Part shown: piece after piece, positions 1 through 35,636 of the stretch
Layout: each line of letters begins with the position of its first letter
How positions within the stretch are numbered: the first letter of the stretch is position 1
Source of the DNA: an uncultured Clostridiaceae bacterium
Lineage (GTDB): Bacteria > Bacillota > Clostridia > TANB77 > CAG-508
NCBI GenBank assembly: GCA_930990125.1
Contig: CAKNOI010000014.1
Location: 1 to 35,636 of the forward strand
Direction: 5' to 3'
Length of the DNA: 35,636 nt
Notes under the pieces: generated by a model
Told to the model about the DNA's origin: nothing
Database searches by the model: none
Seen by the model: the letters and a program-made list of their open reading frames with translations, nothing else
Position numbers and translations under genes: made by a program

Positions 1-1
1 T

Positions 2-265
2 GCCTATGAACCAATATGGGCAATTGGAACAGGAAAAACCGCAACAGCAGAGGATGCCAATAATGCCATAAAAGAAATTCGTAGAAAAATTGCAGAATTA
101 TATGGAGAAGCTGTTTCTTCCCAAGTTATTTTACAATATGGAGGTAGCGTTAAACCAGAAAATGCAAAAGAGTTATTTACGATGTCCGACATTGATGGAG
201 GATTAATAGGAGGCGCTAGCTTAAAAGCAGAAGATTTTGCTAGAATAGTAAACTATGATAAATAA
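2..265 (+). CDS. tpiA: Triosephosphate isomerase, C-terminal part
   Basis: The last 87 codons of triosephosphate isomerase, the glycolytic enzyme that interconverts dihydroxyacetone phosphate and glyceraldehyde 3-phosphate. The fragment starts at the [12 protein letters not shown] segment, which holds the catalytic glutamate and the flexible phosphate loop. It continues through [10 protein letters not shown] and the GGLIGGASL phosphate-binding motif to the normal C-terminus. The gene is cut by the left edge of the window and looks intact otherwise. It lies directly upstream of gpmI, a common glycolytic gene order in Firmicutes. Confidence 0.97.
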
Positions 266-282
266 ACAAAAAACTACAAAAT

Positions 283-311
283 TTGACAAGGATACATTTT
301 AGACATATAAT
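283..311 (+). promoter_or_regulatory. Sigma-A promoter of gpmI
   Basis: TTGACA (283-288), a 17-nt spacer and TATAAT (306-311) form a perfect consensus sigma-A promoter in the tpiA-gpmI gap. It gives a leader of about 60 nt before gpmI. gpmI and perhaps the genes behind it can therefore be transcribed independently of upstream glycolytic genes. Confidence 0.85.
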
Positions 312-380
312 ACAAAAGCAAGATTCAAAAGAAAAAAGTAAAAGAGAAATTATAAGTAAAAAGGATGGTAGGAAAAATAG

Positions 381-1910
381 ATGAAAGATAAGCTGACGAT
401 GTTAATGATTTTAGATGGATTTGGAGATAATAGCAATAAAGATGGAAATGCTATTGCTATGGCAAATACTCCTAATATAGACAGATTAATGCAAACCAAT
501 CCTGTAACACGCATCCATACGAGTGGATTAGATGTAGGGCTTCCAGAAGGACAAATGGGAAATTCGGAAGTAGGGCATACCAATATTGGAGCAGGAAGAA
601 TTGTATATCAAGAATTAACCAGAATTACAAAATCCATAGAAGAAGGAGATTTTTTCTCTATTGCAGAGTTTACAGAAGCAATAGAAAATTGTAAAAAATA
701 TCATTCTAAATTACACATTATGGGATTAGTATCCGATGGAGGAGTGCATAGCCACAATCGTCATTTATATGCTCTTTTAGAAATGGCTAAAAGAAAAGGT
801 TTTGAAGATGTTTTTGTACATTGTTTCTTAGATGGTAGAGATACTCCACCAGCTTCTGCAGAAGGATATCTTGCCAAACTAGAAGAAAAAATGAAAGAAA
901 AAGAAGTTGGAAAAATTGCAAGCATTTGTGGAAGATTTTACAGCATGGACCGTGATAAAAGATGGGAAAGAGTAAAAAAAGCTTATGATGCTATTGTAAA
1001 TGGAATAGGTGAAAAAGCCAATACTGCTATTAGTGCAATAGAAAGTTCTTATCAAAAAGAAGTGTTTGACGAATTTGTGGAGCCTACTTTAATTTGTAAT
1101 GGAGATACTCCTATTGCAACAATAGGCGAACATGACTCTGTTATTTTCTTTAACTTTAGACCAGATAGAGCAAGAGAAATTACAAGAAGTTTAGTAGACG
1201 AAGCATTTGATGGATTTGAGACGAAACCATTATCATTATATTTTGTATGCTTTACGGAATATGACAAAACGATTCCTAATGTTCATATTGCTTTCAAACC
1301 AACAGAAATAGTAAATACCTTTGGAGAAATTGTAAGTAAGAATGGATTAACACAGCTTAGAATTGCGGAAACAGAAAAATATGCTCATGTAACATTTTTC
1401 TTTAATGGTGGTAGAGAACTACAATACGAAGGAGAAGATAGAATTTTGGTGCCATCTCCTAAAGTAGAAACCTATGACTTAAAGCCAGAAATGAGTGCTT
1501 ATGAAGTAACAGAAAAAGTAGTAGAAGCAATTCAAAAGAAAAAATATGATACCATTATATTAAATTATGCAAATCCAGATATGGTAGGACACACAGGAAA
1601 TTTAGATGCTGCTATTAAAGCCGTAGAGACCATAGATGAATGTGTAGGAAAAGTAGTAGAAGAAGTAAATAAACAAGAAGGTAGACTAATTATTACAGCA
1701 GACCATGGAAATGCAGAGCAAATGATTGACTACAAAACAGGAGAACCACATACTGCACATACTACCAATCCAGTGCCACTTATTTTGGTAGGGGTAGAAG
1801 GTGTTAAACTAAAAGAAGGAAGACTTGCCGATTTAGCGCCAACAATGTTAGAATTAATGGGAATAGAAAAACCAGAAGAAATGACAGGGGAAAGTTTAAT
1901 TGTAAAATAA
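381..1910 (+). CDS. gpmI: 2,3-bisphosphoglycerate-independent phosphoglycerate mutase
   Basis: A cytosolic, metal-dependent enzyme that interconverts 3- and 2-phosphoglycerate in glycolysis. The 509-residue length is normal for the family. LDGFGDN near residue 11 provides the first metal-binding aspartate. The catalytic serine lies in [14 protein letters not shown] (S62). The C-terminal ADHGNAEQM and [10 protein letters not shown] motifs supply further metal ligands of the alkaline-phosphatase-like fold. It follows tpiA with its own promoter and precedes the YezG-like gene by about 20 nt, so the two may be co-transcribed. No in-frame CGG codon occurs in it. Confidence 0.97.
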
Positions 1911-1930
1911 AAATAAAAGAAGGGATGTTA

Positions 1931-2752
1931 ATGGAAAAAAGCACAAAGATAAAAAAACTATATAAACAAATTCAAGAAAAATTATTCATTCTAATTCCAG
2001 AAAAATGGGAAAAGATTTATCTTTATGCTTCCATCCTTGAGCAAGAATCTGGATTGCAAAATGGGGAAATGTTTTTTTACTATTTCCCTAAAGGACTATT
2101 AAAACGAAACCCTATTAATGGTTATGAAATTCCATCCCGTTTTAATATTGAAGAAGAAAGGTATATGCATCTAGTAGACTCTTTGTATCATCTTTTAAAA
2201 GAATTAAGAGAAGCAATGTTAGAAGAGTACCAAAAGGCATGGAGTAATGTCACTATTTCTATAGAAGGAATACAATTTCAAATAGAATACAGTTACGTAG
2301 ACTTAGTACATTCTCGTTTTTCTGCATATGATAGGCATATTATCTGGCAATATCTTTATTTACAAATGCCAATGGAAATGTTTAATAAGGAAGAAAGACG
2401 AAAAATAGAAAACTACTTAATGTATTCTAAAGAAGAAGCAAAACAAAAAGAAATAGATAGAGAGACTTTTTATTATAAACCTGCTAAGGCAAAAGTAGCG
2501 TATTCTAAGAAAGAAAAAATAGAACATAATTCCATCCCAAAACAAGCCTTAGAAATAGAATATGGCAACAAAAGAAAAACAATAAAACTAGAAGAAATAA
2601 GTAAGCCTGAGGAAAGTTTCGAACAAAAAGTAGAAAATGCTAGAAAAATAGCAGAAACCAAATTAAAAGAATACGATAAAGGAACTGTTTATGTAGTAAA
2701 AGAAGAGAATAAACAAAGTTTTAATCAAATTTTAAATTCTTATCGAATATAA
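1931..2752 (+). CDS. YezG/DUF600-family immunity-like protein with C-terminal extension
   Basis: The first 150 or so residues resemble the YezG/DUF600 family: an IPEKWEKIYLYA segment, an FFYYFPKG strand, a Leu-rich helix, and W-S-N-V-T-I followed by Y-S-Y-V-D-L and HIIWQYLYLQ. Members of that family are mostly immunity proteins of polymorphic nuclease toxins. A further stretch of about 115 residues is Lys/Glu-rich and of unknown role. The ATG at 1931 is preferred over 1925 because the AGAAGGG ribosome binding site directly abuts 1925 and leaves no spacing. No toxin gene is adjacent, so the role here is open. Confidence 0.7.
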   Translation: MEKSTKIKKLYKQIQEKLFILIPEKWEKIYLYASILEQESGLQNGEMFFYYFPKGLLKRNPINGYEIPSRFNIEEERYMHLVDSLYHLLKELREAMLEEYQKAWSNVTISIEGIQFQIEYSYVDLVHSRFSAYDRHIIWQYLYLQMPMEMFNKEERRKIENYLMYSKEEAKQKEIDRETFYYKPAKAKVAYSKKEKIEHNSIPKQALEIEYGNKRKTIKLEEISKPEESFEQKVENARKIAETKLKEYDKGTVYVVKEENKQSFNQILNSYRI

Positions 2753-2809
2753 CAGAAGTACTATACTTCTGCATATATATTAAGCTATAGTTTAGAAAGG
2801 AGCAAAAAA

Positions 2810-3502
2810 ATGATTTATTCAAAAGAAGTAGAAGAAATGTGTAAAGTCCGTAAAGGAGTAGACCATGGACCAGCACCAATTCCAGAAGAAGGAAAATGGG
2901 TAAAGTCAAAAGAAATTAAAGATATTTCTGGTTTAACACATGGTATTGGATGGTGTGCACCACAACAAGGAGCTTGCAAATTAACACTAAATGTAAAAGA
3001 GGGAATTATTCAAGAAGCTTTAGTAGAAACAATTGGATGCTCTGGAATGACACACTCTGCAGCAATGGCAGGAGAAATTTTAGTAGGTAAAACATTATTA
3101 GAAGCATTAAATACAGACCTTGTATGTGATGCTATTAATACTGCAATGCGTGAATTATTTTTACAAATTGTATATGGTAGAACACAATCTGCTTTCTCTG
3201 AAGGAGGTTTACCAGTAGGAGCAGGACTAGAAGATTTAGGAAAAGGACATCGTTCTCAAGTGGGAACTATTTATAGTACACTTTCTAAAGGACCTAGATA
3301 CCTAGAACTTGCAGAAGGATATATAGTAGAAATAGGACTAGATAAAGATGATACCATTATTGGATATAAATATGTAAATTTAGGAAAAATGATGGATAAT
3401 ATCAAAGCTGGAATAGAACCAATGGAAGCCATTGAAAAAGCCAGTGGAACATATGGAAGATTTAACGAGGCAGTGAAAAAAATAGATCCTAGAAAAGAAT
3501 AA
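2810..3502 (+). CDS. NifU/IscU-like iron-sulfur scaffold-type protein, partner of GGGtGRT protein
   Basis: A 230-residue protein with a NifU_N/IscU-like core: strands around CKLTLNVKEGIIQEA, then ETIGCSGMTHSAAM, and a helix with LVCDAINTAM. Cysteines at about 49, 56, 77 and 106 are candidate cluster or metal ligands. In many anaerobic Firmicutes this gene sits directly before a GGGtGRT protein gene, as here, so the two probably act together in an as yet poorly defined iron-sulfur process. An AAAGGAGC ribosome binding site supports the ATG at 2810. Confidence 0.75.
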   Translation: MIYSKEVEEMCKVRKGVDHGPAPIPEEGKWVKSKEIKDISGLTHGIGWCAPQQGACKLTLNVKEGIIQEALVETIGCSGMTHSAAMAGEILVGKTLLEALNTDLVCDAINTAMRELFLQIVYGRTQSAFSEGGLPVGAGLEDLGKGHRSQVGTIYSTLSKGPRYLELAEGYIVEIGLDKDDTIIGYKYVNLGKMMDNIKAGIEPMEAIEKASGTYGRFNEAVKKIDPRKE

Positions 3503-3545
3503 ATTACATAAAAATGAGAAATTGTAAATATTAGGAGGTAACAAA

Positions 3546-4544
3546 ATGGCTTTATTTGAAAGTTATGAAAGAAGAATAGATCAAGTACAAAAAGTGTTAA
3601 ATGACTATGATATCAAAGACTTAGAAGAAGCAAAGAAACTATGCGAGGACAAAGGAATTAATCCAGCTGAGATAGTAAGAGGAATTCAACCAATTTGTTT
3701 TGATAATGCATGTTGGGCATATACCGTAGGTGCTGCTATTGCTATCAAAAAAGGATGTAAAAAAGCATCTGATGCAGCAAAAGCAATAGGAGAAGGGTTA
3801 CAAAGTTTTTGTATACCAGGTTCTGTAGCAGATGACAGAAAAGTAGGATTAGGACATGGTAATTTAGGTGCTATGTTATTATCTGAAGATACAAAATGTT
3901 TTGCATTTTTAGCAGGACACGAAAGCTTTGCTGCAGCAGAAGGAGCAATTGGTATTGCAAAATCTGCTAACAAAGTTAGAAAAGAAGCTTTACGAGTTAT
4001 TTTAAATGGACTTGGAAAAGATGCTGCACAAATTATTTCTAGAATAAATGGATTTACCTATGTAAAAACAGATTTTGACTATTACACAGGAAAACTTACA
4101 ATTCTAGAAGAAATACCATATTCTGATGGAGAAAGAGCAAAAGTAAAATGCTACGGAGCAAATGATGTAAGAGAAGGTGTAGCAATTATGCACCATGAAA
4201 AAGTAGATGTTTCTATTACAGGAAATTCTACTAACCCAACAAGATTCCAACATCCAGTAGCAGGAACATATAAAAAAGAATGTATCGAGCAAGGTAAAAA
4301 ATATTTCTCTGTAGCTTCTGGTGGAGGAACAGGAAGAACACTTCATCCAGATAATATGGCAGCAGGACCAGCATCTTATGGTATGACAGATACTATGGGA
4401 AGAATGCATTCAGATGCACAATTTGCAGGTTCATCTTCTGTACCTGCACACGTAGAAATGATGGGACTTATTGGTATGGGTAACAACCCAATGGTAGGTG
4501 CAACAGTAGCTGTAGCAGTTGCAATAGAAGAAGCAATGAAATAA
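3546..4544 (+). CDS. GGGtGRT family protein
   Basis: A 332-residue protein carrying the family signature GGGTGRT at about residues 259-265, followed by LHPDNMAAGPASYG and a glycine- and alanine-rich C-terminus. The family is conserved in anaerobes and its biochemical function is not established. It lies 43 nt behind the IscU-like gene with a strong AGGAGG site, so the pair is likely one transcript. This is the last clear host gene; the prophage integrase lies tail-on to it. Confidence 0.85.
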   Translation: MALFESYERRIDQVQKVLNDYDIKDLEEAKKLCEDKGINPAEIVRGIQPICFDNACWAYTVGAAIAIKKGCKKASDAAKAIGEGLQSFCIPGSVADDRKVGLGHGNLGAMLLSEDTKCFAFLAGHESFAAAEGAIGIAKSANKVRKEALRVILNGLGKDAAQIISRINGFTYVKTDFDYYTGKLTILEEIPYSDGERAKVKCYGANDVREGVAIMHHEKVDVSITGNSTNPTRFQHPVAGTYKKECIEQGKKYFSVASGGGTGRTLHPDNMAAGPASYGMTDTMGRMHSDAQFAGSSSVPAHVEMMGLIGMGNNPMVGATVAVAVAIEEAMK

Positions 4545-4586
4545 CTGGTAATACTGAATTACAATAAAATGTGGTAAATAAATAAT

Positions 4587-4636
4587 AAAGGTGGACATTT
4601 CCTAATAATATGGATTTGTCCACCTTTTGTCCACCA
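4587..4636. repeat. Inverted and direct GTCCACC repeats at left prophage edge
   Basis: An 11-bp inverted repeat, AAAGGTGGACA (4587-4597) and TGTCCACCTTT (4617-4627), could act as a terminator between the convergent GGGtGRT and integrase genes. TTTGTCCACC occurs twice in direct orientation at 4615-4624 and 4626-4635. Clustered short repeats beside an integrase gene are also typical of arm-type integrase sites or of the attachment region. The second att copy lies outside the window, so the crossover core cannot be set. Confidence 0.5.
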
Positions 4637-4669
4637 AAATATTTTTGCCCACATAGAAGTGTAAAAAAA

Positions 4670-5863
4670 TTAAAGCATTTCTATGTATTTTTGATTGTCT
4701 TCTCTAACTTTATCTGTTAATTGATAATAAATCTCTAATGTTACTTTGATATTTTTATGTCCTAACCTCATTTGAACATATTTTAAATCTGCACCATTAG
4801 ACAACAAAAAAGTAGTATGTTTATATCTTAAAGAATGAAAATCATATTCTTTATAATTTATTCCTTTTTCATAATGTATAACTCTACCAACATGTTGCAT
4901 TATTCTAGGAGAAAGAAATTCACCATTTTCTCTCATTGTTGCTAATCTTATAGGCTTTCCTTCTAAATAATTTAATTGTCCTTTTTCATTGACTTTTAAT
5001 TCTTTATAATAAATTCCATATTTTAATTTATTATCATCTTGTTTTTTCTTTTCTCTTTTTAATAATTCAACCATTTTATTACTTAAATCTATATCTCTAA
5101 CGGAATTATATTTAGGTGGTTTTAAGGTCCAAAATTCTTTTATAAACTGTATTTGATGTTTTAAATGTAAAACCTTCTTTTCAAAATCAACATCATTATC
5201 TATATCAACAGCAAAACATTCACCTTGTCTCATTCCACAATGATATCCGAAACACAAAGGTATATAGGCCGTTGTACCTTCAGGAAAACGATTAAAAATT
5301 AGTTTAATTTTATCATCTGGAATAATAACTCTTTTTTTAGTTCTACTAGGCGTATCTGGAATTGAATTTTTAGATGGTAGTTTTACATCTGATGCAGGAT
5401 TAAATGCTAAATATTTTAAAGGAGATACAGCATAACTTAATGAACCATTTATTATACTTTTCATAACTGATAAAGTATTTCTTGAAAAACCTTCATTAAA
5501 TTTTTTTTTGATAAATTTTTGTATAGTTTCGTGTACTAAAGTATTTATTCTGTATTGACCAAGTTCTGGTTTTATATGTAATCTAATTAATTTTTTATAA
5601 CTTAATATTGTATCTTCATCTAATTCTAATTCTCCATATTCCTCAATCCATTTATCTAAATAATCAGAATAACTTATTTCAGAAGGCTTAAAAGCAATTC
5701 CAGACTTATCATATTCTGCTTTTGCTAATGTACCTGCTTCTAAAGCTTCTTTTTTTGTTGCAAATCCACCTTTTGATAGTTGATTTCTCTTGCCATTTAT
5801 AGGAGCTGCTTCAAATCTATATTCCCATGTTTTACCTCTTTTACGAGCCGTTATTTGTCCCAT
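4670..5863 (-). CDS. int: Prophage tyrosine-recombinase integrase
   Basis: A 397-residue phage integrase. The N-terminus (about residues 1-50, TARKRGKTWEYRFEA) is an AP2-like arm-binding domain. A SAM-like core-binding domain follows at about 65-150 and the catalytic domain at about 175-390. Catalytic residues visible are R212 (GMRQGE), H343 and R346 (HSLRYKH), H369 (RLGHKN) and the nucleophile Y379 or Y380 (TLEIYY). It lies tail-to-tail with host gene GGGtGRT, so the left attachment site is probably between 4545 and 4669. A GGAGG site precedes the ATG at 5863. Confidence 0.93.
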   Translation of the reverse strand: MGQITARKRGKTWEYRFEAAPINGKRNQLSKGGFATKKEALEAGTLAKAEYDKSGIAFKPSEISYSDYLDKWIEEYGELELDEDTILSYKKLIRLHIKPELGQYRINTLVHETIQKFIKKKFNEGFSRNTLSVMKSIINGSLSYAVSPLKYLAFNPASDVKLPSKNSIPDTPSRTKKRVIIPDDKIKLIFNRFPEGTTAYIPLCFGYHCGMRQGECFAVDIDNDVDFEKKVLHLKHQIQFIKEFWTLKPPKYNSVRDIDLSNKMVELLKREKKKQDDNKLKYGIYYKELKVNEKGQLNYLEGKPIRLATMRENGEFLSPRIMQHVGRVIHYEKGINYKEYDFHSLRYKHTTFLLSNGADLKYVQMRLGHKNIKVTLEIYYQLTDKVREDNQKYIEML

Positions 5864-5905
5864 AAAAATACCTCCATTTTTCTTAAATTATTTTTATATA
5901 AACAC

Positions 5906-5934
5906 TTGAAAAATGAAGGCTTTTTGTATATAAT
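5906..5934 (+). promoter_or_regulatory. Sigma-A promoter of predicted small RNA
   Basis: TTGAAA (5906-5911), a 17-nt spacer and TATAAT (5929-5934) lie on the plus strand in the gap between two minus-strand genes. No plus-strand coding gene follows; instead two stem-loops and a U-rich tract come immediately downstream. The expected start point is about 5941. Confidence 0.75.
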
Positions 5935-5940
5935 TCAAAA

Positions 5941-6022
5941 GTAATCACTTTCCAAAGTGGTTATTCCTTGGATAATGTGTGGCTTCCGCAAAAAAGAAAC
6001 ACATTATCCTTCTTTTTGTTTT
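5941..6022 (+). ncRNA. Predicted antisense small RNA of the lysogeny region
   Basis: A promoter-to-terminator unit of about 82 nt. Hairpin 1 pairs AATCACTTT (5943-5951) with AAAGTGGTT (5954-5962). Hairpin 2 pairs GGATAATGTGT (5970-5980) with ACACATTATCC (5999-6009) around an 18-nt loop, and a T-rich tract (6010-6022) follows. Positions 5976-5990, TGTGTGGCTTCCGCA, are the exact complement of 7619-7633 in the rightward early transcript; ten of those bases are in the hairpin 2 loop. It is therefore a candidate trans-acting antisense RNA that pairs by loop contact. The RNA would also be antisense to the untranslated gap of the int-membrane protein transcript. Expression and targeting are inferred. 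Confidence 0.65.
5999..6022 (+). terminator. Rho-independent terminator of the small RNA
   Basis: The distal arm of the perfect 11-bp stem (5970-5980 with 5999-6009) is followed by TTCTTTTTGTTTT on the plus strand. On the minus strand the same stem has no U-tract, so the element is directional and ends plus-strand transcription just at the 3' end of the opposing gene. Confidence 0.7.
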
Positions 6023-6410
6023 ATATAAGATTGTATATATTATTAAGAACTTGTCCATTTTCATACAAATCTTTATCTGCATATCTCACAGTTTTTAATT
6101 GGCCATCTTTTAAGTAAATAATTGCGTTATAAGCATACGACTTAACTCTAAAACCAAGTGTATTTTCTCCATCTAAGCCATCTAGTGAATCATCTCTAGT
6201 TAAAGAAAAATTAGAAATTCCACATTGTGATAAAATATTTAAAGTGTTTTCTACGTTTTCTGGTTCCATATAACTTATTAACATATCGTAATTTGCATCG
6301 CTTTCATCAGTCGGAGAATTAGTAGCAAAGTTAACGAAATAGACAAATGCAATCACGATAATTATTAAAAGTATGCCTGGTCCTATCCCTGTAATTTTTT
6401 GATTCTTCAT
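6021..6410 (-). CDS. Small membrane-anchored protein of the lysogeny module
   Basis: About 129 residues with one hydrophobic segment near the N-terminus (GPGILLIIIVIAFVYFVNFA), then an acidic soluble domain that is probably outside the cell. The start at 6410 (MKNQKITG) is chosen because a GGGGG site lies about 8 nt upstream; the longer reading frame from 6503 overlaps the repressor and has no such site. I do not recognise a family. Expressed from the lysogen with repressor and integrase, it could be a superinfection or host-interaction factor, but that is only positional inference. Confidence 0.7.
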   Translation of the reverse strand: MKNQKITGIGPGILLIIIVIAFVYFVNFATNSPTDESDANYDMLISYMEPENVENTLNILSQCGISNFSLTRDDSLDGLDGENTLGFRVKSYAYNAIIYLKDGQLKTVRYADKDLYENGQVLNNIYNLI

Positions 6411-6449
6411 AATAGAATCCCCCTTTTCTCTTTTATATCTATTTGAAAG

Positions 6450-6472
6450 CACTAGTGTTATAAACACTAATG
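6450..6472. repeat. Inverted repeat between repressor and membrane-protein gene
   Basis: CACTAGTGTT (6450-6459) and AACACTAATG (6463-6472) form a 10-bp stem with one G-T pair and a 3-nt loop, just downstream of the repressor stop codon. No T-tract follows directly on either strand. It may be an RNA processing site or an operator; I cannot decide. Confidence 0.4.
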
Positions 6473-6492
6473 ACTTTGCCAAGTTTTTGCTT

Positions 6493-7227
6493 TTAATCTT
6501 CATTTTGTGAGTCTTGTGAAGATTTTTTTTTCGTGTATTTTGGTATTTCTGTTAAATCTTTTATATAAATATTTGCTGTTTGTTTACCTAGCTCATTAAG
6601 TTTTGAATAATCATCTAGTAAATGAATAGAATAATTACCATATTGTTTTTGTATTTCTTCTTGAATGTTTTGAGAAATGATAATTTTATCTTTATTTAAT
6701 GAGTTTATTAATTCATTAACTTTTTGTTTAGTATAATTTTGAATTTCCAACATTTTATTGTGTTCATCTGCTGAATGAGGTAAACAGAAATCAAACGATT
6801 CTCCTAGAGTTTTATCTATTTTATTTCCAAAAAAATTAGCAGCAATAGATTGAATTATACAGAAAGCCTTTTCAATTTTAGAATTGCTAAAGTTTTCCTT
6901 AGAAATTGAATTAATAATTTGGTTGGAAGAGTAATAGTCTAAAACATGTTTAGTAGCTTCTTCCAGTTCTTTTTCTGATAAATGTAAAGCGGCTAGCTTT
7001 TCTTCTAAAATTTGTTTTGGATTGTCTATATCTGTATTGCCTAATAAATAATCAGTAGATACACCAAATAAAGTAGATATTTTTTGCAATATTTCTACTG
7101 AAGGTAGATTTTTAGATGTTTCATAATTAGCAATATTAGAGCGAGAAATATTTAATTTATTTGCTAGCTCTTCTTGTGAAAGAAAGTGGATTTGTCTTAA
7201 ATGTTTTAAAATTGTTCCAAAATTCAT
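6493..7227 (-). CDS. XRE-family phage repressor
   Basis: A 244-residue protein with an N-terminal XRE helix-turn-helix at about residues 5-60 (LSQEELANKLNISRSNIANYE). The remainder is helical and charged and probably mediates oligomerisation. No S24 peptidase Ser/Lys pair is evident, so induction is unlikely to run through LexA-type self-cleavage. It is transcribed leftward from the promoter at 7252-7280 and faces the Cro-like gene at 7369. This layout is the classic lysogeny switch. The ribosome binding site AAGGAGG lies at 7235-7241. Confidence 0.88.
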   Translation of the reverse strand: MNFGTILKHLRQIHFLSQEELANKLNISRSNIANYETSKNLPSVEILQKISTLFGVSTDYLLGNTDIDNPKQILEEKLAALHLSEKELEEATKHVLDYYSSNQIINSISKENFSNSKIEKAFCIIQSIAANFFGNKIDKTLGESFDFCLPHSADEHNKMLEIQNYTKQKVNELINSLNKDKIIISQNIQEEIQKQYGNYSIHLLDDYSKLNELGKQTANIYIKDLTEIPKYTKKKSSQDSQNED

Positions 7228-7251
7228 AGTAAAGCCTCCTTATATAAATGT

Positions 7252-7280
7252 ATTATAGCATATCATTGTTAGTTTAGCAA
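7252..7280 (-). promoter_or_regulatory. Leftward (repressor) promoter
   Basis: On the minus strand, TTGCTA (7280-7275), a 17-nt spacer and TATAAT (7257-7252) precede the repressor start. The inverted repeat at 7271-7283 covers the -35 box. Confidence 0.75.
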
Positions 7281-7283
7281 ACT
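7271..7283. promoter_or_regulatory. Putative operator over the leftward -35
   Basis: AGTTTAGCAAACT is a perfect 5-bp inverted repeat (AGTTT and AAACT) around AGC. It overlaps the -35 hexamer of the repressor promoter, which suits autoregulation or Cro-type repression. Confidence 0.5.
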
Positions 7284-7308
7284 TTTTTGAAAAAAAACAA
7301 AAAAAACA

Positions 7309-7337
7309 TTGACAGTCAAACAAACATAATATATAAT
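7309..7337 (+). promoter_or_regulatory. Rightward early (lytic) promoter with operator
   Basis: TTGACA (7309-7314), a 17-nt spacer and TATAAT (7332-7337) are a perfect sigma-A promoter. The -35 box lies in the near-palindrome TTGACAGTCAA (7309-7319), a plausible repressor operator. It drives the Cro-like gene and the early lytic operon. Confidence 0.85.
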
Positions 7338-7353
7338 GTCAGTGAAAGAAACA
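7335..7353 (+). repeat. 19-nt leader repeat, copy 1
   Basis: AATGTCAGTGAAAGAAACA spans the promoter -10 and the transcript start, immediately before the ribosome binding site of the Cro-like gene. An identical copy lies at 7557-7575, before the next ribosome binding site. Confidence 0.8.
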
Positions 7354-7368
7354 GAAGGAGGTTAAAAT

Positions 7369-7551
7369 ATGAGAAGCAAACTTATAGAATTAAGAAAGAA
7401 AAAAGGATATACTCAAAAAGAAATGGCAGATAACCTAAAAATAGCAAGGAGCACATATGCAGGTTATGAATCCGGTAATTTTTATCCATCACTTAGAATA
7501 GCTTCTGAAATAAAAAGAATATTAAAATACGGAAAAGACGATCTTTTTTAA
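7369..7551 (+). CDS. Cro-like XRE helix-turn-helix protein
   Basis: A 60-residue protein that is almost entirely an XRE helix-turn-helix domain (KKKGYTQKEMADNLKIARSTYAGYESG). It is the first gene of the rightward operon and lies opposite the larger repressor. By position it is the Cro or early antirepressor-type regulator. An AAGGAGG site at 7355-7361 supports the ATG. Confidence 0.85.
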   Translation: MRSKLIELRKKKGYTQKEMADNLKIARSTYAGYESGNFYPSLRIASEIKRILKYGKDDLF

Positions 7552-7556
7552 TACAA

Positions 7557-7575
7557 AATGTCAGTGAAAGAAACA
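7557..7575 (+). repeat. 19-nt leader repeat, copy 2
   Basis: This is an exact copy of the sequence at 7335-7353, again placed just upstream of a ribosome binding site (that of the ORF at 7589). The repetition of the same leader before two consecutive genes suggests either a local duplication or a shared binding site. Confidence 0.8.
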
Positions 7576-7588
7576 TGAGGAGGATGGT

Positions 7589-7663
7589 ATGAAAAAAAGA
7601 TTAAGAAATCGTGGAAAATGCGGAAGCCACACAGAAAAAAATAAGAAGAAGGAGGGAGAATAG
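7589..7663 (+). CDS. 24-codon basic peptide ORF, predicted small-RNA target
   Basis: ATG at 7589 follows a GAGGAGG site and opens a 24-residue, strongly basic peptide (MKKRLRNRGKCGSHTEKN...). Its TAG stop abuts the ATG of the Xis-like gene, so translation of the two is probably coupled. Codons 11-15 lie in the 15-nt segment complementary to the predicted small RNA. It may be a leader peptide rather than a functional protein. Confidence 0.5.
   Translation: MKKRLRNRGKCGSHTEKNKKKEGE
7619..7633 (+). promoter_or_regulatory. 15-nt site complementary to the small RNA
   Basis: TGCGGAAGCCACACA matches the reverse complement of 5976-5990 without mismatch. Nine of 15 bases are G or C in an AT-rich region. 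It lies inside the mini-ORF, 31 nt before the Xis-like start codon. Pairing would plausibly reduce translation of both. Confidence 0.6.
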
Positions 7664-7900
7664 ATGGAAGATGTTTTATATACAGTAGCAGAAACGGCTA
7701 AACTGTTAAAAACAAATACTAATTACGTATACGACCTAATCAATAAAGGTTTATTATCTGCCTTAAAATTAGGAAGCTATAAAATAAGAAGAAGTACATT
7801 AATGGAATTTTTGGAGAAATTTGAAGGATATGATTTAACTGATGTAAATAATGTCAAAGAATTAACGAAAGGAGAAAAAAAGAATGTTAGCAGTAATTAG
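7664..7900 (+). CDS. Excisionase-like helix-turn-helix protein
   Basis: A 78-residue protein with a MerR/Xis-type winged helix-turn-helix: LYTVAETAKLLKTNTNYVYDLINKGLLSALKLGSYKIRRSTLMEFL. This is the usual form of the excisionase family DNA-binding domain. In this position it could assist integrase in excision or act as a second early regulator. Its start abuts the stop of the 24-codon ORF, which suggests coupled translation and possible control by the predicted small RNA. Confidence 0.8.
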   Translation: MEDVLYTVAETAKLLKTNTNYVYDLINKGLLSALKLGSYKIRRSTLMEFLEKFEGYDLTDVNNVKELTKGEKKNVSSN

Positions 7901-8039
7901 TTTAATATTTGTATTTGTAATAGTAGCACAATTAGAAAGTGGAGATATAACGATTGGACAAACTATGTTTTATGGATTTTATGGATTATTTATGTTTTAT
8001 CATACATCAAAAAAATATTGGAAATATGAAAATAGATAA
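7884..8039 (+). CDS. Small membrane protein
   Basis: A 51-residue ORF starting at ATG 7884 with a GGAG site. Hydrophobic stretches at about residues 2-15 and 28-40 predict one or two membrane helices, ending in a basic tail (TSKKYWKYENR). It overlaps the end of the Xis-like gene. I do not recognise a family. Confidence 0.6.
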   Translation: MLAVISLIFVFVIVAQLESGDITIGQTMFYGFYGLFMFYHTSKKYWKYENR

Positions 8040-8054
8040 GGAGGAAATTTTTAA

Positions 8055-8183
8055 ATGGAATATTACGAAATATTATCAGAAGAATGTAGTTATTTGCAAA
8101 TAGATAAAGAAAGACTTACAAAAATGAAGAATGTCTTAAAAACAATGCAAGACAAATTAAATAGTCTACCAGTAATACATTAA
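8055..8183 (+). CDS. Small hypothetical protein
   Basis: A 42-residue ORF (MEYYEILSEECSYLQIDKE...) behind a GGAGG site, charged and helical. It is one of the short early-region ORFs; the function is unknown. Confidence 0.55.
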   Translation: MEYYEILSEECSYLQIDKERLTKMKNVLKTMQDKLNSLPVIH

Positions 8184-8226
8184 AACAGATATAAAAAAAT
8201 ATTTTGATAGAAGGAGGAAAGAGAAA

Positions 8227-8427
8227 ATGAAACAAGAGTTAACAGGATATGAAAAAATTAAGAACTTAATTTTAGAAATAGACGAATATAGCAACGAATA
8301 TGAACTTAGAGAATACTTACAAATTATTTTATTTGAGTGTGAAGAACATATAAAAAAGAAAAATCCAATAACAACAACAACACCCAATTGCAATAAATTA
8401 TTAGATTTTTCAAAAACACATAAATAA
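8227..8427 (+). CDS. Small hypothetical early protein
   Basis: A 66-residue acidic helical protein preceded by AAGGAGG. The C-terminal part is low-complexity (Thr-rich). No family is recognised. It directly precedes the exonuclease gene in the early operon. Confidence 0.6.
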   Translation: MKQELTGYEKIKNLILEIDEYSNEYELREYLQIILFECEEHIKKKNPITTTTPNCNKLLDFSKTHK

Positions 8428-8491
8428 ATGTTCCATTACTATTTTAGCATAAAAAAAGTAATGAAGCAAGATAAGGAGGGAAAAAACAAAA

Positions 8492-9129
8492 ATGACAAAA
8501 GAGGAATGGTTGAAGGAAAGAAAAAAAGGAATAGGACGGTTCGGATGCTGCAGCTATTATTGGGAAAAATCCTTATAAATCAAATGTACAATTGTGGAGA
8601 GAAAAAACAGGAAAAGAAGAACCAGAAGATATATCAGATAAACCATACATAAAATACGGAACATTAGCAGAAGAACACCTTAGAGAGCTATTTAAGTTAG
8701 ATTATCCTGATTTCGAAGTAATACATAAAGAGAATACAATTATAAAACATCCAAAATATGACTTCTTATTTGCTAGCTTAGATGGACAAATAATAGATAA
8801 GACAACAGGCGAGATGGGTATTTTAGAAATAAAAACTACAAGCATATTAAAAAGTATGCAGAAGGAAAAATGGAAAGAAAGAATTCCGGAAAATTATTAC
8901 TGTCAAATATTACATTACTTAAATGTAACTCGGATTTTCATTTGTAATACTTCGTGCAGATTTAAAGTCAACATTCGACGAAATTCCATATCATCAAATA
9001 AAAGACTATGTTATTAAGAGAGAAGAAGTAGAAACAGATATAAATTACCTGGAGGAAAAAGAAATAGAATTCTGGAATGAATATGTGGTGAAAGATATAG
9101 AACCACCATTATTATTACCAGAGATATAG
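8492..9129 (+). CDS. YqaJ-like viral recombinase (exonuclease), two CGG +1 frameshifts
   Basis: The phage alkaline exonuclease partner of RecT, used for single-strand annealing recombination. The full 211-residue product needs two +1 shifts, at CGG 8537 and CGG 8931. It then reads MTKEEWLKERKKGIGGSDAA with the conserved family motif at residues 13-18, continues with FASLDGQI and LEIKTTS (active-site Asp, Glu and Lys) and NYYCQILHYLNVTG, and runs to LLLPEI at 9129. Without the shifts translation stops at 8576, and the second zero-frame segment ends at 9017. The ATG at 8492 has an AAGGAGG site. The DUF1351 and RecT genes follow. The protein parts are intact on both sides of each break, so decay is unlikely. 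Confidence 0.88.
8537..8539 (+). other. CGG +1 frameshift site 1 (yqaJ-like)
   Basis: In-frame context GGA CGG TTC; skipping C gives GGA GGT TCG GAT, reading Gly-Gly-Ser-Asp of the conserved GIGGSD motif. The glycine is residue 16. This is the only one of the eight sites with GGT rather than GGA. Confidence 0.85.
8931..8933 (+). other. CGG +1 frameshift site 2 (yqaJ-like)
   Basis: In-frame context ACT CGG ATT; skipping C gives ACT GGA TTT TCA (T-G-F-S). The glycine is residue 147, and reading continues for 64 more codons to the natural end. Confidence 0.85.
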
Positions 9130-9145
9130 AAAGAAGGAGAAACAG

Positions 9146-9502
9146 ATGAGTTATTTTGAAGACTATGTGGAAGATGGATTATGTTGTCAATATTGTGGAC
9201 AAGTAATTGATGGAGAAGAACCTGGTTATCCAAGAAGCTGTGAATTTTGTAGAGGACAAAGTAAGATAGAGAGAAATAAGCAAAGAGTCAAATATGCAAT
9301 AGAACAATTTAAGAAACACAACATAACATTTATTTTAAAAAATGAAAAAATAGGGCATTTTCACGTAAGGAGAAAAAGAGATAATCAGTTATTTCAATTT
9401 TGGGCAGGAACAGGAAAGATTGTAGGAGAAATAGATTCTTCTGCAGATATTAGAGGAATACATAATCTTATTAAAATCTTAGAAGAAGGGATGGAAAATT
9501 AA
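9146..9502 (+). CDS. Zinc-ribbon hypothetical protein
   Basis: A 118-residue protein with two Cys-X2-Cys pairs (CQYC at about residue 14, CEFC at about 33) that probably bind zinc, then a small alpha/beta domain with HFHVRRKRDNQLFQFWAGTGKI. Similar proteins occur in early operons of Firmicutes phages without known function. It is preceded by an AAGGAG site and follows the exonuclease by 16 nt. Confidence 0.75.
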   Translation: MSYFEDYVEDGLCCQYCGQVIDGEEPGYPRSCEFCRGQSKIERNKQRVKYAIEQFKKHNITFILKNEKIGHFHVRRKRDNQLFQFWAGTGKIVGEIDSSADIRGIHNLIKILEEGMEN

Positions 9503-9503
9503 A

Positions 9504-9872
9504 ATGGAAAAGGAAGAATTTATAGAAAGGGAAATAATTAATTTTGAAAATCAAATGGATCCAGAGTGTGCAGCTCAAAGTAAAAGAGAAAATAAAGTTT
9601 CAAAGATTGTAGGGATAAAATTTGAAAGCAAACAAGTACCAAAAACCTTTGAGGGAAGAGAATACAGTTATTTTACGACTTTAGACTTAAAAGAAGGCGA
9701 TATTGTAGAGTGCATAACAAAATTTGGACCAAGTATTGGAATGGTGACAACAATAAATATACCAGAAGAAAAAATTGAGAAAATTAGAGAATATATGAAG
9801 AATATTTCCGTTAAATACAATAAAGAATCATATTTGAAAGGTCAAATTGTAGTCGAGGAGGTGGCTAAATAA
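9504..9872 (+). CDS. Hypothetical early protein
   Basis: A 122-residue protein; the central segment (YFTTLDLKEGDIVECITKFGPSIGMVTTI) looks like a small beta-barrel of the type found in nucleic-acid-associated proteins. No family is recognised. It overlaps the start of the DUF1351 gene by one base, so the two are co-translated. Confidence 0.7.
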   Translation: MEKEEFIEREIINFENQMDPECAAQSKRENKVSKIVGIKFESKQVPKTFEGREYSYFTTLDLKEGDIVECITKFGPSIGMVTTINIPEEKIEKIREYMKNISVKYNKESYLKGQIVVEEVAK

Positions 9873-10750
9873 TGAGTTTTGAATTGATTGTAAGTGAAGT
9901 ACAACCACAAGAAATCTCGATCAAGAATAAGGAAGAGTTAAAAAAAGAATTAGCTGCAAACCTAGAAAAATATAATAAAGTTCTTACAGAGGAAACAGTA
10001 AAAGAAGGCTCTAGCGACCGTGCAAAATTAAACAAGCTAATTGATGCTATAGAAACGAAAAGAAAGGAAATTAAAAACTCATGTTTAGAGCCATACAACA
10101 ATATAGAAAAAGATTTTAAAGAATTAACAAGTTTAATAGGTTCTGTTCGAGACAATCTAGACAAACAAATAAAAAGTTTTGAACAAAAGAAGAAAGATGA
10201 GAAGCTAGAATTTATTGTAAAATACTTTAGTGAAAAGGTAAGTATTTATCAAGGACTAATAGACTTTGATTTAATATTTAACGAGAGATGGCTTAATGTT
10301 ACATATGAATTAGAAAAGGTTTATCAAGATATAGACCATGTTTTTGCAAAAACAAACAACGATTTATTAACAATTAATGCAATGGTAAAGGATGAAAAGT
10401 TAAACGAACAAGTTACAGATTATTATTTTAAACACATCAATTTACCTACTTGTTTAGGAGATAGTTTAAAAGAAGCGGAACGAATTCATAAAATCAACGA
10501 ACAAATGAAACATTTAAAAGAACAAAAAGCAATAATTACAGAAAAAAAGGAAGATCCTAACAAAGTTATCTGTAAAACAATACAACAAGAAGTGGATGAT
10601 ATAGAAACGGAAAAACAGTACGAATTTAGCGTGTTATTAACAGATTCTAAAAAAGTACTATTAAGAACTTTTTTGAAAGAGAATAAAATTCCATACGGCT
10701 TTCCAGGAGATGACTTAAAGAAAAAATATAGAAACGAGGTAAATGCGTAA
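9872..10750 (+). CDS. DUF1351 protein
   Basis: A 292-residue, largely coiled-coil protein. The N-terminal half with DRAKLNKLIDAIETKRKEIKNSCLEPYNNIEKDFKEL matches the DUF1351 family, which is regularly found between exonuclease and recT genes of Firmicutes phages. Its biochemical role is unknown; context suggests recombination. It is coupled on both sides by overlapping stop and start codons. Confidence 0.82.
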   Translation: MSFELIVSEVQPQEISIKNKEELKKELAANLEKYNKVLTEETVKEGSSDRAKLNKLIDAIETKRKEIKNSCLEPYNNIEKDFKELTSLIGSVRDNLDKQIKSFEQKKKDEKLEFIVKYFSEKVSIYQGLIDFDLIFNERWLNVTYELEKVYQDIDHVFAKTNNDLLTINAMVKDEKLNEQVTDYYFKHINLPTCLGDSLKEAERIHKINEQMKHLKEQKAIITEKKEDPNKVICKTIQQEVDDIETEKQYEFSVLLTDSKKVLLRTFLKENKIPYGFPGDDLKKKYRNEVNA

Positions 10751-11019
10751 TGAGAGATTTGTTTGTTGTTATCTGTAGAATTTTATATGTATTAAATGAT
10801 TACAATGAATTTTTAGAACTTAAGAATAATTTAAAAAGTATATTAGAAAGAATCCAATATAAAGCTCCAGAAGTGATTTTAAAAGAAAACTGGTGGAAAT
10901 TAACAGAAGCTATGCTAGTAAATACATTTGTACCGATGCAACAATCAATAGATTATAAAGTAATGAGTATATGGACTATGCGAGAATATAAAAATATAGG
11001 AAAAGGAGAAGATTATTAA
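10750..11019 (+). CDS. Hypothetical early protein
   Basis: An 89-residue helical protein (LFVVICRILYVLNDYNEFLELKNN...), moderately hydrophobic at the N-terminus. No family is recognised. The start and stop overlap the neighbouring genes by one base, showing tight translational coupling within the recombination cluster. Confidence 0.65.
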   Translation: MRDLFVVICRILYVLNDYNEFLELKNNLKSILERIQYKAPEVILKENWWKLTEAMLVNTFVPMQQSIDYKVMSIWTMREYKNIGKGEDY

Positions 11020-11303
11020 TGAAAAATATCAGTAAACAAGAATTAAAAAAGGCATTATCCGAGAAACCACTTATACAAAGCAACGAGAAAATGGCAATGT
11101 TAGAGGGAAAATTTAAACCATTAATTATATCTTTTGGAAGAATATGTGAAGCAATGAAAATGGGAGAGATTCCAAAATCAATTTTAGTAGAAGTAATCAA
11201 TATAGCATATTCCGATTCTACACAAAAAACTTGCAAAAACTGTGGATATGTTGAAAAGCATGAAAAAGCAAACTTTTGCCCAAAATGTGGGATGAGATTA
11301 TAG
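11019..11303 (+). CDS. Hypothetical protein with C-terminal zinc ribbon
   Basis: A 94-residue protein: a helical N-terminal part, then a zinc ribbon with CKNC and CPKC near the C-terminus. It is probably a DNA- or protein-binding accessory. It lies immediately before recT in the recombination cluster. Confidence 0.7.
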   Translation: MKNISKQELKKALSEKPLIQSNEKMAMLEGKFKPLIISFGRICEAMKMGEIPKSILVEVINIAYSDSTQKTCKNCGYVEKHEKANFCPKCGMRL

Positions 11304-11318
11304 TAGGAGGTAATATAA

Positions 11319-12347
11319 ATGTCTGTTCAAAATAGTTTAGTAAAACAACCAACCAAGAAAAGTTTTAGTAGTTTTTTAACACAGGACGATATAAAAAAGA
11401 GAATCTTTGAAATTGTAGGAAGAGATAGTCAAAAGTTTATGACTTCTATACTTTCTGCTGTTACTAACAATTCTACACTACAAGAGTGTGAACCAATGAG
11501 CATTTTAAACTGTGCCTTTTTAGGAGAGGGGTTAAAATTAAGTCCTAGTCCTCAATTAGGACAATACTATATGGTACCATTTAACGACTCAAAGAGAAAT
11601 ATAAAAGTAGCACAATTTCAATTGGGGTATAGAGGTTATATTCAGCTGGCAGAAAGAAGCGGATATTATCGTAAAATCAATGTATTAGCAATAAAAGAGG
11701 GAGAATTAATTAAATATGATCCATTAACAGAAGAACTAGAAGTAAATCTTATAGAAGATGAGGAATTAAGAGAAGAAACTAAAACAATAGGCTATTATGC
11801 AATGTTCGAATATATGAACGGGTTTAGAAAAACCTTGTATTGGTCTAAAAAGAAGATGCTTCTTCATGCGGATAAGTATTCACAATCTTTCAGTTTAAAT
11901 GCAAAAAAGGGAAAAGAACCTAAATATGATAAGGTATCCTATGAAGATTATATGGCAGGAAAAGTTCCAGAAAGTGAAATGTGGAAATATAGTAGCTTCT
12001 GGTACAAGGATTTCGATGGAATGGCATTTAAAACAATGTTAAGACAGTTAATTTCTAAGTGGGGAATAATGTCAATTGATATGCAAGAAGCATATACAAA
12101 AGATATGACAGAAATTAAAGAAGATGGAAGTTATGAGTACATAGATAATGTCCAAGAAGAAAACGAAGATAATAAGGGCAATTTTATTGAAACTATGACC
12201 ATTCCAGAACAGCAAGAGGATAAAACAGAAGTTAAAACAACAAAAGAGAAAAAGCCAAAAAAAGAAGTAACAAATAAAACAACAGACGAGTTTATGGGAA
12301 ATGAAATGCAACAAACCTTTGCAGATGAATTGGACCCATTAGCTTAG
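11319..12347 (+). CDS. recT: RecT single-strand annealing protein
   Basis: A 342-residue RecT-family recombinase that anneals complementary single strands made by the YqaJ-like exonuclease. Family features include the SILNCAFLGEGLKLSPSPQLGQYYMVPF region, the AQFQLGYRGYIQLAERSGYYRKI core and KTMLRQLISKWGIMS. The last 70 residues are acidic and lysine-rich, a disordered tail. An AGGAGG site precedes the ATG. No CGG codon is present. Confidence 0.93.
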   Translation: MSVQNSLVKQPTKKSFSSFLTQDDIKKRIFEIVGRDSQKFMTSILSAVTNNSTLQECEPMSILNCAFLGEGLKLSPSPQLGQYYMVPFNDSKRNIKVAQFQLGYRGYIQLAERSGYYRKINVLAIKEGELIKYDPLTEELEVNLIEDEELREETKTIGYYAMFEYMNGFRKTLYWSKKKMLLHADKYSQSFSLNAKKGKEPKYDKVSYEDYMAGKVPESEMWKYSSFWYKDFDGMAFKTMLRQLISKWGIMSIDMQEAYTKDMTEIKEDGSYEYIDNVQEENEDNKGNFIETMTIPEQQEDKTEVKTTKEKKPKKEVTNKTTDEFMGNEMQQTFADELDPLA

Positions 12348-12358
12348 TAAACATAACA

Positions 12359-12385
12359 GGGTAAGAATACTTCATTTTCTTACCC
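12359..12385 (+). terminator. Hairpin after recT
   Basis: GGGTAAGAA (12359-12367) and TTCTTACCC (12377-12385) form a perfect 9-bp stem. The tail is only weakly T-rich (TTAAATG), so it may be a weak terminator or an mRNA-stabilising 3' structure. Confidence 0.5.
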
Positions 12386-12434
12386 TTAAATGCAATGCAT
12401 AAATTATATATGCTTGAAAGGAGACAAAAGAAAC

Positions 12435-13476
12435 ATGGCAAGACCAATTAAACAAGGACTAGATTATTTTCCATTGGATGTAAATTTAGACGATAAAATT
12501 GAATTATTGGAAGCAGAATGTGGCTTGCAAGGTTTTGCTATTATTATAAAGCTATTCCAGAAAATATACAATCAAGGATATTTTATTAAATGGACAGAAG
12601 ATGACCAGTTATTGTTTGCTAAAAAAATAAATACGGACTTAACTACAGTAAATTCTGTAATAATGATTGCTCTAAAAAGAGAAATTTTCAATAAAGAAAT
12701 GTACGAAAACTACAGGATCTTAACAAGTAAAGGTATTCAACGTAGATTCTTTGAAATATGCAAGCAATTAAAGAGAAAAGGCATTGAAGTTAATCCAAAA
12801 TATCTTTTAATAAAAATTGATGGTATAAATAATCAAAAAGAGGAAGAAAAAGACATAAAAGAAGAGTCAAAAGAAGGACAAGAACAACAGCTAGAAGAAA
12901 GACAGGAAATCCAAGAGCCAGAAGAGACAAAAGAAAAAGACGAAAAAATAAACTCGGAGGAAACACCAGTAAATCCGGAGGAAACTCGAATAAACTCTGC
13001 ATTTAGTACACAAAAGAAAGGAAAAGAAATATAGTAGTAGCAGAAGTAGTAATACAGGAGAAAATATTTCTTCTGCTTCTTCTACTGCTAGTTCAGAAGA
13101 ACAATCAGATATTTTTGCATATTATAAACAAAAAATTGGTGATTTAAGCGACGATGCAAGAGTTTTATTGCAAGGTTTTATTAACCATGGAATGCAGAAT
13201 ATTGTAATAAAAAAAGCCATTAATGAGGCTATAGATAATAATGCAAAAACCTGGTCATACATAAAAACAATACTGCTAGATTGTGACAACAAAAAAGTTT
13301 TTACGGAGGCAGATTTTAATAAGCGACAGCAAGAATACGAGTCGAAAAAGCAAGAAAAACATAGCAAAAACAAAGGGAAAAGTAGCACACAAGAGACAGG
13401 ATACCAGCACTATGAGCAAAGGGAATATGAAGATTTAGAAGACTTATACGCAAATCTACCGAGAGATAAAAAGTAA
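12435..13476 (+). CDS. Replication initiation protein (DUF4373 plus DnaD-like), frame-broken
   Basis: The N-terminal part (MARPIKQGLDYFPLDVNLDDK...) is the Lin1244/DUF4373 domain common in phage replication initiators. It is followed by an acidic linker and, in the +1 frame, a DnaD-like C-terminal region (DIFAYYKQKIGDLSDDARVLLQGF ... TWSYIKTILL). The frame changes somewhere between 12990 and 13034, in an A-rich stretch, and no CGG codon is there. Either the gene carries a real one-base indel, or this is a different frameshift, or the DnaD part starts separately, for example at ATT 13066 behind AGGAG. The ATG at 12435 has an AAAGGAG site. Confidence 0.6.
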
Positions 13477-13517
13477 CGATTACACTTAATAAAAACCGAA
13501 GAAAGGGTGAATAAGTT

Positions 13518-13712
13518 GTGAAATATAAAACTATGAAAGAAGGTTGTTTGTGTTATAAGTGTTATGGTTGTAATGCGGAGGAACTAGAGAACTTTGAAGG
13601 AGTTTATGAATGCAATAATTTTGTAAGTGCAAAGAAAACTCCGCAACAATACATAAGTGATATTAAATCAATTTTAGGAATAAAGGAAGGAGAACAACAA
13701 AAGATATTATGA
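13518..13712 (+). CDS. Small Cys-rich protein
   Basis: A 64-residue protein with a GTG start and CxxC pairs (CLCYKCYGC) followed by a further Cys, likely a small zinc-binding fold. It overlaps the resolvase start by four bases (ATGA), so the two are translationally coupled. No family is recognised. Confidence 0.6.
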   Translation: MKYKTMKEGCLCYKCYGCNAEELENFEGVYECNNFVSAKKTPQQYISDIKSILGIKEGEQQKIL

Positions 13713-14190
13713 AAATACTAGCAATAGATCCACGGAAATGTACAAAGTGCTTATTGTGTTATAGAAAGCAATACATATAAGCCATTAGATTTTGGAAAAT
13801 ATGACAACGAATGGATAAAAGACTATATGAGAAAACAAAGAGAATTGTTTGAAAAAGTGATAATAGAGATGGTTGCATCTTATGGCATGGCTGTAGGAGA
13901 AACTGTATTTCAAACTTGTGTTGCAATTGGAATTTTTGAAGAAATAGCAGAAAGTCAAAATATACCTGTAGAGTTTGTCTACAGGAAAGATGAAAAAATA
14001 AATTTGTGCAATTCGATGAAGGCAAAGGATAGTAATATTAGACAAGCTTTAATAGACCGCTTCGGAGAGGTGGGAACAAAAAGAAATCCTGGTTGGTTTT
14101 ATGGATTTAAAAAGGATGTTTGGAGTGCTTATGCTGTTCGGAGTGACCTATATAGACATGCACAGTAGAGGTGAAGAAAAATGTACATAA
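13709..14190 (+). CDS. RuvC-like Holliday junction resolvase, two CGG +1 frameshifts
   Basis: A phage RuvC-fold endonuclease, expected to resolve four-way junctions during recombination or before packaging. With +1 shifts at CGG 13733 and CGG 14139 it is a 159-residue protein, a normal size. It starts MKILAIDPGNVQSAYCVI, where D7 of the DPG motif is the first catalytic aspartate. It continues with AVGETVF (second acidic residue), RQALIDRFG and KKDVWSAYAVGVTYIDMHSR near the end. Without the first shift translation stops after about 23 codons. The shifts restore Gly9 and Gly144. The start overlaps the preceding stop codon. Confidence 0.87.
13733..13735 (+). other. CGG +1 frameshift site 3 (ruvC-like)
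   Basis: In-frame context CCA CGG AAA; skipping C gives GAT CCA GGA AAT, the DPGN active-site loop. Glycine 9 directly follows the catalytic Asp-Pro, so glycine is the expected residue. Confidence 0.88.
14139..14141 (+). other. CGG +1 frameshift site 4 (ruvC-like)
   Basis: In-frame context GTT CGG AGT; skipping C gives GTT GGA GTG ACC (V-G-V-T). Reading continues 16 codons to TAA at 14188-14190, overlapping the next start by ten bases. Confidence 0.83.
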
Positions 14191-14330
14191 AAGGAATATG
14201 CAGTATTTGTGGAAAAGAAATAACAGAGTATGAACCATGCAGACAGCAGAAAAAGCAAATATATCATAGTAAATGCTTGACTAATATTGAAATGATTAAT
14301 ATAAACAACAAACAAAGGGAGGAAAAATGA
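14181..14330 (+). CDS. Small zinc-finger protein
   Basis: A 49-residue ORF with CSICGKE and a later Cys-X11-14-His/Cys arrangement (EPCRQQ, YHSKC), a likely treble-clef or HNH-like zinc knuckle. It is preceded by GAGGTGAAG and overlaps the genes on both sides. Function unknown. Confidence 0.6.
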   Translation: MYIKGICSICGKEITEYEPCRQQKKQIYHSKCLTNIEMININNKQREEK

Positions 14331-14521
14331 TGAAAGTAAGAAAAACGATAAAAGAATGGGAAATGGAGACAGGAATAAAGATAAAACATCCGACAGGATT
14401 TGGAAAAAGCAACAATAAAAATTATACCTGGAAATATACAGAGGAACAGTTTAGAAGAAGAGCAAGAAAAAGCTTTATAGTTTGTAAGACCGAAAAGGCA
14501 TTGGAATTTCTGAAAGGATAG
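14327..14521 (+). CDS. Small basic hypothetical protein
   Basis: A 64-residue lysine- and arginine-rich protein (TIKEWEMETGIKIKHPTGFG...). Two ATG codons, 14327 and 14330, follow an AGGGAGG site. It may bind nucleic acid; no family is recognised. Confidence 0.6.
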   Translation: MMKVRKTIKEWEMETGIKIKHPTGFGKSNNKNYTWKYTEEQFRRRARKSFIVCKTEKALEFLKG

Positions 14522-14538
14522 GAAGAGGAGGAGCACAA

Positions 14539-14727
14539 ATGAGCTATATGTCAGAGAGAAGCTTAGAAATAAAAGAAAAAGTAAAAAAAACAGTTATAGT
14601 GATATTGCTAGTTATAGCGTTTCTGTTACTAGAAATTTCAATAAATATACAGAACAGGAAAGAAGCGGAGGAATCCAATTATATTAATTATTTAGAACAA
14701 AAGGTAGAAGGAGGAGAAGTAGAATGA
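14539..14727 (+). CDS. Single-pass membrane protein
   Basis: A 62-residue protein with a basic N-terminus, one hydrophobic helix (TVIVILLVIAFLLLEISI, about residues 18-35) and an acidic C-terminus. It is preceded by GAGGAGGAG. It resembles small inner-membrane proteins of early phage regions; the function is unknown. Confidence 0.65.
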   Translation: MSYMSERSLEIKEKVKKTVIVILLVIAFLLLEISINIQNRKEAEESNYINYLEQKVEGGEVE

Positions 14728-14990
14728 TAATAGTAAGTCAAGATAAGGACGTTATAACTATTCTCAACAATATAATAGGGTTGCAAACTAAGGAGTGTAT
14801 TGCAAATAGTGATGGAGAAAAGGAATATGGAATAGAGGCAATAACTGAAGAAAGAACATGTATGTTAGGATTTTATGAAACAGAAGAAAGAGCAAGAGAA
14901 GTACTGAGAGAAATCATAAATGCTTACAAATTTAATCGAAAAGAAGCAGTAGGACAAGTTCAAACAATATATGAAATGCCGAAGGAGTGA
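14724..14990 (+). CDS. Hypothetical protein
   Basis: An 88-residue alpha/beta protein (MIIVSQDKDVITILNNI ... LGFYETEERAREVLREI). Small proteins of this shape, with a residue-exposure strand and a TEERAREVL helix, are frequent in Clostridia phages and have no known function. It overlaps the preceding gene by four bases. Confidence 0.7.
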   Translation: MIIVSQDKDVITILNNIIGLQTKECIANSDGEKEYGIEAITEERTCMLGFYETEERAREVLREIINAYKFNRKEAVGQVQTIYEMPKE

Positions 14991-14995
14991 TTGAG

Positions 14996-15298
14996 ATGAG
15001 TAATAAAACAAGCGACAAAAATGTCGCAAATATAGAAATAATAGAAAATTTTATTTTTGAACTAAAAAGTTTTGGATTAAATAAAGATACATTAGAAGTA
15101 GCAAATGAATTAGAAAATTTATTATCAGACTACACAAGACAAAAACAAATAAATGAAGAGCATAAAAAACAAAATGCAGAATTAATGAAAGCAATAAATA
15201 CACTAGAAAAAGAAAAAGGCGATTGGATAAAGGCATATCAAGAAGAAAAAGATAAACAGTTTGACATATTAAGAAACAGCATTAATTGTAAGAGATGA
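14996..15298 (+). CDS. Coiled-coil hypothetical protein
   Basis: About 100 residues; the second half (YTRQKQINEEHKKQNAELMKAINTLEKEKGDWIKAYQ) is a clear coiled coil. The ATG at 14996 is chosen because an AAGGAGTG site lies just upstream. No family is recognised. Confidence 0.65.
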   Translation: MSNKTSDKNVANIEIIENFIFELKSFGLNKDTLEVANELENLLSDYTRQKQINEEHKKQNAELMKAINTLEKEKGDWIKAYQEEKDKQFDILRNSINCKR

Positions 15299-15343
15299 AG
15301 AAAAAAAGATATTAAAATTAGCAAAAGAGAAAGGAGAAATAAG

Positions 15344-15547
15344 ATGTATATAATTTATGATATGAAAGATAGCGAACAATGCATAGGTATTTTTGAACAA
15401 TTAAAAGAAGTTGCTAAGTTTTTTAATACAAGTTCGGCATCAATAAGCTCAAGCATAAGTAGAAAAGAAAAGAGAAACCACAGATATTTAATAGAAAGGG
15501 TTAAGATAGATAAAAATGATAGACGAAAAAGAAGAATTAATAACTAA
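15344..15547 (+). CDS. Small hypothetical protein
   Basis: A 67-residue protein (MYIIYDMKDSEQCIGIFEQLKEVAKFFNTSSASISSSIS). The LKEVAKFFNTSSASISSSIS part looks like a short helix-turn-helix of the kind seen in homing-endonuclease-associated NUMOD repeats. It is preceded by AAAGGAG and overlaps the recombinase start. Confidence 0.6.
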   Translation: MYIIYDMKDSEQCIGIFEQLKEVAKFFNTSSASISSSISRKEKRNHRYLIERVKIDKNDRRKRRINN

Positions 15548-16574
15548 TATATTAAATAAATTATTAAATATACTAAATATTCAACAAATAAATAAAATTA
15601 AAGAAATATTAATCATAGAAATGAAAGATATAGAAATAAAATACAAAGAAAAATCTTTAATTGTTTCGGGAGATGAAACAAGCCAAGTAATAAAAAAATT
15701 TATTGCCTGTAAAAAATTAGCAGGATTAACAGATAGGAGTTTAAAGGCATATTTAAATGAATTAGCTATGTTTTTTAAATTTGTAAATAAAAGCTATAAA
15801 TCCATTACAACGGATGATATAAGAGTTTATCTCGCAATAGCAAGAAAAAACAACAATGAAATAAGTATAGACAACAAAAGAAGATATTTAAATTCGTTTT
15901 TTGATTGGTGTTTTAATGAAGAATTAATTGAAAGAAATCCAGTAAAAAAAATAGATAAAATAAAATCAAAAAAACAAGTGAAAGAGGCTTTTACAGATAT
16001 CGAAATAGAAAAAATGAGGTGTGTTTTAAATTACGAAAAAATATATGCAAAAAAAGAATATCAAAAAGAAATAAGGCTTAGAAATATAGCAATATTTGAA
16101 ACGTTGTTATCCACTGGGGTAAGAGTAACGGAATTAATAAGCATAAAAAAAGAGCAAGTAGATAAAGGTCAAGATAGTTTGATTATTTTAGGAAAAGGAA
16201 AAAAAGAAAGACCAGTATACCTAAATGCTAGATCAATAATAGCAATAAAAAACTACTTAAAAGAAAGAAAAGATAATAATGAATATTTATTTATTTCACA
16301 TCCAATAACACATTTAAAAAATAATAAAGATGAAATATCTAATTGTACGCAATCTTGTATAGAATGTATGATTAGAAAATTAGGGAAAAAAGTTGATATA
16401 GAAGCTTATCCTCATAAATTTAGAAGAACTGCTGCCACTAATGCAGTAAGAAGAGGAATGCCAATAGAACAAGTACAAAAAATGCTTGGACATGCTACAC
16501 TTAATACAACTCAAATATATGTAAATGTTTCAGATATGGATGTAAAAATATCACACGAAAAATATTTGAATTAA
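15516..16574 (+). CDS. Second tyrosine recombinase (XerC/D-like)
   Basis: A 352-residue tyrosine recombinase in the middle of the early region, unrelated in position to the integrase. A SAM-like core-binding domain spans about 55-140 and the catalytic domain about 160-345. Visible catalytic residues are R203 (STGVRVTEL), a lysine in LGKGKKERPV, H300 and R303 (PHKFRR), H326 (LGHAT) and the nucleophile Y335 (TQIYVNV). It could resolve phage dimers, act on a host site, or invert DNA; no invertible segment is seen. It has a weak ribosome binding site and starts inside the previous ORF, so coupled translation is likely. Confidence 0.88.
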   Translation: MIDEKEELITNILNKLLNILNIQQINKIKEILIIEMKDIEIKYKEKSLIVSGDETSQVIKKFIACKKLAGLTDRSLKAYLNELAMFFKFVNKSYKSITTDDIRVYLAIARKNNNEISIDNKRRYLNSFFDWCFNEELIERNPVKKIDKIKSKKQVKEAFTDIEIEKMRCVLNYEKIYAKKEYQKEIRLRNIAIFETLLSTGVRVTELISIKKEQVDKGQDSLIILGKGKKERPVYLNARSIIAIKNYLKERKDNNEYLFISHPITHLKNNKDEISNCTQSCIECMIRKLGKKVDIEAYPHKFRRTAATNAVRRGMPIEQVQKMLGHATLNTTQIYVNVSDMDVKISHEKYLN

Positions 16575-16583
16575 GAGGTGTCT

Positions 16584-17022
16584 ATGGGAGGAAAAAAGTG
16601 GAGTACAGAAGATGAAAATTATTTAATAGATGTATGGCGGAAATTCGACAATTAATGCAATACAAAGACATTTAAATAGAGGAAAAGAAGCAATAAAGAT
16701 AAAAGCTACGAGATTAGGATTAAAAGGAGCTACAAGCAATTCATATAAATACATAACACCATGTAAAGCGTCAAAAATATTAGGAGTAGACAGACATAAA
16801 GTATATAGATGGATAAATAATGGACTTTTAAAAGCAAAATATCAAGCAATATGTAAAGAACGAAAAATGTGGTGTATTGATTTTGAAGATTTTATAGCAT
16901 TTCTAAAAAAGAATCAAAGCTTATGGGATAGTCAAAGAGTAGAGTTGTATTCTTTGGGATATGAGTATGAGTGGCTTAAGAAAAAAAGATTTGAAGATAG
17001 GAGAGAAAAGTGGAAGAAATAA
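16584..17022 (+). CDS. Myb/SANT-like DNA-binding protein, one CGG +1 frameshift
   Basis: With a +1 shift at CGG 16638 the product has 145 residues. The N-terminus (KKWSTEDENYLIDVWGNSTI ... KATRLGL) is a SANT/Myb-like helix-turn-helix of the kind used in phage regulators. A second helix-turn-helix follows (ITPCKASKILGVDRHKVYRWINNGLL). The shift restores the Trp-Gly turn in the first domain at residue 19. Without it translation ends after 22 codons. It starts 10 nt after the recombinase stop codon with a GAGGTG site, and overlaps the methylase-like gene. Confidence 0.82.
16638..16640 (+). other. CGG +1 frameshift site 5 (Myb-like)
   Basis: In-frame context TGG CGG AAA; skipping C gives TGG GGA AAT TCG (W-G-N-S). 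Glycine 19 sits between the first and second helices of the SANT-like domain. Confidence 0.83.
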
Positions 17023-17660
17023 TAAAAATAATAACAAACATGTCTGGAAAATATGCACCAACACTTATATTTGATGATTTTGTAAAAATGGTTGCTATAT
17101 CATTGAGTAATAGCACAGATATTATACACAATAAGGTCTGGGAAAATAGAGAAAGTCAGTATAAAACAATTGTATCAAAATATACAAAGGAAGAATTTCA
17201 GAATCTTGTTAAAATACTAACCTTATTAGTTAATCTATTTAATGAAAGGATATATGACTATTTAGGATATATATATATGAAATGTGAAATGGGCAATTCA
17301 AGAACGGGGCAATTTTTTACTCCTTTTAATTTATCAGAACTGACAGCTAAATTAAGCATTGACAATATAGAAAAAATAAAACAAACAAATGATATTATTA
17401 CCTTAAATGAACCAGCTTGTGGTGGAGGAGGATTAATTCTAGCATATTTAAAAATATTAAAAGATAATAATATAAATTACCAAAAAAGAGTAAAGATTAT
17501 TGCTCAAGACTTAGATTTTAGAAGTGTATATATGACATATATTCAATTAAGTCTAGTTGGAGCAAGAGCCAAAGTAGTTCAGGGAGACACTCTAACTGAA
17601 CCAGATACAAAAGATAAAAATTGTATATTTTATACTCCAATGTGGAAAGGATTATTATAG
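17010..17660 (+). CDS. N6-adenine methylase-like protein without a visible NPPY motif
   Basis: A 216-residue protein with a GTG start and the N6-methylase hallmarks GQFFTPFNL (about 100-108) and the SAM-binding motif I NEPACGGGGL (133-142), plus an AQDLD motif II. After VVQGDTL the catalytic Asn/Asp-Pro-Pro-Tyr/Phe motif expected for amino-methylation is missing; the protein ends at YTPMWKGLL. It is either a reduced phage family with a divergent catalytic loop or a SAM-binding relic. It overlaps the Myb-like gene. Confidence 0.72.
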   Translation: MEEIIKIITNMSGKYAPTLIFDDFVKMVAISLSNSTDIIHNKVWENRESQYKTIVSKYTKEEFQNLVKILTLLVNLFNERIYDYLGYIYMKCEMGNSRTGQFFTPFNLSELTAKLSIDNIEKIKQTNDIITLNEPACGGGGLILAYLKILKDNNINYQKRVKIIAQDLDFRSVYMTYIQLSLVGARAKVVQGDTLTEPDTKDKNCIFYTPMWKGLL

Positions 17661-17671
17661 GAGGACCAGCA

Positions 17672-18034
17672 ATGACAAATGAAAAAAGAGAAGCAATAGA
17701 ATATTTAGAAAGACAAATTAGAGTATGCAATGAAAATGCAGAAATATGTGATGATAATAATTTTGATGAGGAAGCAACACACTTAAGAGAAGAGAGCTAT
17801 ATGCTAGACACAGTCTTATCTCTAATAAAAGCACAGCAAGAAGAAATATCAAAATATAAAACATTATATGAAAGAGCTTTATCAGATGTAGTAAAGACAG
17901 ATAAGCAAATAGACTTAATGGCAGAGATATTTTACAAAAGATTTAAGGCAGAGTTGCTATTAGAATATGGATTTGAAAGTAAAAAAGAAATAAAACAATA
18001 TTTTGAAAGGAAAGTTGAAGATGTTAAAGATTAA
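17672..18034 (+). CDS. Coiled-coil hypothetical protein
   Basis: A 120-residue, highly charged helical protein (MTNEKREAIEYLERQI...). The ATG at 17672 is preceded by AGGAGG, which decides the start over longer readings. Such short acidic proteins are common in Clostridia phage early regions. Function unknown. Confidence 0.68.
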   Translation: MTNEKREAIEYLERQIRVCNENAEICDDNNFDEEATHLREESYMLDTVLSLIKAQQEEISKYKTLYERALSDVVKTDKQIDLMAEIFYKRFKAELLLEYGFESKKEIKQYFERKVEDVKD

Positions 18035-18236
18035 GGATAATGTAGATTTAAAAGAATTAGAAAAGTTTGGGTTTATAAAATATGACTATACACACTTATT
18101 AGTTTTAAGAAAAAAAGAACATGATTTTGCTGTAATAGATACGAGAAATAGAAGATATGAAATAGTTGACTTATGTAATTTAACATATAATTTAACTTAC
18201 GACCTAATCCAAGCTGGTTTAGTAGAAAAGGAGTAG
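18021..18236 (+). CDS. Small hypothetical protein
   Basis: A 71-residue protein starting MLKIKDNVDLKELEKFGF, a type frequent in phage early operons (a small alpha/beta fold with a DLIQAGLVEKE end). It starts within the previous ORF and has an AGGAAAG site. Confidence 0.66.
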   Translation: MLKIKDNVDLKELEKFGFIKYDYTHLLVLRKKEHDFAVIDTRNRRYEIVDLCNLTYNLTYDLIQAGLVEKE

Positions 18237-18239
18237 AGT

Positions 18240-18785
18240 ATGGAAGAATATAAATATTTTAATACGGTAGAAATATTAGATTTTTTAGGAATTAAATATG
18301 ATTTTGAAAATAATGAGGGAAAGCAGTACCCTTTTAAGGACAAGCCTAGCGATATAATATTTAGCTTTGGTTATATAACAATACCAAGAGAAGGAATAGA
18401 GAAAATAATACAAAATAAAATATCAGACAAAGACTACCATGGCATATTAAAAGAAATAAAAATGTTAGTACATATACCATTTTACTGTAAAAGAACAAAA
18501 AACACAGGAACTATAATTGTTAATGTGACAGTTGGATTCGCTTATGATAAGCAATATAAATACGGGGATATTACAAAGTCTTTACCCGAAGTGTGTTACG
18601 CAATAGAAAAGTATGGTAGAAAAACAAACGATTTTTATATCATAAATGATGATAATATAAATGATTTTATGAGTAATTATGTAATGAAAAATCAATGGGG
18701 AATTGGTGCCATGGAAGTAGTGTCAAGTCCAAAAGTAGAAATTGATGATAATTTTAAAGAAATAAGAGATGACGAAATGTTTTGA
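18240..18785 (+). CDS. Hypothetical protein
   Basis: A 181-residue protein, mixed alpha/beta (YKYFNTVEILDFLGIKYDFENN ... IIVNVTVGFAYDKQYKYGDI). No domain is recognised. It is the last ordinary gene before the late activator; a 73-nt gap without further features follows. Confidence 0.65.
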   Translation: MEEYKYFNTVEILDFLGIKYDFENNEGKQYPFKDKPSDIIFSFGYITIPREGIEKIIQNKISDKDYHGILKEIKMLVHIPFYCKRTKNTGTIIVNVTVGFAYDKQYKYGDITKSLPEVCYAIEKYGRKTNDFYIINDDNINDFMSNYVMKNQWGIGAMEVVSSPKVEIDDNFKEIRDDEMF

Positions 18786-18858
18786 GAATAAAAACAACCA
18801 CAAAATAAGAAACTTAACAGCTAAAACTAGTACAAGTTAAAATACAAAGGAGGGAATT

Positions 18859-19443
18859 TTGTTGGAAGATATACAAATTAAAATAGATGCAGAAGGTGCA
18901 GTAATTCTTGATAAAATTATATCAGATGCTGTGACCAAAGCAGTAAGAACAATACGTGAAGAAGAAAGAAAGCAATTAATGACCAAGTCTGACATAAGAC
19001 TGCATAATACAAAAATATTGTTAGAGAATTATAGAAATTTTAAGCAACATTCGCAAAAAAGCATAAAAAGTATTAACCAACTAGTAGAAGAAAAACTTCA
19101 AGAAATCTCAAAAGTAAACATAGATATTGATTTTTCACAAAAATGGGACGATATTTATGTTGATAGTATCGTAAAGTCTAGTGCTAAGACTGCTATTATA
19201 TTAAAACAAATAGATTCATTTATAGAGTATTACGACTTGAAATGTATGAGTTCTAAGAGAGAAGATATTCGCAGAAGAATTAAAGTAATAAAAATGCTGT
19301 ATATTAATGAAAAAGAAATGACTTACGAAGATATAGCAGAGAAACTTTTCATAAATGTACGAACTGTTGACAATACGAGAAAAGCTGCAACCCGTGAATT
19401 ATCAGCACTTTTCTTTGGAATTGATGGGGTTAAATTGTATTAA
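18859..19443 (+). CDS. RinA/ArpU-like late transcription activator
   Basis: A 194-residue protein with a C-terminal sigma-region-4-like helix-turn-helix (MTYEDIAEKLFINVRTVDNTRKAATRELS, about 154-182). This type of protein sits just before the small terminase gene in many Firmicutes phages and activates late transcription (RinA, ArpU). The likely target is the promoter at 19474-19502 directly downstream. The start is TTG (18859 or 18862) behind an AAGGAGGG site. The long N-terminal part is helical. Confidence 0.78.
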   Translation: MLEDIQIKIDAEGAVILDKIISDAVTKAVRTIREEERKQLMTKSDIRLHNTKILLENYRNFKQHSQKSIKSINQLVEEKLQEISKVNIDIDFSQKWDDIYVDSIVKSSAKTAIILKQIDSFIEYYDLKCMSSKREDIRRRIKVIKMLYINEKEMTYEDIAEKLFINVRTVDNTRKAATRELSALFFGIDGVKLY

Positions 19444-19473
19444 ATCTTTCAAAAAGCTTTCCAAAACGTTTCA

Positions 19474-19502
19474 TTGACATTACATTTTGAAGGATTTATA
19501 AT
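19474..19502 (+). promoter_or_regulatory. Late promoter upstream of terS
   Basis: TTGACA (19474-19479), a 17-nt spacer and TATAAT (19497-19502) are a perfect sigma-A promoter. Start is expected near 19509, leaving a leader of about 110 nt. It is strong by sequence, so a repressor, activator or attenuation must keep it in check in the lysogen. Confidence 0.82.
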
Positions 19503-19573
19503 TGTAATATCAAAAAATGTTTTTTTGGTGGACGCCCTGTTTTTTTCCTTTTCTTATAGTTATCATATATCAG

Positions 19574-19599
19574 AAACTACAGTTAATCTGTAGTTTTTT
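19574..19599 (+). terminator. Leader terminator between late promoter and terS
   Basis: AAACTACAG (19574-19582) and CTGTAGTTT (19588-19596) form a 9-bp stem with a 5-nt loop, ending in TTTTTT. It ends the early transcript and, lying after the late promoter, it also attenuates late transcription unless read through. Confidence 0.8.
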
Positions 19600-19621
19600 A
19601 TTATAGGTGGTGAAATAAATT

Positions 19622-20146
19622 ATGCCGAGAAAAGAAAGATCACAATATTACCAGGAAAAAATTAAACCTTTTTTAGAAATTATTGCTGCAGATGCTCGAA
19701 GAGGTTTAAGTAAAGAAGAAATAGCAAAAAATCTAGGAATGACCGGAAAGACATTGTATTTATATGAAAAGGATTTTGAAGAATTAAGAGAAGCATTAAA
19801 AAATGGACGAGAAGAAGCCAGCAAAGTTGTAGAAAATGAACTTTTCAAAAATGCTGTAGGATTTGAGTATATAGACAAAATTGTAACAAATAAGAAAGAA
19901 GTGCAATACGATGAAAATGGTAAGAAAATCAGTGAGAAAGTAGAGCCTGTTGTCCTGGAGGTTAAAAAACGTAAACCAGGAGAATTAGGAGCACAGATAT
20001 TTTGGCTTACAAATAAATTGCCAGAACACTGGAAAAACACACAGAATATTAAACATGAAGGAAACTTGTTAGCAAACAAACTGCCAGATTTATCAAAATT
20101 AAGCGTAGAAGAATTAAAACAGCTTACTAAGTTAGGAGATATTTAA
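19622..20146 (+). CDS. terS: Terminase small subunit
   Basis: A 174-residue protein with an N-terminal helix-turn-helix (GLSKEEIAKNLGMTGKTLYLYEK) that would recognise the packaging site, then a helical oligomerisation region and a C-terminal tail for contact with TerL. It has the layout of small terminase subunits of SPP1/PBSX-like phages. It overlaps the terL start codon by one base. Confidence 0.82.
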   Translation: MPRKERSQYYQEKIKPFLEIIAADARRGLSKEEIAKNLGMTGKTLYLYEKDFEELREALKNGREEASKVVENELFKNAVGFEYIDKIVTNKKEVQYDENGKKISEKVEPVVLEVKKRKPGELGAQIFWLTNKLPEHWKNTQNIKHEGNLLANKLPDLSKLSVEELKQLTKLGDI

Positions 20147-21674
20147 TGTCTGTAGCAAATAAGCAATATACGGAAGAAGAAATAAAACTGATTAAAAATG
20201 CTGCTAAGATAGAATTATCTAGAAGAAGCTTTTTTTATTTTTGTAACACTCTAGCCGATGATTTCTATCTGGAGAACAGGAAATATCTCAAAATTTTATG
20301 CAATACTTTGCAAGCTTTATATGAAGAAAGAATTATTAAAATTATTCCAAGCGTTAAATGGAGAATTGTCGGGCAAGAAGAGATAAAACAGTATTCTAAT
20401 TACCAGGTGTGTAAAAAGCTAATATTAAATATGCCCCCACAACATCGGAAAATCCAGAACATTAGTTAATTTTTGCTGTTGGGTGTTTGGAAAAAATCCA
20501 AAAGAAAAAATTATAACCGCTTCTTACAATGATACTGTAGCATCAGATTTTAGTAGGTATACTCGCGATGAAATACAAGCTTCTAAAATAGATCCGTTCA
20601 TGATTTGTTATTCTGATATATTTCCTAACACACAAATAAAACAAGGAAACGCATCTTTTGAAAAGTGGGCGTTAGAAGGACAACATTTTTCTTACTTAGG
20701 AGCTGGTATAGGCGGTTCTGTAACATCAAAAGGTGGAACGATTCTTATTGTTGACGACCCAATAAAAGGTGCAAAAGAAGCTTTTAACGAAAATTATCTA
20801 AATTCAAATTGGATATGGTATACCAATACGTTCCGTTCGAGAGTATCTGCTAAGGGCCGGAGAACCAATAGAAATAATCAACATGACTAGATGGTCTGAA
20901 AAAGATTTGTGCGGAAGACTATTAAATTCGGAAGAGAAGGACGAATGGTATGTATTAAAACTTGAGGCATATGATGAAAAAACAGACAGAATGTTATGTT
21001 CAGATATTTTAAATAAAAAAAGATATATGGCCCAGAAGAGTTTGTTAGACTCTTCTATTTTTAATGCTAACTACCACCAAAGACCTTTAGACTTAAAAGG
21101 AAAATTATATACAAGATTTAAAACATATACGCAATATCCGCGAGACGAAGAAGGAAACTTATTATTTGAAAAAATTATAGCATATACAGATACTGCTGAC
21201 GAAGGAGACGATTACTTATGCACCATTATTGCAGGTTTGTATAATAATGAATTATATGTTTTGGATGTTATCTATACAAAAGAAAGTATGGAAATAACAG
21301 AAGGCCTTGTTGCAGAGGCTTTGTTTGAAAATAAAGTAAATGAAGCAAAATTTGAAAGTAATAATGGAGGAAGAGGTTTTGCGAGAAACGTGGAATTTAT
21401 TTTGTTGCATAATTATTGTAGCAATAAAACTGATATTAACTGGTTCCATCAAACGGAAAATAAAAGAGCAAGAATATTAAGTAATTCTACCTGGGTTATG
21501 AAACATATTTATTTTCCGATTAATTGGAATATAAGATGGCCAGAATTTTATGAAGTAATGAATACTTACCAAAGAGAAGGGAAAAACGAACACGACGATG
21601 CTCCAGATGCAGTGACAGGATTAGGAGAAATGGTAATAGGAGAAGAAGGAGCTATAGAAGTATTCAAAAAATAA
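20146..21674 (+). CDS. terL: Terminase large subunit, two CGG +1 frameshifts
   Basis: The packaging ATPase and nuclease that drives DNA into the prohead. With +1 shifts at CGG 20446 and CGG 20858 it is a 508-residue protein, a normal size. The first shift restores the Walker A motif NMPPQHGKSRT (Gly101). Walker B follows as TILIVDDP, and the second shift restores RVSAKGGEPIEIINMTRW or a close equivalent (Gly238). The C-terminal nuclease domain shows AYTDTADEGDDY and HDDAPDAVTG. The zero-frame pieces end at 20469 and 20890, so neither is functional alone. All parts are well conserved, which argues against decay. Confidence 0.92.
20446..20448 (+). other. CGG +1 frameshift site 6 (terL, Walker A)
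   Basis: In-frame context CAT CGG AAA; skipping C gives CAT GGA AAA TCC, that is H-G-K-S of Walker A. The glycine is essential in P-loop ATPases, so this site shows most clearly that glycine is inserted and the shift is +1. Confidence 0.92.
20858..20860 (+). other. CGG +1 frameshift site 7 (terL)
   Basis: In-frame context GGC CGG AGA; skipping C gives GGC GGA GAA CCA (G-G-E-P), just before the conserved IEIINMTRW strand. Confidence 0.87.
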
Positions 21675-21689
21675 AGAGGTAAATAGATT

Positions 21690-23171
21690 ATGAACTTTGG
21701 AGATATAAAGATACCAAAAAAAGAGTTTGATGCAAAATGGTTAGATAAGGCAATAGAAGAAGGTAACGAAGGTCAATATATTGCTTCTGCAATACAAGAA
21801 CATCAAGAGTTTGTTAAACTAATAGAACAGGCCAATAGATATTATATAGGTTTTAACGATATTCTATGTAAAGAAAAAACAAAAGATAGAGTAGATAGAG
21901 TATATGAACAACAAATTACTAATCCATTAAGAACTGCTAACAATCAAGAGCCTCATGGCTTTTATTCTATCACTGTTGATCAAAAAATTTCTTATGGATT
22001 TTCCGATAGGATTCTACTAGACAGTAAAAATAAGAAATACAATGAAGAATTAACAAAATTGGCAAATCTACTATATAGTAAAATCGATTACTTGGCTTTA
22101 TATAGTAGTAACGCTGGTTTTAGCTGGTTATATTATTATATCAATAAAAATGTAGAATTTAAGATACAAGAATATGAAGCAAGTGAGATTATACCTTTTT
22201 ATGATTATAGTGAAGAAAAGACATTAAAATATATTCTACGATATTTTGAAAATGTAGCTATATTATATAAAATAGAAGGCTATGTCGAATATAGCCTAGA
22301 TAAACAAGGAATTTACCAAAAAGAAAAGACAATCTTAGGTAAAGAAAAGTTAAACCCGTATATGATGAGAAAAAACATCTTTGGACAACAAAGAAAAGTG
22401 GCAGAAAACTGGGGAAGATTGCCGTTTATCCGTTTTAATAACAATATAACAAATACACCAGACTTGTTAAAACTAAAACCTTTTATTGATGCTTACGATA
22501 TGATAGTAAGTAACTATGTAAATGACGTAGAAGACTTACAGCAGTTAATCTTCGTTTTAATTAATTATGGTGGGCAAGATTTAGAAGAATTTTTGCAGGA
22601 CCTAAAAAAGTATAAAGCAATCAAAATAAAGCGAAATGGTACAGGACATGATGGAGGAGTCGAAACTTTAAAGGTAGATATACCGGTAGAAGCTAGAATT
22701 AAACTTTTGGAAGTAATAGAGCAAAATATTTGGAATATAGGACAAGCAGTAAATCCGAAAGATTTAAGAGAAGCAGGAAAACTAAGTGGAGTCGCAATTC
22801 AGCAGCTTTATGGATTACTAGAGCTTAAAACCGGATTAATGATAAAGCAATATTATAACTCAATTGAGGAACTAATAGAAGCTCACAAGTTATACTTAAA
22901 AAAGGCCAAAAAACTAGATTATACAGAAGAAAATGTAGAACAAATTTATACTAGAACAATGATTAAAAATGATGCGGAAACTATTGAAAACTGTAAAAAT
23001 TCTGTAGGCATTGTATCCAACAAAACTATTTTGAAAAATCATCCTTGGGTATCTGATGTGGAGGCGGAAGAAAAGCAGATAAAAAAAGAAGAAGCAGAAG
23101 ACATGGAATATAACGATACCTTCCAAAAACTAACCAAGGAAGGTGAAAAGAATGAAAAATCTGGACAATGA
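21690..23171 (+). CDS. Portal protein (SPP1 family)
   Basis: A 493-residue portal protein forming the dodecameric DNA channel at the capsid vertex. Typical parts are the N-terminal YIGFNDIL and HGFYSITVDQKISYGFSDRIL segments, the WGRLPFIRFNNN loop, a long helix (DAYDMIVSNYVNDVEDLQQLIFVLINYGG) and SGVAIQQLYGLLELKTGL near the C-terminus. It starts 15 nt after terL with a GAGGT site and its 3' end overlaps the minor head gene. Confidence 0.9.
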   Translation: MNFGDIKIPKKEFDAKWLDKAIEEGNEGQYIASAIQEHQEFVKLIEQANRYYIGFNDILCKEKTKDRVDRVYEQQITNPLRTANNQEPHGFYSITVDQKISYGFSDRILLDSKNKKYNEELTKLANLLYSKIDYLALYSSNAGFSWLYYYINKNVEFKIQEYEASEIIPFYDYSEEKTLKYILRYFENVAILYKIEGYVEYSLDKQGIYQKEKTILGKEKLNPYMMRKNIFGQQRKVAENWGRLPFIRFNNNITNTPDLLKLKPFIDAYDMIVSNYVNDVEDLQQLIFVLINYGGQDLEEFLQDLKKYKAIKIKRNGTGHDGGVETLKVDIPVEARIKLLEVIEQNIWNIGQAVNPKDLREAGKLSGVAIQQLYGLLELKTGLMIKQYYNSIEELIEAHKLYLKKAKKLDYTEENVEQIYTRTMIKNDAETIENCKNSVGIVSNKTILKNHPWVSDVEAEEKQIKKEEAEDMEYNDTFQKLTKEGEKNEKSGQ

Positions 23172-24742
23172 TTATTGGAAAAAAAGAGCTGAAGTGATAG
23201 ACAAAAAAATATTTGAAAATACAGAAAAGTATATTCAAAATCTCAAAAGTGCATATGAAGAAGCAGAAGCAAATTTACAATTAGAAATAAACGACTTTTA
23301 TAAAAAATTTGCAGTTAATAACCAAATACCATTAGCAGAGGCTAAAAAAGTTCTTACAGAAAAAGAGTTAAAAGAATTTAAGACATCGCTTAAAAGGTAT
23401 CAACATTTAGTAGAAAATAATGATAATGATCTATTTTCTATGCTGATAGAGAATATAAGTATAAAACATAGAATTACTAGATTGCAAGGTTTACAATCAA
23501 AAATAGAACTGATTTTAAAGCAGATAGAAGAAAAACAAAATGAACTAACCAGAGAAGCTTTGCTAGAGGCAATAACAGAGTCATATTATGAAAACACATA
23601 TAGTATAGAGAAGGCTACTGGAATCCATACTGACTTTACTTTTTTAGATACAAATAGTATTAATAACATTCTTCAATATGATTGGTCTGGAGTCGTTTTT
23701 TCAGAAAGAATATGGAAAAATCAGAATAAATTAAAAGACTCACTAGATGAAGTTTTACGAAAAAATTTCATTCAACGGAAGTAATATTCAACAGCTTTCT
23801 AAAGAAATGAGTACAAAACTAGCAAGTTCTTATAAAAACAGCGAAAGACTAATACGAACCGAGGTGAATTTTGTCAATAACTATAGTGCAATAGAGTCTT
23901 TTAAAGAGCAAAATATAGAAAAATATCAGTATGAGGCAGTATTAGATTTAAGAACATCAGAAATATGTTCTAATATGGATGGAAAAGTGTTTTTGACAAA
24001 GGAAATGGTTGTGGGAGTTAATTGCCCGCCAATGCATCCTAATTGCAGAAGCACTATAGTTCCATACATAGAAGGCATGGAGGAATATCGAAAAGAAAGA
24101 GCTGCAAGAAACGTACAAAATGGAAAAACAGAAATGATACCAGGGAATATGACATATAAAGAATGGTATAAAAAGTATGTTGAAGATAATTTTTCAAAAG
24201 AAGAGATTGCAATTATGAAAAAGAAAATTGTTAACGCTTCTTCTGACTTAGAAATATATAATAGATATAAAGCAAATGGGATTGACATACCTAAGCCATT
24301 TGATAAATTTCAAGAAATGAAGTATAATGATAAAGAAGAATGGCAAAATTTGAAAGATCAATATGAATTAAAAAGACATTATGATATAGCGATAAAGAAA
24401 GGAGAACTTTCTTCACTTGTAGATTTTTCTACATATAGAGATGTTGCTGTTCAGATACAGCGTGAATTGGTAGGACTAAAGACTAAGAATTTAATTGAAA
24501 TAAAATCATACTCAAAACATTTTGTGGATAGAGTGTGTGGAAGCATAAAGCAAAAAAGAAATGGAGTATCAATAGAAGAAATAAAAAACACAATTTTAAA
24601 TTCTGAAAAATTTAAAGAACATGATAAGAGTATGGTTGTTTATGGAGATAATATTCAGATTTCTATTAATCCTACCACAGGAAATTTAATACAAACTAAT
24701 CCTAGAATTCGAGGTAAGAAAAATGATAAGGTTAACAGATGA
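23152..24742 (+). CDS. MuF-type minor head protein with C-terminal toxin-like domain, one CGG +1 frameshift
   Basis: With a +1 shift at CGG 23776 the product is 529 residues. The central part (about 231-308; RTEVNFVNNYSAIESFKEQ ... VNCPPMHPNCRST) is the SPP1 gp7/MuF head-morphogenesis domain, a protein packed in the head and often ejected with DNA. The last 70 or so residues (about 448-518; SKHFVDRVCGSIKQ ... NIQISINPTTGNLIQTNP) resemble the phage BECR-fold ribonuclease domains found fused to MuF, with H456 and R460 as candidate catalytic residues. The start at 23152 is chosen for the AAGGTG spacing; 23143 is also in frame. Glycine 209 restores FIQGSNIQQLSKEM. Confidence 0.85.
23776..23778 (+). 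other. CGG +1 frameshift site 8 (minor head protein)
   Basis: In-frame context CAA CGG AAG followed directly by TAA; skipping C gives CAA GGA AGT AAT (Q-G-S-N). Without the shift the MuF and toxin-like domains are not made at all. Confidence 0.87.
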
Positions 24743-24920
24743 GCAAAAAAAGATTTTAGACAAATATTCAATTGAATATGCAAAATTTGATGAGGTAAAT
24801 GATTTATTAGATAGTATAAATGATACTATGCTAACTTTTGTAGATAATAATGATGAACCATTACCTCAATTTATAGAGTTAGAAAATTTATATGACTCAA
24901 TATATAATTCAAACCAATAA
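24723..24920 (+). CDS. Candidate immunity protein for the MuF toxin domain
   Basis: A 65-residue, strongly acidic protein (MIRLTDEQKKILDKY ... FVDNNDEPLPQFIELENLYD) that overlaps the end of the minor head gene. Small acidic genes directly after a polymorphic toxin gene are typically immunity proteins that block the toxin in the producing cell. No family is recognised, so this is inferred from position and charge. Confidence 0.6.
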   Translation: MIRLTDEQKKILDKYSIEYAKFDEVNDLLDSINDTMLTFVDNNDEPLPQFIELENLYDSIYNSNQ

Positions 24921-24933
24921 TTTAGATATAAAG

Positions 24934-24963
24934 AATAAGTATCGGAAAGGTACTTATTTTTTT
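24934..24963 (+). terminator. Terminator after the immunity candidate
   Basis: AATAAGTA (24934-24941) and TACTTATT (24951-24958) form an 8-bp stem followed by seven T residues. It separates the minor-head and immunity unit from the scaffold and capsid genes. The rest of the gap to 25062 contains an unusually GC-rich patch at about 25010-25035 with no clear gene. Confidence 0.8.
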
Positions 24964-25061
24964 ATATATTGCTCTTTTTTAGCATTGTTAGAGTAAAAAG
25001 AAACAAGACCGCAGGCCAGGAAGGGTAACTGGTAGAAAAAACTAAGTAGGAGGAATTAAGA

Positions 25062-25676
25062 ATGAATGAATTTCTTAAAAACGTTTTATCAAAAGAAACT
25101 TACGAAAAGGTTCTTGAAGAGTTTAAAGGTAAGGGAAAGGATGGAAAAGACTTTGAAGTATTACCGAATGATGGAACATATATCCCAAAGAGCAAATTTG
25201 ATGACATTAATACACAAAAAAATACTTTAGAAACAGAAAGGAATACTTTAAAAGAAGAATTAGACAAAATAAAAAATTCTAGCGAAGATATTACAAAATT
25301 GAAAGAGCAAATTACCAATCTTTCTACTACAATTACCGAAAATGATAAAAAACACAAGGAAGAACTACAAGAACAAAAATTAAATAGTGCCTTAAAAATA
25401 GCTATTTTAAAGGATGTACAAGATGTGGATATTGTAAGTTCTTTGATTGATAAAACAAAATTAACTTTAGATGAAAATGGTGAAAAAATCACAATGGGAT
25501 TGACAGAACAAATAGAAAATTTAAAAAAGACAAAACCATTTTTATTTAAAGAAGCACCTGGAGATGAACAAGGAGATTTAGAAGGTGGAGACTTACCACC
25601 AGCAAGCAATGGTAAAGCAAAGGAAAAAGAAAATTATTCTTTAGAAGATGCTATTGCCGAAGAAATTAATATTTAA
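25062..25676 (+). CDS. Capsid scaffolding protein
   Basis: A 204-residue, charged, coiled-coil protein of the phage minor structural GP20 type (FLKNVLSKETYEKVLEEFKGKGKDGKDFEVLP start, helical middle, acidic end). It lies directly before the major capsid gene, the standard place for a scaffold, and would be expelled during maturation. It has a strong AGGAGG site. Confidence 0.85.
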   Translation: MNEFLKNVLSKETYEKVLEEFKGKGKDGKDFEVLPNDGTYIPKSKFDDINTQKNTLETERNTLKEELDKIKNSSEDITKLKEQITNLSTTITENDKKHKEELQEQKLNSALKIAILKDVQDVDIVSSLIDKTKLTLDENGEKITMGLTEQIENLKKTKPFLFKEAPGDEQGDLEGGDLPPASNGKAKEKENYSLEDAIAEEINI

Positions 25677-25695
25677 AGAAAGGATGAAATGAACA

Positions 25696-26694
25696 ATGCC
25701 AATTACATTAGAAAACGCAAAAAATTTTACACAAAGTAAATTATCAAAAAAGGTAATCGACGAATTTCGACAAGACAAATTATTAGATTTAATGGTGTTT
25801 GACGATAATATTGCTACAGTAGGAGGGGGATCCGATTTAGCTTATATTTATGATAGAGTTATTACACCAGGACAAGCTGATTTTAGAGAAATCAACAAAG
25901 AATACACACCACAAGAATCTCAAACCAAACAATATACAACAAACTTAAAAATTCTAGGAGGAAGTTTCCAAGTAGACCGTGTCATTCAAAATCACGTAAA
26001 AGGTATTACCAATCAAATTTCCTTCCAATTAAACCAAAAAATTAAAGCAACAAAACAAAAGTATGCAGATGCTTTTATAAATGGAGATAGTGGAACAGAT
26101 TCCAAGTCTTTTGATGGTATTGATAAAGCCTTAACTGGTTCTTCTACAGAATTGGTTCCAGAAGCTGCAATTGATTTAACAGAAACAGGAATAGATACAA
26201 ACTATAAAAAATTTATGGACTATGTAGACAAATTTTTGGCGGAATTAGATGGTGCTCCGGATCTTTTATTAATGAATAAATACTTAAGAAGTTTGTTTAA
26301 TGGTATAGCAAGAAGAAGCCATTATTTTACACAAAGTGAAGATTCTTTTGGAAAATCCGTATTAAAATACAATGGAATCATTCTTTATGAAATGACAGAA
26401 AAACCAGGAACTAACAATCCTATCATACCAATTAATGCAGAGACAGGAGAAACAAGCCTATATGCTGTAAGACTTGGTTTAGATGGTGTTCACGGAGTTA
26501 CACCAGATGGAAAAAATATTATCAATACATACTTGCCAGATTTAAAAGAGCCTGGTGCAGTAAAATTAGGAGAGGTAGAGTTCGTAACAGCAGTTGCAAT
26601 GAAAGCAACTCGTTCTGCAGGTGTTCTTAGAAAAATTAAAGTAAAAAACATTCCACCAGTAGAAGAGGGAGAAGAAGAAAATAGTGGTGTTTAG
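25696..26694 (+). CDS. Major capsid protein
   Basis: A 332-residue coat protein similar to XkdG-type capsid proteins: SKLSKKVIDEFRQDKLLDLMVFDD, then LGGSFQVDRVI and ATKQKYADAFINGD. The HK97-fold core runs to EVEFVTAVAMKATRSAGVLRKI. It lies between scaffold and connector genes. A 15-bp hairpin follows at its 3' end. Confidence 0.88.
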   Translation: MPITLENAKNFTQSKLSKKVIDEFRQDKLLDLMVFDDNIATVGGGSDLAYIYDRVITPGQADFREINKEYTPQESQTKQYTTNLKILGGSFQVDRVIQNHVKGITNQISFQLNQKIKATKQKYADAFINGDSGTDSKSFDGIDKALTGSSTELVPEAAIDLTETGIDTNYKKFMDYVDKFLAELDGAPDLLLMNKYLRSLFNGIARRSHYFTQSEDSFGKSVLKYNGIILYEMTEKPGTNNPIIPINAETGETSLYAVRLGLDGVHGVTPDGKNIINTYLPDLKEPGAVKLGEVEFVTAVAMKATRSAGVLRKIKVKNIPPVEEGEEENSGV

Positions 26695-26722
26695 TAAGGT
26701 AATATCCATATTACCTTACTAA
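26691..26722 (+). repeat. Perfect 15-bp stem at the 3' end of the capsid gene
   Basis: TTAGTAAGGTAATAT (26691-26705) pairs with ATATTACCTTACTAA (26708-26722) around a 2-nt loop. The stop codon lies in the left arm. No T-tract follows on the plus strand, so it more likely stabilises the capsid mRNA or slows exonucleases than terminates. Confidence 0.7.
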
Positions 26723-26747
26723 AACAAAAAAAGGAGGAATTTATAAA

Positions 26748-27128
26748 ATGGCAATTATCTATAGTCCTAATAAATCTTATAATGGAGAAACAGCATCTGT
26801 TCAGTTTAGAAATGGAGTAGGAGAAACAAATAATCCCTATTTAATTAATTATTTAAAGCAAAAAGGTTATACTGTAGAGGAAAAGAAAGATTTAGTAGAC
26901 AATGAAATAGAAAATTTAAAAAAAAGAGCAAAAGAACTAGGGGTAACCTTTAAGAATAATATTAGTAAAGAAAAATTAAAAGAAAGAGTAGAAGAAGCAG
27001 AAAAATTACTCGTTCCATCAAAGCAAGAACCAGTTACACAAACAGAAAAAATAGATACAGAAACAGATAATACCGAAGAAATAGATCCATTTGAAGACAA
27101 TAATGGTGATGCAAATGACAATCAGTAA
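26748..27128 (+). CDS. Hypothetical head protein with SAP/HeH-like motif
   Basis: A 126-residue protein: a small N-terminal beta region (IIYSPNKSYNGETASVQFRNGVG) resembling head-protein fragments, then a helix-extended-helix motif (IENLKKRAKELGVTFKNNISKEKLKERVEEAE) and a disordered acidic tail. This two-part form is common right after phage capsid genes. Confidence 0.75.
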   Translation: MAIIYSPNKSYNGETASVQFRNGVGETNNPYLINYLKQKGYTVEEKKDLVDNEIENLKKRAKELGVTFKNNISKEKLKERVEEAEKLLVPSKQEPVTQTEKIDTETDNTEEIDPFEDNNGDANDNQ

Positions 27129-27519
27129 AGAAGATTTCAAGATATTTCAATTAAATATATCCGACGAAGTTTTAGACTTTATTATCAATCTTACATCTCG
27201 AAAAATAAAAAATTTTTGCTATATTGATACTATACCCGAAGAACTTAAAGAAACACAAATTCAGATGTGTGTTAATGTTATAAAATTGTGTTATTCCAAT
27301 AATTCTAATAGTAGTGATGATAGCTCTGTAGAAAATGCAAATAAGAACGGCAGAGAAGTAAAAAACATAAAACGTGGAGATACACAAATTGAGTTTAGTT
27401 CCAACATAGAAAGTAAGCAAAAAGAACAAGAATTTCTGGCTAATTTAATTAATTCGGATAACTTCCTATTTTCTTACGAAAATGAATTATTAGATTTCCG
27501 AAAATTAAGGTGGGATTAG
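27115..27519 (+). CDS. Head-tail connector protein (gp6/YqbG type)
   Basis: A protein of about 134 residues whose helical N-terminal half (FQLNISDEVLDFIINLTSRKIKNFC ... ELKETQIQMCVNVIKLCY) fits the head-tail connector adaptor. The start is uncertain; ATG 27103, 27109 and 27115 are all in frame, and 27115 (MTISKED) fits the family best. It overlaps the preceding gene. Confidence 0.75.
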   Translation: MTISKEDFKIFQLNISDEVLDFIINLTSRKIKNFCYIDTIPEELKETQIQMCVNVIKLCYSNNSNSSDDSSVENANKNGREVKNIKRGDTQIEFSSNIESKQKEQEFLANLINSDNFLFSYENELLDFRKLRWD

Positions 27520-27521
27520 TA

Positions 27522-27881
27522 ATGAAGGAACTCGTAGAAGAAGAAAAAGCAGCACTAGAAACGACATATTATGATACAGTAAACATTTACAGAAATGTGA
27601 AAACAGTAGAAGGTAATATTACTAAAATGAAACGTCAAAAGATAAATGAAAAACCAATAGATTGTGCATTATCCTATAAGTCATCTATTGCACCTTCTTT
27701 AGACGGGAAAACAAATAATTTAAAAGGCGTAGAGGTTTTATTTCTTTCACATGAAATAAAAAAAGGGGATGAATTGGAAGTTACTACACTAGATGGTGTT
27801 ATACATCAATTTATTGCTGGATTGCCAAGCTACCATTTATCACATTATGAAGTTCCATTAGAAGTAAGAGAAAGGGCTTAG
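27522..27881 (+). CDS. Head closure protein (XkdH/YqbH-like)
   Basis: A 119-residue beta-rich protein (TVNIYRNVKTVEGNITKMKRQKINEKPIDCALSY ... GDELEVTTLDG), matching the stopper or head-closure protein position between the adaptor and HK97-gp10-like genes. The ATG at 27522 has an AAGGTGG site with good spacing; the GTG at 27510 does not. Confidence 0.75.
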   Translation: MKELVEEEKAALETTYYDTVNIYRNVKTVEGNITKMKRQKINEKPIDCALSYKSSIAPSLDGKTNNLKGVEVLFLSHEIKKGDELEVTTLDGVIHQFIAGLPSYHLSHYEVPLEVRERA

Positions 27882-27883
27882 AA

Positions 27884-28369
27884 ATGGCAAGTAGTAATCA
27901 GAGAAGAAATAAAGCTATAATGGATAAATTAATAAAAGACTTGAGTGTTTTTCAGGAAGATTTTGACGAGACAGTCGAATCCATTTTAAATGAAACAACT
28001 GCTGTGGCAGAAACCTATGCGAAAGATTTAACACCAGCCGTTACTGGCGATGCCAGAGCAAAATGGAAAACGAAAAAAGCTTATAGAGTTTCCAATGGAT
28101 TTAGGTCGAGATTATATAATAATTCTGACCACATCGGATATATTAATTATGGACATAGAATGACAAAACATTTCGTACCAGGAATATGGGTTGGAAATAC
28201 TTTTGAATACAATCCTTTTCTGATGGGAGAAGGTGTTGTTATGGGAAGTAAAACTTCCTATGTTAAAGGTCAATTTATGATGGAAAAGGCTGTTGGGAAT
28301 GCAGAAAAATTTATGCTTAGAAATGCAGAGAAAAAGATAGAAAATCTAAAAAGGAAGTATGAAAAATGA
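27884..28369 (+). CDS. HK97 gp10-like tail completion protein (XkdI-like)
   Basis: A 161-residue protein with ETYAKDLTPAVTGDARAKWKTKKA and a C-terminal helical part, matching the HK97-gp10/XkdI-type tail connector family. It sits in the standard order of the Xkd module and overlaps the next gene by four bases. Confidence 0.8.
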   Translation: MASSNQRRNKAIMDKLIKDLSVFQEDFDETVESILNETTAVAETYAKDLTPAVTGDARAKWKTKKAYRVSNGFRSRLYNNSDHIGYINYGHRMTKHFVPGIWVGNTFEYNPFLMGEGVVMGSKTSYVKGQFMMEKAVGNAEKFMLRNAEKKIENLKRKYEK

Positions 28370-28791
28370 CAGAAACAATTATTAAAGCAATTGCAAACAG
28401 TTTAAAAGAACTGTTTCCTAAATTCAATATATATGATGAAGGTATAGAACAAGGTTATGAAGAGCCTTGTTTTTTTATTGAATGGGATTCTGGAGAAAAG
28501 CAAAAGATGGTAGGCGGTAGAAGTAAAATAACACCAAGTTTTCGTGTGATTTATTTGCAAGCTTTAGATGAAAAAGATTCTAATAATAAAATCTATGCTG
28601 TACAAAGTATATTAGAGCAAAATTTTGAAATGTTGCAGAGTGATAATTGTTTCTTTCGAGCAACCAACATGCAGTTTGAAAAACAAAACAAGGATTTACA
28701 TTTTACATTTGAAGTAGTGCATTATACGAGAGAAAAGATAGATGGTGTAAAAATGGAAAAAGTAGAAGAAATGGAAATATCGAAGAAATGA
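28366..28791 (+). CDS. Tail terminator protein (XkdJ/YqbJ-like)
   Basis: A 141-residue protein (KELFPKFNIYDEGIEQGYEEPCFFIEWDSGEKQKMVGGRSKITPSF...) of the phage tail terminator family that caps the finished tail. The position before the sheath gene supports this. Confidence 0.78.
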   Translation: MTETIIKAIANSLKELFPKFNIYDEGIEQGYEEPCFFIEWDSGEKQKMVGGRSKITPSFRVIYLQALDEKDSNNKIYAVQSILEQNFEMLQSDNCFFRATNMQFEKQNKDLHFTFEVVHYTREKIDGVKMEKVEEMEISKK

Positions 28792-28800
28792 GGTTAAATA

Positions 28801-28968
28801 ATGGCTAAAACAATAAAGAAAAAAGAAAGGAAGTTCATTAAAGAACAAATACCACAAATGAATATAAGTTCCATTGAAAAAGACATATTAACAATGAACT
28901 GGGGAACTTCTATATTTAAAACAGAAGAAGAAATTAAACAAATTTTAAAAAGAAAGGAGATAAAATAA
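28801..28968 (+). CDS. Small protein before the tail sheath gene
   Basis: A 55-residue basic ORF (MAKTIKKKERKFIKEQIPQMN ... MNWGTSIFKTEEE). A short gene of this kind lies at the same point in PBSX-like clusters. Its TAA overlaps the sheath ATG by one base, showing coupling. Confidence 0.65.
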   Translation: MAKTIKKKERKFIKEQIPQMNISSIEKDILTMNWGTSIFKTEEEIKQILKRKEIK

Positions 28969-30284
28969 TGTCTGGAGGAATTTGGAATGGCCAAAATAAA
29001 ATAAGACCAGGAGTATATCAAAACATATACAGTACAGCTATTAAAAACAATAATAGTGATTCAAATGGATTAGTAGCGATTGCTTTAGATTTAAAGTTTG
29101 GTAAAGAAAAAGCAATTACCAAAATAGAAAGTGAAACAGATATTTTTAATAAATTAGGATATACACTAGATGAAGCAGATATGCTTCTTATTCGAGAAAT
29201 GCTAAAAGCTACTAACACAATTCTAATTTATCGTTTAAATAATGGGCAAAAGGCTCAAGGAACAGTAGAAGAAAATAAAACTATTTCTGCTGTTTACGGA
29301 GGTTCAAAAGGAAATGACATTTCTGTTGTTATCACAAACAATGTAGAAGACGAAACTAAGTATGATGTTATTACTTATATGAAAAATACAATAGTAGACA
29401 CGCAGACAATTACGAACTATGAAGAATTTGTAGCAAATGGATTTGTACAAATAACAGGTACTGGAAAAATATCCGAAACTTCCACAACAAAATTAGAAAG
29501 TGGTACAGACAATACTTCTCAAAAAGAAGCATATAGCGAATTCTTGCAAGCTTTAGAATTAGAAAATTGTAGCTATATTGCATACTGCGGAACAGATGAG
29601 ACTACAAAAGCCTTAATAAAAACTTTCTTAAAAAGAATGAATGACGAAGAAGGAGTAAGAATCAAGGCTGTAATGGGAGAATATGCGGCAGATTACGAGA
29701 AAATTATCACAATAAAAAATGGTGTTATTTTAGAAGATGGAACTACACTTACGAAAGAGCAATGTGCAGCATATGTAGCAGCACTAAGTGCATCTTCTGA
29801 TATTACAAAAAGTAATACATTTGAAACATATCCAAACGCAGTAGATTGTAACTCACGCTTGAACAATAGTGATACAGAAAAAGCATTACAGGCTGGAAAT
29901 ATTGTATTTACAAGAAGAAATGATAATTCCGTTGTTATTGAACAAGATATTAATTCTCTAACTACATATACAAAAGAAAAAAATAGAGATTTTTCTAAAA
30001 ATAGAGTAGTAAGAACTTTGGATATGTTGGCTCAAGAAATAAAAGAACATATTGAACAAAACTATATAGGAAAAATTAATAATAACGAAGATGGAAGAAA
30101 TATCCTAAGAGCAGATATTATTAATATTGTGAAAGAAAAAGAAGAAAGAGGAGCTGTACAAAACTTTTCAGAAGAAGACGTAACAGTAGAAGCGGGAGAT
30201 GGAATTGAAAGCGTATTAGTGAATGCTGCAATACAACCAGTAGATTCTATCGAAAAAATTTATATGAACATAGAGGTGAAATAG
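28968..30284 (+). CDS. xkdK: Contractile tail sheath protein (XkdK-like)
   Basis: A 438-residue sheath subunit. The start (GGIWNGQNKIRPGVYQNIYSTA) and the C-terminal domain with a beta-strand exchange region (SLTTYTKEKNRDFSKNRVVRTLDML ... IDSIEKIYMNIEV type end) are typical of phage tail sheath proteins. Its presence makes the phage a myovirus-type particle. Confidence 0.92.
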   Translation: MSGGIWNGQNKIRPGVYQNIYSTAIKNNNSDSNGLVAIALDLKFGKEKAITKIESETDIFNKLGYTLDEADMLLIREMLKATNTILIYRLNNGQKAQGTVEENKTISAVYGGSKGNDISVVITNNVEDETKYDVITYMKNTIVDTQTITNYEEFVANGFVQITGTGKISETSTTKLESGTDNTSQKEAYSEFLQALELENCSYIAYCGTDETTKALIKTFLKRMNDEEGVRIKAVMGEYAADYEKIITIKNGVILEDGTTLTKEQCAAYVAALSASSDITKSNTFETYPNAVDCNSRLNNSDTEKALQAGNIVFTRRNDNSVVIEQDINSLTTYTKEKNRDFSKNRVVRTLDMLAQEIKEHIEQNYIGKINNNEDGRNILRADIINIVKEKEERGAVQNFSEEDVTVEAGDGIESVLVNAAIQPVDSIEKIYMNIEVK

Positions 30285-30287
30285 TAA

Positions 30288-30743
30288 ATGTTAGTAAATG
30301 ATACCTTAAATGGAAACGAAGGGAAAGGTTTTATTACTATAGATGGAAAAAACAGAGAACTATTTGAACTTATATCTATAGAAGCAAATTTAGAATTAAC
30401 CGTATCTGAAAGAAAAATCATGGGAAGTAGACTTACCCAAAACAAAGTAACTGGAGGAAAAGGTACAGGAAATATAAAAATGTATTTCAATAATTCGGAT
30501 TTACTAAAGATAGCGAAAAACTATATTAACACTGGTAAATACCCAGAAATTTCAATCCAAGCTTATGTAGATGATAAAACTAGCTCCGTTGGCAAACAAG
30601 AAGTAATCCTTAGAAATGTTATTATTCCAAACTTATTAGTCATTAAGCTAGACTTTGACAGTGAAGATGGTTTACAATTTGAATCTGATTTTTCTTTTGG
30701 AAGAATAGATGGATTAAGTTATTTTAAAGAAATTAAACAATAA
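30288..30743 (+). CDS. xkdM: Tail tube protein (XkdM-like)
   Basis: A 151-residue protein (TLNGNEGKGFITIDGKNRELFELISIEANLELTVSERKIMG...) of the XkdM family that forms the inner tube of the contractile tail. It directly follows the sheath gene. Confidence 0.88.
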   Translation: MLVNDTLNGNEGKGFITIDGKNRELFELISIEANLELTVSERKIMGSRLTQNKVTGGKGTGNIKMYFNNSDLLKIAKNYINTGKYPEISIQAYVDDKTSSVGKQEVILRNVIIPNLLVIKLDFDSEDGLQFESDFSFGRIDGLSYFKEIKQ

Positions 30744-30756
30744 AGGAGAAGTTAAA

Positions 30757-31188
30757 ATGAGTAGTTTAACAGACTTTTTAAAAGGCAATGTTCGTGAAGT
30801 CAAAAATGAAGAAGTTATTGTTAGTAAAAGGTTCGGCCCAGAGAATAATCCTACAAAATGGATTATTAGGCAACTTACCGCTAAGGAAAATAAAAACTTA
30901 AGAAGAAAATATACTAAAAGAATAAAGGATAAATTAGGCAGAATTACGGAGGAATTTGATAGCGAAAAATATCAAGAAGACTATATGGTTCGTTCTATTG
31001 TTTTTCCAGATTTATCCGACGCAGAATTGCAAAAAAGCTGGGGAGCCCTGGGAGAATATGATTTACTAGAAAAAATGCTTACAGCAGATGAACTTGCAAA
31101 TTTACAAATAAAAATATCAGGATTTGTAGAAGAAGAAATTGTAGAAGATAGTTTGGAAAATCAAATTGAAGAAGTAAAAAACGTATAA
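30757..31188 (+). CDS. xkdN: Tail assembly chaperone (XkdN-like), short form
   Basis: A 143-residue cytosolic chaperone (LKGNVREVKNEEVIVSKRFGPENNPTKWIIRQLTAKENK...) that holds the tape measure during tail assembly. It lies between tube and tape measure genes. The end carries a -1 slippery heptamer that gives a longer form. Confidence 0.88.
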   Translation: MSSLTDFLKGNVREVKNEEVIVSKRFGPENNPTKWIIRQLTAKENKNLRRKYTKRIKDKLGRITEEFDSEKYQEDYMVRSIVFPDLSDAELQKSWGALGEYDLLEKMLTADELANLQIKISGFVEEEIVEDSLENQIEEVKNV

Positions 31189-31382
31189 AAGAAGGCAAGG
31201 ATGCTGAGTTTATGTATGCACATTACGCACTGCATAAGCTAAGAATTTTGCCTTCTACTTTAAGCAAAATGAGTATCCGAGAAAAAGCTTTTATCTATGG
31301 AAGTATCTCGGTAAAGTGCGAAGACAGTAAAAAAGAAATGAATCGATTAAAATCTTCTCCTCATGTCGGAAGGAGGAAATAA
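30757..31382 (+). CDS. Tail assembly chaperone, -1 frameshift long form
   Basis: A -1 slip on A AAA AAC at 31176-31182 extends the chaperone by 66 residues (RIKEGKDAEFMYAHYALHKLRIL ... SSPHVGRRK). The extension ends at 31382, overlapping the tape measure start codon. This matches the established rule that many tailed phages make a short and a fused chaperone by -1 frameshifting. It fills the 193-nt gap between the two genes. Confidence 0.87.
31176..31182 (+). other. -1 slippery sequence A AAA AAC
   Basis: The heptamer fits X XXY YYZ in the zero frame (GTA AAA AAC) two codons before the TAA stop. The -1 frame is open from here to the tape measure gene. Confidence 0.85.
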
Positions 31383-33409
31383 TGGCCAAGAAAATTCAAA
31401 CAATATTTGAAATACAAGACAAATATTCTAAGACAATGAAAAAAATACTGGAATCCACTTCATCTGCAGAAAAGAAAATCAACAAAGCAAGTTATGCTAC
31501 CGACAAGTTTAATCAAATGATAAACAAACTAAAACCTCCTAAAGATAATATAGCAAATGGTTTCGATAAAATAAAAGATAGAGCCGATAAAGCAAATTCT
31601 TCTTTAGGAAGATTAGTAAAAACGGTGTTATCTTTGGCCACAGTAAAAGTTGGAATGGATGTTATAGATACAACAACACTGACAAATGCAAGATTAGGAC
31701 TTATGAACTATGGAGGACAGACAGACAAAGAGTTACAATCAGCTATATTTGCTTCTGCTAATAGAGCTAGGTCAGACTATAGTGTAACAGCAGCAAATAT
31801 TTCTAAATTAGGATTGCTGGCAAAAGATAGTTTCGGAAGCAATCAGGAACTTATTGCTTTCTCAGAACTTTTAAATAAATCTTTTAAAGTGGGAGGAGCA
31901 AGCACAGAAGAACAAAATGCAGGTACTTATCAGCTGACACAAGCTATGGCAGCAGGTAAATTGCAAGGTGATGAATTTAGAAGCATTATGGAAAACGCTC
32001 CTTTAGTGGCGGATGCTATTGCAAAATACATGGGAAAAAGCAAAGGAGAATTAAAAGAATTATCTTCACAAGGGGTAATTACTGCTGACATTATAAAGAA
32101 TGCTATGTTTGCTTCTGCTAATGATATTGAAGAAAAGTTTGGTAAAATGCCGAAAACATTTTCCGATTATTTTACAATACTAAAAAATAAAGCTTTGGAA
32201 GCATTTTCTCCGGTTTTTGAAAAGATTAGCAATGCAATCAACACTCAAGGTTTCCAAGATTTCATTAATACATTAGTTATAGGAATACAAGTAGCTGCAG
32301 AAGCAGTAAATTGGTTAATAGATGCAATAGGTTGGTTAGGTCAAATGCTTGCACCATTTACTCCAATAATACTTTCTGTTGCTGGAGCTTTTCTCGTCTT
32401 AACAGCATATACTCATTTAGCGACAGCGGCTAAATGGTTGTTTGGACAAGCACTATCTTTTGTAACAACAAAAGCAGGCTTGACAAAATTGGCAATTTTA
32501 GCAATAGTAGCAATACTACTTTATTTATGGTTTACTAATGATACTGTTGCATATGGAATATTGTTTTTATGGGATTCTTTAACAATTGGAGCAATGACAT
32601 TGGCTTTAGGTGTAAAAACAGCATTTTATGCTATTATTTTAGCAGGCCAGTATTTATGGTTAGGTATGCAAACGGTTGCTCTTGGTGCATTAGGAGCTTG
32701 GTACGCTTTTCAAACAGGTTTAGAGACGGTATGTGTTGGTATTCTTTACATTTTTCAAGGTTTATATAATGGCGTAATAGGTATCGTAAATGGTATTATA
32801 ACGTGTTTAAATCATATTCCAGGAGTAGAAATCGATACAGTAGAATATGGAAATTTTGCAGATAAAGCAATGGATAATATGATTAACAGAGTAGCAAAAA
32901 GAAACGAAACTTTACAATCCATGGCAAACGATATGAGCGAAACTATGGCTTCTATCGAAACAAACAGAAATAAATTTGCAGAAGACTTAAGTAGTTCCGC
33001 GATAGATATTATTAATAAAACAGCAGAATTAAATTCGACAAGAAATGATAGAGTAAAAAACAGGAATAACTGGATTAATGATTTACAAGAAAAAGCAAAT
33101 TCAATTGGTGATACAGGAAGTCTAGATTTATCTAGTATTACAAATGGAAAACCAATTCCAACCACATCTACAGGAGGAAAATTGGATTCTGTGGACAATG
33201 TAGGAATAGAAGAAGAGGATCTACAATATCTAAAAGATTTTGCAGAGCAAGAGTATATCAATAAATATAGTACAGCAACACTAGCTCCAAACGTAAGTAT
33301 CAGTTTTGGAGATGTTCACGAAAATGCAGACGTAGAAGCAATCGGTGGAAGAATTGCTCAAATTTTAGAAGAAGAGATTGCAGAAGTAGCAGAGGGGGAT
33401 TATGAATAA
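31382..33409 (+). CDS. Tail tape measure protein
   Basis: A 675-residue protein that sets tail length and is ejected before DNA. Coiled-coil N-terminus; the tape_meas_nterm-type region (MNYGGQTDKELQSAIFASANRARSD ... LAAGKLQGDEFRSIMENAP) at about 110-230; strongly hydrophobic segments at about 325-470; a soluble C-terminal part. It is short, which suggests a fairly short tail. It overlaps the next start by one base. Confidence 0.9.
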   Translation: MAKKIQTIFEIQDKYSKTMKKILESTSSAEKKINKASYATDKFNQMINKLKPPKDNIANGFDKIKDRADKANSSLGRLVKTVLSLATVKVGMDVIDTTTLTNARLGLMNYGGQTDKELQSAIFASANRARSDYSVTAANISKLGLLAKDSFGSNQELIAFSELLNKSFKVGGASTEEQNAGTYQLTQAMAAGKLQGDEFRSIMENAPLVADAIAKYMGKSKGELKELSSQGVITADIIKNAMFASANDIEEKFGKMPKTFSDYFTILKNKALEAFSPVFEKISNAINTQGFQDFINTLVIGIQVAAEAVNWLIDAIGWLGQMLAPFTPIILSVAGAFLVLTAYTHLATAAKWLFGQALSFVTTKAGLTKLAILAIVAILLYLWFTNDTVAYGILFLWDSLTIGAMTLALGVKTAFYAIILAGQYLWLGMQTVALGALGAWYAFQTGLETVCVGILYIFQGLYNGVIGIVNGIITCLNHIPGVEIDTVEYGNFADKAMDNMINRVAKRNETLQSMANDMSETMASIETNRNKFAEDLSSSAIDIINKTAELNSTRNDRVKNRNNWINDLQEKANSIGDTGSLDLSSITNGKPIPTTSTGGKLDSVDNVGIEEEDLQYLKDFAEQEYINKYSTATLAPNVSISFGDVHENADVEAIGGRIAQILEEEIAEVAEGDYE

Positions 33410-34089
33410 TGAATTATGGTTTTTTCTTTGATTATGAAAATGATACAATTCGCCTTCCTGTTAACCCAGAAAAATTCTCTATGAAAATACAGCAAGATAA
33501 TGAAAAAAAAGAAGTAGTAGGAATAGGAGCAATTAATCTAATTGGAAATGTACAGCTTCAAGAGTTAGAATTTGAAGCAGAATTTCCTTGTCAGCCACAA
33601 TCTTATATTACAACCAAAAATCAATTTAAAGGTCCATATTTTTATATTAACAAATTCAAAACTATTATGAAAGAGAAAAAGCCACTAAGATTTGTACTTA
33701 CTAGAAATTATTCAGAAGCAAAAAATTTAGATAATATTTCTATGTTGGTTACTATTGAAAAAATGGATATAGATGAGAAAGCACTGGAAGAAGGAGACTT
33801 ATATATCAATTTTTCTTTGCTAGAATATAAAAAATATGAATCTAAAACAGTAAATATTGTAATAAAGAAAAAAGAGCATGTAATAAAAAAGGACATTACA
33901 ACAGTTACAAGACCAGTATCCAAACCTACTCCTAGAACTTATACAGTGGTTTCAGGAGACTCATTATGGGCTATTGCAAGAAAATTTTACGGAAATGGAA
34001 GTCAGTATCCAAAAATCTTTAATGCAAATAGGGATAAAATAAAAGAACCTAGTTTGATTTATCCAGGACAAGTTTTTACAATTCCGTAG
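33409..34089 (+). CDS. xkdP: LysM-domain tail protein (XkdP-like)
   Basis: A 226-residue protein. The N-terminal domain binds the tail tube initiator region; a LysM domain at about 177-226 (RTYTVVSGDSLWAIARKFYG ... IYPGQVFTIP) binds peptidoglycan. It follows the tape measure as in PBSX. Confidence 0.9.
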   Translation: MNYGFFFDYENDTIRLPVNPEKFSMKIQQDNEKKEVVGIGAINLIGNVQLQELEFEAEFPCQPQSYITTKNQFKGPYFYINKFKTIMKEKKPLRFVLTRNYSEAKNLDNISMLVTIEKMDIDEKALEEGDLYINFSLLEYKKYESKTVNIVIKKKEHVIKKDITTVTRPVSKPTPRTYTVVSGDSLWAIARKFYGNGSQYPKIFNANRDKIKEPSLIYPGQVFTIP

Positions 34090-34099
34090 GAGGCCAACT

Positions 34100-35074
34100 A
34101 TGCAAGAGTTTTTAATTCAAAATGTACAAAACAATAAAGTATATGAAGTGAGTGACATAACATCTAACATTAAATTAGAACAAAAATTAAATAATGGATG
34201 TTCCAAGCTCACTTTTGATTTAATTAATGATGGGAAAGTATCTATTTCTAACGGCTCTCCAATAAGATTTAAATACAATAATACAGGAATGTTTTTTGGA
34301 TATATGTTTAAGAAACAAAGAAAAGATAAATACATAAGTAGCATTACTGCATACGACCAACTTAGATATTTAAAAGCAAAAGATACAATGTCATTAACAA
34401 ATTTGAATATGGCAGGAATTATTCGTAAAATAGCTAATATTTATGGACTTAAAGTAGGAAAGCTAGAAGTATCTAATATTTTACCAGATAGGCTAGAAGA
34501 TAACAAAACAATGTTAGACATTATTTATACTGCTATTTCAGAAAATTTAAAATTATCTGGAGACAAATATTGTTTTTATGATAAGTTTGGAGAGTTAACG
34601 TTAGAAGACATATACAATATGAGAACTAATATATTAATAGGCGACAAGAGCAATTGTACTGGATATGATTTTACGCAAAGTATTGATGATGATACATACA
34701 ATCAGATAAAATTAGTCTCTGAAAACAAAGATACCAAAAAAAGAGATGTCTATATAACAAAAGATAGTTCGAAAATTGCAACATGGGGGTTGTTACAGTA
34801 CTACGAAAAATGTAACAATATGAATCACTCGCAATTAATAGATAAAGCTAATACTCTATTAAAGACAAAAAATAGAGAACAATTAAAACTAAAATTAGAC
34901 AGTCTAGGAATTGAAACAGTCAAACCTGGTACTGGTGTTTTTGTGAAATTAGAAGAAATAAACGATGTGAAAATAAACAATTTCTTTGTGGTAAATCAAG
35001 TTACACATACTTTTAATAAAACCTATACCATGTCTTTAGATTTAGATATGCCATCAGCGGAGGTGTTAAAATAA
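34100..35074 (+). CDS. xkdQ: Baseplate hub protein (XkdQ-like)
   Basis: A 324-residue XkdQ/YqbQ-type protein, equivalent to the gp27/late-control-D hub that joins the tube to the baseplate. Family features are the N-terminal DITSNIKLEQKLNNGCSKLTFDLI and the central TAYDQLRYLKAKDTM segment, and WGLLQYYEK. Confidence 0.85.
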   Translation: MQEFLIQNVQNNKVYEVSDITSNIKLEQKLNNGCSKLTFDLINDGKVSISNGSPIRFKYNNTGMFFGYMFKKQRKDKYISSITAYDQLRYLKAKDTMSLTNLNMAGIIRKIANIYGLKVGKLEVSNILPDRLEDNKTMLDIIYTAISENLKLSGDKYCFYDKFGELTLEDIYNMRTNILIGDKSNCTGYDFTQSIDDDTYNQIKLVSENKDTKKRDVYITKDSSKIATWGLLQYYEKCNNMNHSQLIDKANTLLKTKNREQLKLKLDSLGIETVKPGTGVFVKLEEINDVKINNFFVVNQVTHTFNKTYTMSLDLDMPSAEVLK

Positions 35075-35076
35075 TA

Positions 35077-35328
35077 ATGATGATTGAAAGCATAAAGAAA
35101 ATCATAAAAAACTATTTAAACAATGAAGACTTAGTTAATTTACAATTTGCAACCGTTGTTAGTGTTCAACCTCTGCAAATACAAATTGAAAAGTTAGTCA
35201 TACCGGAAAGTAAAATTATGGTTCCTAGCTGGTTTTCTAGCGTAAATATACAAATACAGAATAATGATAAATTATTAGTGATAAGGCAACAAGGAGGACA
35301 GCTATTTTTTGTTTTTGATAAGCTATAA
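35077..35328 (+). CDS. DUF2577 baseplate protein (XkdR-like)
   Basis: An 83-residue protein (LQFATVVSVQPLQIQIEKLVIPESKIMVPSWF ... NDKLLVIRQQGGQLFFVFDKL) of the DUF2577 type, an OB-fold-like beta protein near the baseplate spike. It follows the hub gene as in PBSX. Confidence 0.82.
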   Translation: MMIESIKKIIKNYLNNEDLVNLQFATVVSVQPLQIQIEKLVIPESKIMVPSWFSSVNIQIQNNDKLLVIRQQGGQLFFVFDKL

Positions 35329-35341
35329 AGGAGGGGCTACT

Positions 35342-35636
35342 ATGATTACTCCAGAAACAAATATGCAAGAAGATATTGTTGAGGAAGAGTTTTCTGATAA
35401 AACATATCAAGTAGATTTTATTAATCAAAAAATAACAGGAATGATAGATGGAATAGAGTCTTTGAAACAAAGTATATCTTTTATTTTGAATACAGAAAGA
35501 TACGAAAATATAATGTACAGCTGGAACTATGGGGTAGAATTTCAAAATTTAATTGGGAAGGATTACGACTTTATTCTGGGAGATCTTAAAAGGAGAATAG
35601 AAGAAGCTTTGTTGCAAGATGATAGAATTATAGCTA
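35342..35636 (+). CDS. DUF2634 baseplate protein (XkdS-like), 5' part
   Basis: The first 98 codons of a GpW/Gp25-like DUF2634 protein (YQVDFINQKITGMIDGIESLKQSI ... YSWNYGVEFQNLIGKD). It forms the baseplate wedge or sheath-initiator platform. The gene is cut by the right window edge; a baseplate J gene is expected next. AAAGGAGG supports the ATG. Confidence 0.85.
   Translation, partial: MITPETNMQEDIVEEEFSDKTYQVDFINQKITGMIDGIESLKQSISFILNTERYENIMYSWNYGVEFQNLIGKDYDFILGDLKRRIEEALLQDDRIIA

Follow-up and report, generated by a model that had tools for sequence, protein, structure and literature searches.

Plasmid antisense RNAs such as those of the RNAI/RNAII and CopA/CopT pairs use loop sequence to set mutual specificity, which gives rise to incompatibility groups. 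These RNAs and their targets are transcribed from opposite strands of the same DNA, which makes their complementarity automatic. Among temperate phages, the RNA called sar is part of the second immunity region of P22 and is transcribed from within the ant region under its control. This small RNA blocks the translation of an early gene and so supports lysogeny (PMC12197685). The c4 RNA of phages P1 and P7 is ∼80 nt long, and its loops pair close to an early gene's ribosome-binding site, with loop differences setting specificity and heteroimmunity (PMC5320573, PMC12197685). It adopts a three-stem fold and is cut from a larger transcript by RNase P (PMC5320573). In phage P4, the CI RNA (seqA/seqC) is an antisense RNA that keeps the early genes off in the lysogen via sites on the early transcript. 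It is processed from a primary untranslated transcript that carries target sites on either side, and it acts by premature termination (PMC4825925).

The window considered here is a stretch of 35,636 nt, contig CAKNOI010000014.1 of an uncultured Clostridiaceae bacterium (GCA_930990125.1; TANB77; CAG-508), and it carries a prophage of an uncultured gut Clostridia. The prophage encodes a small RNA (sRNA) that very probably represents a true antisense RNA switch, giving each prophage its own RNA “lock and key.” The sRNA locus lies next to a divergent tyrosine integrase gene (4670–5863, minus strand; Pfam Phage_integrase, 2.4e-18). A first-pass annotation of the sequence had proposed a plus-strand promoter (TTGAAA, 17 nt, TATAAT), and this site (5906–5934) indeed scores 11/12 and ranks second among the sigma-70-like sites found between 4000 and 9500. 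Because the promoter scan as a whole does not rise above its shuffles, the site gains weight solely from its conservation in relatives, in which the CACTTGAAAAATGAAG part is kept. The promoter spacer (AAATGAAG after TTGAAA) faces the integrase start and is conserved beyond what a promoter needs, and it could double as part of the integrase promoter or be a binding site for a regulator.

The predicted RNA occupies ∼82 nt of the plus strand (5941–6022), where no plus-strand gene of note was found, as had been claimed. It folds into two hairpins with an energy of −25.9 kcal/mol (z = −5.2), and none of 200 shuffled sequences is equally stable. Hairpin 1 spans 5941–5964, whereas hairpin 2 (5970–6009) presents the specificity loop on a stem that precedes the U-rich 3′ end TTCTTTTTGTTTT. 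The two stable stem-loops and the T-rich end noticed earlier are thus both present. A terminator scan did not call the 3′ end of the sRNA because the loop of hairpin 2 exceeds the size limit of the scan. We infer that the sRNA is transcribed independently, from its own promoter beside the integrase gene. As far as the sequence can tell, the presence of this conserved promoter just before the sRNA argues against RNase P processing from a larger transcript.

A DNA search of related genomes revealed seven more copies of the locus (L010–L016), each of which shares the promoter and the two-hairpin arrangement. The eight homologs were used to build a covariance model (R1), and their consensus structure comprises 19 base pairs, 10 of which have both partners changed with pairing retained, including pairs in the stem of hairpin 2. 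Of 292 genomes of the same family, 59 contain matches to the model, and matches also extend to two other families within the same order. In a wider sample of the class, matches came from that order only, and in a sample of the phylum the model matched only the window's own genome. Further copies were found through the promoter pattern in named metagenome-assembled genomes, mostly of uncultured gut Clostridia, and in viral contigs; the promoter pattern succeeded there, whereas a query with the integrase found no relatives among the viral contigs. Pattern matches in Treponema, Paenibacillus, and Methanobrevibacter records were left unconfirmed by the covariance model and were set aside as chance occurrences.

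In total, 95 distinct sRNA copies from prophages of related uncultured Clostridia were compared; these are mutually related, so counts among them are not independent events and the argument rests on the number of specificity classes and on controls. An integrase adjoins the sRNA in 67 of 70 cases, 62 of the tyrosine type and five of the serine type. In one prophage, an Rfam DUF3800-I RNA and a DUF3800-like gene are inserted between the antisense RNA and cI (L012:8302–8433), and this slot seems to hold variable cargo genes. Another contig (G314 contig C123) carries two RNA copies (3237–3360 and 3898–4020) separated by ∼540 nt.

No Rfam family matches the sRNA in the window or in 11 relatives. 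The Rfam C4 covariance model specifically gave no match at the gathering score in these same sequences, and C4 was absent from the matches to positions 5880–6060 up to E = 10. Likewise, blastn with the sRNA found no match among 50,697 phage records, and a literature search of incomplete coverage found no description of such an antisense RNA in Clostridia phages.

Downstream from the sRNA, the window carries a CI-type repressor gene (6493–7227, minus strand; HTH_3, 9e-14; phrog_8, 5.1e-23), an early lytic (cro) promoter identified in the promoter scan (TTGACA-17-TATAAT, 7309–7337), and a gene for a cro-like repressor (7369–7551; HTH_3, 6.5e-11), the latter two on the plus strand. The pairing segment UGUGUGGCUUCCGCA of the sRNA (5976–5990), comprising five stem and ten loop bases of hairpin 2, is perfectly complementary over exactly 15 nt to the plus-strand mRNA site 7619–7633, termed T1. 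The complement described in the first-pass annotation is therefore real and its position on the early lytic mRNA correct, but T1 does not reside in the 5′ leader of that mRNA. Instead, it is located between cro and the next gene (7664–7900), inside a 24-codon leader open reading frame (ORF; 7589–7663) whose TAG stop codon abuts the ATG of that gene. A Shine-Dalgarno (SD) sequence, AAGGAGG, follows at 7649–7655, and the gene itself codes for a 78-amino-acid winged-helix, excisionase-like protein (HTH_17, 2.6e-12; phrog_66 excisionase, 1.7e-5).

Such a match had been estimated to be improbable by chance, and this expectation holds. When the sRNA was shuffled 4000 times with its dinucleotide composition preserved, no shuffle reached the T1 score against either the 321-nt leader or 3 kb of downstream sequence, and the complementary 14-mer occurs at only two places in the whole 1.38 Mb genome, the sRNA and T1. 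The sRNA–target complex is predicted at −45.9 kcal/mol, compared with −25.9 and −4.4 kcal/mol for the separate RNAs. The nucleotides of the sRNA loop are predicted to be unpaired or weakly paired, and the duplex would reach into the 5′ arm of the stem.

Comparison of the copies makes the case for pairing much stronger. Although the stems and the promoter are conserved, the loop and the target covary, as the first-pass annotation had suggested could be checked in related prophages. Among the 78 testable copies, which are those with at least 2.6 kb of downstream DNA, 61 possess their own perfect complement of 12–23 nt within 3 kb downstream. Controls yielded almost nothing: same-sense, complemented, and upstream searches each gave 0 of 78, and a reversed search gave 1 of 78. 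When sRNAs and target regions were mispaired, 143 of 6006 sets (2.4%) matched, and 110 of these 143 share a target class. Complementarity is thus kept rather than lost in close relatives even as the loops differ, since 71 matched pairs (any downstream length) fall into 43 loop/target specificity classes. The mean duplex energy is −29.9 kcal/mol for cognate pairs versus −14.6 kcal/mol for non-cognate pairs, and the observed sum was not attained in any of 10,000 permutations. Energy alone does not make the classes fully orthogonal, because for 14 of the 71 sRNAs another target in the set, mostly of the same class, scores at least as well as their own.

A natural swap illustrates this joint change. 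Between L073/L107 and L066, the sRNA loci are 84% identical and the target genes nearly identical, whereas the loop and the target have been replaced together. In three further copies (L155, L158, and L159), the complement is perfect but for a single G-U pair or a single mismatch. Approximately 14 of the 78 copies have no recognizable target in their downstream DNA. Three copies without a target (L150, L151, and L160) also lack a long integrase-like ORF directly adjacent, and this subgroup could represent a related RNA that serves a different purpose. A second target is not a general property of the sRNAs, since second matches differ from controls only at scores of 30 or more (4 of 62 versus 0 of 124). 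L120 is the only copy with a convincing tandem target (GGAAGCCACACA), which lies 698 nt past the first, before another gene, with the same leader and SD layout.

The place of the target is constant, just downstream from cro and beside the SD of the next gene. The median distance from the target end to the start codon is 21 nt. In 67 of 71 cases the target is followed by an ORF, which mostly has a clear SD. In 38 of the 71 prophages, the target is traversed by a short leader ORF that has an SD of its own, and several others have a cro gene whose end falls at the target or within it. The leader ORFs cross the target in all three reading phases (14, 13, and 11 cases), which indicates that the site is conserved as nucleotides rather than as a peptide; coding conservation of a leader peptide was rejected on these grounds.

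The genes that follow the target code for short, diverse products, and those that can be recognized are winged-helix, excisionase, or other helix–turn–helix proteins. The structure model of the window's target protein resembles MerR, BldC, and Xis folds at weak E-values (e.g., Pukovnik Xis, 1.0 Å over 47 columns, E = 0.25). A second common group of target proteins, most likely PHROG 6058 of unknown function, was also modeled as a small winged-helix-like protein with weak PDB matches. A single conserved target protein was considered and rejected because the products are not homologous as a set, and for the same reason no single protein can be named as the physiological output. Given that the proteins are diverse while the place of the target is fixed, what the RNA guards is not any one gene but a position, the point of entry into the operon past cro. 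Since T1 is upstream of the SD, any masking of the SD depends on steric effects or on leader coupling. The sRNA linker makes anti-SD contacts in 23 of 91 copies versus 9.2 expected from linker shuffles, but this enrichment (∼2.5-fold) is weak, and we do not claim such pairing.

Operator-like repeats accompany these loci. In the window, the repeat AATGTCAGTGAAAGAAACA occurs at 7335–7353, at the start of cro transcription, and again at 7557–7575, upstream of T1 (both annotated on the plus strand). At least 28 of 71 prophages have their own operator-like repeats of at least 17 nt, compared with 21 of 1051 mispaired combinations and 0 of 71 reversed ones. These repeats, many of them inverted, are found at the cro transcription start and some 30–50 nt upstream of the target. 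The second copy usually has no TTGACA upstream and may serve the repressor as a roadblock beside the RNA target. Prophages of one operator family (L073/L103/L107, L010, L093, and L085) carry at least four different RNA loops, and the specificity of the RNA therefore appears to vary independently of that of the repressor.

We consider it likely that an independently transcribed phage antisense RNA blocks expression beyond cro and so gives these phages a second, RNA-based immunity specificity. The sRNA would be made from its own promoter beside the integrase gene, and the loop of hairpin 2 would start pairing at a single-stranded site just past cro on the early lytic mRNA. The duplex would then extend into the stem of hairpin 2 and displace its 3′ arm. 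Because the bound RNA would adjoin the SD of the first gene past cro and, in the window, would lie within the leader ORF, translation initiation or reinitiation should be blocked, and polarity over the operon would perhaps follow. In a lysogen, leaky early lytic or excision functions would be silenced, whereas on superinfection the sRNA would act in trans on phages that carry the same target. As loops and targets diversify together, many specificities independent of the CI operator would arise. Prophages that share one genome (e.g., the window and L015, or L011 and L012) have different loops, which is compatible with immunity, although few such pairs would be expected to coincide in class by chance in any case. 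Antisense control of lysis versus lysogeny, as originally suggested, is the best reading of the retained complementarity, with the target at a ribosome-binding region distal to cro rather than in the 5′ leader of the mRNA.

The same pairing at the same site would be equally well supported if the RNA were an activator that opens or stabilizes the mRNA, or prevents termination, to promote early lytic or excision expression. The location of T1 upstream of the SD rather than over it suits this alternative. However, the SD in the window is already predicted to be unpaired (0.98), leaving nothing obvious to open, and the known phage analogs with targets on early transcripts repress (PMC12197685, PMC4825925). 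We therefore regard activation as improbable. Somewhat less probable still is the possibility that the lytic transcript is a sponge, with T1 titrating the sRNA away from a real target elsewhere. The lack of a fixed reading phase at T1 and its presence in a non-conserved leader would be expected of a sponge, but the only exact loop complement in the genome is T1 itself, and a site held ∼21 nt before a start codon, with an ORF nearly always behind it, speaks against a sponge.

Two explanations that dispense with an antisense regulator of this kind seem very improbable, and to about the same degree. Loop and target form inverted repeats 0.8–2.6 kb apart, which could conceivably serve as DNA elements at which the repressor module is inverted or proteins bind. 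This proposal does not account for the conserved promoter, hairpins, and U-rich end or for the fixed position of the target relative to the SD, and the cI–cro module has the same orientation in seven mapped prophages. Moreover, L155, L156, and L159 carry G-U substitutions that break DNA identity but are compatible with RNA pairing, and these favor recognition of RNA over DNA. Alternatively, the leader peptide or the next gene could be the toxin of a type I toxin–antitoxin system with the RNA as antitoxin. Short ORFs do overlap T1 in 38 of 71 cases, and systems of this type occur on Clostridia prophages (PMC6563280, PMC7699646). At the targets examined, however, no short hydrophobic toxin ORF under antisense control was found: The leader peptides are basic, neither hydrophobic nor conserved, and are crossed by T1 in all three phases, and the target genes that were recognized or modeled encode small DNA-binding-like proteins.

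An antisense RNA that represses beyond cro would work like c4, P4 CI RNA, and sar, its nearest counterparts in action, yet by comparison with them it belongs to none of their families. As with c4, the predicted interaction brings a loop close to where ribosomes bind the mRNA of an early phage gene, and the loop varies with its target. Unlike c4, the RNA here has its own promoter beside an integrase gene, consists of two hairpins ending in a U-run, and matches a target 0.8–2.6 kb away, beyond cI and cro. The P4 CI RNA shares a transcript with its targets, whereas the sRNA described here would be transcribed separately from a target at an SD past cI and cro. In contrast to sar, the RNA gene is found outside the region that it would control, 0.8–2.6 kb from its target, and yet the two coevolve. 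Loop sequence would set mutual specificity as it does for RNAI/RNAII and CopA/CopT, but in this case two separate loci must covary to remain complementary.

Well-studied antisense RNAs that control phage immunity are few (c4, CI RNA, and sar), and they come from enterobacterial phages. We judge the odds to be about even that temperate phages of this order of uncultured Clostridia possess an RNA immunity with more than 40 specificities, which would act in trans on superinfecting phages, reassort independently of the type of CI repressor and operator, and constitute a Gram-positive equivalent of the second immunity regions known from P1 and P22. If our interpretation is true, uncultured gut Clostridia harbor an unrelated family of antisense RNAs and, with it, dozens of coevolved loop/target pairs that form a natural library and whose two halves are encoded apart from each other. 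The evolution of RNA–RNA specificity, and the joint change of two separated sites, would then become directly testable. The loop/target pairs are also candidate sets of distinct regulator pairs, and they would provide a predictor, readable from sequence, of which prophages should exclude which phages.
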